Source of the DNA: Muribaculaceae bacterium
GTDB lineage: Bacteria; Bacteroidota; Bacteroidia; Bacteroidales; Muribaculaceae
DNA: 61,055 nucleotides
Assembly (NCBI GenBank): GCA_016290325.1
Contig: JAEETL010000014.1
Span: 1 to 61,055, forward strand
Direction: 5' to 3'
The notes below the pieces were generated by a model. That model worked only from the letters and a program-made list of their open reading frames with translations, did not search any database and was not told where the DNA came from. Position numbers and translations under genes: made by a program. Position 1 is the stretch's first letter; every line of letters starts with the position of its first letter. Shown piece by piece: positions 1-61,055 of this stretch.

Positions 1-73
<73 letters not shown>

Positions 74-119
74 AGTCAATTCTGACCCCTTTGCAGGGGT
101 GCTTTCGAGAATTGCGGTG

Positions 120-150
120 CAAAGATATAGCGACTTTTTGAACTGGCAAA
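120..150 (-). promoter_or_regulatory. Bacteroidetes-type promoter for tRNA-Gly
   Basis: Read on the minus strand, TTTG (147-150) is followed after 19 nt by TATCTTTG (120-127). This matches the Bacteroidetes sigma-70 consensus TTTG-N19..21-TAnnTTTG. Transcription would begin near position 113, about 40 nt upstream of the tRNA. Confidence 0.75.
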
Positions 151-173
151 ATTTTTTGCCAAAAAAAATCGAA

Positions 174-758
174 TTATTTTTTCACACCGAGAAGGGTGAA
201 GAACTCGTTTTGACGGTGAATGTCCTCAAACTCACCACTATACTCAAAAGTGATGGTTGTGGAGTCTTGTTTCTCAACACCGCGCATTTTCATGCACATG
301 TGCTGTGCCTCGGCATAGACGATGACGCCGCGGTTGGGCAGGACACGTGTGAGAAGCTCGCAGATGTCGTGTGTCATGCGCTCCTGGACCTGCAGGCGGC
401 GTGAGAAGGTGTCGACGATGCGGGCGAGTTTGCTCAGGCCCACGATGCCGCCGGCGGGGATGTAACCGATGGATACTTTGCCGAAGAATGGCAGGATGTG
501 GTGCTCGCACAGGGAATAGAACTCGATGTCCTTAACGATGACGATCTCACTGCCCTCGTGCTCAAAGATGGCACTGTGGACGATGGCATCGGCGTCCTCG
601 TTGTAGCCACGGGTGTTCTCGATGAGTGCCTTAGCGGCACGCATGGGGGTTTTGGCGAGCCCTTCGCGGTCGGGGTCTTCACCGATGAGTTCGATGATGG
701 CGCGGTAGTGGCTTGCTATCTTTTCGGCGAGTTTCAGATCCTCGTCGCTGAATACCAT
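174..758 (-). CDS. folE: GTP cyclohydrolase I FolE
   Basis: Cytosolic enzyme converting GTP to 7,8-dihydroneopterin triphosphate, the first step of tetrahydrofolate biosynthesis. The 194-aa protein carries the family signatures: SLCEHHILPFFGKVSIGY with the zinc Cys and catalytic His residues, GLSKLARIVDTFSRRLQVQE, and a C-terminal QHMCMKMRGV with the second zinc Cys. The longer open frame to 884 would overlap the SPOR gene, and its extra residues look like out-of-frame translation. I therefore start at ATG 758, just after the SPOR stop; ATG 767 overlapping that stop is an alternative. The two genes are translationally close and probably one operon. Length and motifs are normal for the family. 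Confidence 0.95.
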   Translation of the reverse strand: MVFSDEDLKLAEKIASHYRAIIELIGEDPDREGLAKTPMRAAKALIENTRGYNEDADAIVHSAIFEHEGSEIVIVKDIEFYSLCEHHILPFFGKVSIGYIPAGGIVGLSKLARIVDTFSRRLQVQERMTHDICELLTRVLPNRGVIVYAEAQHMCMKMRGVEKQDSTTITFEYSGEFEDIHRQNEFFTLLGVKK

Positions 759-759
759 T

Positions 760-1419
760 TTAATCATTGCTCCAGATGTTAATGTGGTCCTTGACGATGA
801 CCATTTCACGGGCGAACTTGGGATAGACGCTCTTGATGCGCTGCAAGGCGGCCTGGGCTTCGCGTTGGGTCTTGAAGTCACCAATGCGCAGTCGCCACGA
901 GGGGGCCTTGTAGGAGATGTAAGAGCGGTACTGGGGGAACTTCATCGCGATGTCGCGGGCGCGCTTCTGGGCTGCGGCCTTGGCGGTGGCGTGGTTATTG
1001 TCGCTGTAGGCTTGGATGCGGTATCCCACTCCCCTTGACTCGATGGTCTGCTGGGAGGTGTGGGTGCGCTTGGGCTTCTTGGGCGTCAGTTCCTCTTTCT
1101 TCTTCTCGTCCTCTTTCTTTTTATCTTCGTCTTTCTTGGCGGTGTCCTTATCGTCGTCAAGCTCGTTCAGGCGCTCCTCTTCGCTTGAGGGGTCGGCCTT
1201 CTTTTTATCTTTTTCCTTGACCTTCTTGTCCTTGTTGTTGGTCTGCTTATTGTTCAGGTCGGCGTTGTTGCGTTTCACCAGTTCCTTGGGTGCATCAACT
1301 GTCACCTGACCGTTATTGTTCAACCGATCGGTGATTTGGGGACGCTGTGCGCTGACTGTCAGCGCAATAAGCAACATCAGACACAGGGACAAGCTGCGTA
1401 TGTGTAATTGTTTCAACAT
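760..1419 (-). CDS. SPOR domain-containing exported protein
   Basis: A 219-aa exported protein. Residues 1-25 form a signal peptide ending near TVSAQ. Residues about 50-125 are a highly charged Lys/Glu/Asp-rich linker. The C-terminal 80 residues (from GVGYRIQAYSDNN) are a SPOR domain, a fold that binds denuded septal peptidoglycan in other bacteria. In Bacteroidales such a gene is commonly found beside tpiA and folE, as here. A TATCTTTG -7 box lies on the minus strand at 1452-1459. The role is probably periplasmic and cell-wall associated; no catalytic domain is visible. Confidence 0.85.
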   Translation of the reverse strand: MLKQLHIRSLSLCLMLLIALTVSAQRPQITDRLNNNGQVTVDAPKELVKRNNADLNNKQTNNKDKKVKEKDKKKADPSSEEERLNELDDDKDTAKKDEDKKKEDEKKKEELTPKKPKRTHTSQQTIESRGVGYRIQAYSDNNHATAKAAAQKRARDIAMKFPQYRSYISYKAPSWRLRIGDFKTQREAQAALQRIKSVYPKFAREMVIVKDHINIWSND

Positions 1420-1540
1420 TGATAGATATCTATTGGTCTCGAATTTTGCCGCAAAGATAGTGCAAATTTCCGTAACGGATATAGTTTTTAATAGAATTTA
1501 ATGACGAACGTGGTGTCAGTTAGACCATACGAATAATAAC

Positions 1541-1610
1541 TCACGCTAAGCCGCCAAGTCGCTAAGTCTTATAATTATTTAAATCTTAGCGGCTTAGCGC
1601 CTTAGCGTGA
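1541..1610. repeat. Octameric CGCTAAGN inverted repeat downstream of tpiA
   Basis: Two 26-nt arms (1541-1566 and 1585-1610) are inverted copies matching at 23 of 26 positions, separated by an AT-rich 18-nt spacer. Each arm is built from about three degenerate octamers of the type CGCTAAGN. The element lies between the tpiA stop and the SPOR promoter, so it could form a large hairpin at the tpiA 3' end. A degenerate relative lies at 22019-22078, and a half-like copy near 43368-43380. Confidence 0.8.
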
Positions 1611-1631
1611 AGCCATTTGCGTTTCAATCGT

Positions 1632-2390
1632 TTAGAAGGCGGTGACGATGCCCATGAAGTCGCCTGCCTTGAGCGAGGCGCCGCCGATGAGGCCGCCGTC
1701 GATGTCGGGCTTAGCGAACAGCTCGGGGGCATTGCTGGGCTTGCAGCTGCCGCCGTACAGGATGGTCATGTCGTCGGCCACCTGTGCGCCGTACTGGTCG
1801 GCCAGCAGGCCGCGGATGAAGGCGTGGATTTCCTGTGCCTGGTCGCTCGTGGCGGTCTTGCCGGTACCGATGGCCCAGATGGGCTCATAGGCGATGACGA
1901 TGTTTGCCATCTGCTCGGCGGTCAGGTGGAACAGGGAATCGCGGATCTCGGCGCCGATGACGTCCTTGAACGAGCCATTCTCGCGCTCCTCGAGGCTCTC
2001 GCCACAGCAGAAGATCACCTTCAAGCCATTCTCCAGGGCCAGGTCAACCTTGGTCTTGAGCATCTCATAGGTCTCGTGGTAGTAGCCACGGCGCTCGCTG
2101 TGACCCAGGATCACGTAGTTGGCGCCCGTCGATGCTACCATAGGAGCAGAAACCTCGCCAGTGTAGGCACCGCTGGTGTGGTCGGCGCAGTTTTGTGCGG
2201 CCAGGCCCACGTTGGCGTCGCTGATGACTTCCTTGACGGCCATCAGATGGGTAAAGGGAACGCCCATGATGACGTCACACTTCAGGTTAGCCTCTGCAGC
2301 AACAGCGGCACACACATCCTTGGCGAGCTGTACGCCCTCGGGCACGGTGGTATTCATTTTCCAGTTGCCCGCAACAATGTTCTTTCTCAT
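1632..2390 (-). CDS. tpiA: Triosephosphate isomerase
   Basis: Cytosolic glycolytic/gluconeogenic enzyme interconverting dihydroxyacetone phosphate and glyceraldehyde 3-phosphate. The 252-aa protein shows the full family pattern: N-terminal AGNWKMN with the catalytic Lys, ILGHSERR with the catalytic His, [16 protein letters not shown] with the catalytic Glu followed by the flexible loop, and a C-terminal [11 protein letters not shown] phosphate-binding region. The length is typical. A strong promoter lies just upstream at 2441-2472. The octameric inverted repeat at 1541-1610 follows its stop. Confidence 0.97.
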
Positions 2391-2440
2391 GTTTCTCTTT
2401 CTTGATTAAACAATAAAAAATGTGATTTGATTCAATGCCA

Positions 2441-2472
2441 CAAAGGTACAACCTTTTGTTGAAATCATCAAA
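2441..2472 (-). promoter_or_regulatory. Promoter for tpiA
   Basis: On the minus strand, TTTG (2469-2472) is followed after 20 nt by TACCTTTG (2441-2448), a full match to the Bacteroidetes consensus. The start codon at 2390 is about 50 nt downstream. Confidence 0.75.
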
Positions 2473-2538
2473 CAACCACCTTGGAATTATAAAACAACAG
2501 GAACAACAATAAACAACCTCAAAAACTTTTTCTAATGA

Positions 2539-3252
2539 TTATTGGGGATGGGATAGGAACTCGATGATGGCGCTGGGTTGGCCGTCAATGTCGAGGGCGA
2601 TGATGTAGCCGCCGTCGATGGGGTAGAGGTTGGGGGTGAGCATGTCGCCCAGCTTGGCGGCGATGCGGTACTCGACGCGCATGTCGCGCACCTCAAATCC
2701 CTCGGGGAGCAGTTCCATAGCGATGCGGACGTAGTTGGCGTTATTCATGTGGCGGTTATAGTCGATGTCGGCACGCATGACCATGACGGACTCCATCAAG
2801 TTACCCTCCTGCTTGGGCAGGATGATGCGGCGGCCGCGGTAGTTCATCTCCTGCTTGGGATCCAGCGTGAGCGAGGCGATGGCGTCATCGGCAATACGGG
2901 CGAGCTTGCCCGTGCCCAGGTCAACAAAGGCACCCATGCTCCACGTGCGGTAACATGGCTGTCCCTGGGCGTCGCGGATGAAGGTGTTGCGGAAGCCATA
3001 CATCGGCATTACCTCATAGATGGAAGTTGTCACCGTCAAGTCCTCTTTGTAGCGAGGCACACGCAGTACTTCGACCTGGCGCGTGGCCAGTAGCTGGGTC
3101 ATGTTGTTGTCGGTGAAGAACTTGCGGGCCGTAGGCTCGCTGTCAATCCACATCTCGGAACAGTCCTGCATCATCTGCAAGGCTGAATAGAGTTTCAATT
3201 TTCCCTCGCTGTCACAGCAACTGGTGGTGACTTTATAATTGAGTGTGTACAT
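2539..3252 (-). CDS. Acyl-ACP thioesterase
   Basis: Probable cytosolic enzyme releasing fatty acids from acyl carrier protein (PF01643-like, double hotdog fold). Starting at ATG 3252 it is 237 aa, with the first hotdog from MYTLNYKVTTSCCDSEGKL and the second around MRADIDYNRHMNNANYVR. That second motif holds the Asn/His pair expected at the active site. A longer frame to 3312 adds 20 residues that run into a TAACTTTG -7 box (minus strand, 3279-3286), which favours the shorter start. The candidate -33 TTTG at 3310-3313 is spaced 23 nt away, slightly long. The gene is divergent from etfB. Confidence 0.85.
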   Translation of the reverse strand: MYTLNYKVTTSCCDSEGKLKLYSALQMMQDCSEMWIDSEPTARKFFTDNNMTQLLATRQVEVLRVPRYKEDLTVTTSIYEVMPMYGFRNTFIRDAQGQPCYRTWSMGAFVDLGTGKLARIADDAIASLTLDPKQEMNYRGRRIILPKQEGNLMESVMVMRADIDYNRHMNNANYVRIAMELLPEGFEVRDMRVEYRIAAKLGDMLTPNLYPIDGGYIIALDIDGQPSAIIEFLSHPQ

Positions 3253-3463
3253 GAAAACGATAGTAGTTAAATGGAGTGCAAAGTTAGCCATATTACCGGG
3301 AATATGGGGCAAAGCTCACATTGTTAATATACTTTAAGGGGTTGGCAAGGGTAAGTTTGCCTGTTTTTTTGTAACTTTGCGGTCGATTTTGTGCAAAATA
3401 TGCACAAGTCACTGTAAATAAATAGAATATCAACGTAACAACCATATAATCGAAAAAGAAACT

Positions 3464-4336
3464 ATGGGTTTAAGAATCATTGTTCTGGCCAAACAGGTGC
3501 CAGATACCCGCAATGTGGGCAAAGACGCTATGAAAGCCGACGGTACCATCAATCGTGCCGCGTTGCCCGCTATTTTCAATCCTGAGGATTTGAACGCTCT
3601 GGAGCAGGCGTTGCAGCTCAAGGAGGCTCATCCCGGCTCGACCATCACACTGCTGACGATGGGTCTGCCCCGCAGTGCCGAGATGGTGCGTGAGAGCCTG
3701 TATCGCGGTGGCGATGATGGCGTGGTGCTGACCGACCGCCCCCTGGGTGGTGCCGACACACTGGCCACTAGCTATTCGCTGGCTCAGGCCATCAGGCACA
3801 TGGGCGAGTTTGACATCATCGTTGGTGGCCGTCAGGCTATTGACGGCGATACGGCCCAGGTGGGTCCGCAGATTGCTGAGAAGTTGGGTCTGCCTCAGGT
3901 GACCTATGCCGAGAGTATCCAGGTTGCCGATGGCAAGGCTACCATCAAGCGCCGCATTGAGCGCGGTTTTGAGACCGTGGAGTGCCCGCTGCCCCTGGTG
4001 GTGACCGTTAACGGTAGTGCTGACGCTTGCCGTCCCCGCAACGCCCGCCTGATCCAGAAGTTCAAATATGCCGTGACGCCCAGCGAGAAGGCCGCATTGC
4101 CCGCCGACCGCCAGGCGCTGGTGGATGCCCGTCCCTACCTGAACATCAAGGAGTGGGGCGTGAAAGAGATTGAGGCCGATCCCGAGCAAATCGGTATGGC
4201 AGGCTCACCCACCAAGGTAAAGACCATCGTAAACGTGGCATTCCAAGCCAAGGAGGCTCGCCGCATCGACGCTGCTGCCGATGCCGAGCTTGAGGGTCTC
4301 GTTAAGGAGTTAATAGCCGACCACATTATCGGTTAA
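3464..4336 (+). CDS. etfB: Electron transfer flavoprotein subunit beta
   Basis: The 290-aa beta subunit of the soluble heterodimeric electron transfer flavoprotein, which takes electrons from acyl-CoA dehydrogenases. Visible are the N-terminal IIVLAKQVPDT, NPEDLNALEQALQL, and the signature VGGRQAIDGDTAQVGPQIAE followed by LGLPQVTY. It is the first gene of an etfB-etfA-acyl-CoA dehydrogenase operon. A TAACTTTG -7 box lies at 3372-3379, about 85 nt upstream; its best -33 is not well spaced. A 9-bp GC hairpin and a short heptamer array follow the stop. Confidence 0.95.
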   Translation: MGLRIIVLAKQVPDTRNVGKDAMKADGTINRAALPAIFNPEDLNALEQALQLKEAHPGSTITLLTMGLPRSAEMVRESLYRGGDDGVVLTDRPLGGADTLATSYSLAQAIRHMGEFDIIVGGRQAIDGDTAQVGPQIAEKLGLPQVTYAESIQVADGKATIKRRIERGFETVECPLPLVVTVNGSADACRPRNARLIQKFKYAVTPSEKAALPADRQALVDARPYLNIKEWGVKEIEADPEQIGMAGSPTKVKTIVNVAFQAKEARRIDAAADAELEGLVKELIADHIIG

Positions 4337-4338
4337 AA

Positions 4339-4396
4339 CAACTTGCCGCTCGGCAAGTTGTGATTAGTGATTAGAGAATAGTGATTAGAGAATAAA
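4339..4396. repeat. Hairpin plus GATTAG array between etfB and etfA
   Basis: A perfect 9-bp hairpin (CAACTTGCC, loop GCTC, GGCAAGTTG; 4339-4360) is followed directly by three units of the type GTGATTAGAGAATA. There is no U tract, so a plain terminator is unlikely inside this operon. It belongs to the heptamer/hairpin family found in several other gaps of this window. Confidence 0.6.
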
Positions 4397-4405
4397 CTGA
4401 CAATA

Positions 4406-5434
4406 ATGGAAGACAAGAATAATCTGATAGTCTATTGCGAGTATGACGAGGGCCGTATTGCCGACGTCAGCCTCGAATTGTTGACTAAGGGCCGTACGCT
4501 GGCCACCCGCTTGGGCTGCCGTCTCGAGGCGCTGGTGCTGGGCGATAAGCTTGACGGCATCGAGCAGGAGTTGTTCCCCTATGGCGTTGACGTGGTCTAC
4601 AAGGCGCAGGACGAGCGCCTGTTCCCCTACACATCGCTGCCCCACAGCAGCGTGGTGACCACCTTGTTCAAGGAGATTGAGCCGCAGGTGTGCCTCATGG
4701 GCGCCACCACCATCGGCCGTGACCTGGGACCTCGCGTGTCCTCGTGCCTGCACAGCGGCTTGACCGCCGACTGCACATCGCTTGAGATTGGTGATCACAC
4801 CGATGCTGCTCAGGGCAAGGAATACAAGGACCTGTTGTACCAGATCCGTCCCGCATTTGGCGGCAACATCGTCGCCACCATCGTCAACCCCGAGTGCCGT
4901 CCTCAGATGGCGACCGTGCGCGAGGGTGTGATGAAGAAGGAGATTTTTGATCCCGCTTACAAGGGTGAGGTCATCAACCTCGATCCCGACAAATATATCG
5001 ACCCTGCCAGCCTCGTGGTGAAGATTATCGACCGCGAGATCGAGCAGAGCAAGGTGAACATCAAGGGTGCCCACATCATCGTGGCTGGTGGCTACGGTAT
5101 GGGCAGCAAGGAGAATTTTGACATGCTGTTTGAACTGGCCGACGTGCTTGGCGGCGAGGTAGGTGCATCGCGCGCTGCTGTCGATGCAGGATTCACTGAC
5201 CATGAGCGTCAGATTGGCCAGACGGGTGTCACCGTGCGTCCTAAGCTGTATGTAGCATGCGGTATTTCGGGCCAAATCCAGCACATTGCCGGCATGAACG
5301 AGAGCAGTATCATCATCAGCATCAACACTGACCCCGATGCGCCCATCAACGCGATTGCCGACTATGTGATCACGGGTAGCGTCGAGGACGTGATTCCCAG
5401 GCTTATCAAGCACTACAAAAAGAACTCAAAATAA
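4406..5434 (+). CDS. etfA: Electron transfer flavoprotein subunit alpha
   Basis: The 342-aa alpha subunit, the FAD-carrying partner of EtfB. The C-terminal FAD-binding region is clear: GASRAAVDAGF, RQIGQTGVTVRPKLYVACG, SGQIQHIAGMNES and INTDPDAPI. The N-terminal half shows the Rossmann-like alpha I domain (VCLMGATTIGRDLGPRVSS). It lies 69 nt downstream of etfB and 95 nt upstream of the acyl-CoA dehydrogenase gene, its likely electron donor. The dimer may pass electrons to a quinone or respiratory acceptor; no acceptor gene is present here. Confidence 0.95.
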   Translation: MEDKNNLIVYCEYDEGRIADVSLELLTKGRTLATRLGCRLEALVLGDKLDGIEQELFPYGVDVVYKAQDERLFPYTSLPHSSVVTTLFKEIEPQVCLMGATTIGRDLGPRVSSCLHSGLTADCTSLEIGDHTDAAQGKEYKDLLYQIRPAFGGNIVATIVNPECRPQMATVREGVMKKEIFDPAYKGEVINLDPDKYIDPASLVVKIIDREIEQSKVNIKGAHIIVAGGYGMGSKENFDMLFELADVLGGEVGASRAAVDAGFTDHERQIGQTGVTVRPKLYVACGISGQIQHIAGMNESSIIISINTDPDAPINAIADYVITGSVEDVIPRLIKHYKKNSK

Positions 5435-5439
5435 TCAGC

Positions 5440-5522
5440 TATAAGGCATTAGGTTTTAGGTATTAGGCTTTAGTTTTCGCAAGCAAATCCTAACACCTAA
5501 CACCTAAAGCCTAAAACCTAAA
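5440..5522. repeat. Convergent TTAGG / CCTAA heptamer array
   Basis: A rightward run of units of the type TTAGGYT (5446-5473) and a leftward run of the CCTAA type (5487-5520) are inverted complements, separated by about 14 nt. Together they could form an imperfect hairpin of roughly 25 bp. It fills the gap between etfA and the acyl-CoA dehydrogenase gene. Confidence 0.75.
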
Positions 5523-5529
5523 AAAAGAT

Positions 5530-7236
5530 ATGGCTAACTTTTTTACCGACAATAAAGCGCTCCAGTATCACCTGCGTCATCCGCTGATGAAGGAGATCGT
5601 CGCCCTGCGCGAGCGCGATTATACCGAGAGCGAGAAATTTGACTACGCGCCCCTCGACTTCGAGGACGCGATGGATTCCTACGAACGCGTGCTGGAAGTC
5701 ATAGGCGAGATTTGCGGTGACATCATCGCTCCTAACGCCAAGGATGTTGACCTGGAAGGTCCTCACCACGAGAACGGTCGCGTGCGCTATGCCAGCGGCA
5801 CCGAGGTGAACCTCAAGGCGCTCAACCAGGCTGGATTGATGGGCATTACCTTGCCCCGCCAGTATGGTGGCCTGAACATGTCTTCCATCCCTTATATCAT
5901 GGCAGCTGACATGGTGAGCCGTGCCGATGCGGGCTTTGTGAACGTGTGGGGTCTGCAGGACTGTGCCGAGACCATCAACGAGTTTGCCAACGAGGACCAG
6001 AAGGAGCGTTTCCTGCCCCGCACGTGCAAGGGTGAGACGCTGGCAATGGACCTTACCGAGCCCGATGCCGGCAGTGACCTGCAGTCGGTGATGCTCAAGG
6101 CTACCCAGGACGAGGACGGCACTTGGCGCCTGAATGGCGTGAAGCGCTTCATCACCAATGGTGACGGTGACATTTCGCTCGTGCTGGCACGTAGCGAGGA
6201 GGGCACCAGCGACGGCCGCGGCCTGTCGATGTTCATCTATAACAAGCGTGACGGTGGCATGACCGTGCGCCGCATCGAGGACAAGATGGGTATCCATGGC
6301 AGTCCCACGTGCGAGCTCGTGTTTAAGAACGCCAAGGCTGAGTTGTGCGGTGAACGCCGCTTGGGCTTGATCAAGTATGTGATGTCGCTGATGAACGGCG
6401 CCCGCTTGGGTATCGCCGCCCAGAGCGTTGGTGTGAGCGAGAGCGCCTATCAGGAGGCCATCGCCTATGCCCGCAGCCGCGAGCAGTTTGGCAAGCCCAT
6501 CATCAATTTCCCCGCCGTGAGCGAGATGATAGCTAACATCAAGGCTAAATTGGACGCTTCGCGCACGTTATTGTATGAGTGCACCCGCTTTGTGGACATG
6601 TACAAGTCGCTGGAGGCCATCAGCCGCGAACGTACCCTCACCCCCGAGGAGCGCAAGACAATGAAGGCCTACAACCGCCTGGCTGACGCGTTCACCCCGC
6701 TGGCTAAGGGTATGACGAGCGAGTTCTGCAACCAGAACGCCTATGACTGCGTGCAAATCCACGGTGGTAGCGGTTTCATGCGTGACTACGCTTGTGAGCG
6801 CATCTATCGCGACGCCCGCATCACCAGCATCTATGAGGGTACGACCCAGTTGCAGGTGGTAGCCGCCATCCGCCACGTCACCACGGGCACCTATTTGAAC
6901 CAGATCAAGGCCTATGCCGAGCGCGAGTACAGTGAGGCTGTCGCTCCCATGAAGGCTAAGTTGGAGGCCATGACCGCCACCTATGAGGAGACGATGGAGA
7001 AGGTGAAGGCTGTCGAGGATCCCGAGTACATCACCTTCCACGCACGTCGCTTGGTCGAGATGCTGGGTCATATCATCATGGGCTATCTGCTCATTGGTGA
7101 TGCTAGCCAGGAGCCCGACTTGTTCATGGACAGCGCTAAGGTTTATGTCAACATGGGTGAGGCCGAGGTGGCACGTCACGCGCGCTTCATCGGCGCCTTC
7201 AACCCCGCCGACCAGGCCGCTTATACCCGCCAGTAA
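5530..7236 (+). CDS. Acyl-CoA dehydrogenase
   Basis: FAD-dependent enzyme introducing an alpha,beta double bond into acyl-CoA and passing electrons to EtfAB encoded just upstream. The 568-aa protein has the alpha-helical N-domain, a middle beta domain with MDLTEPDAGSD and RFITNGDGD, and the C-domain with SREQFGKPI, QIHGGSGFMRDY and SIYEGTTQLQ. The Glu of YEGT is the usual catalytic base. About 130 extra C-terminal residues match the long acyl-CoA dehydrogenase form of Bacteroidetes. Substrate chain length cannot be read from sequence. A strong terminator follows. Confidence 0.93.
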   Translation: MANFFTDNKALQYHLRHPLMKEIVALRERDYTESEKFDYAPLDFEDAMDSYERVLEVIGEICGDIIAPNAKDVDLEGPHHENGRVRYASGTEVNLKALNQAGLMGITLPRQYGGLNMSSIPYIMAADMVSRADAGFVNVWGLQDCAETINEFANEDQKERFLPRTCKGETLAMDLTEPDAGSDLQSVMLKATQDEDGTWRLNGVKRFITNGDGDISLVLARSEEGTSDGRGLSMFIYNKRDGGMTVRRIEDKMGIHGSPTCELVFKNAKAELCGERRLGLIKYVMSLMNGARLGIAAQSVGVSESAYQEAIAYARSREQFGKPIINFPAVSEMIANIKAKLDASRTLLYECTRFVDMYKSLEAISRERTLTPEERKTMKAYNRLADAFTPLAKGMTSEFCNQNAYDCVQIHGGSGFMRDYACERIYRDARITSIYEGTTQLQVVAAIRHVTTGTYLNQIKAYAEREYSEAVAPMKAKLEAMTATYEETMEKVKAVEDPEYITFHARRLVEMLGHIIMGYLLIGDASQEPDLFMDSAKVYVNMGEAEVARHARFIGAFNPADQAAYTRQ

Positions 7237-7265
7237 TTACCCGCTTAGGGTAAATGTAAAATACT

Positions 7266-7306
7266 AGCGCTCCTGTCACCGTGTGGTGGCGGGAGCGCTG
7301 TTTTTA
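7266..7306 (+). terminator. Terminator of the etf-acyl-CoA dehydrogenase operon
   Basis: A 14-bp stem (7266-7279 with 7286-7299, beginning AGCGCTCC and ending GGAGCGCT) with a 6-nt loop is followed by GTTTTTA on the plus strand. It sits between convergent genes. Confidence 0.85.
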
Positions 7307-7330
7307 GTTTTTGGCGTTGCCTGATGGGCC

Positions 7331-7747
7331 TTAATGGTCGGCGATTTCCTCGAGTCTGCTGAGGAAGGCGATGCGCGCACCCAGCAGCAGGGCGATGGAG
7401 CGCGGCACGATGTCAGTGAGCTCGGGCGTGGTGTCGGCCAGGATCTCGAAGGCGGCCCACACGCTGGTATCTTTCTTGCCGTCCTCGTCCTCCAAATCCA
7501 TGGTGTAGAGCTTGACGACCTTGATACTGCTGTTCACGTCGTTCATTGCGCGCAGGATTGTCTCCTCGTTGTCCTCAGTGACCTCAAAGATGGCGGGCAT
7601 CATGAGCCTGAAGTACTGCTCGTCATCCTCATCCTTGAAGTAGAGGAAATTGAAACCCTCGTTCTTGAAAGCTATGCCGAAAGGAGTCTCGTGGGGACGA
7701 TAACCCTCCTCGGCCAGGTAATCCATCATCAGTTTTTTTAAGTCCAT
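7331..7747 (-). CDS. YbjN-like small protein, function unknown
   Basis: A 138-aa acidic soluble protein with no signal peptide. The alternating beta/alpha pattern (GIAFKNEGFNFLYFKDEDDEQ, then AMNDVNSSIKVVKLYTMD, then a C-terminal helix) resembles the YbjN / type III chaperone-like fold, but this is a pattern impression only. It is the last gene of the DUF1599-DoxX-kinase/AAA operon, 34 nt after the kinase-AAA gene. Proteins of this fold often bind other proteins, so it could be an accessory of the kinase-AAA protein; that is inference. Confidence 0.6.
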   Translation of the reverse strand: MDLKKLMMDYLAEEGYRPHETPFGIAFKNEGFNFLYFKDEDDEQYFRLMMPAIFEVTEDNEETILRAMNDVNSSIKVVKLYTMDLEDEDGKKDTSVWAAFEILADTTPELTDIVPRSIALLLGARIAFLSRLEEIADH

Positions 7748-7781
7748 AATATTTTAGTTTTTAGTTTCTAGTCCTTAGTTG

Positions 7782-9653
7782 TTAGCTCTGTTTGGTATTG
7801 AAGCCCACGTGAGGCAGGGCGTTGCTGCGGGAAATGCCTTCCATCTTGTCGCGCATCTCCTCATACTCCTTGAGCAGCTCATTGCTGATTGAGGGCTTGA
7901 TACCCTCGATGGTCTTGATGAGCAGGTCTTGGGTGATTTGCTCATGGTTAAAGGCGGCTATAGTGGCAGCCTCGTTGACGACATAGGCGATATCACTGGC
8001 GACGTAGCCCTCGGCCTTCTTGGACAGGATGTCGCTGTCAATATTCTCCTCACAGGGGCGGTCCTTAAGGTACAACTCGAACATGAGTTTGCGGGCCGTG
8101 TCGTCGGGCATGGGCACATACACCTGCTTGTCGATGCGACCGGTGCGCAGCACCGCCGGATCTACCTTGTCGGGGCGGTTGCTCGTGGCGATGACAAAGA
8201 TGCCGCGCTTGGAGCAGTTGTTAAGCTGGGTGAGGAACTCATTGACCTCGCCCGCCTGATTGCCGCCGGTATTGTCGCCCGAACGGTTGGGCACAAAAGC
8301 GTCAAACTCGTCGAAGCATAGCACCGTGGGCGCATTTTCCTCGGCTTTCTTGAACAGGTCAGCGATTTTGCCCTGTGAGCCGTGGACGTAAATGGAACCC
8401 AAGTCACTGGCCTTGACTAGGATGAAATTGAAGCCTGTTTCCTCGGCAAATTTCTCAGCAAAGAAGCTCTTGCCACATCCGGGAGGGCCATAGAGCAGCA
8501 TGCCGTTGGGCGGAGTGAGGCGGTATTTCTCGGCGAGCTCCTTGTCTTGCAGGATGAGGATGACGCGCTTGCGCAGCATCTCTTTGAGTTCATCCATGCC
8601 CGCGATATCGGCAAACCCGTTGCCGCCGCCACGCTTGATCTCCACGTCGGCACTGGTTTCGGTAGCATGCTTGGAGGTGGTGCCACCGCTTCCGCTCCAG
8701 TCAAAGGGGTCAAACGAATCAGCGCTGTCCTCAACGGGTTCCTCTTTCTGGCGTGTGGCGAGCTTGTTGCGTATCTCTTGGGCGATGTCGCTCTCGTCGC
8801 CCTCAATGAGGTCGTTGAGCATCTCGTCGACAGAGCCATAACGGTCGTTGTAACCCAGCGCCAAGCCGTTCCTGATGATTGCCTTGAGTTTCTCGTCTTC
8901 GATTTCATCGACGTTGATTTCGCCCTGTTCGCTGCGGGCCTTCTGCACCATCTTGATCTTCTCCTTGCGGGTCATCTCGGGCGTGAATTCTACTCCCCAA
9001 GGCTCCTTGCCGGTGAGCATCTTATAGAATACGCCTGTAGCGGCAAAGATGTCGTTTCGCTCGTCATATTTGCCCAGGAATGACTGTCCGCTCGCATAAC
9101 GGGGATCCAGGTCGGCAGTGTCAAACGGCGCGTTGCCCATGAAGCAGTTGGAGATGTGCCCCATGTCAATCAGCTCGGCGATGCCGCCGGTCTTGCTGCT
9201 GAGCATGACGTTGGTGGGATTGATGTCGTTATGCAGGAGCACTCCAGGCGAGTTGTGGAGGTACTGCAGTCCTTGCAGCATCTCCAGGAAGATCTTAACG
9301 GCAGTTTTTGGGTCGAGTCTCTTTTTCTTCTTGCGCTGGAGCAGTTCGCTTAACAGCTCACCACTGAAGTAGTTGGCCACCAGGTAACGGCATTCACCCG
9401 CATCGTCGTTATAAGTGCCGTTGTCGATGCAGCTGATGATATTCTTGTGGTTGATGATCTGGCTCATGGCGATCTCGGTCACCTGACCATCGACGATGAG
9501 TTTTTCGGGCGTGTTCTTGAGCCGGTAGATCTTCAAGAAATAGGGGTTGCCGCTCTCGTCCTCGACGCGGTAACTCTCGGCATAGGGGTTTTCCTTGATG
9601 AGGTAAACCACATGCCAGCGGTTGTTGATGAGTTGTCCTTCTTTGAGAATCAT
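7782..9653 (-). CDS. Protein kinase-like domain fused to AAA+ ATPase
   Basis: A 623-aa soluble two-domain protein. Residues about 10-290 form a Ser/Thr kinase-like domain: PYFLKIYR supplies the ATP-anchoring Lys, LLHNDINPTNVML the catalytic loop (HND in place of HRD, with Asp and Asn kept), and ELIDMGH replaces DFG. After a polar linker (about 295-345), an FtsH/Cdc48-type AAA domain begins with GFADIAGMDELKEMLRKRV. It then shows LLYGPPGCGKS (Walker A), VLCFDEFDAF (Walker B), IATSNRPDKVDPAVLRTGRID (sensor and Arg-finger region) and an alpha-helical lid. There are no membrane segments and no protease domain. It lies 11 nt after the DoxX gene. A role in ATP-driven remodelling of a phosphorylation-regulated client is plausible but unproven. 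Confidence 0.85.
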   Translation of the reverse strand: MILKEGQLINNRWHVVYLIKENPYAESYRVEDESGNPYFLKIYRLKNTPEKLIVDGQVTEIAMSQIINHKNIISCIDNGTYNDDAGECRYLVANYFSGELLSELLQRKKKKRLDPKTAVKIFLEMLQGLQYLHNSPGVLLHNDINPTNVMLSSKTGGIAELIDMGHISNCFMGNAPFDTADLDPRYASGQSFLGKYDERNDIFAATGVFYKMLTGKEPWGVEFTPEMTRKEKIKMVQKARSEQGEINVDEIEDEKLKAIIRNGLALGYNDRYGSVDEMLNDLIEGDESDIAQEIRNKLATRQKEEPVEDSADSFDPFDWSGSGGTTSKHATETSADVEIKRGGGNGFADIAGMDELKEMLRKRVILILQDKELAEKYRLTPPNGMLLYGPPGCGKSFFAEKFAEETGFNFILVKASDLGSIYVHGSQGKIADLFKKAEENAPTVLCFDEFDAFVPNRSGDNTGGNQAGEVNEFLTQLNNCSKRGIFVIATSNRPDKVDPAVLRTGRIDKQVYVPMPDDTARKLMFELYLKDRPCEENIDSDILSKKAEGYVASDIAYVVNEAATIAAFNHEQITQDLLIKTIEGIKPSISNELLKEYEEMRDKMEGISRSNALPHVGFNTKQS

Positions 9654-9664
9654 ATTGTCGTGTT

Positions 9665-10978
9665 TTAGCTATTTGTCGTTTTTTTCTTGAAAAAGAGGTG
9701 TTTGACAACCAAGTGGGAGCGGTTAAGCACCAGTACGGCGAGCAATCCAGCTAGATAGGCCAGCAACAGGGTAGTCATGATGCCGTCGGAATCATAGTCG
9801 TCGGCTAGTTCTACCAGATGGTCGGGCATCGTCACGCTGTCGAGCGAGCCCAGGGTGCGTTTCCAGCTGATGACCCCATCCTCGAGATAGACCACGGCGG
9901 GGTTGCCGCGAGCGATCATTTTGAGTTCGCTGTCGTCCATGTTGTAGATGGGATAGCTTGCCATCGAGATATCCTGCCATTGCTCGATTTGCTCGGCCGT
10001 GGCAGGTGTGAGGCCAATCACGTCCACATCGGTGACTTGAGCGGCGTCATTGAGTTCGTTCAGGGCAAATGAGTTAACGACACCCACCGATGGCAGGTCG
10101 GGGAACAGCAGCAACAGGGTGTTGCGGCTATCGGCTAGCACATCAATGGTGACGTCGTTGCCCTCATTGTCCAGGATGGCGATTCCATCCTCGCTATTGC
10201 CCGTCTGCATAATCACTTTTCCGCGTGGGCGGCGGGCATGATAGCGGGTCACATATTCCCAGCCGTCTTCCTCGTCGGGCAGGCTGTCGATAGTGAACTC
10301 CTGTTCCTTGCCGTCGCGGCTGTAGATGAAGATGAAGTCATCCTCGCCCTCGTCGCTGTCACTTATGGGGGTGGTGTTGACTAACCGCGTGCCAATCGGG
10401 TAGGGGCGGTAGTCGATGAGTGGCTGGGTAAAGTAGCCAAAGTAGGCCACCGCCATGACAAAGGCAAACGATAGCGCCATCACCATCCACTGCACGGCAG
10501 GTCCATAGACCCCGCGCACCGTGGCGTTGAAAAACAGCAGATAAATAATGCCCAGCAGGAGCAGAATGTTCTTGCCAAAGGTGGCCCAGTTGCTCATGTG
10601 CAAGGCGTCGCCAAAGCAGCCGCAGTCGGGTACGGCCCCAGTCACGGCCAGCCATAGCGTGAGCGGTGTCATCACCAGCATCGCCATTAATGCCAACCAG
10701 GGAGCGCTACGGCGGTAAGCACCCACAGCGAGTGCCACACCCAGCATGAACTCCAACGCCGCAATGGCCACAGCCAGGAACAGCGCCGTTCCGGCCCAGC
10801 CCTCCAGCCCCATGGCATTGAGGTAATCGGTGATCTTGTAAAAGGAGCCCCAAGGGTCAACCCCCTTGGTGAAGCCCGAAAAAATGAACACTCCACCCAC
10901 GGTGATCCTCATGAGCACCGTGAGCAGGCGACACCACTTCTCGCCCTTGACCGCATTAACAAATGCCTTGATGGTCAT
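9665..10978 (-). CDS. DoxX-family membrane protein with redox-like C-terminal domain
   Basis: A 437-aa inner-membrane protein. The first 190 residues contain five or six hydrophobic helices of DoxX type (LMRITVGGVFIFSGFTKGVDP). A conserved VPDCGCFGD motif lies between helices, as in DoxX/MauE-like proteins linked to thiol chemistry. A soluble region of about 200 residues follows, then a final helix (TTLLLAYLAGLLAVLVL) with a basic tail. In Bacteroidales this gene usually neighbours DUF1599 and tpiA. Here DUF1599 is upstream by 41 nt, but tpiA lies several kilobases away. Confidence 0.8.
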   Translation of the reverse strand: MTIKAFVNAVKGEKWCRLLTVLMRITVGGVFIFSGFTKGVDPWGSFYKITDYLNAMGLEGWAGTALFLAVAIAALEFMLGVALAVGAYRRSAPWLALMAMLVMTPLTLWLAVTGAVPDCGCFGDALHMSNWATFGKNILLLLGIIYLLFFNATVRGVYGPAVQWMVMALSFAFVMAVAYFGYFTQPLIDYRPYPIGTRLVNTTPISDSDEGEDDFIFIYSRDGKEQEFTIDSLPDEEDGWEYVTRYHARRPRGKVIMQTGNSEDGIAILDNEGNDVTIDVLADSRNTLLLLFPDLPSVGVVNSFALNELNDAAQVTDVDVIGLTPATAEQIEQWQDISMASYPIYNMDDSELKMIARGNPAVVYLEDGVISWKRTLGSLDSVTMPDHLVELADDYDSDGIMTTLLLAYLAGLLAVLVLNRSHLVVKHLFFKKKTTNS

Positions 10979-11019
10979 TACCTTTTCAACTCTCGTTTAT
11001 TGTTTTCTTATTGAAATCT

Positions 11020-11577
11020 TTAATCAATACCGGCAGCCGTCTCCTCGTTGTGCTTGATTAGGGCAAACACGCTGTAGTTGATCATGTCCTGGTAGTTGGC
11101 GTCGATGCCCTCGCTCACCAGTGTCGCGCCACCATGGTTCTCAATCTCCTTGGTGCGCTGGATTTTGGTCAGGATCAGGTCGGTGTAGCTCGAGATGCGC
11201 ATGTCGCGCCACGCCTCGCCATAGTCGGTGTTTTTGGCGATCATCAGGTTCTTGGTGTCGGTGATCAGCTCGTCATAGAGTTGCAGGGCTTCCTCCTTGG
11301 TGATGTCCACCGTGTCGCTGTAACCCAGGCGCAGCTGGATGAGTCCGATGATGCCATAGTTGATGATGCCCACAAACTCGGGCCAGATGCCCTCGCCCAC
11401 CTTGGTCTCACCATTGAGCTCAAGGGTGCGGATGCGTTTGGCCTTGATAAAGATCTGGTCGGTCACTGAGCGGGGCCTGAGAATGCGCCACGAGGGGCCG
11501 TAGTCCTTCATCTTGTTGATGAACAGTTCACGGCACTGAGCGATGGCCTCGTCATATTGTTTGCTGGTATTCTGCAT
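11020..11577 (-). CDS. DUF1599 domain-containing protein
   Basis: A 185-aa soluble protein made of two related halves, each with the pattern KxxDYGxxWRxxR (KMKDYGPSWRILR near residue 22, KNTDYGEAWRDMR near 118). Each is followed by TDxIxxKxxRxxxLE-type helices (QIFIKAKRIRTLELNGE and LILTKIQRTKEIENHGG). This is the DUF1599 family, described as a nucleotide-modification-associated domain; the biochemical role is not established. It is the first gene of the DoxX/kinase-AAA operon, and a TAATTTTG -7 box lies on the minus strand at 11608-11615. Confidence 0.88.
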   Translation of the reverse strand: MQNTSKQYDEAIAQCRELFINKMKDYGPSWRILRPRSVTDQIFIKAKRIRTLELNGETKVGEGIWPEFVGIINYGIIGLIQLRLGYSDTVDITKEEALQLYDELITDTKNLMIAKNTDYGEAWRDMRISSYTDLILTKIQRTKEIENHGGATLVSEGIDANYQDMINYSVFALIKHNEETAAGID

Positions 11578-11668
11578 TGTCGATCTTGAAAGATTTGGTT
11601 TAACTTACAAAATTAATGCTTTTTCCCGTGCAATGCCATGATTGTCGGCAGATTTTTTTCATTCTATA

Positions 11669-11712
11669 GAAAAACGACAGCCGCGCCCGGTCGTTCGGGA
11701 TGCGGCTGTCGT
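11669..11712 (-). terminator. Terminator of the large surface-protein gene
   Basis: An 11-bp stem (ACGACAGCCGC at 11674-11684 with GCGGCTGTCGT at 11702-11712) encloses a second small GC hairpin. On the minus strand it is followed by TTTTTC. It lies 28 nt after the stop of the 1,576-aa gene. Confidence 0.85.
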
Positions 11713-11740
11713 GAATGATAGCTGTCGCAAATGGGTTGCG

Positions 11741-14700
11741 TTAGCGCAGGATTTTCTTGCTGGTGCGGCTACCGTCGCTGTAGGTGGTCACCACGATATT
11801 GATGCCGTCAAAGGGCTTGTCGCTCCTGACACCCATCAGATTGTAGTAGTGAACGCCAGTCACAGTGCGAGCGGTCTGCACTTCCTTAACGCCGGTTACG
11901 TTACCCATGCCACTGCCGTTAGAATCCTCGGCGGTGCCCATAAGCGGGAAGACGATGAACTTACTCGTGTTAAGGTCGTCATAGGGCACTATTGCCATAC
12001 TTGGCACATCGTCATAATCGGCTCTTCTGGGAGCATTGAACACATGGTTGCCGCCGCCCTCATGATACTCGCCGTCATAACCCTCGTCACCGATGCCAGG
12101 GGTGTACTCGACATCATTGTGGTCTTTACCATAGGCATAGCGGATCAGGGCAAGGATCTTGTAGGCTTGACCGGGCTTGAAGATGCGGTACCAGGGTTGG
12201 CCACTGTCATTCACATGGTTCTCGTCTCCAAACAGTGACCAGTTGACCTGGAAGGCGCCATACTGCATGTAACCGTTGCTGAAGGGGCCGTAGGTCGTTC
12301 CCCATGCGGCATCGGGGTCATTGGGATCGCCCCATAACTGTCCCGTGCGGTTCCAGTTCATGGGTGCATAGAATGCACCGGGGGTTGAAGGCTCCTCGCA
12401 GGTGCTCGTGCCGACATTAGGATCGGAGTGGTCAAATACCGCCCAAGTGATGTAGGCAATTTCCTGGGGCTTGGGAGCCACATAGAACATCTTGTAAAGC
12501 TGGTCGGTCAAGACCTCGGTATAGTCAATAAAGTAGTTGCCGTTGCTGTCGATGATGTACTCACCAGTCTCCTCATCAACTGCCAAGTGAGGAACTCTCT
12601 TGTAAACGCCCTTGTAGGTGTCGGGGTTCCACTCGGGATGAGTGTAGCTGAAGACAACCGTATCGTTGAAGTGGGTCGTGATGTACACGTTCTTCTCATA
12701 CTCTGGGGTAGCTACCGGTCGGGCGATGTTGGTGATGTGCATCTGGGGATTGACATTGTTCACCAGATTACCTGACATGGAATGACCGGGAATAATCTTG
12801 CCCACATAGCGCTTGAGATAACCTTCAGTCAGTTGCTCGGTGCCATGATAAGTCATCGTGTCGAACTGGCTGGCGTCGATGGTTACGTCGGCGTTGCTCT
12901 TGGCATTGGTGTTGTCAAAGTTGGGCGAGAGCACAATCTTTACCCAGTTACTCTGGTCATAGTAAGTGCGCTTGAGCTGTACCTGAGAGCCACCAGGATA
13001 CTGTTCGCTTACCCAATGGGAACAGATGTCATAGACATAGTCAGTCGTTCCCTCGGCCAGTCTTGACTTGGCTGAATAGTTCTCCACGTCCTTGGCATAG
13101 AGCGCGCCCCTAACGTAGTAAGGGATCTCGTTGCCCTCGTGGTCAACGGCCTTGATCAGCGTGATGGCGTCGTCGTCATAGTAAACGCCAATCAGGTCAT
13201 CCTCGACGGTGTATTTGGGTCCGTTGACGACACCGCCATTGATGATGGCGTTGAGCGAGTTGCCCAGATAGATCATGCCCAGGTAGTCGTAGCAGGCTCC
13301 GTTGTCAAACTCCATGTCACCGGTTTGCTGGCGCACGGCGTCACCGGCTTGACCCTCGGCCTCGCCGCCACGGCCATTGTTGAAGATGACACCGGTGGGC
13401 TCGGGCTGGTTGAACTCATCAATCAAGCCGAAGTCGTAGCACCACACCTCATAGCCATCTTTGTCATAGCCGGCAAAGGTGCACTTGCCGCCCGGATAGA
13501 CACCATTATACTCAATTAACGGATCGGTATGCCATGCATAGCAGTAAACCGAATCCCAGCCAGTGGTGTTGGTGTAATAAACATAGTAATGTCCCTCGAG
13601 CATCGTAGCGCAGTCGCTAACGCCGCTGGTGGTCACGTCATAGTATTCGCGGGTCACATCCATTAGGCTGTCGAGGTGCTGGGCATTATCCTGACGGTTG
13701 AAGGTGGCATCCTCGTCAATCCATGTGAGCCAAACCTCACCGGCACGGCGGATGATGTTCTGTGACTTGTAGTCAGTCTGGTTGTTACGGATGAAGTAGA
13801 ACTCGCAAATCGAGTTGGACACGCTCCAGGCATACCACTCCTTACCATCGTAGGTGATGGTGTCGTTCATGTCCTTGAGGTAACCGTCACCGCCATAGTC
13901 GTTACCGACCTCACCGTCATAGGTATAGTTGGTGGGACCATGATTAACAGCCCAGGTGTAGGCCTGGTCGTTCTGACTCTCCAGATTGAGTTTGTTCCAA
14001 GCGTAGATACCTCCGCGCTTCCCTGCAACCGGTTGGTTGTTATAGGTGCCGCCAGCGGCGTCAAGGGTCACGTTGGGGGTCTTCTGCAGGTAGATCTTGG
14101 TCTTAGTGGCGTCGTAGGTCTTGCGCAGCGTCACGGTCTTCTTGGCCTTGTTGACCACGACGATGTACTTGCCCGTAGTGCCATTGAAGTAGAAGTTGTT
14201 AGTGCTACCCGGTTTAAGTTTCTGAGCAAAATTAATCATCAGGTCGGTGATTTCATAAGACCCGGACTCGATGTCGGCACCCCATGCGCTATCATCATTC
14301 AAATCGGTCGAGAACAGGAAGAAGTCGCCCTGATTCAGGGTGATAGTGGCCTGATAGACATTACCATCGACCGTCGTCATTTGGTCGCTATTGGTCTGAT
14401 AGTTCCAGTTCACGCCATGGGAGATGTACATGTCTTCATGACGGGTTGCCACCATAATGCGGCGGGTGCCGGGGTCAACATAGATGTCATAGGATCCGGC
14501 CTGCTCGACATACCAGTTGTGGTTGTCGCTGTTAACGAAATCATCGTATTTGATCCAGGTATCGAGCTGATCAACAGTGATGTTCCAGTTGCTCTCGCCG
14601 GTTGAAATCAAGCGATGGGCATTGAGCGTATCCCAGTCGTCGCTGGTTTCGGCTAGCTGGGTGGCAAATGCAAAGTTGCTCCTTGAGGTGAGCACGACGC

Positions 14701-16471
14701 GCTCCAGTTTGTAGTAATTGTTGTCCTCGTCCCATTCCATGGGGATGCCGTTGTTGGCTGCCCACTGTTGCGAGTTGGCGTAGCCAATGAGGTACATTTC
14801 GGTACGGGCGTCGGCTTGGGAGTTGGGGCCGTCAACAGTGCTGCCGCCACCATAGGTGAAGTAGTTGTCACCCGGCGTTGCGGTCAAGTCAGCAGTCTGG
14901 GCAGAGCCATTCTCGTTGAACAGCAGGCCCAGTGTGGCATCATAGCTGGTGAAGGTATAGGTATAGTACCTGTAGCCATTGATGATCGTGTAACCCGCGC
15001 TCTCGAACGAAGTGCCCGGCCACTGGGTCTTGTCGCCAGCCGTGTCCCACGCGTGGGTATAGACATTCTCCAAGTCCTCGGTGCCCGTGTAGCGCACGTA
15101 GATGTTGAAGGTGTTAGCTTGGTCGAGCTGGACGGTATTCAACTGGGCGGTAACCGTCTCGTTGTTGCTGTCATAGGTAATGGTCACGGTATAGGTGCCG
15201 GGAACCTCAGCGCTGAAGGTCTGGTTGCCGCTGTTCAGCGGATGCCACGTGCCATCAGAGCCATACACCTTATAAGTGTAGCTGGTGCCAGCGTTAGCGT
15301 GGAATTCACCCGAAGTCCAGGTGTAAATGCCAGTGCCGTTTCCAGTCTCGGTCATTTGGGCCGTGTTGGAGTTGGTGGCCCAACCATCGGGGAAGATGTT
15401 GGTGTCGGCACCCTTGACAAAGTAGTTAGTGACGGGCGCGGTGCCCTCAACCTTAAACGTCATATTGGCCACGTCAAAGGTGATCGTCACTTGGCCGGCA
15501 TCAAGGGTTACGGCATAGCTGCCAGCGCCCTTTTGGGTCGTGGCCCAGCTACCCAGGGTCACGGTCTGGTTGCCGCTGGCGGGGCCATAACGATGGTTGC
15601 TGTTAAAATCGGTCCAGTCATTACCGGGTCCATCGGCAAATGCGAAATAGTAAGTACCTGGTGTGGTGACGTTATAGCTGTAGGTGTAAACTTCATTGAC
15701 GTCATCATAGGTCATTGTTGTTAGGTTCTGGTAGCTGAATCCCCCAAGACCCAATTCATTGCTACCCGTAATGTAGTAGTCGGGAGTCGTCGGGGTGACT
15801 GATTTCTCGGTCACATTGACGGAGACCTCCTTGGTAATCACATTGAATGAGTAAACAACGTCAGCAAGGCCGGTGAAGCCAACCGAGTAGTTATAGTTGG
15901 AACTTGGCCATGCATTAGTCCATGCGTGGTCCTGCACTACCTTGAACTGGTAGTTGCCTGCCGTGACGTTCACGTCGGTAAAAGACAGTGTGTAGTTCAC
16001 ACCGTCGCTAGTGGTCATGTCATTATTGGCATCAGTTTGCCCCCACGATGAGCCTAAAATCTCGGTCTGGCTTCCTGCAACGGTGAGCGTCTTGAACGGG
16101 CCGAACAGCGACACGGCGTTGCCGCTCGTGTTGAAGATGTACACGATGCTCCACGTGCCGGTGGAACTCACACTGTAGTTGTAGTTGCTGCCAGGATAAG
16201 ACGTACCCCAAGAGTGGTCCTTAGTGATCTTGAATGCATAGGATCCACCGTTGACATTGGCAGTTCTTGCCAGGTAATAGTAGGTGGTGCTACCCATGCG
16301 CACCATGTCATTGCTGGTGTTGCTCGGATCCCATTCGGTACCGAGTACTGCAGCGGGTGTGCCAGCAACGGTGTAGGTTTGAGCCTGGAGCTGCGGCACG
16401 GTCGCAGCAAGGCACAGCATCAGCGCCAAAAGCCTGAATGCTGTCGTTGATAGCATTTTCATCTTTTTCAT
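11741..16471 (-). CDS. Large secreted starch-binding-like protein with T9SS C-terminus
   Basis: A 1,576-aa exported protein when started at ATG 16471 (MKKMKMLSTT), which gives a clean signal peptide ending near LQAQ; the longer frame lacks this. The N-terminal region has two tandem domains of about 95 aa (VAGTPAAVLGTEW and VAGSQTEILGSSW, each with SNYNYSV), resembling the X25/SusE-F type modules of starch enzymes. Further beta-sandwich repeats and at least one CBM26-like starch-binding module (FNIYVRYTG...HAWDTAGDKTQWPG) follow, and a similar CYAWHTDP region lies near the middle. No glycoside hydrolase active site is recognisable. The C-terminus (VHYYNLMGVRSDKPFDGINIVV...GSRTSKKIL) matches a type A T9SS sorting domain, so the protein is probably cell-surface. 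A TATTTTTG -7 box lies at 16577-16584 (minus). Confidence 0.75.
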   Translation of the reverse strand: MKKMKMLSTTAFRLLALMLCLAATVPQLQAQTYTVAGTPAAVLGTEWDPSNTSNDMVRMGSTTYYYLARTANVNGGSYAFKITKDHSWGTSYPGSNYNYSVSSTGTWSIVYIFNTSGNAVSLFGPFKTLTVAGSQTEILGSSWGQTDANNDMTTSDGVNYTLSFTDVNVTAGNYQFKVVQDHAWTNAWPSSNYNYSVGFTGLADVVYSFNVITKEVSVNVTEKSVTPTTPDYYITGSNELGLGGFSYQNLTTMTYDDVNEVYTYSYNVTTPGTYYFAFADGPGNDWTDFNSNHRYGPASGNQTVTLGSWATTQKGAGSYAVTLDAGQVTITFDVANMTFKVEGTAPVTNYFVKGADTNIFPDGWATNSNTAQMTETGNGTGIYTWTSGEFHANAGTSYTYKVYGSDGTWHPLNSGNQTFSAEVPGTYTVTITYDSNNETVTAQLNTVQLDQANTFNIYVRYTGTEDLENVYTHAWDTAGDKTQWPGTSFESAGYTIINGYRYYTYTFTSYDATLGLLFNENGSAQTADLTATPGDNYFTYGGGSTVDGPNSQADARTEMYLIGYANSQQWAANNGIPMEWDEDNNYYKLERVVLTSRSNFAFATQLAETSDDWDTLNAHRLISTGESNWNITVDQLDTWIKYDDFVNSDNHNWYVEQAGSYDIYVDPGTRRIMVATRHEDMYISHGVNWNYQTNSDQMTTVDGNVYQATITLNQGDFFLFSTDLNDDSAWGADIESGSYEITDLMINFAQKLKPGSTNNFYFNGTTGKYIVVVNKAKKTVTLRKTYDATKTKIYLQKTPNVTLDAAGGTYNNQPVAGKRGGIYAWNKLNLESQNDQAYTWAVNHGPTNYTYDGEVGNDYGGDGYLKDMNDTITYDGKEWYAWSVSNSICEFYFIRNNQTDYKSQNIIRRAGEVWLTWIDEDATFNRQDNAQHLDSLMDVTREYYDVTTSGVSDCATMLEGHYYVYYTNTTGWDSVYCYAWHTDPLIEYNGVYPGGKCTFAGYDKDGYEVWCYDFGLIDEFNQPEPTGVIFNNGRGGEAEGQAGDAVRQQTGDMEFDNGACYDYLGMIYLGNSLNAIINGGVVNGPKYTVEDDLIGVYYDDDAITLIKAVDHEGNEIPYYVRGALYAKDVENYSAKSRLAEGTTDYVYDICSHWVSEQYPGGSQVQLKRTYYDQSNWVKIVLSPNFDNTNAKSNADVTIDASQFDTMTYHGTEQLTEGYLKRYVGKIIPGHSMSGNLVNNVNPQMHITNIARPVATPEYEKNVYITTHFNDTVVFSYTHPEWNPDTYKGVYKRVPHLAVDEETGEYIIDSNGNYFIDYTEVLTDQLYKMFYVAPKPQEIAYITWAVFDHSDPNVGTSTCEEPSTPGAFYAPMNWNRTGQLWGDPNDPDAAWGTTYGPFSNGYMQYGAFQVNWSLFGDENHVNDSGQPWYRIFKPGQAYKILALIRYAYGKDHNDVEYTPGIGDEGYDGEYHEGGGNHVFNAPRRADYDDVPSMAIVPYDDLNTSKFIVFPLMGTAEDSNGSGMGNVTGVKEVQTARTVTGVHYYNLMGVRSDKPFDGINIVVTTYSDGSRTSKKILR

Positions 16472-16663
16472 TGCTAAGTGGTTAATATTTTGGTTATTAA
16501 TAAGTAGTTTCAGGTTATTTCGGTCACTCGGTTTGACGCTCTTCATCAAGAATGATAAGTGCAAGCCAAAGGGCTACAAAAATAGTTCCAGCGCTTTTAT
16601 AATAATGTGGTAACTCTCTAATAATTAACATTTTTTATTATGCAATCGTTTGCGTGTATTATT

Positions 16664-16697
16664 AAAAAGAGTGGGGATGCTGTTGTGCTTCCCCACT
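16664..16697 (-). terminator. recA terminator
   Basis: On the minus strand, AGTGGGGA (16690-16697) and TCCCCACT (16670-16677) form an 8-bp stem followed by CTTTTTAATA. It lies 32 nt after the recA stop. Confidence 0.8.
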
Positions 16698-16728
16698 TCA
16701 GTTGGTTTTCATGGTATTGGAATTTTCG

Positions 16729-17832
16729 TTAGGCCGTGTGGAGGAGGTCGGCGATAGCATCGGCGGTTTCGGGGTTGTCGGCGAGGTATTGCTTGGCGGC
16801 CTCGCGACCCTGACCCAGGCGCATGTCCTGCCAGCTGAACCATGCGCCGCTCTTCTTGATGATGCCGGCCTCGACACCCAAGTCGATGAGCTCGCTCTCG
16901 CGGCTGATGCCCGTGCCGTAGATGACGTCAAACTCGGCCTTGCGGAAGGGTGGGGCGACCTTGTTCTTTACCACCTTGACGCGCGTCTGGGCGCCCAGGA
17001 CACGTTCGCCGTCTTTGATGTGGGCTAAGCGGCGGATGTCGAGCCTGACGCTGCTGTAGAACTTCAGGGCGTTGCCGCCGGTGGTCGTCTCGGGGTTGCC
17101 GAACATCACGCCCAGTTTCTCGCGCAGCTGGTTGATGAAGATGCAGCAGGTGCGCGTTTTGGCGATGGTGGCGGTGAGCTTCCTTAGCGCTTGGCTCATC
17201 AGGCGGGCCTGCAGGCCCATTTTGCTCTCGCCCATCTCACCCTCGATCTCGGCTTTGGGGGTGAGGGCGGCGACGCTGTCGATAACAATCACGTCGATGG
17301 CGGCACTGCGGATGAGCTGGTCGGCAATCTCTAGAGCCTGCTCGCCATTGTCGGGCTGCGAGATCCACAGGTTGCGCGTGTTCACGCCGACGGCCTCGGC
17401 ATAGGAGCGGTCAAAAGCATGCTCGGCGTCGATATAGGCAGCAATGCCGCCCATCTGCTGCGCCTGGGCAATGGCATGGAGCGCCAGCGTGGTCTTGCCC
17501 GACGACTCGGGACCGTAAATCTCTACGATGCGTCCTCGCGGGTAGCCGCCCACACCAAGTGCCTTGTCCAGACCGATGCTGCCGGTGGGGATGACGTCAA
17601 CGTCCTCGACGCTCTCGTCGTTCATGCGCATGATGGCACAGGTGCCAAAGGCCTTCTCGATTTTGGCGACAGCATTCTGCATCACCTGCAGCTTCATGGG
17701 GTCCACCTCGACAGCGCTGGTGGCGTGAGGCGTGGTCTCGGCAACATGGTTGCTCACAATGTCGGGCGTGGCGATGCTCAGTACCTGCTGCCCGTCAATC
17801 ATCACTTCTTGTTTCAACATTTGCTCAGTCAT
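16729..17832 (-). CDS. recA: Recombinase RecA
   Basis: DNA-dependent ATPase for homologous recombination and SOS induction. The 367-aa protein has the Walker A loop [32 protein letters not shown] (Walker B and following), [15 protein letters not shown] and [35 protein letters not shown]. About 40 extra residues precede the usual start (which aligns near [18 protein letters not shown]), so a shorter N-terminus is possible. The annotated ATG is kept because the extension uses normal codons. The gene is monocistronic, with its own terminator. Confidence 0.96.
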
Positions 17833-18367
17833 AGTTTATTAAGTTTTAGTTGTTAATCCTTAGTTGTTAGTTGATAGGGTGTGAAATCCTTTCACGCTGC
17901 AAAGGAATAACAATGGAGTGCCACTTTTTAGCACTATAAATAGAAAGAAGGTTAAATCATCGGGGAGGCACACACAAAACCATGGAGACGCAAAATTTTG
18001 CGTCTCTACAGAGCAAAAAATGATTATCTCGCTGAAAGTCCTTAATAAACTCACATTTATATAACGTGAGTTCGATGAATTTGTCGTTTGTCGATCAGGG
18101 CGTTAGCTACTCCCCCTCTTGGATAAGAGGGGGTGCCGCGGGAGCGGCGGGGGCGTTGATACTATCTTAGATATATTTTGAGGACAAATCATACTCCTCC
18201 GGCGCTTCGCGCCACCTCCCCTATCTTAGGGGAGGAGTTGTTAGACAGCACTTTATTTGTATTAATCACACATTTAATTAAGGACATCCGCACTCCAACA
18301 AAACGGAATGCGGATGCCTCTCTAACCTTTAACCTTTAACCTGTTCGCGTTGCTCGCAACGAGAACA
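17833..18367. other. 535-nt gene-free region with repeats upstream of recA
   Basis: No credible ORF. From the right end it holds a TTAGTTG-type heptamer stretch just upstream of recA (about 17837-17876), the inverted CTCCCC/GGAGGAGT module pair (18109-18240), and a CTAACCTTTAACCTTTAACC array ending in a GC hairpin (about 18322-18365) beside the BspA-like gene stop. Confidence 0.7.
18109..18240. repeat. Inverted pair of CTCCCC...GGAGGAGT modules
   Basis: The right module (18191-18240), read on the minus strand, runs AACTCCTCCCC, AGGGGAGGTGGCGCGAAGC, CGGAGGAGT. The left module (18109-18157), read on the plus strand, is a diverged copy (CTCCCCCTC, AAGAGGGGGTGCCGCGGGAG, GGCGGGGGCGT). Each contains two nested hairpins. 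They face each other across a 33-nt AT-rich spacer. Confidence 0.7.
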
Positions 18368-20377
18368 TTACCAACTGCCGCTGAGCAGGTAGTCGATGAG
18401 GGCGGTGACGTCGGCGATGCTCACATCGCTGTCGTTGTTGCAGTTGGCGGCATCGAGGTTGATGCCCGAGTCGTCGCCGCTGAGCAGATAGTCGATCAGG
18501 GCTGTCACGTCGGCGATGCTCACATCGCCATCGCGGTTCACGTCGCCACGCTTAGTAGCGGGTGGAATCAGTTCAACGGCCTTGATGGCGAAGTAGTCAC
18601 CCTCGGGATTGACACTGCCGTCCTTGTTGTAGCTCCAGGTGAGCAAGTGGCTACCTGGGGACAATGATGAGGTCTGAATGGCCCAGCCGTCTGACGCATA
18701 GGTGCCAAAGGAGAAGACCATATTGCCATCAATCTCAAAACGGCACTCGTCATAGATGGCCGAACCTTCTTCACCTCTGGTTTGTAGCTGGAATCTCACT
18801 AAGGTACCCTCTTCTTCTACCCAAACGTAAGCAAATAGTGTCGACGAGCTATTGTGAACACCGGCGTTGCCCGAATGTGCCCACATCTCATAGTCATCAT
18901 AATCTACGACCCATGGATAATTGTCGCTAGAGTAGAAGTGGATGTTGCCGCCTGGTACATTGAGCGCTTCATCCAGGGTGTAGATGCCCCTGATGTGGCT
19001 GAACTTGTTCCAGTAGTTGGTGTTTCGATAGGCATCTTGTTTGCCGCCAGGAACCCATAATACCGCGTTGTTATAGGTGGCTTGATCAAACATGGGCTCC
19101 ATAAACTCCCACGGCTCCTCGCTCAAGCAAGTAATCGAGGTCAGGCTTGTGCAACCCTTGAAAATGTTCATGGAATAACCAGTGGTACTATTGAACCGGC
19201 AGTTCTTTCCGATTTCTACCGAACTTAATGATGAGCATCCATAGAAAACCAGCCCGCCTACGTAGGTGACAGCATCAGGAATGATTATTTTGGTCAAACC
19301 ACTACAATTGAGAAAAGCTGCTGATCCGATTTTTTGGACATTGGCGCCAATCTTTACAGACGTGATATTGGGGCAATCAGCGAAAGCTTCTTCTGCGATT
19401 TCAGTGATGAGAAAGCCACAGGCTTCGTCTTCAACGGCCCAACTGTCGGTAGGATCTCTTAACACCGAGCCGATGCACTTAGCTGTGGTGCTGCTCGTGA
19501 TGACATACATGAGGTTGTGCACGACAAAGTCATAGGGCAGTGGGTTGACGTTGTTGAACAGCTTCCATCCATTAGCCGCCTGATAGGCGCTATACGACGA
19601 ACTTGGCACATTGAGTGTCGCATTGTTGTAAGTTTCGGTGGAGAACACATTGTTATCATACAGGCTGGGAGGGGTGGGGGCAAAACATGTTACGTTAGTC
19701 AATGCCGTGCAGCCACTGAACACTCCACTATTGATTGTTGTGGTCGAGCGGGGCAACGTCACTTCTGTAAGGTTTGTACAACCTTTAAAAGCATCAGAAT
19801 AGATCGTTGTCACACCTTCGGGAATAATGATGCGACGAAGGTTGGTACAATCCTGGAATGAACGCATATCAATAAATGCTATCGACTCGGACAAACGTAC
19901 ATTTAACAGATTGGGGCACTTATAGCATACTTCGCTTCCTATATAAGTAACTGAGTTGGGGATATCGATACCGGTTAATCCCGTTTTACCAAATGCATCA
20001 TATCCAAGGTAGGTAACACTCCAAGGGATGTAAATGTCGGTCAAATTAATGCATTCATAAAAAGCGAAATTGCCGATTCTCGTGATAGAATTAGGAATGG
20101 TGACACCAGTCAAGTCGCCACTATTGCGGAATGCAAAGTTACCGATGCGCGTCACATTATAGGTCGTGCCATCATAAGTAATAGTGGATGGGATATCCAC
20201 ATTACCGCTGTAACTGGTATAGGAGGAGTTGTTGTCGTTGTAGGTCACCTCCACAGCGTTAGTGCCAATGATGTTGAAATACAGGCCTGAAGCGGCAAAG
20301 TCATAGGCGCTGGCGCCCATGTTGCTGGACAAAGCCACGAGGAGGGCAAATGCCTTTAAAAGTAGTTTTTTGTTCAT
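18368..20377 (-). CDS. BspA-like leucine-rich-repeat protein with dockerin tail
   Basis: A 669-aa secreted protein. Residues 1-24 are a signal peptide. Residues about 55-270 and 325-440 contain LRR_5/BspA repeats of the type ITRIGNFAFYECINLTDIYIP and VTTIYSDAFKGCTNLTEVTLP. A carbohydrate-binding-like beta domain follows (about 480-610). The last 60 residues are a dockerin type I pair: GDVNRDGDVSIADVTALIDYLLSG and a second NNDSDVSIADVTALIDYLL, each with a calcium-loop pattern. BspA-type proteins mediate adhesion in oral Bacteroidales. No cohesin partner is visible here. A TATATTTG -7 box lies at 20422-20429 (minus). Confidence 0.88.
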   Translation of the reverse strand: MNKKLLLKAFALLVALSSNMGASAYDFAASGLYFNIIGTNAVEVTYNDNNSSYTSYSGNVDIPSTITYDGTTYNVTRIGNFAFRNSGDLTGVTIPNSITRIGNFAFYECINLTDIYIPWSVTYLGYDAFGKTGLTGIDIPNSVTYIGSEVCYKCPNLLNVRLSESIAFIDMRSFQDCTNLRRIIIPEGVTTIYSDAFKGCTNLTEVTLPRSTTTINSGVFSGCTALTNVTCFAPTPPSLYDNNVFSTETYNNATLNVPSSSYSAYQAANGWKLFNNVNPLPYDFVVHNLMYVITSSTTAKCIGSVLRDPTDSWAVEDEACGFLITEIAEEAFADCPNITSVKIGANVQKIGSAAFLNCSGLTKIIIPDAVTYVGGLVFYGCSSLSSVEIGKNCRFNSTTGYSMNIFKGCTSLTSITCLSEEPWEFMEPMFDQATYNNAVLWVPGGKQDAYRNTNYWNKFSHIRGIYTLDEALNVPGGNIHFYSSDNYPWVVDYDDYEMWAHSGNAGVHNSSSTLFAYVWVEEEGTLVRFQLQTRGEEGSAIYDECRFEIDGNMVFSFGTYASDGWAIQTSSLSPGSHLLTWSYNKDGSVNPEGDYFAIKAVELIPPATKRGDVNRDGDVSIADVTALIDYLLSGDDSGINLDAANCNNDSDVSIADVTALIDYLLSGSW

Positions 20378-20460
20378 AGTCGTAATGATTTATTGGTGAA
20401 AGAAATTGTTATTGTTCGGCGCAAATATAATAAAAATGCTTGAAACAATGAAATAAAATA

Positions 20461-20494
20461 AAAAAAGCCACGGCAGCAGATGGCTGTCGCGGCT
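20461..20494 (-). terminator. asnS terminator
   Basis: On the minus strand, AGCCGCGACAGCC pairs with GGCTGCCGTGGCT (20466-20494, one or two mismatches) and is followed by TTTTTTTATTTTATT. It closes the asnS transcript before the BspA-like gene promoter. Confidence 0.8.
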
Positions 20495-20540
20495 AGATGA
20501 AATAATTACTATTATGTGTTTACAAGGCGGATGCCTCACT

Positions 20541-20578
20541 AAACACTAACCTTTAACCTGTAAGTGGGCTTGCCCACT
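20541..20578. repeat. CTAACCTTTAACC array with GC hairpin
   Basis: CTAACCTTTAACCTG (about 20547-20560) is followed by a perfect 7-bp hairpin AGTGGGC/GCCCACT (20563-20578), directly against the asnS stop. It is the same composite as at 18322-18365. Both copies are preceded by a shared GCGGATGCCTC stretch, while their hairpin arms differ in sequence. Confidence 0.6.
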
Positions 20579-20583
20579 AGGTC

Positions 20584-21975
<1,392 letters not shown>

Positions 21976-22018
21976 TGTTTTATTGTTGTATTTCTTTTTT
22001 ATTCCGACACAAACACCC

Positions 22019-22078
22019 CACGCCAAGGCGCCAAGTGATATTGTTTGACAATAAAATTAGTCTTTGCGGCTTAGCGAG
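22019..22078. repeat. Degenerate CGCTAAGN-type inverted repeat
   Basis: Left arm CACGCCAAGGCGCCAAG (22019-22035) and right arm CTTTGCGGCTTAGCGAG (22062-22078) are imperfect inverted complements around an AT-rich spacer. It is a diverged relative of the element at 1541-1610 and likewise follows the stop of a minus-strand gene. Confidence 0.6.
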
Positions 22079-22105
22079 AGGCTAGAGTCGGATGTGTTGT
22101 TATGT

Positions 22106-23593
22106 TTATTCAAATGAATTCTGTTTCAAGAAGTTCACCTCTTCCTGGGTGAGGTAACGCCAGCGGCCGCGCGGCAGGTTCTTCTTGGTCAAGCCTGCGA
22201 AGTAAACGCGGTCGAGCTTCACCACGTGATAACCCAGCGCTTCAAAAATGCGGCGCACGACGCGGTTGCGGCCCGAATGGATCTCGATGCCGGCCTGCTT
22301 GCGGTCGGTGGGCGAAACGTAGCTCACAGCGTCGGCATGGATGGGACCGTCGTCGAGCTCAACGCCGTCGGCGATGTGCTGCATGTCCTCCTCGCTGATG
22401 GGCTTGTCGGTCCACACCTGGTAAATTTTCTTCTTGACATATTGCGGGTGGGCGAGCTTAGCGGCCAGATCACCGTCGTTGGTGAGCAGGAGCACACCAG
22501 TGGTGTTGCGGTCGAGTCGGCCCACGGGATAGATGCGTTCTTCACACGCGCCCTTCACGAGGTCCATGACGGTCTTGCGGCCGTTGGGATCGTCGCTGGT
22601 GGTCACGCAGTCTTTGGGCTTGTTGAGCAGGATATAGCACTTCTTCTCGGTGGTCACTACCTCGCCGTTATACTCAACGATGTCCTTGGGAGTGATCTTC
22701 ATGCCGAGTTCGGTAGCCACGTTGCCGTTCACCTTAACGAGTCCCTTCTGGATGTATTCATCGGCCACACGGCGTGAGCAGATGCCCGCATTAGCCATGA
22801 ATTTATTCAAGCGGATCTCCATGTTGGGATCGATAGCCGGCTCCTCATAAATAACGCGTTGGGGTTTGGGCGTGAAACGCATTTGGGGCTTAGGACCCTG
22901 CTGGCGCTTGGGGCGCTGCTGATAACCGCCTTGGCGCTGGTTGTAGCCGCCCTGGCGCTGGTTGTATCCACCCTGGCGCTGGTTGTAACCGCCTTGACGC
23001 TGGTTGTAACCACCCTGACGGGACTGGTAACCACCCTGACGGGGCTGGTAGCCGCCTTGACGATTGTAACCGCCCTGACGTTGCTGGTAACCGCCTTGAC
23101 GGGGCTGGTAGCCACCCTGGCGGGGCTGATAGCCGCCTTGCTGCTGTTCGGGGTTCATCGGGTTGCCCTCAGCGTTGGGATCATGCTCGCCCATAGCTTG
23201 AGGTTGCTGGTAGCGCTGCTGATAGCGGGGCTGATAACCACCCTGACGTTGCTGGTAACCACCTTGACGTTGCTGGTAACCGCCTTGACGTTGCTGATAG
23301 CCGCCTTGACGTTGCTGGTAACCGCCTTGACGTTGCTGGTAACCGCCTTGACGGGGCTGGTAACCACCCTGACGAGGCTGATAGCCCTGACGGTTGTAGC
23401 CACCCTGCTGACGCTGCTGGTAGTCATCATGATGCTGGATGCCCTCGGGGGCATTGTTTTCGTCGCCCTGATTTGGCTCATGGGCTTTGTACTCTACTTT
23501 TTCGTAGCGGCCATTCTCCATGTTCTCGTCTAAATTCGAGCTAGTCTCACCGATTCTGGGTCTTTTCGGCTTTTTCAAATTATCGTCCATCAT
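22106..23593 (-). CDS. Pseudouridine synthase (RluB/RsuA family) with RQGGY-repeat tail
   Basis: The C-terminal 240 residues are a complete RsuA/RluB-type rRNA pseudouridine synthase. They comprise an S4 RNA-binding domain (IRLNKFMANAGICSRRVADEYIQKGLVKVNG) and a catalytic domain with YPVGRLDRNTTGVLLLTNDGDLA, which contains the catalytic Asp. HSGRNRVVRRIFEALGYHVVKLDRVYFAG follows. The N-terminal half (residues about 59-230) is disordered and built from 17 copies of RQGGY in heptapeptides such as QQRQGGY and NQRQGGY, interrupted once by a short acidic linker. Such an Arg/Gly/Tyr/Gln-rich tail probably binds RNA. ATG 23593 or 23590 could be the start. Confidence 0.88.
   Translation of the reverse strand: MMDDNLKKPKRPRIGETSSNLDENMENGRYEKVEYKAHEPNQGDENNAPEGIQHHDDYQQRQQGGYNRQGYQPRQGGYQPRQGGYQQRQGGYQQRQGGYQQRQGGYQQRQGGYQQRQGGYQPRYQQRYQQPQAMGEHDPNAEGNPMNPEQQQGGYQPRQGGYQPRQGGYQQRQGGYNRQGGYQPRQGGYQSRQGGYNQRQGGYNQRQGGYNQRQGGYNQRQGGYQQRPKRQQGPKPQMRFTPKPQRVIYEEPAIDPNMEIRLNKFMANAGICSRRVADEYIQKGLVKVNGNVATELGMKITPKDIVEYNGEVVTTEKKCYILLNKPKDCVTTSDDPNGRKTVMDLVKGACEERIYPVGRLDRNTTGVLLLTNDGDLAAKLAHPQYVKKKIYQVWTDKPISEEDMQHIADGVELDDGPIHADAVSYVSPTDRKQAGIEIHSGRNRVVRRIFEALGYHVVKLDRVYFAGLTKKNLPRGRWRYLTQEEVNFLKQNSFE
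22919..23410. repeat. 21-bp tandem coding repeats (RQGGY heptapeptides)
   Basis: In-frame tandem repeats with a 21-nt period inside the pseudouridine synthase gene, in two blocks of 7 and 10 RQGGY units separated by about 25 codons of non-repeat sequence. Some neighbouring units are nearly identical at DNA level, so copy number probably varies between strains. They are contiguous with no unique spacers and are not a CRISPR. Confidence 0.85.
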
Positions 23594-23735
23594 ATTGCAA
23601 AAAATGGTTAGAGATGATTTGTAAAAAATGTAAAAATAAAAGCGTTGAATTGGCCTCGCGGCCGGTTTAATCTAAAAATGAAAACGTTCTCTATTGTGTA
23701 GATAATTCTATTGTTTAGATGCAATTCTCAATTTG

Positions 23736-23810
23736 TGGGCGGTGAGGGATTCGAACCCCCGACCCTCTGCTTGTAAGGCAGATGCTCTGAACCAACTGCG
23801 CTAACCGCCC
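23736..23810 (-). tRNA. tRNA-Val (TAC)
   Basis: On the minus strand, acceptor stem GGGCGGT/ACCGCCC carries discriminator A at 23736. The D arm is AGCGCAGTTGGTTCAGAGC, and anticodon stem TCTGC/GCAGA encloses loop CTTACAA with anticodon TAC. The T arm GGGGGTTCGAATCCC is intact. CCA is not encoded. A good promoter lies at 23833-23864. Confidence 0.95.
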
Positions 23811-23832
23811 ATAGCTTTTCGTAAAAGCACCG

Positions 23833-23864
23833 CAAAAGTACTCCTTTCTTTCTGATTACCCAAA
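23833..23864 (-). promoter_or_regulatory. Promoter for tRNA-Val
   Basis: On the minus strand, TTTG (23861-23864) is followed after 20 nt by TACTTTTG (23833-23840), a full Bacteroidetes promoter match just upstream of the tRNA. Confidence 0.75.
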
Positions 23865-23883
23865 TTTTAGGAGTATTTTTTAA

Positions 23884-23929
23884 AATGGGCGGACTGTGGT
23901 GAGCTTCACGCACTGACGGCCCGCCCATT
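23884..23929 (-). terminator. Probable mdh terminator
   Basis: Perfect 9-bp outer stem AATGGGCGG/CCGCCCATT (23884-23892 with 23921-23929) with a long, partly paired loop. On the minus strand it is followed by TTAAAAAATA. It lies 22 nt after the mdh stop and overlaps the region just beyond the tRNA-Val promoter. Confidence 0.6.
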
Positions 23930-23951
23930 AAATGTTTAAGCGATTAACCCT

Positions 23952-24944
23952 TTACAGGTTGGGGTTGATCTTGCTCCACTCGCTGATGGGAGGAACGATG
24001 CCTAGAGTAACCAGCTCGTCGCGCATCTTGCACAGGTGCTCATAGCTGGCGTCGAGACGGGCGTTCTCGCTGGGAATTCCCTGCGGCACCTTGTAGGATG
24101 CACCGTTCTCGTCGAGCGTGGTGTCCATTGCCATCATGATGTGGTTGTACTTGTCGTTGTTCACGTAGGTGCCTACGGGGTAGTTGAACTTCTCACCGCC
24201 CATCGCTGCACGGATCATCTCTACCGACAGGTAAGCGGGGCTCTGGAACGAGCTGCGGCCGCGAAGCTTGATGATCTGGGCACCACCCAGGGTGACGTCA
24301 CGCTTCATGTGCTCCCACTCCTCACGGGGGAATTCGTCGGTACCCATGATGTCGATCAACTTGCGTCCTGCAATCTCGACATGGCTGCCGAACACTGCCA
24401 TCTGCTCGCCGTGGCCGCCATAGGTGGCGCAGCCGGTGATTTGGCTACGCATCACGTTGAACTTCTTGGCCAGAGCGTTCTGCAAACGCGTGGTGTCGAG
24501 CGCGGCAAGGGTAGTCACCTGGCTGGGTTTCAAGCCGCTGTACAACAAGGTCACCAGACCCGTCAGGTCGGCGGGGTTGAAAATGATGACCACGTGCTTC
24601 ACGTCGGGGCAGTACCTCTTGATGTCCATGCCAAGTTCCTCGGCAATCTTGCAGTTGCCTGCCAGCAGGTCCTCGCGGGTCATACCATCCTTGCGGGGAG
24701 CACCACCACTGGAGATGATATACTTAGCGTTAGTAAATGCTTCCTTAACGTCAGTGGTAGCAACGATATTCACATCGCCGAAACCGCTTTGGCGCATCTC
24801 CTCGGCCACACCCTCGGGTGAGAACACGTCATAGAGGCAGATGTTGTTTGTCAAGCCCATCATCAGGGCCGTTTGTACCATGTTTGAACCGATCATGCCA
24901 GCAGCGCCGACGATGACCAATTTGTCATTAGTTAAAAATGCCAT
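23952..24944 (-). CDS. mdh: Malate dehydrogenase
   Basis: A 330-aa NAD(P)-dependent dehydrogenase of the lactate/malate family. The N-terminal Rossmann motif VIVGAAGMIGSNMVQTAL is followed by GGAPRKDGMTREDLLAGN, IIFNPADLTG and TTLAALDTTRLQNALAKKF. The catalytic His lies in GCATYGGHGEQMAVFGS. It interconverts malate and oxaloacetate in the reductive branch feeding succinate and propionate in Bacteroidales. A TACCTTTG -7 box (24998-25005, minus) with TTG 20 nt further upstream supports its own promoter. Confidence 0.92.
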   Translation of the reverse strand: MAFLTNDKLVIVGAAGMIGSNMVQTALMMGLTNNICLYDVFSPEGVAEEMRQSGFGDVNIVATTDVKEAFTNAKYIISSGGAPRKDGMTREDLLAGNCKIAEELGMDIKRYCPDVKHVVIIFNPADLTGLVTLLYSGLKPSQVTTLAALDTTRLQNALAKKFNVMRSQITGCATYGGHGEQMAVFGSHVEIAGRKLIDIMGTDEFPREEWEHMKRDVTLGGAQIIKLRGRSSFQSPAYLSVEMIRAAMGGEKFNYPVGTYVNNDKYNHIMMAMDTTLDENGASYKVPQGIPSENARLDASYEHLCKMRDELVTLGIVPPISEWSKINPNL

Positions 24945-25176
24945 TTTATTATATCTTTAAAAATTATGATTAATACCAATTTGAAATTTTACCAGTGCAA
25001 AGGTAGTCATTTTTGGGCACTGCCACAAGCAAATGGTTACATATTATGATTAAATATTGTGAAATATGCTGGCTTTGGTGGTGTGAAATCACGGTTTCAA
25101 CCAACTAAAGTCGTGGGGTGGGGGCATGAAGTCTAAAAAAAACACTACCTTTGTCCCGGTTTTTGAAATCGACGCG

Positions 25177-25806
25177 ATGGAACAGGAATTTGCATCACGG
25201 TTGTTGGAATCGGCGGTCAGCGAGTTCGCCAAGCTGCCAGGCATTGGGCGTAAGACGGCGCTCAGGCTTGTGCTGTACCTGCTCAAGCGCGACGAGCAGG
25301 AGGCCGTCAACTTTGGCGAAGCCATCATCAAGCTGCGTCGCGAGATCCGTTACTGTACGGTGTGCCACAACATCAGCGAGACCGAGGTGTGCCCTATCTG
25401 CTCCAATCCGTCTCGCGATGCCTCCACCGTCTGCGTTGTCGAGAATGTCAAGGACGTGATGAGCATCGAGAACACCCACCAGCACCACGGCCTTTATCAT
25501 GTGCTGGGCGGACTCATCTCGCCCATGGACGGTATCGGACCTGCCGATATCGAGGTGGACAGCTTGGAGGAGCGGGTCAAGGCCGGAGGCATCAAGGAGG
25601 TCATCCTGGCCCTGAGCGCGACAATGGAGGGCGACACCACCAACTTCTATATCTTCCGTCGTTTGGCACCTTATCCCGACGTGAAAATCACTATTCTGGC
25701 ACGTGGCGTGAGCGTCGGCAACGAGATAGAGTATACCGACGAATTAACCCTGGGCCGCTCAATCCTCAACCGCACCCTCTTTAGCGACACCTTCCACAAG
25801 GAATAA
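25177..25806 (+). CDS. recR: Recombination mediator RecR
   Basis: A 209-aa partner of RecF/RecO in loading RecA onto gapped DNA. It shows helix-hairpin-helix [17 protein letters not shown], a C4 zinc finger ([16 protein letters not shown]), and a Toprim domain beginning [16 protein letters not shown] with [16 protein letters not shown]. The C-terminal [20 protein letters not shown] is typical. The frame is open from 25126, but the extra 17 codons contain a TACCTTTG promoter box (25146-25153) and fall outside the family, so ATG 25177 is chosen. Confidence 0.95.
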
Positions 25807-25911
25807 CATTCAAAATGAAAACAATAAATTCAATAAAAACAATGATAAATTATTGATATTCAATTGTATTTGTTGTATTTATTGCTTTCTTTTTATTAGA
25901 TTGTTTATAAG

Positions 25912-26049
25912 ATGGCTGATAACGATTTTGCATATCGCCAGGAGGACGCCGAGAAGCGTCATCGCCGCCGCGAACAGGAACGGCAGCGTCGCCTGCGCCA
26001 TGCCCGCGAGGAATACATCAAAAAGAAAAACCAGGAAGGATCACATTAA
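25912..26049 (+). CDS. Candidate 45-aa highly charged small protein
   Basis: A short ORF starting MADNDFAYRQEDAEKRHRRR and ending KKKNQEGSH, about 105 nt after recR. More than half of the residues are charged, with an Arg/Glu helix pattern. Codon choice (CGC, GAG, CTG) matches neighbouring genes and differs from the AT-rich surroundings, which supports coding. Function unknown. It could be an RNA- or nucleic-acid-binding small protein, but nothing shows this directly. Confidence 0.5.
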   Translation: MADNDFAYRQEDAEKRHRRREQERQRRLRHAREEYIKKKNQEGSH

Positions 26050-26074
26050 GCTATTGTTTTAGAGAAAACACTGT

Positions 26075-26249
26075 GGCTGTGTCATAATTCAACGTCGCAA
26101 TATTTAACCGTGCTACGCACGGGAAATTTATACAAATTAATTAAAGAATTGATATAAAAATCCAATTTATTTTATTTAAATACAAATTTGTTTTAATTTC
26201 CCGCTCGTTAGAGCGGTTATTATTTCGGGCGAACATTTATGACACACCC
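26075..26249. mobile_element. MITE-like element, 175 bp
   Basis: Termini at 26075-26089 (GGCTGTGTCATAATT) and 26235-26249 (ATTTATGACACACCC) are inverted repeats matching at 13 of 15 positions. The interior has a GC hairpin (CCGTGCTACGCACGG), an AT-rich segment with AAATT/AATTT inverted symmetry, and a second GC hairpin (CCGCTCGTTAGAGCGG). There is no coding capacity. A diverged relative with the same order lies at 43427-43640. Confidence 0.6.
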
Positions 26250-26267
26250 TCCAGTTTTTAGTTGTTA

Positions 26268-27209
26268 TCAGTAGTTTTTGTTGTCTGGTAATTGGTCGGC
26301 GAGGGCGAGGACTTGTTGGGTAAAGTCGTTGGGCGAGAGCTGGCATGATAGCCAGTGGATGGGAGTGCCGCGTTTTTCCATGCCTCTGAACCAGGTCATC
26401 TGGCGCTTGGCAAACTGGTGGATGGCGATTTCCAACTGGCGGAACATCTCTTCCTCGGTCAATTGGCCGATGACATATTGGGTGACAAACTTGTATTCCA
26501 AGCCGTAGTAGATGAGGTCTTCGGGGTCGATACCCTCGTCATTGATGAGGCGACGCACCTCGTCCACCATGCCCTCGTCCAAGCGGGCCCGCAGGCGGTG
26601 GCTGATGCGTTCGCGTCGTGTATCGCGGTCCACTTCAACGCCGATGACCAGCGCGTTTTCCATGGGGTGGGGCTCGGTTAGGGCTTTGAGTTCGGGATGC
26701 AATTCGTAGTAGCGGCAGATTTCGATGGCGCGTGTGGCGCGTGCCACGGTGTCAATGTCACTGTTGTTGCGGAGGGTTTTCATCGTCTTGAGCAGGGTGG
26801 TGAGTTCCTCCAATGACTTGCCAGCCAACTCAGAGCGAAGCTCCTCGTTGCGGGGCACGGGCGGCAGTTTGATGCCCTTGACGACGGTCTCGACATACAT
26901 CCCCGTGCCGCCGCACATGATGACGGGCTTGCCGCGACCGCGGATGTCATTATAGACACGCTCAAAGTCCTCAAGAAACTCATACAGGCTGTAGCGGTAG
27001 CCGGCAGGACGGATGTCGATGAGGTGGTAGGGCACATCGTCATACTCGGCCAGGTCCTTGCCCGTGCCGATGTCCATGCCGCGGTATATTTGGCGTGAGT
27101 CGGCGCTGATGATCTCGCCGCCTATGGCCTTGGCCAGATGCACCGCCCGGGCAGTCTTGCCTGTCGCCGTCGGCCCCGTCACCACAAAAAAAACATCCCT
27201 ATAATCCAT
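26268..27209 (-). CDS. miaA: tRNA dimethylallyltransferase MiaA
   Basis: Transfers the dimethylallyl group to A37 of tRNAs reading UNN codons. The 313-aa protein has the P-loop GPTATGKTARAVHLAK, ISADSRQIYRGMDIGTGK, YHLIDIRP, CGGTGMYVETVVKG, and the C-terminal QFAKRQMTWFRG. All are conserved in the family and the length is normal. It runs on the minus strand, between the MITE-like element and the GxxExxY cassette. Confidence 0.95.
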   Translation of the reverse strand: MDYRDVFFVVTGPTATGKTARAVHLAKAIGGEIISADSRQIYRGMDIGTGKDLAEYDDVPYHLIDIRPAGYRYSLYEFLEDFERVYNDIRGRGKPVIMCGGTGMYVETVVKGIKLPPVPRNEELRSELAGKSLEELTTLLKTMKTLRNNSDIDTVARATRAIEICRYYELHPELKALTEPHPMENALVIGVEVDRDTRRERISHRLRARLDEGMVDEVRRLINDEGIDPEDLIYYGLEYKFVTQYVIGQLTEEEMFRQLEIAIHQFAKRQMTWFRGMEKRGTPIHWLSCQLSPNDFTQQVLALADQLPDNKNY

Positions 27210-27249
27210 CGGTCATTCCTTCAATTTGTATTCCACGAAATTTTTTTAC

Positions 27250-27713
27250 AATGCGAATTACACAAATTAAACTAATTCAACGAATTTGTTTTTATTTTTC
27301 TAGCAGGTTATTGCTGTTGCAAACACGAGCAGTTTCTAAACTTGTGGAACCAAAATTCGCTAGAATTCCAAGTCGGTATCCAGTCACTTTTAGGTAATTT
27401 TTTACTTGACTTTTATGAATATCAGCAATTTGAGAAACTGCCTTTAGTTCAATAATGATTTTATTATAACAAACAAAATCAGCAACATATTCCTTTGTGA
27501 GAGTGACCCCCTTGTAATTGATTTGTAGAGGTACCTCACGTTTGAAGGGAATACCGGCCTTCTTAAATTCAATTGCCAACGCTTCTTGATAAACAGCTTC
27601 AAGAAAACCACAACCCAATTCTCGGTGGACTTCCATTAAACAGCCTGTGATGTCATATGACTCTTTTGGATAAATCAGCATGTAGAATTAGTATAATTCG
27701 TGAAATTCGCATT
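27250..27713. repeat. Inverted repeats bracketing the GxxExxY gene
   Basis: A 27-nt sequence at 27250-27276 (AATGCGAATTACACAAATTA...) recurs inverted at 27687-27713 (minus AATGCGAATTTCACGAATTA...), matching at 24 of 27 positions. The pair encloses only the GxxExxY ORF. This looks like a small IR-bounded cassette inserted between miaA and the S9 peptidase gene. Confidence 0.75.
27292..27681 (-). CDS. GxxExxY protein (PDDEXK-like)
   Basis: A 129-aa protein of the GxxExxY family (PF13366-like). It shows the naming motif GCGFLEAVYQEAL near residue 23, VPLQINYKGVTL, and the PD-(D/E)xK-like core YVADFVCYNKIIIELKAV (Asp, then ExK). The fold suggests a nuclease, but activity in the family is not firmly shown. 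The gene is AT-rich and lies within a pair of 27-nt inverted repeats, both signs of acquisition as a cassette. Confidence 0.88.
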   Translation of the reverse strand: MLIYPKESYDITGCLMEVHRELGCGFLEAVYQEALAIEFKKAGIPFKREVPLQINYKGVTLTKEYVADFVCYNKIIIELKAVSQIADIHKSQVKNYLKVTGYRLGILANFGSTSLETARVCNSNNLLEK

Positions 27714-27729
27714 AGCCCCGCAGGGAAAA

Positions 27730-29898
27730 TTATTTGAGGTACTGGTCGTAGAACTCAAGGGCGCGCTTGTAGACCACATAGCGGGCCGAGCAGTCGCGTA
27801 TGCTGTGGTTCATGTTGGGGAAGACCATCATGTCACAGGTGCGGTTCATGTCCACAAGCTTTGATACATACTGCATCGAGTTGACGATGTGCACATTGTC
27901 GTCGGCGCTACCGAACATGATGAGCACGCGGCCCTTGAGGTTCTCGGCGCGGTTAAGCGGGAAGTTGCTGTAGCCCTCGGGGTTCTCTTGGGGTGTGCGC
28001 ATGTAACGCTCGGTGTAGATGCTGTCATAGAATCGCCATGTGGTCACCGGTGCGATGCTCACGCCACAGGCATAGTTACTACCCGGCTCGCTCATCGCCA
28101 TGAGCGTTTGGAAGCCGCCATAGCTCCATCCCATGATGCCGATGTGGTCAGCGTCCACCCAGGGCTGGCTAGCCATGTAATTGGCAGCAGCCACAGCGTC
28201 TTCGGTCTCATATTTTCCCAGGTTCAGGTAGGTAATGGACTCAAAATCCTTACCACGGAAACCCGTGCCACGGCTGTCCACCTCACACACGATGTAGCCT
28301 TGGGTGGCAAAATACTGTTCCCAGCCCATGCGCCAGCGATTGACCACCTCCTGTGAGCCGGGACCGTTGTAATGCTCCATAATGACAGGATACTTCTTTG
28401 ACGGGTCAAAGTCCACAGGCTTAATCATGTAGCCGTTAAGGGTATAGCCGTCGTGCTCCATGGTGAAGAATTCCTTCTTGGGCACGTCCACGGCAGTGTA
28501 ACGGCGAGCATACTCCTCGTTGAGCTGCAGGTCGCGCACACGCTTGCCCTTGCGGTCATAGATGCGGTACTGATGGGGGGTCTGGGCATCGCTGTAACAG
28601 CCCACATAATAACTGAAATCTCCGTTGAAGATAGCTGATGCGGTACCTTGGCCGTCAGCAGTTGAGGGAGCGAGGCGTGTCACCTTTCCCTTGGCATCGA
28701 CATACTCAACAACACGGTTCAACGGACCGCAAGAGGCCTGATAGTAGAACCGTTTAGTGGCTTTGTCGTAACCGTAGAATTGGGAAATGATGCGGTTGTC
28801 GTCATTGGTGAGCTGGCGCATGAGGTTGCCGTCCAAATCATATTGGTAGAGCTGCATGTAACCCGAGCGCTCGCTGGGAATGACAAAGAAATTGTCCTCG
28901 TATTGCACCTGTTGGCTGGTCTCAGCATCAACCCAGGTGTCGGAGGTCTCGTGATAAACCTGCTTGGCATCGCCCGTGCGGGGATTGACAGCATAGATGC
29001 GCAAGTCGTTTTGGTGACGGTTCAGACGCTGCACCATCAGACGTTGAGGATCGGGGCTGAAGGTGATGTGGCAAACGTAGTCCTCCTCATCAAGGGGCAC
29101 GTTTAACTGCTTGAAGGAGCCATCGATAACATCATAGCAGTGCACGGTCACCACCGAGTTTTTCTCGCCCGCTACAGGGTACTTGAAGTCATAGCGGCCA
29201 GGATAGAGCTCATACTCGTCCTTGGGGTTGCAGGTGCCCTGATAGATGACCATCGAGGCCATCTTCACCTGGCTTTCATCCCAGCGAAGGAACGCCAGCG
29301 AGCGGCTGTCACTCGACCAGTTCAAGGTGTTGAGCATTCCCAATTCCTCTTGGTACACCCAATCGGGCACGCCGTAGATGATATTGTTTTTCTTGCCGTC
29401 ATGGGTGACTTGAACTGTCGTGCCGTCCTCCAGATTGCGCACAAACACATTGTTATCATTGACATAGGCTACACGCTTGCCGTCGGGTGAGAGGGTGGCG
29501 ATTTCCTCGCCTCCGCCGTCACTCAACGACTTGAGCGTCTTGTTCTTCAGATCATAAACGTAGTAGTCTGCACTGAAACTGTAACGGTAAATCTCCTGTG
29601 AATTGTTCCACAGCAGCACATATGCGCCGTCGGCTGTCACCTCAAAGTCATCCCAACCCGTCACCAACTCATTGCGGGTGTCGACCAGCACGCTCTCGTT
29701 GCCCTTGGCATAGCTGATTCGGTTAATAGCATTGCCGTCGTCACTCAGGCGGTAAAAATAGCGGCCGTCGCTCTTACTGGGCTGCATCGCACCGATGCCG
29801 CGTGGCGAACTGCCGCGCAATACACATTCTTCAAGCGTCAGTGCGCTAGCGCCCAACGCCAGCACCATCATCATGATAATAAGAAATGACTTTTTCAT
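27730..29898 (-). CDS. S9 family prolyl oligopeptidase (dipeptidyl peptidase IV-like)
   Basis: A 722-aa exported serine peptidase. The signal peptide (residues 1-18, ending near GASA) is followed by an eight-bladed propeller-type N-domain (DPPIV_N). The C-terminal alpha/beta hydrolase domain has the nucleophile in GWSYGGFQTLMAM, the Asp in FGSADDNVH and the His in FPNMNHSIR. In Bacteroidales such enzymes cleave Xaa-Pro dipeptides from peptides in the periplasm. The start overlaps the bcp stop by 4 nt (ATGA), indicating translational coupling. Confidence 0.93.
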   Translation of the reverse strand: MKKSFLIIMMMVLALGASALTLEECVLRGSSPRGIGAMQPSKSDGRYFYRLSDDGNAINRISYAKGNESVLVDTRNELVTGWDDFEVTADGAYVLLWNNSQEIYRYSFSADYYVYDLKNKTLKSLSDGGGEEIATLSPDGKRVAYVNDNNVFVRNLEDGTTVQVTHDGKKNNIIYGVPDWVYQEELGMLNTLNWSSDSRSLAFLRWDESQVKMASMVIYQGTCNPKDEYELYPGRYDFKYPVAGEKNSVVTVHCYDVIDGSFKQLNVPLDEEDYVCHITFSPDPQRLMVQRLNRHQNDLRIYAVNPRTGDAKQVYHETSDTWVDAETSQQVQYEDNFFVIPSERSGYMQLYQYDLDGNLMRQLTNDDNRIISQFYGYDKATKRFYYQASCGPLNRVVEYVDAKGKVTRLAPSTADGQGTASAIFNGDFSYYVGCYSDAQTPHQYRIYDRKGKRVRDLQLNEEYARRYTAVDVPKKEFFTMEHDGYTLNGYMIKPVDFDPSKKYPVIMEHYNGPGSQEVVNRWRMGWEQYFATQGYIVCEVDSRGTGFRGKDFESITYLNLGKYETEDAVAAANYMASQPWVDADHIGIMGWSYGGFQTLMAMSEPGSNYACGVSIAPVTTWRFYDSIYTERYMRTPQENPEGYSNFPLNRAENLKGRVLIMFGSADDNVHIVNSMQYVSKLVDMNRTCDMMVFPNMNHSIRDCSARYVVYKRALEFYDQYLK

Positions 29899-30347
29899 AA
29901 TCCGAGTTCCAAAATCTGGTTTGCGCTGTCTTTAGTGTTCACTTTTTCGATAATGTGCTTCACCACACCCTGTTCATCGATGATGAAGGTAGTGCGCACG
30001 GTGCCCATGTAGGTGCGGCCAGCCATCTTTTTCTCGCGCCATACGCCGAAGGCCTGGTTCAGCGCCGTGTCGGTGTCAGCGATGAGCGGGAAGGGCAGAC
30101 TGTACTTATCGGCAAACTTCTGGTGGCTTGCAGCACTGTCCTTGCTCACACCCAGCAAAGCAAAACCTGCGCGCTTGAGCGCGCCATAGCCTTCAGATAG
30201 GCTGCATGCCTCGGCAGTGCATCCAGGCGTGTTGTCCTTTGGGTAGAAATAAATGATGAGTTTCTTACCGGCAAAATCGCTGGCTTTCACTTCGTTGCCA
30301 TTGGCGTCCAAACCCAGGAATTCGGGAATCTTATCTCCAATCTTCAT
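29895..30347 (-). CDS. bcp: Thiol peroxidase, peroxiredoxin Q / Bcp
   Basis: Thioredoxin-dependent reduction of H2O2 and organic hydroperoxides in the cytosol. Starting at ATG 30347 (MKIGDKIPEF) it is 150 aa, normal for the family; the longer frame adds a non-conserved stretch. The active site NTPGCTAEAC holds the peroxidatic Cys and a resolving Cys five residues later, the Bcp alpha-2 type. YFYPKDNTP and GVSKDS are conserved. It is the first gene of a two-gene operon with the S9 peptidase. Confidence 0.94.
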   Translation of the reverse strand: MKIGDKIPEFLGLDANGNEVKASDFAGKKLIIYFYPKDNTPGCTAEACSLSEGYGALKRAGFALLGVSKDSAASHQKFADKYSLPFPLIADTDTALNQAFGVWREKKMAGRTYMGTVRTTFIIDEQGVVKHIIEKVNTKDSANQILELGL

Positions 30348-30511
30348 AGTGTCATTCAGTTTTAAAGTTTGATTAATTTTACAAAAGTAATAAAAAATCG
30401 GCAGTCTATTGTCAAGCCAACGAAAAAGCAATCACTTTTTCATTGAACATCTGAATAAATTGAGGCATTATTGACCCAGCATGGCACGCTGGGTAATAAA
30501 AATGGTGCCCT

Positions 30512-30544
30512 TTTGTCCTTGTGTCAGGTTTTTTAGTAATTTTG
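30512..30544 (+). promoter_or_regulatory. Promoter for acyltransferase gene
   Basis: TTTG (30512-30515), a 21-nt spacer, then TAATTTTG (30537-30544), about 54 nt before ATG 30598. It shows that the frame upstream of 30598 is non-coding. Confidence 0.7.
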
Positions 30545-30597
30545 CATCCCATAATTGCAATTCTTCCACAGACGGTTGCGGAATTTTTAATTCATCA

Positions 30598-31659
30598 ATG
30601 GAAATACAGAATACAACTAACTCACCCCAATCGGGACAGGCTGGCACAAAGCGTATCGAGTATATTGATGCCCTTCGCGGCTTCACTATGTTCCTCGTTG
30701 TGGTGTGTCATGTGTCATTATTTTGTTTTGGCGTGTTCGGGCGTGGTTACACGTATGTAGCCTTTGTATTGCAAGTAGTCATGCCTTTGTTCTTTTTCAT
30801 CAGCGGCTTTGTGATGTATAAAGCTGATATGAAATGGAATGTTGGTCAGATAGTTAAGTTTTTCAAAAAGAAGATACCGGTTCTGTTAATTACACCTTTC
30901 ATCTTCTTTGCGGTCTATGTGTTCACGTACGACAAGAGCATGATGGAAGGACTGTTTGAGGTGGGCAAGTTTGGTTATTGGTTCACCTTCGTGCTGTTCG
31001 TTTATTATGCTATCTATGTGACCGTTATGTCCATTTGTCGCAAATGGTGGGTAGACATTGTGCTGGTGCTGGTAGGTTTGTGTGTTTACTTTGTTGTTTG
31101 GCCGGGGTACAAGAGCTATGTCCCAGTGCCTGATGATGTTCTGTCATTACTAAGCGTAGACCGTTGGCATCATTTCATCTTTTTTGTATTAGGCATACTC
31201 ACCAGAAAGCATTTCAAAAAAGTAGAGAATTTACTAGAAGGAAAATGGTTCGTGATGGTTTGTTTGCTATTTTATTTTCTCGATAACGCATTTGCCAAGG
31301 CTCTGCCAATCAATGGTGGGGTGGTACTGCCATTCCTGTCTTTTACTGGAATTGTGATTGTTTTCACCTTCTTCAGGAAGAATCAGGCCGTGTTCTCCAA
31401 GGAGCATCGTTTGGGCCGTGCCATGCAATTTGTTGGGCGCAGAACGCTCGACATCTATTTGATTCATTATTTTTTCCTACCCGAAAACCTCACTTTTGTT
31501 ACCGTGTTCAAGGATCATCCTATGCCGGTTCTTGAGTTCTTGGCATCGTCGACCGTTGCAATAATAGTTATTGTCGCCAGTTTGCTGGTGAGCAACATCA
31601 TCCGTCTCAGCCCGTTCCTGGCCCATTGGTTGTTTGGGGTAAAGCAGGTGTCAAACTGA
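30598..31659 (+). CDS. Acyltransferase 3 family membrane protein
   Basis: A 353-aa inner-membrane protein with about ten hydrophobic helices. After a short polar N-terminus (MEIQNTTNSP), the family start motif RIEYIDALRGFTMFLVVVCHV appears, with the conserved Arg and the catalytic His in helix 1. Such enzymes O-acylate sugars of exopolysaccharide, peptidoglycan or lipids from a cytoplasmic acyl donor. The start is chosen at 30598 because the promoter ends just before it. Confidence 0.85.
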   Translation: MEIQNTTNSPQSGQAGTKRIEYIDALRGFTMFLVVVCHVSLFCFGVFGRGYTYVAFVLQVVMPLFFFISGFVMYKADMKWNVGQIVKFFKKKIPVLLITPFIFFAVYVFTYDKSMMEGLFEVGKFGYWFTFVLFVYYAIYVTVMSICRKWWVDIVLVLVGLCVYFVVWPGYKSYVPVPDDVLSLLSVDRWHHFIFFVLGILTRKHFKKVENLLEGKWFVMVCLLFYFLDNAFAKALPINGGVVLPFLSFTGIVIVFTFFRKNQAVFSKEHRLGRAMQFVGRRTLDIYLIHYFFLPENLTFVTVFKDHPMPVLEFLASSTVAIIVIVASLLVSNIIRLSPFLAHWLFGVKQVSN

Positions 31660-31730
31660 GGATGACAGGCGATTAGCACCCTCAATCGCGTTAAATTTTG
31701 CGAAATATTTTTGCTATTTGCTATTGTTGC

Positions 31731-31761
31731 TTGCACATCTTATAAAAAATATCTAATTTTG
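31731..31761 (+). promoter_or_regulatory. Promoter for bamD
   Basis: TTG (31731-31733), a 20-nt spacer, then TAATTTTG (31754-31761), 28 nt before ATG 31789. Confidence 0.65.
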
Positions 31762-31788
31762 CGGGCTAATTGCGCAAAATGCTGTTCA

Positions 31789-32595
31789 ATGATTAAGAGA
31801 TTATCGATAATAATGGCGATAGCTTGTGTGCTCATGAGCTGTGGTGAGTATAACAAGGTGATGAAAAGTAGTGACCTTGAATACAAGTATGCTTATGCCC
31901 AAAAAGCCTTTGAGAACAAGCGTTATGCCCAGGCATATACCATCCTGAGTGAATTGGTGCCTGTTTTTCGCGGCACACCTAAGGCCGAGGAGTCACTTTA
32001 TTTGTTGGCGTTGAGCTACTACGAGAACCAGGACTACCTGAATTCAGGAATGTATTTCAAGCAGTACTATCAGCGCTACCCTCGTGGAGAGTATGCCGAG
32101 TTGGCCCGTTTCTACGCTGGTTATGGCTATTACCTCGATTCTCCTGATGCCCAGCTCGACCAGAGCGAGACCATTAAGGCCATGGAAGAGTTGCAGGCTT
32201 TCCTGGATTACTTCCCCAGGAGCGATAAAGTGTCGATAGCCCAAGCTGCAGTCTTTGAATTACAGGACAAACTGGTGCTCAAGGAGTTGCAGAATGCTAC
32301 CCTGTATTACAATTTGGGTAACTACATGGGAAACAACTATGAGAGCGCTGTGATAACTGCCCAAAACGCTATCAAGAGCTATCCTTATAGCAAATATAAA
32401 GAGGACTTGCAAATGTTGGTGCTTCGTGCGCGCTTCAAAGAAGCCAGTGAAAGCGTTGAGGAGAAAAAGCAGGATCGTTTCCGCTCGGTGATTGACGAGT
32501 ATTATTCATTTATCAATGATTTTCCTGAGAGCAAGATGCGCAAGGAAGCTGACAATATTTTTAAGATTGCCAACAAGTTTGTGAATGGTAATTAA
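31789..32595 (+). CDS. bamD: Outer membrane protein assembly factor BamD
   Basis: A 268-aa lipoprotein of the beta-barrel assembly machinery. The signal peptide ends in a lipobox with Cys18 (LMSCGEYNKVMKS). Tetratricopeptide-like helices follow, with typical BamD sequences YAQAYTILSELVPVFRGTPKAEESLYLLA, YYENQDYLNSGMYFKQYYQRYP, and INDFPESKMRKEADNIF. The start at 31789 follows the promoter; the frame upstream is non-coding. The rpoZ gene follows 38 nt downstream, a common arrangement in Bacteroidales. Confidence 0.92.
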   Translation: MIKRLSIIMAIACVLMSCGEYNKVMKSSDLEYKYAYAQKAFENKRYAQAYTILSELVPVFRGTPKAEESLYLLALSYYENQDYLNSGMYFKQYYQRYPRGEYAELARFYAGYGYYLDSPDAQLDQSETIKAMEELQAFLDYFPRSDKVSIAQAAVFELQDKLVLKELQNATLYYNLGNYMGNNYESAVITAQNAIKSYPYSKYKEDLQMLVLRARFKEASESVEEKKQDRFRSVIDEYYSFINDFPESKMRKEADNIFKIANKFVNGN

Positions 32596-32632
32596 ACATA
32601 GTAAACATCATCAACATAATATAAGTTAAGAC

Positions 32633-32965
32633 ATGGATTACAAAAAAACCAACGCCCCGCTTACCACAACTGTGCATGACATTATCGAGATGGCTGAGCC
32701 CACTGGCAACATCTATGAGACCGTATGCATCATCAGTAAGCGAGCTAACCAGATTGCTGCCGAGATGAAGTCTGATCTGGAGAAAAAGCTCCAGGAATTT
32801 GCAACTATGAATGACAATCTTGAGGAAATCAGTGAGAATCGTGAGCAGATCGAGATCTCGAAGTATTACGAGAAACTCCCCAAGCCAACACTCATCGCAA
32901 CCCAGGAGTATCTTGAGGACAAGCTCGCTTATCGCAATATAGCCAAGGAGAAAGAGGAGTTTTAA
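32633..32965 (+). CDS. rpoZ: RNA polymerase omega subunit (Rpb6 type)
   Basis: A 110-aa protein of the RNA polymerase Rpb6/omega family in its Bacteroidetes form. Conserved features are GNIYETVCIISKRANQIAAEMKSDLEKKL, the omega core that wraps the beta-prime C-terminus, and the C-terminal PKPTLIATQEYLEDKLAYR. It is cotranscribed with bamD. Confidence 0.85.
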   Translation: MDYKKTNAPLTTTVHDIIEMAEPTGNIYETVCIISKRANQIAAEMKSDLEKKLQEFATMNDNLEEISENREQIEISKYYEKLPKPTLIATQEYLEDKLAYRNIAKEKEEF

Positions 32966-33100
32966 GTCTTTTCTTCGACACATTCAAGACAATAGATATG
33001 ATGAGGGTGGTGCCATATTGGCTCCCCCTCTTCTATACATGTAATAGGCCTTCTTCTTTATGGGGGAATAGTAAATCAATCACTAAAACAATCTCTAGAC

Positions 33101-34033
33101 ATGAAATTTGACTTTTCCGATTTCAGCAAAAAAAGAAGTCAGTTGATGGGCATTTCGATGCTCTTGATTATGATTTTTCATTGCGGGTTGTATTTAAACT
33201 CTAGATATACGCCTTTTTGCGTTGTCGGTGTAGAATTCTTTCTGGTGATTTCTGCGATTGGACTGTTTTTCTCTCTATCCAAAAACCAAGATAAGCTAAG
33301 TTTTTACAAGAAGAGGGTTTTACGAATCCTCCCTACCTATCTCATCGTAGCAGCACCATATTTTGCTCATAACCAGAAATTTGAAATAGGTAATTATTTG
33401 TTTAACCTCTCGGGCTTGTGTATAATCGATGACCAACGCTATTTCTGGTTTATCGGGCAGATATTGATATGTTATTTGCTTGCGCCGTTTTATTTCGGTC
33501 TGATGAAATACAAACTATCCATCTTAATTCCCTTCATTACGTTGATAGTTTGTCATTATTTGGGACTGCTGTTCCCAACATTGGCCATCATGCTGAATAG
33601 GTTTGCCATATTCTTCTTAGGGTTTCATTTGGCTGCTTTGGTTTATAATAAGAAGGTCATAAACAGTTGGCTGATTTTACCTGTTTGTTTGCTTTCTATT
33701 GTGCTGATTCCGATTATTGGCAATATGGAGATATATGAAGGGTACCAAAGGATAGCTTACTTCTTCCTTTCCATTCCGGCACTTGCAGGTATGGTCATGT
33801 TATTAAACAAATGTCCTTCTGTTATCGATAAGTGTCTTGTGTTTGTTGGCGGGATCACTCTGGAGATTTATTTATTGCATGAACGCATTTGTCTCAGGGC
33901 TATGCAATTGGTTTTTGGCCCGATTTCGGGAGCTGTTTTGAGTATCCCATTATGTATCGTTTTGGCCTATTTGCTGAGCATACTCATGAGAAAGATCAAT
34001 CATTTCCTGTTCTCATCTGATGTGCAGTCTTGA
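33101..34033 (+). CDS. Acyltransferase family membrane protein, possibly transferred
   Basis: A 310-aa polytopic membrane protein of the acyltransferase 3 superfamily. The first helix reads LMGISMLLIMIFHCGLYLNSRYTP with the expected His, followed by GVEFFLVISAIGLFFSLSK and YKKRVLRILPTYLIV. It is short for the family but has about nine helices. The coding sequence is clearly richer in A/T and uses AT-ending codons more than neighbours, suggesting acquisition. It is separate from rpoZ by 135 nt. Confidence 0.75.
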   Translation: MKFDFSDFSKKRSQLMGISMLLIMIFHCGLYLNSRYTPFCVVGVEFFLVISAIGLFFSLSKNQDKLSFYKKRVLRILPTYLIVAAPYFAHNQKFEIGNYLFNLSGLCIIDDQRYFWFIGQILICYLLAPFYFGLMKYKLSILIPFITLIVCHYLGLLFPTLAIMLNRFAIFFLGFHLAALVYNKKVINSWLILPVCLLSIVLIPIIGNMEIYEGYQRIAYFFLSIPALAGMVMLLNKCPSVIDKCLVFVGGITLEIYLLHERICLRAMQLVFGPISGAVLSIPLCIVLAYLLSILMRKINHFLFSSDVQS

Positions 34034-34176
34034 TACGACTAAAGCCTAATAAGGGCTATCGTTTTGACTGTTTTGCGGTTTTAATGGGCCTTGGCGATAG
34101 CACATTTTTTCGAGTTCACTTTATAGAATTATGGAGTTGATTTGGGTGTGAAAATATCAATTTATTCCCATTTTTC

Positions 34177-34207
34177 TTGTAAAATCATAAAAAGGAGTGT
34201 AAATTTG
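34177..34207 (+). promoter_or_regulatory. Promoter for S-component gene
   Basis: TTG (34177-34179), a 20-nt spacer, then TAAATTTG (34200-34207), 28 nt before ATG 34235. Confidence 0.65.
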
Positions 34208-34234
34208 CCGAAATTTTAATCAATCTATAAGGTC

Positions 34235-34819
34235 ATGGAAGGAGCAATCAAGGTATTGATATTAGCTGGATTGTATGTGTTGGCATTTTTTGTGGTAGAG
34301 TGTTTGGGCTTTTTGCATCCATTTGGTTGGACTTATAGCGCTGTCTTTTTGGCCGTTGTTGGTGCATGGCCCTATTTCAAGCTTTGCCAGCGTTTCCCCA
34401 TACCGTGTGTAGCCATTATCTGCGCTGTGCTGTTGCTCATGTTCAATTTCCTGATTGGCGAGGGGCATGAGTATTTTGCCATCGGCTGCATCGGCTTTGG
34501 CTGCATTGCCGAGGTCCTTCGCAAAGTGTTCGGTAATTATAGGGGCAGGATGGGCGTGATCACTAGCTATGCCGCGATGTCACTCATTCCTTTCTCGATG
34601 AGCATTGTCCTTTGGCTCGATTATGAAACTGCCATGCAATTGGTGGTTAATCGCATGGGTGACATCTATGCTGCTGTTATGGGACGCATGCTCTCCAAAT
34701 ACATGCTCTTGGCTATGATTATTCTCACGCTTATCTTTGCCGTTACGACAATGTGGATTTTGACTCGCAATTGGCGCCCTCGTGATCAGTATCATTTCAT
34801 GAGGGAAGAAAGAAGGTAG
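34235..34819 (+). CDS. Putative ECF transporter S component (MptD/Trep_Strep-like)
   Basis: A 194-aa integral membrane protein with five or six helices. The pattern LILAGLYVLAFFVVECLGFLHPFGWTYSAVFLAVVGAWPYF, then a glycine-rich FGCIAEVLRK, resembles the MptD/Trep_Strep group of substrate-binding S components of energy-coupling factor transporters. No ECF ATPase or EcfT gene is nearby, so it would rely on a shared module elsewhere. Substrate unknown. It could also be an unrelated small membrane protein. Confidence 0.5.
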   Translation: MEGAIKVLILAGLYVLAFFVVECLGFLHPFGWTYSAVFLAVVGAWPYFKLCQRFPIPCVAIICAVLLLMFNFLIGEGHEYFAIGCIGFGCIAEVLRKVFGNYRGRMGVITSYAAMSLIPFSMSIVLWLDYETAMQLVVNRMGDIYAAVMGRMLSKYMLLAMIILTLIFAVTTMWILTRNWRPRDQYHFMREERR

Positions 34820-34845
34820 TTCATCAGAGTTGAATAAAAAACAAA

Positions 34846-34875
34846 GGCAGAACCCGGTTAGGGCTCTGCCTTTTT
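34846..34875. terminator. Bidirectional terminator
   Basis: GGCAGAACCC (34846-34855) and GGGCTCTGCC (34861-34870) form a 10-bp stem with one mismatch, followed by TTTTT on plus. On minus it is preceded by A-rich DNA that reads as a T tract (TTTGTTTTTTATT). It lies between convergent genes. Confidence 0.85.
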
Positions 34876-34898
34876 AGACGTCTATAATGATGATTTCA

Positions 34899-36902
34899 TT
34901 ATTCGGCATTAGGTTGCACGGCATTGACCGACTCGGGCTTTTTCTCGTTTTCAATCTCTTTATCGATAGCCTCAAATTTGCTATGCATGCTCTTGTACTC
35001 GGGTACAAACTCTTTCATGGCATAAATCATCTCATGAACATCGCCCTTAGAGGCAAACTCGATAATCTTGTTAATGTGAGCACAAACATCCTGATACTCA
35101 TAAGTCTTAACCTTGGCAACCATGATCTTCTTATTGACGGTTGCAGTGGTCTTCTCCTTATCGTTGAGCAATTCCTCATAAAGTTTCTCGCCAGGACGCA
35201 GACCGATTTCCTCAATTTTGATGTCAACATCGGGCTTGAGACCGGCAAGCGAGATCATGCGGCGCGCCATGTCGTAGATCTTTACAGGCTCACCCATATC
35301 AAAGATGTAAATCTCACCACCGTTACCCATGCAGCCCGCCTCAAGCACTAGCGAGCAGGCTTCAGGTATCGTCATAAAGTAGCGGATGATTTCCTTATGG
35401 GTAACAGTAACGGGGCCGCCCGAGGCGATTTGTTTGCGGAACAGTGGGATTACCGAGCCGTTGCTGCCCAGCACATTGCCAAACCTGGTGGTAATGAACT
35501 GGGTTTTCTTTCCCTTACGCTGAGCGTCAAAGAACAATGACTGGCAATAAATCTCAGCCAGACGCTTGGTGCAGCCCATCACATTGGTCGGATTGACCGC
35601 CTTGTCCGTCGAGATCATCACAAACTTGTAAACATCATATTTAAGTGCCATGTCAGCCACGTTGCGTGATCCCATTACATTGGCAAGAATGGCCTCGGTG
35701 GGGTTGATTTCCATCATGGGCACATGTTTGTAGGCCGCTGCGTGGAACACATAGCAAGGACGGTATTCTTTGAAGGCTTCTTCAAGGCGGGCACGATTTC
35801 GTACATCGCCCATGAACAGCACGATATCGGCCTTAGGATGAGCTTTTCTCATCTCCAACGCGATGTCGTGCATCGGAGTCTCGGCCTGGTCAAACAGAAT
35901 GATTTTGCTGGCATTGTAGTTGGCTACCTGTCTGACAATCTCACTGCCAATAGAGCCACAAGCACCTGTGATGAGCACACAGGAACCGTTGATGTGCTTG
36001 CTCACCAGCGGATTGTTCAGCACGATAGGGTCGCGACCCAGCAGGTCCTCGATCTGCACTTCTTTAATATAGGTGGAAATGCCTTGCTCGTCTTGGCTTT
36101 TAGAGTCATCCTGCTCAAACTCGGCCACCTTATTCATGGCCAGCAAGGGAATGTCATTTTTGATAAAATAGTCGGCAAAACCGCTACTCATCAGGTTATT
36201 GCTTTTAGCATCAAAAATAAGCCCCTCGATATTGTTTTCTGCGAACATGTCATTCATGGTCGCGGGATCAAACTTATAGACTCTCAAGCCGTTAATTTCT
36301 GAATTGCTGGCATTGGGGTTAATGCTGAGAAGTCCTACTGGCAGGTATTTGCCACCAATCTCGCCTTTAAGAGCGTTAGCCAGGAATACCGAGTTGAACG
36401 TCGTGCCCAAAACTAGCACTCGTTTGCGCCCCTCGGTAGCACTGTTCATGCGCATGTATAGATACTTGATGCACAATCGCTCAATCATCATTACCGAGAA
36501 TGATAATGCACCGATAACCAGAATGTTCCAGAATTTCGTGAGTTCTTGATGGGTTATCGCTAGCCATATGGCATTGATAATTGATAGGATAATCGTGGCG
36601 ATCACCACAACCATGAAGATTCGGTACAAGTCCTCGATAACCGAGAGCCTGATAACGCAGGTATAACTCTTTGAGATGTATGAAACAATAAAATAAACGC
36701 CAACAACGATAGCACCAACAAACAGTGTGTTCAATGCGGTTGTCACAATGTGCAACGAATACATATCGGCAATCACTGTTGCTACATAACTGGTTAGGAC
36801 AATAAGCATGTCCAGCAACAAGATGATCCACCTTGGGGTGGTTTTTACCTTAAATGACCGGAGAATCCTCAGGTCCATCAATTTATTTAGCAGTTGTTCC
36901 AT
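34899..36902 (-). CDS. Membrane nucleotide-sugar 4,6-dehydratase/epimerase (CapD/WbpM family)
   Basis: A 667-aa protein. Four or five N-terminal helices (about residues 25-150) are followed by a first Rossmann-like region, then an extended SDR catalytic domain starting VLITGACGSIGSEIVRQVANY. Conserved VFHAAAYKHVPMME, MISTDKAVNPTNVMGCTKR and TRFGNVLGSNGSVIPLF place it in the large FlaA1/WbpM-type UDP-N-acetylhexosamine 4,6-dehydratase family. In this family Met replaces the SDR Tyr (VMGCTK). It probably supplies deoxy-amino sugars for capsule, LPS or protein O-glycans. Confidence 0.92.
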   Translation of the reverse strand: MEQLLNKLMDLRILRSFKVKTTPRWIILLLDMLIVLTSYVATVIADMYSLHIVTTALNTLFVGAIVVGVYFIVSYISKSYTCVIRLSVIEDLYRIFMVVVIATIILSIINAIWLAITHQELTKFWNILVIGALSFSVMMIERLCIKYLYMRMNSATEGRKRVLVLGTTFNSVFLANALKGEIGGKYLPVGLLSINPNASNSEINGLRVYKFDPATMNDMFAENNIEGLIFDAKSNNLMSSGFADYFIKNDIPLLAMNKVAEFEQDDSKSQDEQGISTYIKEVQIEDLLGRDPIVLNNPLVSKHINGSCVLITGACGSIGSEIVRQVANYNASKIILFDQAETPMHDIALEMRKAHPKADIVLFMGDVRNRARLEEAFKEYRPCYVFHAAAYKHVPMMEINPTEAILANVMGSRNVADMALKYDVYKFVMISTDKAVNPTNVMGCTKRLAEIYCQSLFFDAQRKGKKTQFITTRFGNVLGSNGSVIPLFRKQIASGGPVTVTHKEIIRYFMTIPEACSLVLEAGCMGNGGEIYIFDMGEPVKIYDMARRMISLAGLKPDVDIKIEEIGLRPGEKLYEELLNDKEKTTATVNKKIMVAKVKTYEYQDVCAHINKIIEFASKGDVHEMIYAMKEFVPEYKSMHSKFEAIDKEIENEKKPESVNAVQPNAE

Positions 36903-37070
36903 CTGTTAGTGTTCTCTTCTCATGTTATCTGATGAATGCTATCGCATATCCATTAATCACATGAACTTGGTCGATTGCCAATTGTTTCATGCTAATGTGT
37001 TGATACACAGGAATATCCATCAATTATGTGTTTTAAGGGGGATTAGGCCCGTAAAACATAATCAAGACCA

Positions 37071-37100
37071 CAAAAGTAGCTATTTTCTTTGAATAAACAA
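37071..37100 (-). promoter_or_regulatory. Promoter for the CapD/WbpM-family gene
   Basis: On minus, TTG (37098-37100), 19 nt, then TACTTTTG (37071-37078). The start codon is at 36902, leaving a leader of about 160 nt. Confidence 0.6.
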
Positions 37101-37250
37101 CTATAACCTAAAAAAATCCAATGTTTTCAATAATCGATGAATGAGCCGTTGCGTCTGCAAACGTTAGGTTAACCTATGTTATTTCGATGATTTAGATGTT
37201 AAGAATGCAAGTTTTAAGGCTTATTCTTATAAAAAAAGTGTATTCATTCA

Positions 37251-37280
37251 TTTGAGTTAAAAATAAAATGTCTAATTTTG
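37251..37280 (+). promoter_or_regulatory. Promoter for the surface-protein operon
   Basis: TTTG (37251-37254), an 18-nt spacer, then TAATTTTG (37273-37280), 25 nt before ATG 37306. Confidence 0.65.
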
Positions 37281-37305
37281 CACGTTTTTAAGTAACTTCG
37301 ATAGA

Positions 37306-38475
37306 ATGGACTGTATCATACGCAATTATAGGCATCTCATAATCGGGGTGTTAGCAACGCTGATGATGACTCTAAACACGTCATGTGGTGATGAGCCCGA
37401 TGGCTGTGAAGCCGATATTGAGACCGTGACCCTCCATGTGTCGAGTCCAGAGCGCTTTTTCTTTCAGGCGACTGACTCGATGCAGGTTGTCCTCTCAACC
37501 GATAGCGTTATTACGTTTGCCGTGCGAGGCGATGCCGACGTGACGGCTCTCGCGCCCGTCTTGACGCTGTCTCAAGGCGCTACAGTGATACCGGCGAGCG
37601 GCACCACCCATGACTTCTCTAACGGACCGGTCATTTACACAGTCACGTCCCAGGACGGCAAGTGGCAACGCACTTATCGGGTGAACATTGTTCCCACACT
37701 GGTTACTGTTGCCGACACGCTGTGTTATGACTTTGAACATTATGAACTGGAAACGGCCACTCAGCGCTACTACCAGTGGCATAACGTCTTGCCCGACGGT
37801 TCGCTGGGCAATGACTGGGCAACGGCTAATGCCGGATACCGCATTTCGATGAGCACGGCATTGCCCGAGGATTATCCGACCACCCCCTTGGCTGATGGTT
37901 ATGATGGTGCTGCAGTGTGCCTGATGACCCGCGACACTGGACCATTTGGACGCATGGCTAACAAGCGGTTGGCGGCAGGAAACATGTTCTTGGGCACTTT
38001 TGACATCAGGATAGCAATGAGTGACCACCTGCATGCTACTCGTTTCGGCATACCATTCACCAGCCGTCCTGATCATTTCACGGGCTACTACACCTATGAG
38101 CCTGGACCAACGGTTCAAGATTTCTACGGCAATCCTATTGAGGGCCGCGTTGATTCGGCCGACGTGTATGCGGTCTTTTACCGCAATCACGATGCCGCGG
38201 GCAACGAGGTGGTGCTTTACGGTGACAACGTGCTGTCAAGCAATCAGATTGTGGCTATTGCCAATTTGGGATATTACAAGCCCACCACGTCGTGGACAGC
38301 TTGGGATGCGAAATTTGTTTATCGAGAGGCAATTGACGAGCAGTTGCTGGCTAACCGCGGCTATAGCCTGGCCATCGTCTTCTCATCGAGCCGACGGGGA
38401 GGCGACTTTATCGGTGCTATCGGTAGCCGCTTGTGTGTGGATAAAGTTCGGCTCATCTGCACGCATGAAGAATAA
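37306..38475 (+). CDS. PCMD-domain lipoprotein
   Basis: A 389-aa lipoprotein with a signal peptide and lipobox LNTSC (Cys27). Residues about 40-135 form an Ig-like beta domain ending VTSQDGKWQRTYRVNIVP, a common N-terminal module. Residues about 145-385 resemble the PCMD (putative carbohydrate metabolism) domain, with YDFEHYELE...WATANAGY, LTTRD-like MTRDTGPFG, GNMFLGTF, RFGIPFTSRPDHFTGYYTYEPG and VDSADVYAVFYRN. Probably a surface carbohydrate-binding protein; no enzyme motif is known for the domain. First gene of a four-gene operon. Confidence 0.8.
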   Translation: MDCIIRNYRHLIIGVLATLMMTLNTSCGDEPDGCEADIETVTLHVSSPERFFFQATDSMQVVLSTDSVITFAVRGDADVTALAPVLTLSQGATVIPASGTTHDFSNGPVIYTVTSQDGKWQRTYRVNIVPTLVTVADTLCYDFEHYELETATQRYYQWHNVLPDGSLGNDWATANAGYRISMSTALPEDYPTTPLADGYDGAAVCLMTRDTGPFGRMANKRLAAGNMFLGTFDIRIAMSDHLHATRFGIPFTSRPDHFTGYYTYEPGPTVQDFYGNPIEGRVDSADVYAVFYRNHDAAGNEVVLYGDNVLSSNQIVAIANLGYYKPTTSWTAWDAKFVYREAIDEQLLANRGYSLAIVFSSSRRGGDFIGAIGSRLCVDKVRLICTHEE

Positions 38476-38490
38476 TAATATAAGTTGACA

Positions 38491-39246
38491 ATGACCAACA
38501 TAAAAACAATCCTTTCAGTTATACTGTTTGTCATTACCACGACAATGGGTGTGAACGCCACGGTGCTCGATAGCTTGAGTTATGACGTGCGTTTGGGATA
38601 TGCCCTGGGTGGTACTGTGCCTACCCATATAAGCAACGAGATTCGTGGCATCAACAGCTACAACCCCGGTTTCAACTTCACGGTTGCAGTCGAAGCTTCC
38701 TATCCGTTAAACGAGCGCTGGTCGCTGCACTCGGGGCTGCGTTTCGAGCTGGGCAGTATGGATGTGGATAGCCGAGTTAAGAATTATGACATCGAGGTGG
38801 TGCGTGGCGAGGAATCGCTTAAAGGAATCTTCAACGGCAATGTGTGTATCAAGACGACGCAGCGCAGGCTCACCCTGCCCATCCAGGCCGCTTATAGCTT
38901 GAGCGATAAGTGGACACTGCGAGGCGGCTTTTTCATGGGATGGCTCACTAATCGTCGTTTCTGGGGATGGGCCTATGACGGCTACCTGCGTGAGGGCACA
39001 CCTGTGGGACCCAAGATTGAGATGGGGTCAGAGCCTGGCGACCGTGGCGACTTTGACTTTGACGCCAATATGCGTCACATGCAGTGGGGCTTAGATGTGG
39101 GCGCTGACTGGCAGATTCACCGCCACTGGGGGGCTTTTGCCGAGTTGACTTATGGCCTGAGCGGCCTGTTCAAGAGCGATTTCCATTCTGTGGAGACCCT
39201 GCGGCCCTTGTATGGCACGCTGGGCATCATCTATCGCATCAAGTGA
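38491..39246 (+). CDS. Outer-membrane beta-barrel protein (porin family)
   Basis: A 251-aa exported protein with a signal peptide ending near GVNA. It has alternating amphipathic strands typical of an eight-stranded barrel (VRLGYALGG, FTVAVEASYPL, WSLHSGLRFELG, LTLPIQAAYSLS) and a C-terminal strand YGTLGIIYRIK. ATG 38491 is used; an in-frame TTG lies two codons upstream. It is 15 nt after the PCMD lipoprotein gene and 26 nt before the next ORF, so it is part of the same surface operon. Confidence 0.8.
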   Translation: MTNIKTILSVILFVITTTMGVNATVLDSLSYDVRLGYALGGTVPTHISNEIRGINSYNPGFNFTVAVEASYPLNERWSLHSGLRFELGSMDVDSRVKNYDIEVVRGEESLKGIFNGNVCIKTTQRRLTLPIQAAYSLSDKWTLRGGFFMGWLTNRRFWGWAYDGYLREGTPVGPKIEMGSEPGDRGDFDFDANMRHMQWGLDVGADWQIHRHWGAFAELTYGLSGLFKSDFHSVETLRPLYGTLGIIYRIK

Positions 39247-39272
39247 AAATCATTAAATAACATAGAAGAAAA

Positions 39273-40775
39273 ATGAGAAAATTTATCTTTGTGATTAGTA
39301 TGGCATTGATGACTATCATGGTCAGCAATGCATCTAACATCGTTTTTAACGGCACTTGGACTGTTACCATGAATGGTAATACCCAGACGTCCAATGACGG
39401 TGAGGTGGTCATCGAAACCAACCCCACTGGCGTGGACAATATCAATTTCGTGATTCCTCCTTTTGGCATCAGTAGTGTATCACTGTTCTCAGTCCCCGGT
39501 GCCACTGTTAATGGAATTACCGTCTATAGCGCTGAGCGTGATGTGCAATTTGGTGGCACAATGAAGCATGCCATCGTGCTTGCCCGCTACATTGACGGAA
39601 TGATGACCGCCGAGATCAACATCCCAGGCGAGATCACCGCAAGATTTGACAACGTGTACGATCACTTCCAGTTGCCCAACAGCGGCTTTGAGGCCTGGAC
39701 AGCCAGCACTGGCGAGCCTGACCGCTGGCACGGATTCAAGAGCGCTGGCGGTACCTATGCCGGCACTTCGGCAGCTCTTGTAAAACTGGAGAAAAGCCAG
39801 GACGTTCGCACTGGCGCTACCGGCTATAGTGCCGTGATGACCGCTAATTCCATCATTGGCATCGTTGCAAACGGCACCATGACCAACGGCCGCCTCATGG
39901 CCGGTGCGATGAGTGCCTCCAGCCTTTCTAACCATGCCGAGATGGACAAGACCTCGACTGAGACCGACGCCAACGGCGACCTGTTCTACATGCCCCTGTA
40001 TGCCAAGCCCGACGTGTTCAACGTGTGGATGAAGTACACCCAGGGCACTGCCAACGCCAACAACAAGGCCAGCGTCAGTGTGAAGACTTTTGATGGCACC
40101 TACTATCAGGAGCCCGTGGATATGGAATATACCAACCTGTCGGGCAGCATCGTGGGAGGTCAGATCCCCGCTGGTGACTGGACTCAGTATTCCTTCCCCT
40201 TCGATTATGACAGCTATGCCGCCAATGGAGCTGCCAGCGAGGCGATCTTCGTCACATTCTCGACCAATGGCAATCCAGGCCAGGGCAGCAAGAACGATGC
40301 TCTCTACGTCGATGACATGCAGCTCGTTTATCTGGCTCAGATGACCGACCTGCGTTACCAGGGTGCGACCCTGCAGGGCTGGAATCCCGCGGTTACCGAC
40401 TATACCCTCGTCATGGACGGCGACCCCAACCTTGACGACTTCACAGCCGACGTGACTGGCGCTAGCGCCGTGGTCACCAAGACCATGGAGCAGACCGACA
40501 ACGGCTACCGCATCGCCATTAGCACCGTTTCGGGCGACCTGCAGACAGCTACCTCCTATATTATTAATGTCCCTGCTACAGCCGGCATGAAGGGTGATGT
40601 GGACAATAGCGGCACGGTTAACATCGCCGATGTGACCGCCCTCATCGACTACTTGCTCGCTGGTGGTGATGTCAATGAATATAATGCCGATGTTGACGGT
40701 AGCGGTGCAATCGATATTGCCGATGTGACCTCGCTTATCGACTTCCTGTTGACCGGCAGTTTTCCTGCAAATTAA
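39273..40775 (+). CDS. Secreted PCMD-like protein with dockerin pair
   Basis: A 500-aa secreted protein. The signal peptide (1-20) is followed by a calycin-like N-terminal domain (FNGTWTVTMNGNTQTSNDGEVVI...). A PCMD-like beta-sandwich follows (NSGFEAWTASTGEPDRWHGFKSAGG...GDWTQYSFPFDYDS...ALYVDDMQLVY), and a short Ig-like linker. The last 60 residues form a dockerin type I pair: GDVDNSGTVNIADVTALIDYLL and DVDGSGAIDIADVTSLIDFLL, each with the Asp-rich calcium loop. The layout suggests a surface or secreted glycan-binding protein. Confidence 0.75.
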   Translation: MRKFIFVISMALMTIMVSNASNIVFNGTWTVTMNGNTQTSNDGEVVIETNPTGVDNINFVIPPFGISSVSLFSVPGATVNGITVYSAERDVQFGGTMKHAIVLARYIDGMMTAEINIPGEITARFDNVYDHFQLPNSGFEAWTASTGEPDRWHGFKSAGGTYAGTSAALVKLEKSQDVRTGATGYSAVMTANSIIGIVANGTMTNGRLMAGAMSASSLSNHAEMDKTSTETDANGDLFYMPLYAKPDVFNVWMKYTQGTANANNKASVSVKTFDGTYYQEPVDMEYTNLSGSIVGGQIPAGDWTQYSFPFDYDSYAANGAASEAIFVTFSTNGNPGQGSKNDALYVDDMQLVYLAQMTDLRYQGATLQGWNPAVTDYTLVMDGDPNLDDFTADVTGASAVVTKTMEQTDNGYRIAISTVSGDLQTATSYIINVPATAGMKGDVDNSGTVNIADVTALIDYLLAGGDVNEYNADVDGSGAIDIADVTSLIDFLLTGSFPAN

Positions 40776-40798
40776 TCACTCAAAAAAATAGAATAGCA

Positions 40799-41347
40799 AT
40801 GAAGAAATTATTTTTAATGTTTGCAGCTGTTTGCTGCGCTATGGCACTCAATGCCACTTCCTATGGTTGTCATCTCAAGGTGACCATCAATGGCGAGAGC
40901 ACCGAGCAGGACCAAGTGCCTGTCGAGGTTGTCAAGAACGGTGATGTTTACACGTTGACACTCAAGAACTTCATCCTTATGGCTGAAGGTATTGCTTTGC
41001 CCGTGGGAAATATTGAACTCGCTAATGTCGAGGGTGTTGATGAATATGGATATACCACCATCCGTTTCAACGGTCCGGTCAGCATCACTCCTGGCGATGA
41101 TCCCAATTATGGCGAGGGTGAGTGGATGGGTCCCCTGTTGGGCGAAGTTCCCATCGACATGACTTCACGTTTCATCAACACGGCAATCACTGCCAACATC
41201 GACATCGATTTGTCCGAAATGTTAGGCCAGGTGATTGGTGTGTCGATCTTTGGTGTCGCACCCCAGCTCAAGGGCGATGTCAACGAGGACAACGAGGTGA
41301 ACATCAGTGACGTCAACAACGTGATTGACATCATCGTCTCCCAGTAA
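40799..41347 (+). CDS. Calycin-like secreted protein with single dockerin repeat
   Basis: A 182-aa secreted protein. The signal peptide ends near LNA. A lipocalin/calycin-like beta domain (YGCHLKVTINGESTEQDQVPVEVVKNGDVYTLTLKNF) covers residues about 22-150. The tail LKGDVNEDNEVNISDVNNVIDIIV is one dockerin-type calcium loop plus helix, half the usual pair. Last gene of the surface operon, 23 nt after the previous ORF. Confidence 0.75.
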   Translation: MKKLFLMFAAVCCAMALNATSYGCHLKVTINGESTEQDQVPVEVVKNGDVYTLTLKNFILMAEGIALPVGNIELANVEGVDEYGYTTIRFNGPVSITPGDDPNYGEGEWMGPLLGEVPIDMTSRFINTAITANIDIDLSEMLGQVIGVSIFGVAPQLKGDVNEDNEVNISDVNNVIDIIVSQ

Positions 41348-41365
41348 GGTAGATATTAGATAAAA

Positions 41366-41410
41366 AAGCAAGGGCAAGGCTCAACGATGTGATGTCGTTA
41401 AGTCTTGCCC
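41366..41410 (-). terminator. Terminator, mainly for the capsid-like gene
   Basis: A 16-bp stem (GGGCAAGGCTCAACGA at 41372-41387 with TCGTTAAGTCTTGCCC at 41395-41410, two G-U pairs) is followed on the minus strand by TTGCTTTTTTATC. It lies between convergent genes, and plus-strand termination is possible but lacks a U tract. Confidence 0.8.
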
Positions 41411-41489
41411 TCATTATATGAGGATATTACGCTCCAGCATGTTTAGAATTTCATGTGCTGGTGGGGGTTGAATTGTGCGCTTCGGTACT

Positions 41490-42893
41490 TCATCGGGTCA
41501 GGATGCGCATGTGGGCCTTGGGGTAGCGCAATACCAGGCAAGAGGCCTCGGTCATCACCAGTGCATCAACGTTGCGCACGCCGCTCTTCTTGAGGTTCAA
41601 CTGCTCGGTGCTGAAGGGGATGTGGGTGTACTTCTGGATATACTCGGGATCGATGACGATGCCGTTTTCCTTCAATCCCACCTCGTCAAACACCTCGCTC
41701 AACAGCAGGTAAAGGCAACCGAATTTACTACGTAACTCAGCGAAGTCTATACCCCATTTGCTCACATGCTGGCCGGCATGGATGATGCGGGTATATTCAA
41801 GTTTGCTGATCTTGCTGATCAAGCCGCTGCCGCCAATCAGGATCTTACGCTTGCTGCCAGTGTTGCCGGTAAAGGCCTCGCGCATCAGGTTCACCAGCGT
41901 ATCCTCGTTTAACTCGGTCGTCGACTCCAGATAGAAATTCTTGCCCGCCTGGTTCCAGATTCCGCCAGTGAAATAGACGTGCTCTTTCTTGTAGGGGTCC
42001 CATATTTGGCGCGCAACGCCAAAGAGGTAGGACTTCTCGATGCCCATGCGCATGTCATAGACCGCGGCCTCCTCCTGGTCGCTCATCGTCCAGCCCACCT
42101 CCTTGTTAGACAGGCGCTGCAAGGTGGACTGCTCGACCTGCATCTTAAAGATTTGGCACAGGTTGCGGCTTTTCTTGGGGAGGGCCTCAAACTGGGGTGA
42201 CTGCACATCGAGTTCGCTGGCTGCACGACCCATGCGGATCAGTCTGACACCACTCGAGATGGCGGGAAAACAGTTGGGCACACCAGCGATAGTGGGACCA
42301 TTCACGGCCATGACCGCAACACCTTCGTTAGTGCGGTTGATGACATAGAGCATGAGATCCTGACCGCTCTCGGTCACGCCGTTACTGTCATAGCCCGACA
42401 CGTTCTGCACCAGGATAGTGTCGGTGGGGTCAAACATGTCGTTGTTATTGGTGTGGATGACAATGATGGGTGTTTCGTCACCCTCACTCACGTCAGACGC
42501 GGGAATGGAATCGGTCAACTTAGTGACTGTCGGCTTGGTGTCAACGCTGTAATAATCGACGACCATGCTTCCCGCGTGTTTGCTGCCCGCATATCTCGAA
42601 ATCTGGTCGATGGGCGTGGACATGGGGCGGATTTTCACGATTTGCTGGTCAATCTCGTTGAGCAGCAGGTCAGGAGAGCCTTCGCGGGCAAGTTCGGTGG
42701 TTAGCGGTCCCTCGACGACATGTTTGCCGTCCTCAACACCAGCGATGATCATGCCCACTGCCAGACTGGCGCTACCGCCATCAGTGAGGCACGAGGACAA
42801 GATGGCGATAAGAATCATGGTGATGACAAAGATAACTAATTTCTTGTGGTTGCTGATCCAGCGCAACGCAGTTTTGATTTTGATAACGTTCAT
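41490..42893 (-). CDS. Phage major-capsid-like protein with hydrophobic/lipobox N-terminus
   Basis: A 467-aa protein. From about residue 60 it reads like an SU10/DUF5309-type (HK97-fold) major capsid protein: SPDLLLNEIDQQIVKIRP, TPIDQISRYAG, the strand-rich middle, RNLCQIFKMQVEQSTLQRL, and a Met/Glu-rich helix before SYLFGVARQIWD. LVNLMREAF and IHAGQHVSKWGIDFAEL follow. Unusually, residues 17-35 (KKLVIFVITMILIAILSSC) form a hydrophobic segment ending in a lipobox-like LSSC (Cys35), not expected in a capsid protein. There are no terminase or tail genes nearby. It is preceded by a small acidic ORF (gap 43 nt) and a portal-like gene. Fold assignment is by pattern memory. Confidence 0.65.
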   Translation of the reverse strand: MNVIKIKTALRWISNHKKLVIFVITMILIAILSSCLTDGGSASLAVGMIIAGVEDGKHVVEGPLTTELAREGSPDLLLNEIDQQIVKIRPMSTPIDQISRYAGSKHAGSMVVDYYSVDTKPTVTKLTDSIPASDVSEGDETPIIVIHTNNNDMFDPTDTILVQNVSGYDSNGVTESGQDLMLYVINRTNEGVAVMAVNGPTIAGVPNCFPAISSGVRLIRMGRAASELDVQSPQFEALPKKSRNLCQIFKMQVEQSTLQRLSNKEVGWTMSDQEEAAVYDMRMGIEKSYLFGVARQIWDPYKKEHVYFTGGIWNQAGKNFYLESTTELNEDTLVNLMREAFTGNTGSKRKILIGGSGLISKISKLEYTRIIHAGQHVSKWGIDFAELRSKFGCLYLLLSEVFDEVGLKENGIVIDPEYIQKYTHIPFSTEQLNLKKSGVRNVDALVMTEASCLVLRYPKAHMRILTR

Positions 42894-42936
42894 GGTTTTT
42901 GAAAAAGTTTAAAGATTAAAGTTTGTTGTTTTGTGA

Positions 42937-43320
42937 TTAGTCCCAGATGCTGCGGTGGCAGTAGCGGGGAAAGTTGATGGATAGGCCCGCATTGTTGCTA
43001 TCCTCTTCGGGTTGCGGGTGCAGGACTGCTTCGATCTTCTCGTTTCGCCCACGTAGATAGCCGGCCGCGTCGGCATTCTGCACGTCATCATCGTGGGTGA
43101 TGCCGTGGACGATGGTAGTGAGCAGTTCAGTCGTTACCGCGTGTGGCTCAAGGCCAGCGGTGAGTTCGGTGAGCCGTTTGGTCGTGCTTTCGTCCAGCCC
43201 CATGCTGCCTAGTTTGTCGGCAAGGGTGGGGGAGGCGGTCGGCATCTCTTCAGGCTCTTCATCGGCGTGAAAAGGTGGTGGAGTCACCGTTTCCTGTTCA
43301 GGATGATCTTGTGTTTCCAT
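42937..43320 (-). CDS. Small acidic protein in scaffold position
   Basis: A 127-aa protein with a Pro/Glu-rich acidic N-terminus (METQDHPEQETVTPPPFHADEE) and a helical middle with LADKLGSMGL, followed by DDDVQNADAAGYLRGRNEKIEAVL and a basic end (FPRYCHRSIWD). No signal peptide. It sits between portal-like and capsid-like genes, where phages usually encode scaffold or head-maturation proteins. That role is inferred from position and composition only. Confidence 0.55.
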   Translation of the reverse strand: METQDHPEQETVTPPPFHADEEPEEMPTASPTLADKLGSMGLDESTTKRLTELTAGLEPHAVTTELLTTIVHGITHDDDVQNADAAGYLRGRNEKIEAVLHPQPEEDSNNAGLSINFPRYCHRSIWD

Positions 43321-43740
43321 GTTGATAATAAATAATTAAGGTGAATAATAAAGGATTTATATAATCGACGCCTTAGCGTGACTTCAACCCAATTAGAGCA
43401 ATGCCTAAGTCATCTGATGTGAATGCTATGTCATAATTCATCAGCTGGAATATTAACCGCCCTTCGGGCGGGAAAACTTGAGCAAATCGAAGGCCATGAA
43501 GTTTACTTCAATGGCTGAGATGCCGCCAAGTTTCGGGAAATTAAAACAAATTTTGTATTAAAATTGATGTAATTGAAATTTTTATAATAATTTTTTATAT
43601 TTAATTTGTTTAAATTTCTCGAGCGAAGCTCGATCAATGTTTCAATCGAGTGTTTTGCAGCAATCTCTCGTTTTCTTGTGGATAACTAACTGAAAAACAA
43701 TTAAACTAGAGTCTCTTGGCATTGCTGTGCGCTCGCACTA
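43321..43740. other. 420-nt AT-rich gap inside the phage-head-like module
   Basis: No credible ORF. It contains a half-like CGCCTTAGCGTGA motif (about 43368-43380) and a repeat element (43427-43640) related to the MITE-like element at 26075. The gap separates the portal-like gene from the next two genes. Confidence 0.7.
43427..43640. repeat. Diverged relative of the MITE-like element
   Basis: It shares the order seen at 26075-26249. TGTCATAATTCA is followed by AATATTAACCG and a GC hairpin (CCGCCCTTCGGGCGG). GGGAAATTAAAACAAATT, an AATTGAT core and AATTTGTTTAAATTTC come next, and a second hairpin (CTCGAGCGAAGCTCGA) ends the copy. About 40 extra bases follow the first hairpin, and the right terminal repeat is not evident. 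Confidence 0.5.
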
Positions 43741-45159
43741 TCATGAGGCCAATGCCCCCATTTTGCGGTCACGCTGGCGGCGGAAGGCCTCAAATGTGTC
43801 AAACACGTCACTCAAGGCGATGTTGGCATTCTCGCTTTGCAGTTGATAGACGCCCGCGCTGTTCACCGTGGGATTCTTACCCTGCAGGGCGCCGCTCACG
43901 CCGCTGATTTCCTCAAACAGCTTCATCTGCAACTCAATCATCTGGTAGGCCCCGATGTTTGTCCCGTTACTGCTCACCTGCTCGGGCTTGGCCTCGCTGT
44001 AACGCGGGTTGTAGGGCAGCAAGCCGTTGGCGCTCGACCAGCAACGGCGCGCGTCTTCCCAGGTCCAGCAGTCGGGCAGGGCGGTCTCGGGGAACAGCAG
44101 CACTCCCTTAGCACTGCTGCGCATCACCTGATCCAGCAGCGAAATCATGCGGTTGACGTGTTTCTGGGTGTCAATCAGGTCCTCGACCACGGCATGCACC
44201 TCGCCGTCGGTGAGCGGATAGAGCTTGATGACAAACGGATGGCTGCCGTGGGGCCAGGGTGAGTCATACTCGCACAACAGGTCGCCCATCGGGCTGTACC
44301 ACCGGCAGTGCCACATGGTGGCGATATCCCAACATGTGGATACCTCGGGTGTGTTCTTCAGGCGGTGCAGAGCGCTGGCGGGCTCAACGGTGAGGGTGCC
44401 CTCGCGGCGGTTGTGGCACACGACCACCTCGCGGCTCTCGAGCGTCCACACCTCGATGGCGCGGCACTTGCCATCGGGCGCATGCCAGAAGTCGGTCCCC
44501 AGTTGCGAGTCGGCACCCAGGCGGGTCGTGAAGTCGATGAGGCGGCTCTCGGCGTTGTCGGTGTACAGCCGCCTCACCCATGCGGCCTTGCGCGGATTGC
44601 TACCCGCCACGCGGCGCAGCAGCTGGGCGATGTTCAGGTCATGCAATTGCCCGATGAGTTCGCAGTCCCAGGCGCGGGTGTCGCCCATCGTGTTCACAAA
44701 CAGGCGGTTCACGTTCACGTTATCTACCCTCACTTGCTCATCACGGCCCGGCTCATTGGTGGTTTCAACCCGCTGGATGCAACACCCCGAGATCAGGAAT
44801 TCCTCCAGCGCGCGGCTGTCTAGTTCGTCGAGTTCATTGTGTTGGCCGATTAGGCTCAAGGGAGTGGGGGAGCTCTCGTCGTCCTTCTTGATGTACTGGG
44901 AACGGAAACGGCCCACGATCGTCTTCACCATCTTCCTGATCAGGTTATTGGTGATGCTTTCACAGCCCTGGTGGGCTAGGTGTTCGCCCTCGGTCATCAG
45001 GTTGCCTTGGGGTCCCCTCACCAGGTCGCCCCATTGGTCTCCATAGGTGAACCGCTTGTTTCTGAGCCGGGCCTGCCGCAGCCCAGCCGCGTTCATCCAC
45101 GCCTGGTAGGCTGCCCTCAGCACCCGTGTGTGCTCTTCATGGTTTGTTGGTGTCTTCAT
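43741..45159 (-). CDS. Phage portal-like protein, C-terminally short
   Basis: A 472-aa soluble protein resembling phage portal proteins. It shows RNKRFTYGDQW near residue 40, ITNNLIRKMVKTIVGRFRSQY, a wing-like region with VDNVNVNRLFVNTMGDTRAWD, and VVEDLIDTQKHVNRMISLLDQVM (stem helix). It ends with GVSGALQGKNPTVNSAGVYQLQSENANIALSDVFDTFEAFRRQRDRKM. In portals I know, the chain continues well past this last helix, whereas here it stops four residues later (GALAS). No frame continuation is evident in the next 60 nt. Either a natural short form or a truncation. Head of an isolated head-gene module. Confidence 0.65.
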   Translation of the reverse strand: MKTPTNHEEHTRVLRAAYQAWMNAAGLRQARLRNKRFTYGDQWGDLVRGPQGNLMTEGEHLAHQGCESITNNLIRKMVKTIVGRFRSQYIKKDDESSPTPLSLIGQHNELDELDSRALEEFLISGCCIQRVETTNEPGRDEQVRVDNVNVNRLFVNTMGDTRAWDCELIGQLHDLNIAQLLRRVAGSNPRKAAWVRRLYTDNAESRLIDFTTRLGADSQLGTDFWHAPDGKCRAIEVWTLESREVVVCHNRREGTLTVEPASALHRLKNTPEVSTCWDIATMWHCRWYSPMGDLLCEYDSPWPHGSHPFVIKLYPLTDGEVHAVVEDLIDTQKHVNRMISLLDQVMRSSAKGVLLFPETALPDCWTWEDARRCWSSANGLLPYNPRYSEAKPEQVSSNGTNIGAYQMIELQMKLFEEISGVSGALQGKNPTVNSAGVYQLQSENANIALSDVFDTFEAFRRQRDRKMGALAS

Positions 45160-45470
45160 GGTTCTTCTGTTTTTTTAAATTCAAAGTTTTGTCGCTGGTC
45201 GCATAAGGAGTTAGAAGTTTGGAGTTAGAAGTTTGGAGTTAGGAGTTAGAAGTTAGGAGTTGGCCTTTCCTAAAGCCTAAAACCTAAAGCCTAAAACCTA
45301 GAGCCTAAAACCTGCGAGGCCAGCGAGCATTAATCACGCTGCAAAATTACGTGCCCCGTTTCTTCCCCCACCATGTCAAAAAGCAACCATCCTATAAAAA
45401 CCATTGTCATCAGGCAAAGGAAATGTAATTATTTTCATATCTTTGCAGGAGAATCAAAATTATAGACAAA
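45160..45470. other. 311-nt gap with heptamer array between divergent genes
   Basis: Positions 45206-45256 hold GGAGTTAGAAGTTT-type units and 45270-45312 hold CCTAAAGCCTAAAACC-type units, facing each other around a GGCC centre. A TATCTTTG -7 box for the plus-strand gene is at 45438-45445. No ORF. Confidence 0.7.
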
Positions 45471-45998
45471 ATGGAGGAGTTTGTTACAACATTGCACGAG
45501 GACCTGCACCGCTACCTGGTGCAGCGCGGTGCCGTGGACGAGCGAATGCCCGAGTGCCCCGACGTGGAGGCCAAGTGGGCCGCTATTGCCGAGGCCTACT
45601 TGCCTGACGGGGCACGTGAGTTTGCCGAATATCCCATCGCCTCGCTGGGCTGGATGATGTTCATCGGCATGGCGGTGGCCAAGTACTGGGACACCGACTG
45701 GGAACGCTATGCCGACGTCGAGGACCTCTACACTCCCATGCGCGATAAGCGCGGCTTTGACAACCTTGACGAGTACATTATGGACGAGGTACTCGACGTG
45801 CACAGCGATGCTGCCGAGCAGTTGCAGGAGCTGGTGGGCGACTGTGCCGAGCGAACCAAGCGCGCCTTGTTCCGCTTGGATGTCGAGCCAGGCACGGCCG
45901 AGGCATTCAAGGCCTATATCGTCTGCCTTCAAGCGATGTACCAGATGGGCATGGCCGTGCAGCTCAAGACCATGGGTTACCACATGACAAAGGTATGA
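45471..45998 (+). CDS. Conserved-looking hypothetical protein
   Basis: A 175-aa soluble, acidic, largely helical protein, not recognised. It begins MEEFVTTLHEDLHRYLVQRG, contains a hydrophobic patch IASLGWMMFIGMAVAKYWD and ends with KAYIVCLQAMYQMGMAVQLKTMGYHMT. No signal peptide. Codon use matches the core genome. A TATCTTTG -7 box lies 25 nt upstream. It precedes a flavoprotein gene, separated by a heptamer array. Confidence 0.7.
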   Translation: MEEFVTTLHEDLHRYLVQRGAVDERMPECPDVEAKWAAIAEAYLPDGAREFAEYPIASLGWMMFIGMAVAKYWDTDWERYADVEDLYTPMRDKRGFDNLDEYIMDEVLDVHSDAAEQLQELVGDCAERTKRALFRLDVEPGTAEAFKAYIVCLQAMYQMGMAVQLKTMGYHMTKV

Positions 45999-46012
45999 TA
46001 AAGGCTATAGCT

Positions 46013-46085
46013 ATTAGGTGTTAGGCTTTAGGCTTTAGGCTTTAGGTAATGCCATCACCTAACAACTAACAACTAAGGACTAAAA
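46013..46085. repeat. TTAGGCT heptamer array with inverted CCTAACAACTAAC
   Basis: Three nearly perfect TTAGGCT units (from about 46020) followed, after a short centre, by CACCTAACAACTAACAACTAAGGACTA. Same family as 5440-5522 and 45206-45312; it ends 2-6 nt before ATG 46088. Confidence 0.75.
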
Positions 46086-46087
46086 AA

Positions 46088-46705
46088 ATGAAAATACTAC
46101 TTATCAACGGTTCGCCCCACGAACGGGGCAACACCTATCAGGCCCTTAATGAGGCCTCTCAAGCCCTTGTAGAGCAAGGCCTTGAGACCGAAATCGTGTG
46201 GATTGGCACCAAGCCTGTGCGCGGTTGCATCGCTTGCGGCACATGTGCAACGAAGGGCGATGGCCACTGTGTGTTTAACGATGACCTGTGCAACGAGGTG
46301 ATTGACAAGCTGAACGCTGCCGACGGCCTCATCGTGGGCTCCCCGGTTTACTACGGCACCCCGACTGGCAACGTGCTCAATCTGATTCACCGCATGCTCT
46401 TTGCTGGGGCACAGGTAGCAGGCAAACCCGCTGCCGCGGTGGCCATCTGCCGTCGTGGTGGCGCAACTGCCGCCTTCCAGACCTTGCAGATGCCGTTCCA
46501 GATGGTGAACATGCCGCTGGTCACCTCACAGTACTGGAACATTGCCTATGGCCGTGAGCCGGGAGATGTCGCGCAGGATGCCGAGGGCTTGCAGACGATG
46601 CGCACCATGGCCCGTAACATGGCCTGGATGATCAAGCAGTTCAAATCAGGAACCGCCCAGTCACCAGAGTATGAACCCTGGCAGGGCACTCATTTTATCC
46701 GCTGA
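46088..46705 (+). CDS. Flavodoxin-fold NAD(P)H-dependent FMN reductase
   Basis: A 205-aa flavodoxin-like protein of the NADPH-dependent FMN reductase/iron-sulfur flavoprotein group. It has the FMN phosphate loop INGSPHERGNTYQAL, CIACGTCATKGDGHCVFNDD (a four-Cys motif) and the second FMN loop GSPVYYGTPTGNV. The Cys cluster could bind Fe-S, as in related flavoproteins. The stop overlaps the next gene start by one base (TGATG), so the two are translationally coupled. Confidence 0.88.
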   Translation: MKILLINGSPHERGNTYQALNEASQALVEQGLETEIVWIGTKPVRGCIACGTCATKGDGHCVFNDDLCNEVIDKLNAADGLIVGSPVYYGTPTGNVLNLIHRMLFAGAQVAGKPAAAVAICRRGGATAAFQTLQMPFQMVNMPLVTSQYWNIAYGREPGDVAQDAEGLQTMRTMARNMAWMIKQFKSGTAQSPEYEPWQGTHFIR

Positions 46706-47415
46706 TGAATACCGACCACGATCCTATGGGCCGTGCCATTGCCGACTATCACAAGAGTGGTAAGGCGGCACGGCTGCGGGTGTTCTCGCCCATGTTTGAA
46801 GAGGACGAGATCCCTGTTGTTACGCTCTTTCGCCCCTTTGACGACATGCCCGCTCTGGAACAGGAAGCGTTGCGTGCTGCCACTGGTGCCATCCTTGACG
46901 TAGGCGCCGGAGCAGGTTGCCACTCGCTAGCCTTGCAGGCGATGGGCAAGCAGGTGACTGCCATCGACATCTCGCCCCTCGCCGTTGCGACGATGCGCGA
47001 GCGAGGAGTACTGGACGTGCGTGAACAGGACTTTTTCACCCTCGATGGCCAGTATGACACCATCCTTATGCTCATGAACGGCATCGGCATCGTGGGCACG
47101 CTCTCCTGTATGACAGCGTTTTTTATGCAACTCGACACTATGTTGGCTCCTGGTGGCCAGGTGTTGTGCGACTCCAGCGACATCTGCTACATCTTTGAGG
47201 AAGAGGACGGTTTTATCGACCTCACGGGCATTGACGGCTACTATGGCGAACTGACCTACCAGATGCAGTATCGCAATGTCAAGGGCGAACCCTTCCCCTG
47301 GCTCTTCATCGACCCCGAGACGCTCATCGAGCAGGCCGAGGCCCACGGCTACCGCTGCGACATCATCGCCCGTGGAGAACACTACGACTACCTCGCCCGC
47401 CTCATCCGCCGCTAG
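46705..47415 (+). CDS. Class I SAM-dependent methyltransferase
   Basis: A 236-aa Rossmann-fold methyltransferase. Motif I is AILDVGAGAGCHSLALQAMG with an acidic end of beta-2 (VTAIDIS). DTILMLMNGIGIVGT covers motif IV and PGGQVLCDSSD motif V/VI. The substrate cannot be inferred. It overlaps the upstream flavoprotein by one base. Confidence 0.85.
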   Translation: MNTDHDPMGRAIADYHKSGKAARLRVFSPMFEEDEIPVVTLFRPFDDMPALEQEALRAATGAILDVGAGAGCHSLALQAMGKQVTAIDISPLAVATMRERGVLDVREQDFFTLDGQYDTILMLMNGIGIVGTLSCMTAFFMQLDTMLAPGGQVLCDSSDICYIFEEEDGFIDLTGIDGYYGELTYQMQYRNVKGEPFPWLFIDPETLIEQAEAHGYRCDIIARGEHYDYLARLIRR

Positions 47416-47762
47416 CAATGTGTCTCCTTATTTATCTTGCTTTTGTGCCCATATTTATCATTTTCATGAAAATCTCATGAATTAATGGTAAATTCACGAC
47501 AATTCACGTGAAAAACAGAGCGTACCAGCAGTAAGGCCTCGCTTTAGCGTGGCCGTTTTGCTACCATATGCCCCAAAAGTTGCTTTTTGTCGTTAGCCGT
47601 AGTACCAGCTTCTTGAATCGCGCTTAAAACTGTTGGAAATGTTACAAAAGTTTTAAAAATGCGGCGTTTGTTAAAATAATCGTTTGAATAAATACATTAT
47701 TATCAAAAAATATTGTACTTTTGTATTTCAAAATTGACGACAAAAGATAACGATAAGCACTA
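47416..47762. other. 347-nt intergenic region
   Basis: Contains a weak GGCC...GGCC hairpin followed by GTTTTG (47535-47559), possibly the methyltransferase 3' end, and a TACTTTTG -7 box (47716-47723) for the next gene. No ORF or known RNA is evident. Confidence 0.5.
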
Positions 47763-48539
47763 ATGAAGTCAGACAGCTTAGTCATCATTCCTACTTATAA
47801 CGAGAAGGAGAATATTCAGGCCATCATCCAGGCTGTGCTCAATCTTGTTGAACACCAGTTTGATGTGCTCATTGTTGATGATAACTCGCCCGATGGCACA
47901 GCTGCCATCGTTGAGTCGATGATCAATGAGAATCCCGAGCGTATCAATATCCTTAAGCGCGCCGGAAAGTTGGGCCTGGGCACAGCCTATATCGCTGGCT
48001 TCAAGTGGGCTTTGGATCACGGCTATGAATACATCATCGAGATGGATGCCGATTTCTCCCATCCGGTAGAGAAACTGCCCGAGTTGCAGGCCACCTGTGC
48101 CACTGGCGGAGCGGATGTGGCGGTCGGTTCAAGATACATTTCAGGCGTAAATGTCGTCAACTGGCCGATGGGTAGGATGCTCATGAGCTACTACGCATCG
48201 GCCTATGTCCGCCTCATTACCGGCATGGAGGTTCGCGATGCTACCGCTGGTTATGTTTGCTATCGTCGCGAGGTGCTCCAGTCTATCAATTTGGATGCTA
48301 TCGAGTTCAAGGGCTATGCGTTCCAGATCGAGATGAAGTTCACGGCTTACCGCATGGGCTTCATCATCAAGGAAGTGCCCATTGTGTTCATCAACCGCGT
48401 GTTTGGCACGAGCAAGATGAACAGTAGCATCTTCTTTGAGGCCTTGTGGGGCGTGATCAAGCTCCGTTGGGACTCCATCTTCAACAAGGCGCGCTTCACC
48501 CGCCAGCCGGCACCGCGACAAATTACCTCTGGACAGTAA
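47763..48539 (+). CDS. Polyprenol-phosphate mannosyltransferase-like GT2
   Basis: A 258-aa GT2 family enzyme of the dolichol-phosphate-mannose synthase type. It has VIIPTYNEKENIQAII, VLIVDDNSPDGTA, EMDADFSHPVEKLP (metal-binding DAD) and GSRYISGVNVVNWPMGRML. DATAGYVCYRREVL and IVFINRVFGTSKMN follow. It lacks C-terminal membrane helices, like the soluble form. It would make a polyprenyl-phosphate sugar donor for surface glycosylation. A terminator follows. Confidence 0.9.
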   Translation: MKSDSLVIIPTYNEKENIQAIIQAVLNLVEHQFDVLIVDDNSPDGTAAIVESMINENPERINILKRAGKLGLGTAYIAGFKWALDHGYEYIIEMDADFSHPVEKLPELQATCATGGADVAVGSRYISGVNVVNWPMGRMLMSYYASAYVRLITGMEVRDATAGYVCYRREVLQSINLDAIEFKGYAFQIEMKFTAYRMGFIIKEVPIVFINRVFGTSKMNSSIFFEALWGVIKLRWDSIFNKARFTRQPAPRQITSGQ

Positions 48540-48544
48540 CACAA

Positions 48545-48592
48545 AACCGGTTTGATTCACATTCTCGACGAATCAAAGCGGTTTTTGTTTTT
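48545..48592 (+). terminator. Terminator after GT2 gene
   Basis: A 14-bp stem (AACCGGTTTGATTC at 48545-48558 with GAATCAAAGCGGTT at 48570-48583, one mismatch) followed by TTTGTTTTTGG. Confidence 0.85.
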
Positions 48593-48643
48593 GGCATGAT
48601 TATTGCCGCTAGAGGAGTGTGCAATTGTGAAAATTGACTGAAC

Positions 48644-51355
48644 ATGGCTAAAAGTAAACCCAATACAGGTCTCACCGCCGACCAAGTGATTGCCAGTAGG
48701 CAAGAGCACGGCTCAAACGTGCTCACTCCTCCCGCCCACGAATCATTGTTGAAACAGTTCCTGAAGAAATTTGACGACCCGCTCATCAAGATTTTGCTTG
48801 TTGCGTTGGGCTTGTCGGTTGGGTTGTCGATATATGAGTTTTTCTGGCTCAAAATGGGCGTGAGCATCCTGTTTGAGCCTCTGGGTATCTTCATTGCCAT
48901 CGTGCTGGCAACGCTAGTGGGCTTCTTGGTCGAGGTCAATGCCAATAAGAAATTCCGCCTGCTCAATCAATCCGATGACCACGTTAAAGTCAAGGTCGTG
49001 CGTGGTGGACACATTACCCAAGTGCCGCGCTGTGACATCGTTGTGGGCGATATTGTTATCCTCGAAACAGGAGAGAAAGTGCCTGCTGACGGCTCCTTGA
49101 TTGATAGCTTTAACCTCACTGTTGACGAGAGTTCCTTCACTGGCGAACCATCAGCGTGGAAAACCCACGACAAGGCCTTGGCGGACACAGCTACCGAGGC
49201 GACTTATCCGGCCAACGTGTTGCTACGAGCAAGCACGGTCATCGAGGGCAATGCCACCATGCATGTGGACAGAGTAGGTGATTTGACCGAATATGGCAAG
49301 ATCTATCGTGATGCCCAAATCGATAACAACATCAAGACCCCGCTCACGCAACAGCTCGACCGTTTGGGACGTACCATTTCCCATGGTAGCTATATCATGG
49401 CAGCTCTGCTCGTGATTGGGCGTATCGTTGAGTATTTCCTTGTGGGAAGTGAGGGCGTTGTTGCCGATGCCCAATACTTTATCGAGACGGTGATGCTGGC
49501 CGTTACGCTCATCGTTGTTTCGGTACCCGAGGGCCTGCCCATGAGCGTGACCCTGTCGCTGGCATTGAGTATGCGCAAGATGCTTAAGCACAACAACCTG
49601 GTGCGCCGTATGCACGCCTGCGAGACCATGGGTGCTGCAACGGTCATCTGTACCGACAAGACCGGCACGCTCACCCAGAACAAGATGCAGGTCTATCAGG
49701 CGCGTTTCTATGGACTGCCTGATGGCGACAAACTCACCGATGACTCTTCTAGCGAAATTGTAAGGGAAAGTATCGCTTGCAACAGCACGGCCTTCCTCGA
49801 CGACAGCGACCCGTCAAATATCGTGGCACTGGGTAACCCCACCGAGGGTGCACTGCTGCTGTGGCTCCAGGATGCGGGAATCGATTATATGACCGTTCGC
49901 AACGAGGACGACGCGCTGGCCCAACTGCCGTTCTCGACTATGACAAAGTATATGGCGACCGTTATCGACAGTACCACGGGCAAGCGCTTGCTTCTTGTCA
50001 AGGGCGCTCCAGAGATTGTCATGAACATGTGTGACACGGTGGATGGTGGCGTATCATTCAAGCAAGTCTCTGATGAATTGACGGACTACCAGTCTAAGGC
50101 GATGCGCACATTGGCTTTTGCTTGTGCCGAACTCAATAGCGACATGTCTCCCGATAAGGCCATCAATGACTTGAAAAACGGCAAATTGTCGGGACTCACC
50201 CTGCTGGGTATTGTGGCCATCAGTGACCCCGTGCGACCCGATGTGCCGGCAGCTATCCAGGATTGCCGCAATGCGGGCGTCAAGGTAAAGATTGTCACTG
50301 GCGATACGGGAGCAACTGCACGCGAGATTGGTCGCCAAGTGGGCTTGTGGACCGACGAGGATACTGCCGATGCCATCATTACTGGACCTGATTTTGCCGC
50401 GCTTACCGATGACGAGGCTGCCAAGCGTGCTGCCGCCATCAAGATCATGGCGCGGGCACGTCCTGATGACAAGGCCCGACTGGTGCGCCTGCTCCAAAAG
50501 CAGGGCGAAGTGGTGGCGGTCACCGGAGACGGAACCAATGATGCTCCGGCTCTCAATGCGGCTCAGGTGGGCATGTCGATGGGCGATGGCACCGCTGTGG
50601 CCAAGGAGGCCAGCGATATCACCATTCTCGACAACTCGTTTGCCAGCATTAACAAGGCGGTCCTGTGGGGACGCTCGCTCTACAGCAATATTCAGCGCTT
50701 TATCCTGTTCCAGCTCACGGTAAACGTGTGTGCTTGTTTGGTTGTTGCCGTTTGCTCGTTCTTCAGCAAGCAACCGGCCCTCACCGTTACCCAGATGTTG
50801 TGGGTCAACCTCATCATGGATACCTTTGCTGCCCTTGCCTTGGCGTCACTGCCGCCCAATAGTGTGCTCATGCGCCAAAAACCGCGCAACTCCAAAGCAA
50901 GCATCATCACTCCTGTCATGATGCGTTTCATCATGATTTGCGGTGTGTTGTTCGCTGTGCTCATGATCGGATTGTACTACTATTTCGTGAAGGACGCCAA
51001 TGGTGGCCGTGTATTTGTTCGCGGCATCAATCCAAATATCAATCCTCATGAGATGGGAATCTTTTTCAGCGTGTTTGTCTTCCTTCAGTTCTGGAATATT
51101 CTCAATGCCAGGGCATTCGCTACAGGTAAGTGGGCATTCAATAACATAGAGGACAGCAAGGTCTTTTGGGCTGTGGCTATAGTCATCTTTGTGGGTCAGA
51201 TTGCACTTGTACAGTTTGCTTCGCCATTGTTCAACTGCGCTCCTCTTGACCTGAAGACTTGGATATGGATCATCCTCGGCACATCTCCGGTATTCATCTT
51301 TGGTCAGGTGGTGGCCAATGTCAAGAACGTTGATGCCCTATCTTCCCGAGGATAA
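48644..51355 (+). CDS. P-type calcium-transporting ATPase (PMCA-like)
   Basis: A 903-aa P2-type cation pump of the inner membrane. Visible are the N-terminal cation ATPase domain and the actuator TGEP loop (SSFTGEPSAW). PEGLPMSVTLSLA lies in helix M4, ICTDKTGTLTQNKM carries the phosphorylated Asp, and KGAPEIV, MARARPDDKARLV and TGDGTNDAPALNAAQVGMSMG complete the core. The C-terminal six-helix domain begins LFQLTVNVCACLVVAV. Ca2+ is the likely substrate by similarity. Complete and ordinary in length. Confidence 0.93.
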   Translation: MAKSKPNTGLTADQVIASRQEHGSNVLTPPAHESLLKQFLKKFDDPLIKILLVALGLSVGLSIYEFFWLKMGVSILFEPLGIFIAIVLATLVGFLVEVNANKKFRLLNQSDDHVKVKVVRGGHITQVPRCDIVVGDIVILETGEKVPADGSLIDSFNLTVDESSFTGEPSAWKTHDKALADTATEATYPANVLLRASTVIEGNATMHVDRVGDLTEYGKIYRDAQIDNNIKTPLTQQLDRLGRTISHGSYIMAALLVIGRIVEYFLVGSEGVVADAQYFIETVMLAVTLIVVSVPEGLPMSVTLSLALSMRKMLKHNNLVRRMHACETMGAATVICTDKTGTLTQNKMQVYQARFYGLPDGDKLTDDSSSEIVRESIACNSTAFLDDSDPSNIVALGNPTEGALLLWLQDAGIDYMTVRNEDDALAQLPFSTMTKYMATVIDSTTGKRLLLVKGAPEIVMNMCDTVDGGVSFKQVSDELTDYQSKAMRTLAFACAELNSDMSPDKAINDLKNGKLSGLTLLGIVAISDPVRPDVPAAIQDCRNAGVKVKIVTGDTGATAREIGRQVGLWTDEDTADAIITGPDFAALTDDEAAKRAAAIKIMARARPDDKARLVRLLQKQGEVVAVTGDGTNDAPALNAAQVGMSMGDGTAVAKEASDITILDNSFASINKAVLWGRSLYSNIQRFILFQLTVNVCACLVVAVCSFFSKQPALTVTQMLWVNLIMDTFAALALASLPPNSVLMRQKPRNSKASIITPVMMRFIMICGVLFAVLMIGLYYYFVKDANGGRVFVRGINPNINPHEMGIFFSVFVFLQFWNILNARAFATGKWAFNNIEDSKVFWAVAIVIFVGQIALVQFASPLFNCAPLDLKTWIWIILGTSPVFIFGQVVANVKNVDALSSRG

Positions 51356-51511
51356 TTCTTGCTTTTCATTTTGACTCCATTTTATCTGCCAAATCATTTG
51401 GTCGATCCTTGTCTTCGTCTAATGTCTGATTGGGTTCTTGCCATTATCTGTAGGTTGGAGACCATAATTAGAAAACTTTTCACTATCTTTGTCGGTTGAA
51501 TCAATTTTTTA

Positions 51512-52480
51512 ATGGTCATGCAGATATATCGTTTCAATAGTATTCTCAAGCCCGTATTGTGGGGTGGTGATGAGATGGTAGCCTTCAAGGGGTTGCCGTC
51601 GTGTGATGAACCCATTGGCGAGAGTTGGGAACTCTCGGGTGTGGCTGGCCGCGAGACGGTTGTTGCCGAGGGGCCCGACAAAGGCTTGACGCTCACTGAG
51701 CTTGTCCAGCGGTATGGTGCCCAACTGGTGGGCGAGGATGTCTTTAGCCGCTTTGGTACCGAATTTCCACTACTCATCAAGCTCATTGATGCGCGGCGCG
51801 ATTTGTCGGTTCAGGTGCATCCCGATGACGAGTTGGCCAAGAAACTACATGGATGTGAAGGAAAAACCGAGATGTGGTATATCCTGAAGGCTGATGAGGG
51901 TGCTAAGGTGTATGCGGGTTTTAACCGTCCGATGTCGCCCGAGGAATATGACGCTAGGGTGGAGGATGGCTCGATTCTCGATGTCATTGCTGCTAAGGAT
52001 TGCAAGCCGGGCGCTGCGTTCTTCATCCCAGCGGGACAAATCCACTGCCTCGGCGCGGGCAATATGCTGGTCGAGATCCAGCAGACGAGTGATATTACCT
52101 ATCGTGTGTGGGACTATGGACGCCGTGATGCTAATGGCAACCTGCGCCAACTTCACACCCAGCAGGCTCGCGAGGCCCTCAACTATAATGTTGTTGACAG
52201 TGAGGTCAATTATGGGCCGGTCACTGACTCAGGTGTCACGACAGTGGTCCAGTGTCCCAAATTTACCGTGCAGCACATTGGGGTTGATGGCGGCTTTACT
52301 TGGGATTTGCCTGGAATTCACTCATTTGTTGTGCTGGTGTGCATCGATGGCGAGGTAACTGTAACGGTCGAGGATATGGAGCCTGTCAAGCTACGTCAAG
52401 GTGAAACCGCCCTGGTGCCTGCTATTGCTGCGGCAATAGCCTTTGAAGGCAAGGCTCGACTGCTTTCCGCTATGGTGTGA
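51512..52480 (+). CDS. manA: Mannose-6-phosphate isomerase, class I
   Basis: A 322-aa zinc enzyme interconverting mannose 6-phosphate and fructose 6-phosphate. Zinc ligands are in VQVHPDDE and the Glu of KTEMWYIL, with the third His in FFIPAGQIHCLGAGNMLVEIQQ. The conserved YRVWDYGRRDANG is present. The start may be ATG 51512 or 51518. A TATCTTTG -7 box is at 51484-51491. It supplies mannose for the glycosylation genes nearby. Confidence 0.93.
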   Translation: MVMQIYRFNSILKPVLWGGDEMVAFKGLPSCDEPIGESWELSGVAGRETVVAEGPDKGLTLTELVQRYGAQLVGEDVFSRFGTEFPLLIKLIDARRDLSVQVHPDDELAKKLHGCEGKTEMWYILKADEGAKVYAGFNRPMSPEEYDARVEDGSILDVIAAKDCKPGAAFFIPAGQIHCLGAGNMLVEIQQTSDITYRVWDYGRRDANGNLRQLHTQQAREALNYNVVDSEVNYGPVTDSGVTTVVQCPKFTVQHIGVDGGFTWDLPGIHSFVVLVCIDGEVTVTVEDMEPVKLRQGETALVPAIAAAIAFEGKARLLSAMV

Positions 52481-52521
52481 TGCATAGTCTTACCGATGAT
52501 TGAAGATTAAAAACTGATGAT

Positions 52522-53532
52522 ATGAAAAAAACAAAATGGATTGTAGGCATCATTGCCGCAATAACAGTTATCCTCTTGGCCCTTGCCGCTCCTTACTTTT
52601 TCATGGGAGCGCCCACCGAGGGATTGGTCAAGGTGCGCAAGGGTAGCACCATCGACCAGATTGCTGATAGCGTCAAGGCCAGTGTGGACGTGAAGTTCGG
52701 TGATCGCGTGGCTACGATGCTCAGGCTGATGAACGCCAAGGTAGAGAACCGAGAGGGCGCTTATCGCGTCACTCCAGGCACCTCGCCCTTTACTGCTGCC
52801 CGGCGCATTAAAAATGGTGTGCAGAGTGGTGTGAAGTTCACCTTTAACAACGTGCGCACACTAGACGAGTGGGCCCAACGATGGGGTGACACTTTCATGG
52901 ATGGTCCTGATTCAATGCGTGTGGCCCTCAAGGACAGTGCCTTGTGTGCCAAATATGGCAAGACTCCAGAGACCATCGTTTGCTTGCTGATGCCTGACAC
53001 TTATGAGTTCTACTGGGACATCTCTCCTGAGAAGACCCTTGACCGCCTCAATGACTACTACAATGATTTCTGGACCAATGAGCGTAAATCCAAGGCCGAG
53101 AAATTGGGCCTGACGCCCGACGAGGTCTCCACCATTGCGTCAATTGTTGAGGAAGAGACAAGCAAGGCCGATGAGCGCGGCAAGGTGGCTCGCCTGTATC
53201 TCAACCGTTACCAGCAACACATGCGCCTCCAGGCCGATCCGACGGTTAAATTCGCCTTAGGCGACTTCTCCATCAAACGCATCACCCAGCCTATGACGCA
53301 GGTGAAATCGCCTTACAACACCTATCGTGTGGACGGTTTGCCCCCAGGCCCTATCCGCTTGCCCGAGAAATCGACCATCGATGCAGTACTCGACGCACCA
53401 CAGCACGACTATCTCTACATGTGTGCTCGTGCTGACTTCAGCGGCTATCACGATTTCACTCGTGATTATGCCTCCCATCTTGATAACGCTCACCGTTATC
53501 AGGCTGCTCTTAATAATCGTGGTATTAAGTAA
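52522..53532 (+). CDS. mltG: Endolytic murein transglycosylase MltG
   Basis: A 336-aa membrane-anchored YceG-like transglycosylase that cleaves nascent peptidoglycan strands. One N-terminal helix (WIVGIIAAITVILLALAAPYFF) is followed by a LysM-like region, then TIASIVEEETSKADERGKVARLYLNRY with the catalytic Glu. LQADPTVKFALG, YNTYRVDGLPPGPI and YLYMCARADFSGYHDFTRDYASH follow. It lies 41 nt after manA and 21 nt before the DUF2007 gene, so probably one operon. Confidence 0.93.
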   Translation: MKKTKWIVGIIAAITVILLALAAPYFFMGAPTEGLVKVRKGSTIDQIADSVKASVDVKFGDRVATMLRLMNAKVENREGAYRVTPGTSPFTAARRIKNGVQSGVKFTFNNVRTLDEWAQRWGDTFMDGPDSMRVALKDSALCAKYGKTPETIVCLLMPDTYEFYWDISPEKTLDRLNDYYNDFWTNERKSKAEKLGLTPDEVSTIASIVEEETSKADERGKVARLYLNRYQQHMRLQADPTVKFALGDFSIKRITQPMTQVKSPYNTYRVDGLPPGPIRLPEKSTIDAVLDAPQHDYLYMCARADFSGYHDFTRDYASHLDNAHRYQAALNNRGIK

Positions 53533-53553
53533 CCTGTTAAAACTGTCGAACCA

Positions 53554-53958
53554 ATGGAAGAGAAACTCATTATTTTCGACAAATACCCTAACACCGTCGA
53601 CGCTAATATCGTCAAGGGTGCCCTTGAAGCAAGCGGTATCCCGGCAGGGGTGATTGGCGACAGCACAGCCAGTGCCATATTGATGGCGCCAGTGGCCGTC
53701 GTTGTGTTCCGGCGCGATTTGGAAAGCTCTATCCGCGCCCTATTTGGTAGCGAGGAAAACTATGACGATTATAAGGACGAGATGGATCTCTTCGCCTTTG
53801 AGAACTGGCAGGCTTGTAACAAAGTCTTCTGTGAATTGGCGCTGAGAATTCATCCCGAGATTGGCGGCAAGCAATGCCGTGACTTGTATCGTCGGGCCAA
53901 GGATGCACTCGAAGCTGGAGATCTCAAGACCCTTGAGGCCATTCGTGCTCATATCTGA
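53554..53958 (+). CDS. DUF2007 domain protein
   Basis: A 134-aa soluble protein. Residues 5-70 match the DUF2007 pattern (LIIFDKYPNTVDANIVKGALEASGIPAGVIGD...PVAVVVFRRDLESSIRALF), a ferredoxin-like domain sometimes called putative signal transducing. The remaining half is helical with no recognised domain. It lies between mltG and a membrane protein, with short gaps. Confidence 0.75.
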   Translation: MEEKLIIFDKYPNTVDANIVKGALEASGIPAGVIGDSTASAILMAPVAVVVFRRDLESSIRALFGSEENYDDYKDEMDLFAFENWQACNKVFCELALRIHPEIGGKQCRDLYRRAKDALEAGDLKTLEAIRAHI

Positions 53959-53966
53959 TTCTTAGT

Positions 53967-55232
53967 ATGAAAAGACTCCTGACCTCAACACTGCTGCTTT
54001 ACATCGTGATGCTCGCGCTGTTCACAACGCTGATAATCGCCGTGCACATGATACCTCGCAGCGCGATTGAGCCTCAGGTCAAGACTTCAGCTAAGATTTT
54101 CACCGAAGAAGGGATTTATCCGCACAAGGTTTCAATCGACGGTCGTCGGGTACTTGTCGATAACTATACCGACTGCTACATGCATGATGTCGCCTATTGT
54201 GCCGATGACACTCATCCGGTCGATGCGGCCATGCGTAACTACCGCTACCGAGATAATGTTGATATTACCGTATCATTGGAGCATCTCGTGAGTGGTAACC
54301 TGCTCAATGAGCCCTTTGAATATGGCAAGTATTGGCATGGTTATCTGGTGACCTTGAGACCTCTTCTCACCGTGATGGACTATGGGAAGATAAGAATACT
54401 CAACGGCATCGTCTTGGGTATATTGTTCTTCATTGTCCTTGTTTTGATCACCCGTCGCCTGTCCTTTGGCATCACCTTGTGTTTCTTGGTGGCATTGTTC
54501 ATGGTGCACTCGGGCATCATCCCCTGGTCGTTGCAATTCTCGACTTGCTATTACATCACGTTTGTCAGCATAATAGCGTTGTTGGGCTTTAAGTGGCTAA
54601 GTGCCACTTGGCACCGTTTACTGCTATGCTTTTTCGCAATCGGTGCTACAACGTCCTTTTTTGATTTCCTCACTACGCCCATCATGACACTTGGTGTACC
54701 GCTGACCATCATGATGCTCAAGGATGAAAAACGGTGTAAAATCAGGTTTGCTTTGGCTCTATGTGCTGCATGGCTCATGGGCTATAGCGTGATGTGGGCT
54801 TCAAAGTGGCTCATGGCCTACCTGCTTGTTGGCTATAATCCACTGGCTGAAGCGTCTCAATCCATAAAACTCCATTCAGTTGGCAAAGGGGAAAACCAGA
54901 TGTGGTACTATTGGCTGAAATTACTCGACATCTTCCAATCCCGATGGTCAATCCTCACTGCTAAAGGCTTGACCCGATGGGGCATAATGGCTGCTCTAGC
55001 CATTCCGGCATTACTGGCCCATAAAGACCGTTTTGCATTTAAACGATCCGCAGCCCTGGTGTTTGTCTCCATGTTAACACTCCTGTGGTATATAGTGGTT
55101 GCACGTCATTCCTACACTCATTTCTATATCACCTCCCGTGCGTTGCTCGTGTGGTGGTTTGCAGCCTTGTGCTTCTTGTATATAAATATTGACTTCAAAA
55201 AGCTGAAATCCCATGTCTTCAACAAGTTGTGA
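53967..55232 (+). CDS. Polytopic membrane protein of unknown function
   Basis: A 421-aa membrane protein. Helix 1 spans residues about 5-28. A soluble loop of about 100 residues with Cys, Tyr and Asp follows (DNYTDCYMHDVAYCADD), then nine or so helices in the C-terminal half. This topology, with a large first extracytoplasmic loop and a following polyprenyl-type GT2 gene, is like GT-C glycosyltransferases. No DxD or EWD motif is certain in loop 1. The end overlaps the next gene by 20 bp, so they are coupled. Confidence 0.6.
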   Translation: MKRLLTSTLLLYIVMLALFTTLIIAVHMIPRSAIEPQVKTSAKIFTEEGIYPHKVSIDGRRVLVDNYTDCYMHDVAYCADDTHPVDAAMRNYRYRDNVDITVSLEHLVSGNLLNEPFEYGKYWHGYLVTLRPLLTVMDYGKIRILNGIVLGILFFIVLVLITRRLSFGITLCFLVALFMVHSGIIPWSLQFSTCYYITFVSIIALLGFKWLSATWHRLLLCFFAIGATTSFFDFLTTPIMTLGVPLTIMMLKDEKRCKIRFALALCAAWLMGYSVMWASKWLMAYLLVGYNPLAEASQSIKLHSVGKGENQMWYYWLKLLDIFQSRWSILTAKGLTRWGIMAALAIPALLAHKDRFAFKRSAALVFVSMLTLLWYIVVARHSYTHFYITSRALLVWWFAALCFLYINIDFKKLKSHVFNKL

Positions 55233-56151
55233 ACACCATGATGCCCGCGTTGCGGTATTGATACCCTGTTATAACGAGGCCATTACCATTGCCAAGGTGG
55301 TGGGTGATGTGCAGCGCGCGTTGCCTTCTTCTCAAATCATAGTCTGTGACAACAATTCGACTGATGACACTGCTAGGATAGCCAAAGAAGCCGGTGCAAC
55401 AGTGATTAATGAGCCTCGGCAAGGCAAGGGGAATGTCTTGCGCTCCCTCTTCCGCAGCATCGATGCCGACTGCTACATTATCATTGACGGTGACGATACC
55501 TATCATGTGGACCAGTTGCCTAAAATGGCCGATATGGTTTTAAGCGGCGAGGCCGATATGGTTATCGGGGACAGGATATCATCGTCATATCTGCAAGTGA
55601 ACCAGCGTCGATACCACAACTCGGGCAACCTGTTGTTACGGTTTCTCATCAACAAGATGTTCAAGAGCTCAGTTCCCGACATCCTTTCCGGGTTGCGGGC
55701 TTTAAGTCCACTCTTCGTGAAGAATTTCCCTATCCTGTCTAAAGGTTTTGAGATTGAGACCGAGATGACGATTTATGCCCTTGACAATAATTTTATCGTC
55801 CGTTCGATACCTGTGGCCTATAACAACCGCCCCGAGGGGAGTACTTCAAAACTGAACACGTTCAGCGATGGGTTCAAGGTCATCAAGACGGCTTTCTCAC
55901 TGTTTGTTCATTTCAAGCCCTTATTATTCTTCTCGATACTGGCTGGCGTTTTGTTCTTGGCAGGGGCGATAGGGATGATACCTGTGTTTGTGGAGTATTT
56001 CTCGACAGGTCTTGTGCCTAGGTTCCCAACATTGATTGTCTGTGGTTTTACTATCCTCTTATCCCTCCTGCTTTTGGTGAGCGGCTTAATTCTTGAAGTG
56101 GCCAATACGCGGCACAAGCAACTTGTGGAGATCTTGATGAACAAGAGATGA
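55213..56151 (+). CDS. GT2 glycosyltransferase with C-terminal membrane helices
   Basis: A 312-aa GT2 enzyme: VLIPCYNEAITIAKVVGDV, IIVCDNNSTDDTARIA, IIIDGDDTYHVDQLP (DGDD metal site), ADMVIGDR, and PDILSGLRALSPLFV. Two helices at the C-terminus (LFFSILAGVLFLAGAIGMIPVF and LIVCGFTILLSLLLLVSGLIL) anchor it, as in polyprenyl-phosphate hexose synthases such as DPM/ArnC-like enzymes. It would charge a lipid carrier with sugar, perhaps for the overlapping upstream membrane protein. Start ATG 55213 lies inside the upstream gene. Confidence 0.88.
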   Translation: MSSTSCEHHDARVAVLIPCYNEAITIAKVVGDVQRALPSSQIIVCDNNSTDDTARIAKEAGATVINEPRQGKGNVLRSLFRSIDADCYIIIDGDDTYHVDQLPKMADMVLSGEADMVIGDRISSSYLQVNQRRYHNSGNLLLRFLINKMFKSSVPDILSGLRALSPLFVKNFPILSKGFEIETEMTIYALDNNFIVRSIPVAYNNRPEGSTSKLNTFSDGFKVIKTAFSLFVHFKPLLFFSILAGVLFLAGAIGMIPVFVEYFSTGLVPRFPTLIVCGFTILLSLLLLVSGLILEVANTRHKQLVEILMNKR

Positions 56152-56248
56152 GTTTACGATGAGGCATAAATTTGCCGCTGTTGATATACGATTAGGTGCT
56201 GTTTTTTCGTTATATAGGTACATTTTTGCAGATAAAGAACTAGACAAT

Positions 56249-57277
56249 ATGACAACCTGTTTGCGTCACCTCATATTGATGGCCGCGTTTTTCGTGGCTT
56301 TCCAGCTCATGGCCGATGACAACTCGACCACGGCTTATAACTTCCTGGACGTGCCTGTCTCGAGTCACGTCTATGCCCTTGGCGGGCACAACCTGACTGT
56401 CATTGACGATGACATTAACCTTGTTGAACAGAATCCTGCTTTGCTGGGACCGGAGTTTGACCATCAAGTCGGGCTCAACTACCTTCGCTATATTGGAGAC
56501 ACCAACTTTGCGGGCGTTCGTTACGGTCAAGGGGTGAGTGAGCATGGCGCTTTTGCTGTGGGTCTGCAGTACTTCGGCTATGGAGACATCCAGGGCGCAG
56601 ACATCGATGGCACCAGGACGGGTACGTTCAGCGCTAGCGACATCGCTTTTAACGTGACCTATAGCCACGACATCAGTGAGCGTATCCGTGGCGGTATCAC
56701 CGTCAAGTATTTGTATTCTAAATATGAAGATTACACGGCAGGTGCTGTAGCTGCCGATTTGGGTATCAATTACTATAACCCCGATAACGAGTTCACCGTG
56801 TCGTTAGTGGCCAAGAATCTTGGCGGTCAGGTGAAAAAGTTCAACGAGTATAAGGACAACCTGCCTTGGGACATTCAGGTGGGTGCGAGCAAAATGCTTG
56901 CGATGGCGCCCATTCGGCTGCATGTCACCGCCTATGACCTTACGCGATGGAGTTCTCCATACTATAAAATCGCCGATGTCAATAATCCCAAGAGCGGCTT
57001 TATCGAGGAAGAGTCCTTTGGCAGCAATCTGTTGCGCCATTTAGCCTTCGGTGTGGATATCATCCCCAACAATAACCTCTATCTTGCAGTCGGTTACAAT
57101 TACCGCACGCGTACCGATATGGCCACTTACAAACGTGACTTCCTGTCTGGATTCTCGGCCGGTGGTGGCTTAAAGGTTAGGGCTTTCGGGCTCGGCGTTG
57201 CTGTGTCACGCCCTCACACGGGTGCCATGACCTTTATGTTTAATCTCACAAGCTCAATAGGCGAATTGTTAAAGTAA
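56249..57277 (+). CDS. porQ: Type IX secretion system protein PorQ
   Basis: A 342-aa outer-membrane beta-barrel protein of the T9SS attachment complex (with PorU, PorV and PorZ). Starting at ATG 56249 it has a signal peptide (to about LMADD). The family core follows: YNFLDVPVSSHVYALGGHNLTVIDDDINLVEQNPALLGPE, then barrel strands. The C-terminal strand GAMTFMFNLTSS is typical. The longer frame back to 56159 lacks a signal peptide. Its presence supports the T9SS C-terminus seen in the large surface protein at 11741. Confidence 0.88.
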   Translation: MTTCLRHLILMAAFFVAFQLMADDNSTTAYNFLDVPVSSHVYALGGHNLTVIDDDINLVEQNPALLGPEFDHQVGLNYLRYIGDTNFAGVRYGQGVSEHGAFAVGLQYFGYGDIQGADIDGTRTGTFSASDIAFNVTYSHDISERIRGGITVKYLYSKYEDYTAGAVAADLGINYYNPDNEFTVSLVAKNLGGQVKKFNEYKDNLPWDIQVGASKMLAMAPIRLHVTAYDLTRWSSPYYKIADVNNPKSGFIEEESFGSNLLRHLAFGVDIIPNNNLYLAVGYNYRTRTDMATYKRDFLSGFSAGGGLKVRAFGLGVAVSRPHTGAMTFMFNLTSSIGELLK

Positions 57278-57366
57278 TCGCCTGACAGTTTGTTGTTTTC
57301 TGTTCCGTTAAAAGCTGATTTGGCGATACAAAAGAAAATATTTTTCAAAAAAAACGGCCGATTTGC

Positions 57367-57396
57367 TTGCAGGGTCAAAAAAAAGCACTACCTTTG
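57367..57396 (+). promoter_or_regulatory. Promoter for tRNA-Ser
   Basis: TTG (57367-57369), a 19-nt spacer, then TACCTTTG (57389-57396), about 37 nt before the tRNA. Confidence 0.7.
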
Positions 57397-57432
57397 CACT
57401 CGCTATTGAAAAATAGATTTCAGCTAGCTTCC

Positions 57433-57519
57433 GGAGAGGTGGGTGAGTGGCTGAAACCAGCAGTTTGCTAAACTGCCGTAGGGGTAACTCTACCGCAAGT
57501 TCGAATCTTGTCCTCTCCG
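57433..57519 (+). tRNA. tRNA-Ser (GCT)
   Basis: An 87-nt tRNA with acceptor stem GGAGAGG/CCTCTCC, discriminator G (57519), a long variable arm (CGTAGGGGTAACTCTACCG), and anticodon stem GCAGT/ACTGC around loop TTGCTAA. CCA is not encoded. It is a frequent integration site for tRNA-targeting elements, and an AT-rich foreign-looking region begins about 300 nt downstream. Confidence 0.95.
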
Positions 57520-57529
57520 CAACCGTGAA

Positions 57530-57569
57530 ACGGAAATCCTTAATTTGCAAGGATTTCCGTTCTTTTTTT
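57530..57569 (+). terminator. Terminator after tRNA-Ser
   Basis: Perfect 12-bp stem ACGGAAATCCTT/AAGGATTTCCGT with loop AATTTGC, then TCTTTTTTT. Confidence 0.9.
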
Positions 57570-57826
57570 CAATTGGTCCCCCGAAAGGGTCCCCCTTCAG
57601 GCCTACCGAAGTTTTTAGTAAACTTTAACGGAAATGATTATTCTGTAGCCATTAGTTTGTCTCTTTTTCCCAACGAAAGTTAACGTTTCTCTTGAATCGT
57701 GGCCAACTTGCTCTACTTTAGACGTCGATTGTTGCAAATCTAACAAATACTATTTATATTTGCAGGGATATTACTGCTTAGTATTCTCTATCACGTTGAA
57801 CGTATTGAATAATAAATATAATTCAA
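57570..57826. other. Junction between tRNA-Ser terminator and unknown gene
   Basis: Contains GGTCCCCC repeated 14 nt apart (57575-57596), no ORF of note, and at 57732-57762 a promoter TTG-N20-TATATTTG for the next gene. The left boundary of the incoming element is expected between the tRNA 3' end and about 57700, but I cannot define an attachment core from one side. Confidence 0.5.
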
Positions 57827-59680
57827 ATGGAACCGTCATCATCTAATTTCATAAATGATTCTTTTGATAGAATGTGTGGTGTAGGCATATTGCCTTATCT
57901 AAAGGCTGGGATTAATCGCCTATTATATCCACAAAAATACATCCTTAAAGGAAATGTGCAAGTGGATAAAGATGACATTATATTAGACGATGACAGACGG
58001 GATGAGGCAGTATTGAGTTTTTGCGAGTTAGTCTTTTCCTACTATGGCTGTCTACATATACTAGACAGCGTAATATCCAAAGCGCTTTGTGGTCACACAT
58101 CTGCATCAATTATTATGGGTGCCATTAACAAGCGTTTTAATTTTGTTAGAAAAAAGAAATATGCAACTTTTCATGAAGTTCATAAATTCTTTGTTAATCT
58201 TAAAGAAAAAGATGATCGAGCTCGTATACTTCAACTTTTTCAATTCAGCGATAAAACCATTATTGAAATTCGAGAACTTTTAGAAGAAGATGATAGATAC
58301 AAACACCAATTGCCGAAGACCGAGGATGATAACTTCGAAAAAGAGTTTTGGTATTTAGAACATAATGACTATGAGATTTCCAATAAAAAAGAAAATGAAG
58401 TAAAACCATATTCTGAAGACAGCCATCGTAGGTTTAGTAAACTAATCAAGCGCGGAGTCTATCTCCCATTATTTTTTGCTGTTCAAGTTTTCAATCATAT
58501 CATCAAATCGAGATTAAGAACTGATCATTTCCTTTTAGATTTTGCTTTTGTTTCGGGATATGACTACAAATTAAACACGTTGTCTCTTTATGATGCGTTC
58601 TCCAAAAGAACACAACGCTATTTCGACCCTCTTGAAACGTATTTGTTCTTCTATAATAACCCGTCCTTTTCAGATTGCAAGTTTACAAAATGGGTAGATG
58701 AATGGCTTGATGATTTTGATTCGTTTGTAAAAATAGATGAATTCCAGAAATGGATTGATTATGAATCAGATGAATTTGAAGAAGATCTTAATGATACTAT
58801 ATTTAAATTAGAAAAAGATATCATAGATTTCCTTTTAACCAGAGGATGGAATTTCATTGCCTATAGTCAGTTTAATGAAAATACAAATATGTACGTATCG
58901 CCCAAAGAGGACTTCAAGAAATTTGTTGGAGATGAGTTGAAGCGTCAGGCTGTAAGGTTTTCTATAATTCAGGAATTTATTCCTATTCCTGATGGAGAAA
59001 GAGTCTCAATAAATTGGTGGCTAAGTAAGACCCACTACCACACAATCTTCAATAAACTTGTTGAGTATTATTCGGCAACGCATTTAGATAAAGGACAAAA
59101 ACAAACACCCTTACAAGAAGCGGAACCATCTGCAACGAAGAAAAGCAATGACGATGAACAACAAAACATTCCTGTTATTGTCATCGATAAAGATGAAGCA
59201 CACAAACAGTGGTTTGTAAGGGTTCATGAGAAAAAAATTAATGCACAGCCTGATGAATGGAACAAGAAACTATATACTTGTCTTGACGCGTTATACGAAT
59301 CGCTAGTTAAAAATAGACTAATGTGTGAGTCATCGAATAAGGAATTGTTTATATATCGCTTTTCTGGCTTTAACATCCCAGAGTCATTCAATCCGCAAGA
59401 AAAAATAAGGTGGGAAGGAAAAAATGTTCTGCTCGGATTCATTGTGCGATGCCTAATCACGTATACTGGGACCGATGCTAAAGGTTTAGGTACTGTAGCA
59501 ACATTTTTTGAAAGCAAAAGAGGTAAGAATGTAAATCTCGCAACAGCAGAGTTTATAAGCAAAGAAAAATATAATCAAAATCCAAACATGTATCCAGTTC
59601 TCTCACATGCAGTTGAAATTCTAAAAGAATGCGGATTTGAAGAGGTTGAAGCCACTTCAACAAGAAAAAGAGATAAATGA
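57827..59680 (+). CDS. Unknown 617-aa protein of the AT-rich island
   Basis: A soluble, charged 617-aa protein not recognised. The N-terminal region has a helical segment DEAVLSFCELVFSYYGCLHILDSVIS. The middle is long and helix-rich with many Asp/Glu/Lys, and a low-complexity linker (about 430-455) precedes VIVIDKDEAHKQWFVRVHEKK. The C-terminal 125 residues start LYTCLDALYESLVKNRLMC and contain KIRWEGKNVLLGFIVRCLITY. This end recalls, from memory only, a module in other Bacteroidetes mobile-element proteins. The gene is strongly AT-rich, with its own promoter and terminator, and is probably cargo of the element. Confidence 0.7.
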   Translation: MEPSSSNFINDSFDRMCGVGILPYLKAGINRLLYPQKYILKGNVQVDKDDIILDDDRRDEAVLSFCELVFSYYGCLHILDSVISKALCGHTSASIIMGAINKRFNFVRKKKYATFHEVHKFFVNLKEKDDRARILQLFQFSDKTIIEIRELLEEDDRYKHQLPKTEDDNFEKEFWYLEHNDYEISNKKENEVKPYSEDSHRRFSKLIKRGVYLPLFFAVQVFNHIIKSRLRTDHFLLDFAFVSGYDYKLNTLSLYDAFSKRTQRYFDPLETYLFFYNNPSFSDCKFTKWVDEWLDDFDSFVKIDEFQKWIDYESDEFEEDLNDTIFKLEKDIIDFLLTRGWNFIAYSQFNENTNMYVSPKEDFKKFVGDELKRQAVRFSIIQEFIPIPDGERVSINWWLSKTHYHTIFNKLVEYYSATHLDKGQKQTPLQEAEPSATKKSNDDEQQNIPVIVIDKDEAHKQWFVRVHEKKINAQPDEWNKKLYTCLDALYESLVKNRLMCESSNKELFIYRFSGFNIPESFNPQEKIRWEGKNVLLGFIVRCLITYTGTDAKGLGTVATFFESKRGKNVNLATAEFISKEKYNQNPNMYPVLSHAVEILKECGFEEVEATSTRKRDK

Positions 59681-59718
59681 AGCATTAGATAGTCCCCACA
59701 CGGGAATCTTTATTACCG

Positions 59719-59749
59719 GCGCTGTAACGAAGAGTTGCGGCGTTTTTTT
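59719..59749 (+). terminator. Terminator of the 617-aa gene
   Basis: CGCTGTAAC (59720-59728), loop GAAGA, GTTGCGGCG (59734-59742); 9-bp stem with two G-U pairs, followed by TTTTTTTG. Confidence 0.75.
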
Positions 59750-59909
59750 GTTGTCTGGATATGTGGAACGAGATAATCAGAACACTATCTGAATAAAGCC
59801 GAACGCTCCCGAATCCATATAGAGATGTCAAAGCAGACCATCGGAGCTAAACTTCAGTTCTTGTTTGTGAACACCTCGATTTAACCTGACTAGATTTACC
59901 CTTGACTAT

Positions 59910-59999
59910 TTTATTGAATACGCCTCAGAAGTTTATTGAATTTTATTGAGTTTTATTGAGTATACAAAATTTTTATTGAGCTTCAAAATACTTTATTGA
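59910..59999 (+). repeat. Six phased TTTATTGA direct repeats
   Basis: Exact TTTATTGA begins at 59910, 59932, 59942, 59952, 59972 and 59992. Spacings are 22, 10, 10, 20 and 20 nt, close to whole helical turns, so the sites face one side of the DNA. The last copy ends 12 nt before the -33 box of the DUF3853 promoter. This is consistent with cooperative binding by a regulator, an accessory integration protein or a replication initiator. Confidence 0.9.
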
Positions 60000-60011
60000 C
60001 ACATGTAAATG

Positions 60012-60044
60012 TTTGGTTCATAACAATTTAATGATATATCTTTG
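60012..60044 (+). promoter_or_regulatory. Promoter for DUF3853 gene
   Basis: TTTG (60012-60015), a 21-nt spacer, TATCTTTG (60037-60044), about 31 nt before ATG 60075. The TTTATTGA array lies immediately upstream. Confidence 0.8.
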
Positions 60045-60074
60045 CTAGCGAAAATAACAATTTAAATTATTTTT

Positions 60075-60425
60075 ATGCAAAAACATACATTACTTATTAA
60101 CGCAACCGTCGAGGACCTCGTTGAGGCTCTACAAGAAGGATTAGGTTTGGGACGCGATACCGTACAAGAGAACGCGCCTCAAATGAAGAAACATTATGTA
60201 TACGGCATTGCCGGGCTGATGCAACTGCTCGGCTGTAGCCGCGCTACTGCATGTCGAATCAAAGCAAGCGGTGTGCTTGACCCCGCCATCTCACAGCAGG
60301 GCAAGATTATCGTGATTGATGCAGATCTTGCTCTTGACCTCCTCAATGTCCAGCAGAAGCGTAAGGGCAATCTCCGCTACGGCAATAACAAGAAGACACC
60401 CAAATCTCCCTCTGATGCCGCCTAA
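60075..60425 (+). CDS. DUF3853 family protein (excisionase-like)
   Basis: A 116-aa protein with a central helix-turn-helix-like region (YVYGIAGLMQLLGCSRATACRIKASGVLDPAISQQGKIIVIDADLALDLL). This resembles the winged-helix DNA-binding domains of excisionases. DUF3853 proteins occur in Bacteroidales conjugative and mobilizable elements. The phased repeats directly upstream could be its own binding sites. Codon use is less AT-biased than the upstream unknown gene. Confidence 0.85.
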   Translation: MQKHTLLINATVEDLVEALQEGLGLGRDTVQENAPQMKKHYVYGIAGLMQLLGCSRATACRIKASGVLDPAISQQGKIIVIDADLALDLLNVQQKRKGNLRYGNNKKTPKSPSDAA

Positions 60426-60481
60426 TTAGCAAATCCACATTATTCATTTAATAATTAATTAATAATTAAAAATTTAGAGTT

Positions 60482-61055
60482 ATGGCTAAAGAAATTAAAA
60501 ATTTAGATGCCTCCCCTAATGCGGGCGAAGTGAACCAAACTGAGGTTCAGGTTTGTGTCGCAGAGTTGGCTTCTGCAAGTATGGACATGGGTAGCCAGAA
60601 CGAAACCCATACAGACGACAATGCAGCCCCCGCTGTTGAGAGAGACGAGGTGGCCGTGCTGGATGCGACTACCGGCGAGACACCTGGTGTTGCTCCGATG
60701 CAGCAACCATTGATGAAGGAACGTGTTGTCGACACCAGGGACGAAGAAACCCTGCAGAATACTCTTGTCATCGCATCGAACCGTAAAGTTGAAAAGCAGA
60801 TCAAGGCAAAGCAGAAATCCTGCCGCGAGTATGGCATGATTGTTCCTGGGGTCTTTACCAATGCAACCGTAGCCTTTGATGCAGGCTATGAACTGATCGT
60901 CCCCCTCACAGGTGAAACAGTTAAGGGCCGTGAAGAGACGCACGACAAGATCGTGATCATGGAGGGCACCACGAGGTTTTGGGCTTTGCTCGCCGAAATG
61001 GCTCGCATTGATGAACATAAGCAGAATAACAAATGGGATAGCGATGATGAAAAGC
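60482..61055 (+). CDS. ParB-like mobile-element protein, cut by the window end
   Basis: The frame is open from ATG 60482 to the last base (191 codons), so the protein is incomplete. Residues 1-95 are acidic and disordered-looking (MAKEIKNLDASPNAGEVNQT...). From about residue 96, IASNRKVEKQIKAKQKSCREYGMIVPGVFTNATVAFDAG and IVIMEGTTRFWALLAEMARID resemble a ParB/sulfiredoxin-type N-terminal domain, where an EGxxRxxAL pattern replaces DGxxRxxA. It starts 56 nt after DUF3853 and is probably part of the same element operon. Confidence 0.65.
   Translation, partial: MAKEIKNLDASPNAGEVNQTEVQVCVAELASASMDMGSQNETHTDDNAAPAVERDEVAVLDATTGETPGVAPMQQPLMKERVVDTRDEETLQNTLVIASNRKVEKQIKAKQKSCREYGMIVPGVFTNATVAFDAGYELIVPLTGETVKGREETHDKIVIMEGTTRFWALLAEMARIDEHKQNNKWDSDDEK

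Follow-up and report, generated by a model that had tools for sequence, protein, structure and literature searches.

A phage-type gene trio among chromosomal genes

Three minus-strand open reading frames, each with an ATG start and no internal stop, lie in phage order within the 61,055-nucleotide stretch of Muribaculaceae DNA that we analyzed (the window), encoding a predicted portal protein, a small acidic protein and a major capsid protein (MCP; 467 aa) (Table 1). A sequence-only reading had described three open frames of this kind set among ordinary chromosomal genes, and both parts of that description were borne out. Among 15 flanking proteins scanned with Pfam (5, then 10 more; a subset of the ORFs in the 61 kb), the hits were host-type, including FMN reductase, methyltransferase, glycosyl transferase, P-type ATPase, polysaccharide synthesis, outer membrane protein (OMP) barrel and similar families; the protein at 45471-45998 and one of the 10 others had no hit. 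Nothing of phage type, integrase and replication genes included, was found among these 15 proteins. When window ORFs of at least 60 aa were compared with phage genes for structure, packaging and lysis (phmmer/profile), the trio alone was recovered, and a later search added the stub of an M15 endolysin gene. By the phage-gene scan and the 15 flanks, the locus is without the continuous block of genes for structure, lysis, integration and replication that marks an intact or recent prophage.

Table 1. Features of the trio locus, in window coordinates
Feature	Position	Strand	Basis
Major capsid protein (MCP), SU10_MCP, HK97 fold, N-terminal hydrophobic helix	41490..42893	-	Pfam, AlphaFold, Foldseek
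Short scaffold-like acidic protein, 127 aa	42937..43320	-	Cross-profile matches to phage scaffolds
AT-rich spacer, about 420 bp, portal/scaffold intergenic	43321..43740		Sequence read
Truncated P22/SU10-type portal protein, 472 aa	43741..45159	-	Pfam P22_portal, phrog_156
M15 endolysin gene, remnant stub, middle missing	41443..41541	-	Match to M15 residues 1-21

The MCP matches Pfam SU10_MCP (E = 4.8e-48) and phrog_26635 (E = 5.6e-87). Comparison with HK97-fold capsids, which the sequence-only reading had proposed as a check, came out in favor of its capsid assignment: the AlphaFold model (pLDDT 77) matched in Foldseek the VP1 capsid 9in6 (E = 1.3e-21) and crAss001 (7qof, 4.9e-14), along with SU10 and HK97, and encapsulin shells appeared among the lower-ranked matches. 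The structure alignment of MCPs omits L218, which carries an internal stop. A hydrophobic N-terminal helix spans about residues 17-35, with a hydropathy maximum of 2.74 at residue 19. We rejected the hydrophobic, lipobox-like start as a feature of domestication; it is present in phage and Barnesiella-type MCPs, and five further genera of the family, each represented by a single genome, have MCPs without it.

The portal assignment proposed in the same reading is likewise supported by family profiles, P22_portal (E = 5.3e-15) and phrog_156 (E = 3.3e-38), with the match confined to profile positions 109-453 of 681. All 15 family portals aligned, across genera, terminate at one and the same helix and are without the 108-142 C-terminal residues found in five phage, prophage and Barnesiella-type portals. 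Defects include a stop in G022 and two-piece matches in G012, G013, G016 and G029.

The acidic protein (computed pI 4.5) has no Pfam hits and weak PHROG matches (best E = 0.0055). Nonetheless, a profile built from 23 host-borne scaffold members alone recovered four of five named phage-type scaffolds (E = 6e-11 to 1e-6), that of phage BF1-TP2 being the one not recovered, and the reverse profile of the five phage-type scaffolds recovered the window protein at E = 9.7e-9. On these profile matches, the acidic protein is related to phage scaffolds, a relation that rests on the separate host and phage profiles; an earlier mixed host-and-phage profile is no test of it. The 127-aa protein keeps the C-terminal motif of phage-type scaffolds 250-330 aa long. 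The spacer between portal and scaffold genes is about 400 bp in the nearest relative (G058) and 37-47 bp at L033 (G052) and L034 (G036); a 25-base piece of it has no second copy in the window at up to three mismatches.

In most near relatives, an M15 gene lies 3′ of the MCP gene. Full-length M15 proteins match Pfam Peptidase_M15_3 (E = 2.6e-20) and the endolysin family phrog_894 (E = 5.1e-36), and the window stub matches M15 residues 1-21 at 41479-41541 (E = 4.3e-5). A full-length gene is present in 9 of 12 near-clade genomes searched; it is missing in G035, split in two in G025 and reduced to the stub in the window genome. The M15 search covered 16 genomes in all.

Packaging and tail genes at a second locus

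The claim that no terminase, tail or lysis gene lies beside the trio held for the window, the M15 stub aside, and failed for the genome as a whole. An intact terminase large subunit (TerL) gene adjoins a tail-nozzle homologue at G000:C38:44173-48067, while the portal, scaffold and MCP genes are on C5. We had considered the portal, acidic and capsid genes as a complete unit and rejected this once genome searches had found TerL and the nozzle. The eight neighbors scanned at the TerL-nozzle locus were host-type or without a match, and no integrase or replication gene was among them.

The window-genome TerL matches the terminase family phrog_2 (E = 5.4e-21), a profile of four TerLs matches T4 gp17 at E = 1.7e-17, and the core Walker A, Walker B and nuclease residues are conserved in 19 of 19 family TerLs. 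For the nozzle, an AlphaFold model was built on P0121, which is 93% identical to the window-genome protein (pLDDT 84). Its top 14 Foldseek matches are all phage tail or virion entries (HRP29, SU10, T7, LME-1, P22, Sf6 and others; E = 3e-12 to 4e-8), with modest TM-scores of 0.29-0.39 by query length; many unrelated beta-propellers follow below the phage tails. The nozzle is shorter in the window's clade. No head-tail connector was detected at E = 1e-3 in 17 genomes (16 near-clade genomes including the window's, and G012), in a second search of 19 genomes in which both far-clade controls matched. A first search had found none in the window's clade either, and three weak connector matches there (E = 0.009-0.35) were dismissed as partial, one with four stops. 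No holin, tail-fibre or receptor-binding gene turned up in these searches, which were aimed at other parts of the set. A further family of 152-aa proteins might conceivably be the small terminase.

Distribution, selection and phylogeny

Matches to these proteins are spread across the family: among 225 Muribaculaceae genomes, 211 matched MCP, 215 portal, 213 TerL and 212 nozzle, tallies that include prophage-type matches. A single MCP match was found in 186 of the 211 MCP-bearing genomes. In the window's genus, MCP and portal were each matched in 59 of 61 genomes, with the MCP broken or fragmentary in G007, G015 and G042. In genus g56, MCP matches at E = 1.3e-64 or better came from 10 of 48 genomes, and because strong matches are confined to these 10, the system there appears to be often lost or much diverged. 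Many of the named database matches are rumen or other gut metagenome-assembled genomes.

The four genes are largely clustered at some family loci, with most of the set together at L070, L124 and L222, and are dispersed in the window's genus, in part of which a long distance separates the MCP gene from portal and TerL. The single-contig genome G060 (3.34 Mb) has its genes in four places: TerL at 937082, M15 at 1357979 with portal at 1358446, connector at 1539678 and MCP at 1893624. Across 20 loci in several species, the recurrent neighbors are M15 and host genes, those identified being a permease (L033) and a glycosyl hydrolase (L037). The nearest viral contigs, L220-L224, were rejected as parental phages: L221-L223, though listed as viral, are clusters of the host type (portal of 470 aa), L224 was assembled as an inverted repeat, and L220 and L324 are one Coprobacter-like contig, related and retaining more phage-like genes.

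Median dN/dS was 0.11-0.18 across the four genes: 0.178 for MCP and 0.124 for portal (66 of 66 pairs each), 0.106 for TerL and 0.17 for nozzle (3 pairs each). Scaffold gave 0.32 (45 of 45 pairs) and M15 0.167 (15 pairs). The set comprised 12 of 14 near-clade loci, leaving out L040 and L041; when the window genome was paired with each of 11 near-clade relatives at loci with whole ORFs, MCP and portal values ran from 0.06 to 0.21. Judged by these ratios, purifying selection acts on the MCP, portal, TerL and nozzle genes.

Host-borne and phage MCPs separate in the MCP tree with support of 100/99, the viral rows being 24 MCPs picked by hand out of 80 loci. The TerL tree was built with a quick method without bootstraps, with 39 of 52 IMG/VR TerLs dropped for speed. 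There, 22 host-borne rows of gene transfer agent (GTA) type lie beyond one branch (SH-aLRT 100) and 13 prophage TerLs from the same family fall among phages; long branches (G280, G152, G079) and six rows of unusual composition are flagged. G173 and G175 each contribute one TerL of either kind, placed apart. Genera sampled more than once each group together (g1, 7 rows; g66, 4; g54, 2), and the distance matrices of MCP, portal, TerL and nozzle correlate (rho 0.41-0.67). In these trees the host-borne genes are a clade of their own, separate from phages and prophages.

The structural proteins of alphaproteobacterial (RcGTA-like) GTAs are described as carbon-poorer than their viral homologues (PMC7360931), and the family TerL and portal show the same trait. 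TerL has 3.036 carbons per residue in GTA-type rows (n = 22) versus 3.155 in same-family prophages (n = 13; p = 1e-6), with ranges that just touch (up to 3.127 and from 3.123, respectively). For portal the values are 2.958 (n = 15) and 3.263 (n = 12; p = 6e-6), without overlap. The comparison covers these two proteins, and the p values are indicative since the rows are related. Low carbon could instead be a general adaptation to the host.

A candidate gene transfer agent

We consider the trio to be, probably, one locus of a dispersed, host-owned, podovirus-type GTA of Muribaculaceae. As defined in the taxonomic literature (PMC9662315), GTAs are built of caudoviricete-derived proteins that form caudovirion-like particles, mostly encapsidate random host DNA and deliver it to other cells; their genomes are fully endogenised, often over several loci, with a head too small for their own genes, and are inherited vertically, co-diversifying with the host. 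At the protein level, MCP, portal, TerL and nozzle are caudoviricete-derived by profile or fold, and the set is endogenised at several loci (C5 and C38 in the window genome, four places in G060). The genes look like a tamed phage kit of shell, gate, DNA pump and short tail, scattered over the chromosome yet preserved by selection, a device for packaging and passing on the cell's own DNA.

We speculate that, in a few cells, MCP and the short scaffold would build a small HK97-type shell with the truncated portal as its single gate. TerL would load this shell, headful style, with whatever host DNA it had engaged, and the nozzle would shut the gate and act as a very short tail. Given the shorter nozzle and the lack of a detectable connector in the window's clade, the nozzle may dock straight on the portal, or a diverged protein may bridge the two. 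Where present, the M15 peptidase would assist lysis, and released particles would bring host DNA to sister cells.

The sequence-only reading knew of no described system of this make-up; the set is in fact close to a described kind. FpGTA of the gut anaerobe Faecalibacterium prausnitzii is reported as a short-tailed type with TerL, portal, scaffold and MCP, split over two loci with lysis genes apart from the head locus (PMC12946183). It belongs to another phylum, however, and particles and packaged DNA were shown there, whereas the candidate Muribaculaceae system is described here from its genes, is family-wide and dispersed and has a truncated portal; the two are likened by make-up. RcGTA, BaGTA and BhGTA (Rhodo-, Barto- and Brachygtaviriformidae) similarly have head, packaging and tail genes that derive from phages, have been endogenised and often occupy several loci, and energy-cheap proteins are a reported trait shared with the RcGTA-like group. 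They are also described as vertically inherited; these agents come from other bacterial lineages, their activity was shown by experiment, and our likening is by description (PMC9662315, PMC11841831). Bacteroides phages BF1-TP2 and BKO1-TP3 (PQ571263, PQ571269) and related IMG/VR contigs carry homologous MCP, scaffold, connector, portal, TerL, nozzle and 152-aa proteins. They differ in being complete phage genomes or viral contigs, with a longer TerL and a full-length portal (622 and 656 aa), and form a clade separate from the host-borne rows in the MCP and TerL trees.

A decaying prophage, whose genes persist by chance after inactivation, would account for a scaffold and portal shorter than their phage homologues, the endolysin stub, the undetected near-clade connector and the broken MCPs in three genomes. 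We nevertheless think it improbable: the low MCP and portal dN/dS against 11 relatives, the matches in 59 of 61 genus genomes, the common portal end point and the intact TerL core all point to retention. The sequence-only reading had named dN/dS near 1 as the sign of such a remnant, and its own suggestion of domesticated head genes is the part that these data favor. Its alternative of a nanocompartment or channel, an encapsulin-like shell with cargo other than DNA, draws on the HK97 fold, the encapsulin matches and the distance of MCP from portal and TerL in part of the genus. Encapsulins have the shell-protein fold in common with the MCP and are not known to come with portal, terminase or nozzle. 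The window genome has all three, as do most family genomes, near the MCP at L070, L124 and L222, so neither an isolated head module nor an HK97 shell devoid of DNA-packaging machinery describes the set, and the recurrent neighbors are M15 and host genes; we rate this idea as quite unlikely.

Defense is a further reading that we hold to be improbable; here the truncated portal and short scaffold, together with the capsid protein, would spoil particle formation by related phages that enter the cell. Prophages related to the set do occur in the family, in G173 and G175 even in the same genomes, and their portals and scaffolds are longer relatives of the host-borne ones. Interference leaves unexplained, however, a co-conserved TerL with intact catalytic residues and a nozzle, and because the capsids are far apart (related phage MCPs are 33-41% identical to the window's), co-assembly is unlikely. 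Least probable, in our view, is a mobile capsid-encoding satellite (cf-PICI-like) or active temperate phage. The lack of a long tail among structural and packaging genes, the compact cluster at L222 and the more phage-like contig L324 would suit it; against it stand the absence of integrase and replication genes from the scanned neighbors of both window-genome loci, the single MCP match in most family genomes, dispersal in G060 and across contigs in the window genome, flanking genes that recur in several species, and a TerL clade apart from prophages. Both 'nanocompartment' and 'dying prophage' fit worse than a podovirus-type GTA.

In the open-licence PMC literature, preprints excluded, our searches found no description of a podovirus-type GTA in Bacteroidota and no co-mention of 'gene transfer agent' with Muribaculaceae. 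More tentatively, the candidate GTA might be an independent, ancient Bacteroidota agent, one that became fixed in an ancestor common to Muribaculaceae and related families (Barnesiella, Coprobacter, others) and is among the most widely shared and dispersed of GTAs. In the window's clade it would have been remodelled into a minimal particle with a short tail, its shortened nozzle sitting on a truncated portal with no connector.

Muribaculaceae are abundant in mouse and ruminant guts. If true, our reading would widen the range of GTAs to include Bacteroidota, as a further lineage beside the recently reported Gram-positive gut GTAs. Where such a genome shows a lone phage-like gene, recorded as prophage debris or, as with L221-L223, as a virus, that gene may belong to one selected machine. 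If that machine works as a GTA, an entire family of gut bacteria would have a built-in means of sharing chromosomal DNA, without phages or conjugation.

The head-gene trio of the window

All three ORFs that the sequence-only reading had placed in phage order were confirmed on the sequence (table below). The major capsid protein (MCP) belongs to the SU10_MCP family (Pfam, E 4.8e-48). Its AlphaFold model (pLDDT 77) retrieved the capsids of phage VP1, crAss001, P1, SU10 and HK97, so that structure prediction supports the earlier capsid-like call; a profile search of solved sequences returned VP1 alone (9in6, E 5.9e-14). By sequence profile, the portal is P22-type (Pfam, E 5.3e-15; phrog_156, E 3.3e-38), with a chain that ends early. 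For the acidic protein, a relationship to phage scaffolds is shown by host-borne and phage-type profiles which, built apart, each retrieve the other. Fifteen flanking window proteins compared with Pfam were host-type or had no match.

About 380 bp of extra AT-rich DNA lies between the portal and scaffold genes; it is present in G058 and absent from L033 and L034 (loci of G052 and G036), and a 25-base piece of it has no second copy in the window. Elsewhere, G+C falls to 33-41% around and past a tRNA-Ser gene. This stretch is perhaps an inserted element, and its 617-aa ORF had no Pfam or PHROG match.

Locations of the genes, clusters and other features discussed
Feature	Location	Details
Portal	window 43741-45159 (minus)	
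Acidic, scaffold-like	window 42937-43320 (minus)	
MCP	window 41490-42893 (minus)	
AT-rich spacer	window 43321-43740	
tRNA-Ser	window 57433-57520	
Low-G+C stretch	window 57433-60000	
TerL	G000:C38:44173-45795	630-aa ORF (L108); phrog_2 terminase, E 5.4e-21
Nozzle-like family member	G000:C38:46001-48067	696 aa; directly adjoins TerL
Genus g66 cluster	L070	161 aa - 152 aa - portal 482 - connector 179 - MCP 486 - scaffold 131 - TerL 661 - nozzle 878
IMG/VR contig	L222	nozzle - TerL - scaffold - MCP - connector - portal (470 aa), within 9.4 kb
Partial MCP 3' end + M15	G037:C8:129095-129803	second copy, ~4 kb from main copy
Interrupted MCP gene, with residues 250-467	L055:8434-11052	IMG/VR contig end
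MCP pieces 1-251 and 245-467	G007:C52:40565-42027	
PQ571263, PQ571269	L056:16107-18134, L057:15841-17955	
Rhomboid-annotated protease	L056:18151-18618, L050:12541-13044	

A dispersed and remodelled gene set

With the MCP of the window as query, matches were found in 59 of 61 same-genus genomes, its own included (none in G020 and G033), and in only 3 of 40 others; the portal likewise matched in 59 of 61 (none in G020 and G040). In the near clade, the half of the genus whose MCPs are at least ~75% identical, the genes usually run portal, scaffold, MCP, M15 endolysin. Elsewhere in the genus, in its other half, portal and MCP are mostly apart, as in the single-contig genome G060 (MCP at 1,893,624, portal at 1,358,446). 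Because of this separation we suspected dispersed genes and searched for the remaining phage genes, using a list from the related Bacteroides phages BF1-TP2 and BKO1-TP3 (MCPs 36-39% identical to that of the window).

The genome of the window (G000) encodes a terminase large subunit (TerL) and a nozzle-like protein on another contig, where eight neighbors were host-type or without match in Pfam. Fuller clusters occur in L070, in the similar L124 (both genus g66) and in L222, and the earlier view of an isolated head module was therefore abandoned. In L068 (genus g61) the set occurs minus TerL and nozzle. Contigs L221-L224 are catalogued as viruses in IMG/VR, though they are host-type loci of this system.

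The AlphaFold model of P0121, a near-identical nozzle protein (93%), has a pLDDT of 84; its first 14 Foldseek matches are phage tails (HRP29, SU10, T7, LME-1, P22, Pa223, Sf6 and others) with modest TM-scores, followed by unrelated beta-propellers. T4 gp17 was retrieved (E 1.7e-17) by a profile built from four TerLs, of which one is host-borne and three come from phages or prophages. Walker A, Walker B and nuclease core residues are kept in 19 of 19 family TerLs, in somewhat changed surroundings. In the GenBank phages PQ571263 and PQ571269, the proteins that align as large terminases carry the label 'tail spike protein'.

Several components are remodelled. The 15 family portals aligned all stop at one and the same helix, short of 108-142 residues that five phage, prophage and Barnesiella-type portals have. 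The scaffold ORFs examined are 118-188 aa long and the phage-type ones 251-331 aa, and the near-clade nozzle matches in two parts, skipping model positions ~363-470. The connector was found in 14 of 37 genus genomes searched. A further search of 16 near-clade genomes and G012 gave no connector, although both far-clade controls, which lay outside the query, were positive. The M15 endolysin, a stub in the window, is full length in 9 of 12 near-clade genomes searched; G025 has it split into two pieces and G035 lacks it.

G037 carries an additional, incomplete copy of the MCP 3' end together with M15. Two separate records show a break in the MCP gene near codon 250: in L055 the remainder adjoins a recombinase (phrog_95 integrase, E 2.2e-44; phrog_125 DNA invertase), and in G007 the gene is in pieces. 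A mobile element may use this position for insertion. In related phages, a gene annotated as a rhomboid protease lies close to MCPs whose N-terminus is a hydrophobic helix; this helix might anchor the capsid protein to the membrane until cleavage.

Distribution, selection and descent

Among 225 family genomes, each at least 90% complete, MCP matched in 211 (25 of 26 genera), TerL in 213, portal in 215 and nozzle in 212 (26 of 26), host-type and prophage-type matches being mixed; the MCP match is single in 186 of the 211. MCP matches reached E 1.3e-64 or better in 174 genomes (164 of 177 outside genus g56 versus 10 of 48 within it), 37 were weak (35 in g56) and 14 genomes had none. Of these 174, seven have an E above 1e-100 (G123, G224, G230, G233, G237, G242, G245); given that the MCP of the G079 prophage itself scores 4.8e-78, they could be phage-type, and setting them aside leaves 167. 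An order-wide sample gave MCP matches in 13 of 158 genomes: three Muribaculaceae, G079 and nine from families f22, f28, f58, f65, f84 and f103. In two of these nine (G081, G087), MCP and portal lie apart amid genes that, judged by eye, seem chromosomal.

Median dN/dS (NG86; near-clade genomes with whole ORFs) was 0.178 for MCP and 0.124 for portal (66/66 pairs each), 0.32 for scaffold (45/45) and 0.167 for M15 (15/15), with 0.106 for TerL and 0.17 for nozzle (3 pairs each); dS to the window genome ranged from 0.29 to 2.1, and ratios at high dS are rough. In a 64-row MCP tree, branches of 100/99 support part host-borne from phage rows, the host side also holding L220 (Coprobacter-like) and contigs L221, L222 and L224. 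In a 53-row TerL tree (quick method), a branch with SH-aLRT 100 sets 22 GTA-type TerLs apart, and 13 prophage TerLs of the same family fall with phages; G173 and G175 each supply one of either type, and the multiply sampled genera g1, g66 and g54 each hold together. The distance matrices of MCP, portal, TerL and nozzle are correlated (rho 0.41-0.67), at levels reached in 0-3 of 1000 permutations.

GTA-type proteins contain less carbon per residue than their counterparts in same-family prophages: 3.036 (n=22) versus 3.155 (n=13) for TerL, and 2.958 (n=15) versus 3.263 (n=12) for portal. The p values (1e-6 and 6e-6) are only indicative because the rows are related. Both within-genome TerL pairs point the same way (3.021 versus 3.134; 3.038 versus 3.125).

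A candidate gene transfer agent

According to a review, gene transfer agents (GTAs) tend toward multi-locus encoding, some loci holding one or two genes, and get mistaken for prophages (PMC11841831); its main text lacks 'Bacteroid'. GTA-like packaging is reported from gut Ruminococcaceae and Oscillospiraceae in PMC12946183, with FpGTA among the agents, on two loci and probably podovirus-like; 'Muribacul' and 'Barnesiella' are absent from that main text. The titles and abstract openings of the open-access papers searched yielded no GTA of Muribaculaceae or Bacteroidota.

The formal definition lists six features (PMC9662315). Two were found here, the first for the protein part only, and one is partly supported; we therefore regard the system as a GTA candidate rather than a proven member, one that by its anatomy would work as a GTA does. 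The sequences show its gene content, its conservation, its intact catalytic residues and a clade of its own. MCP, portal, TerL and nozzle would assemble into a particle that packages DNA without specificity, and such particles would then be released and delivered.
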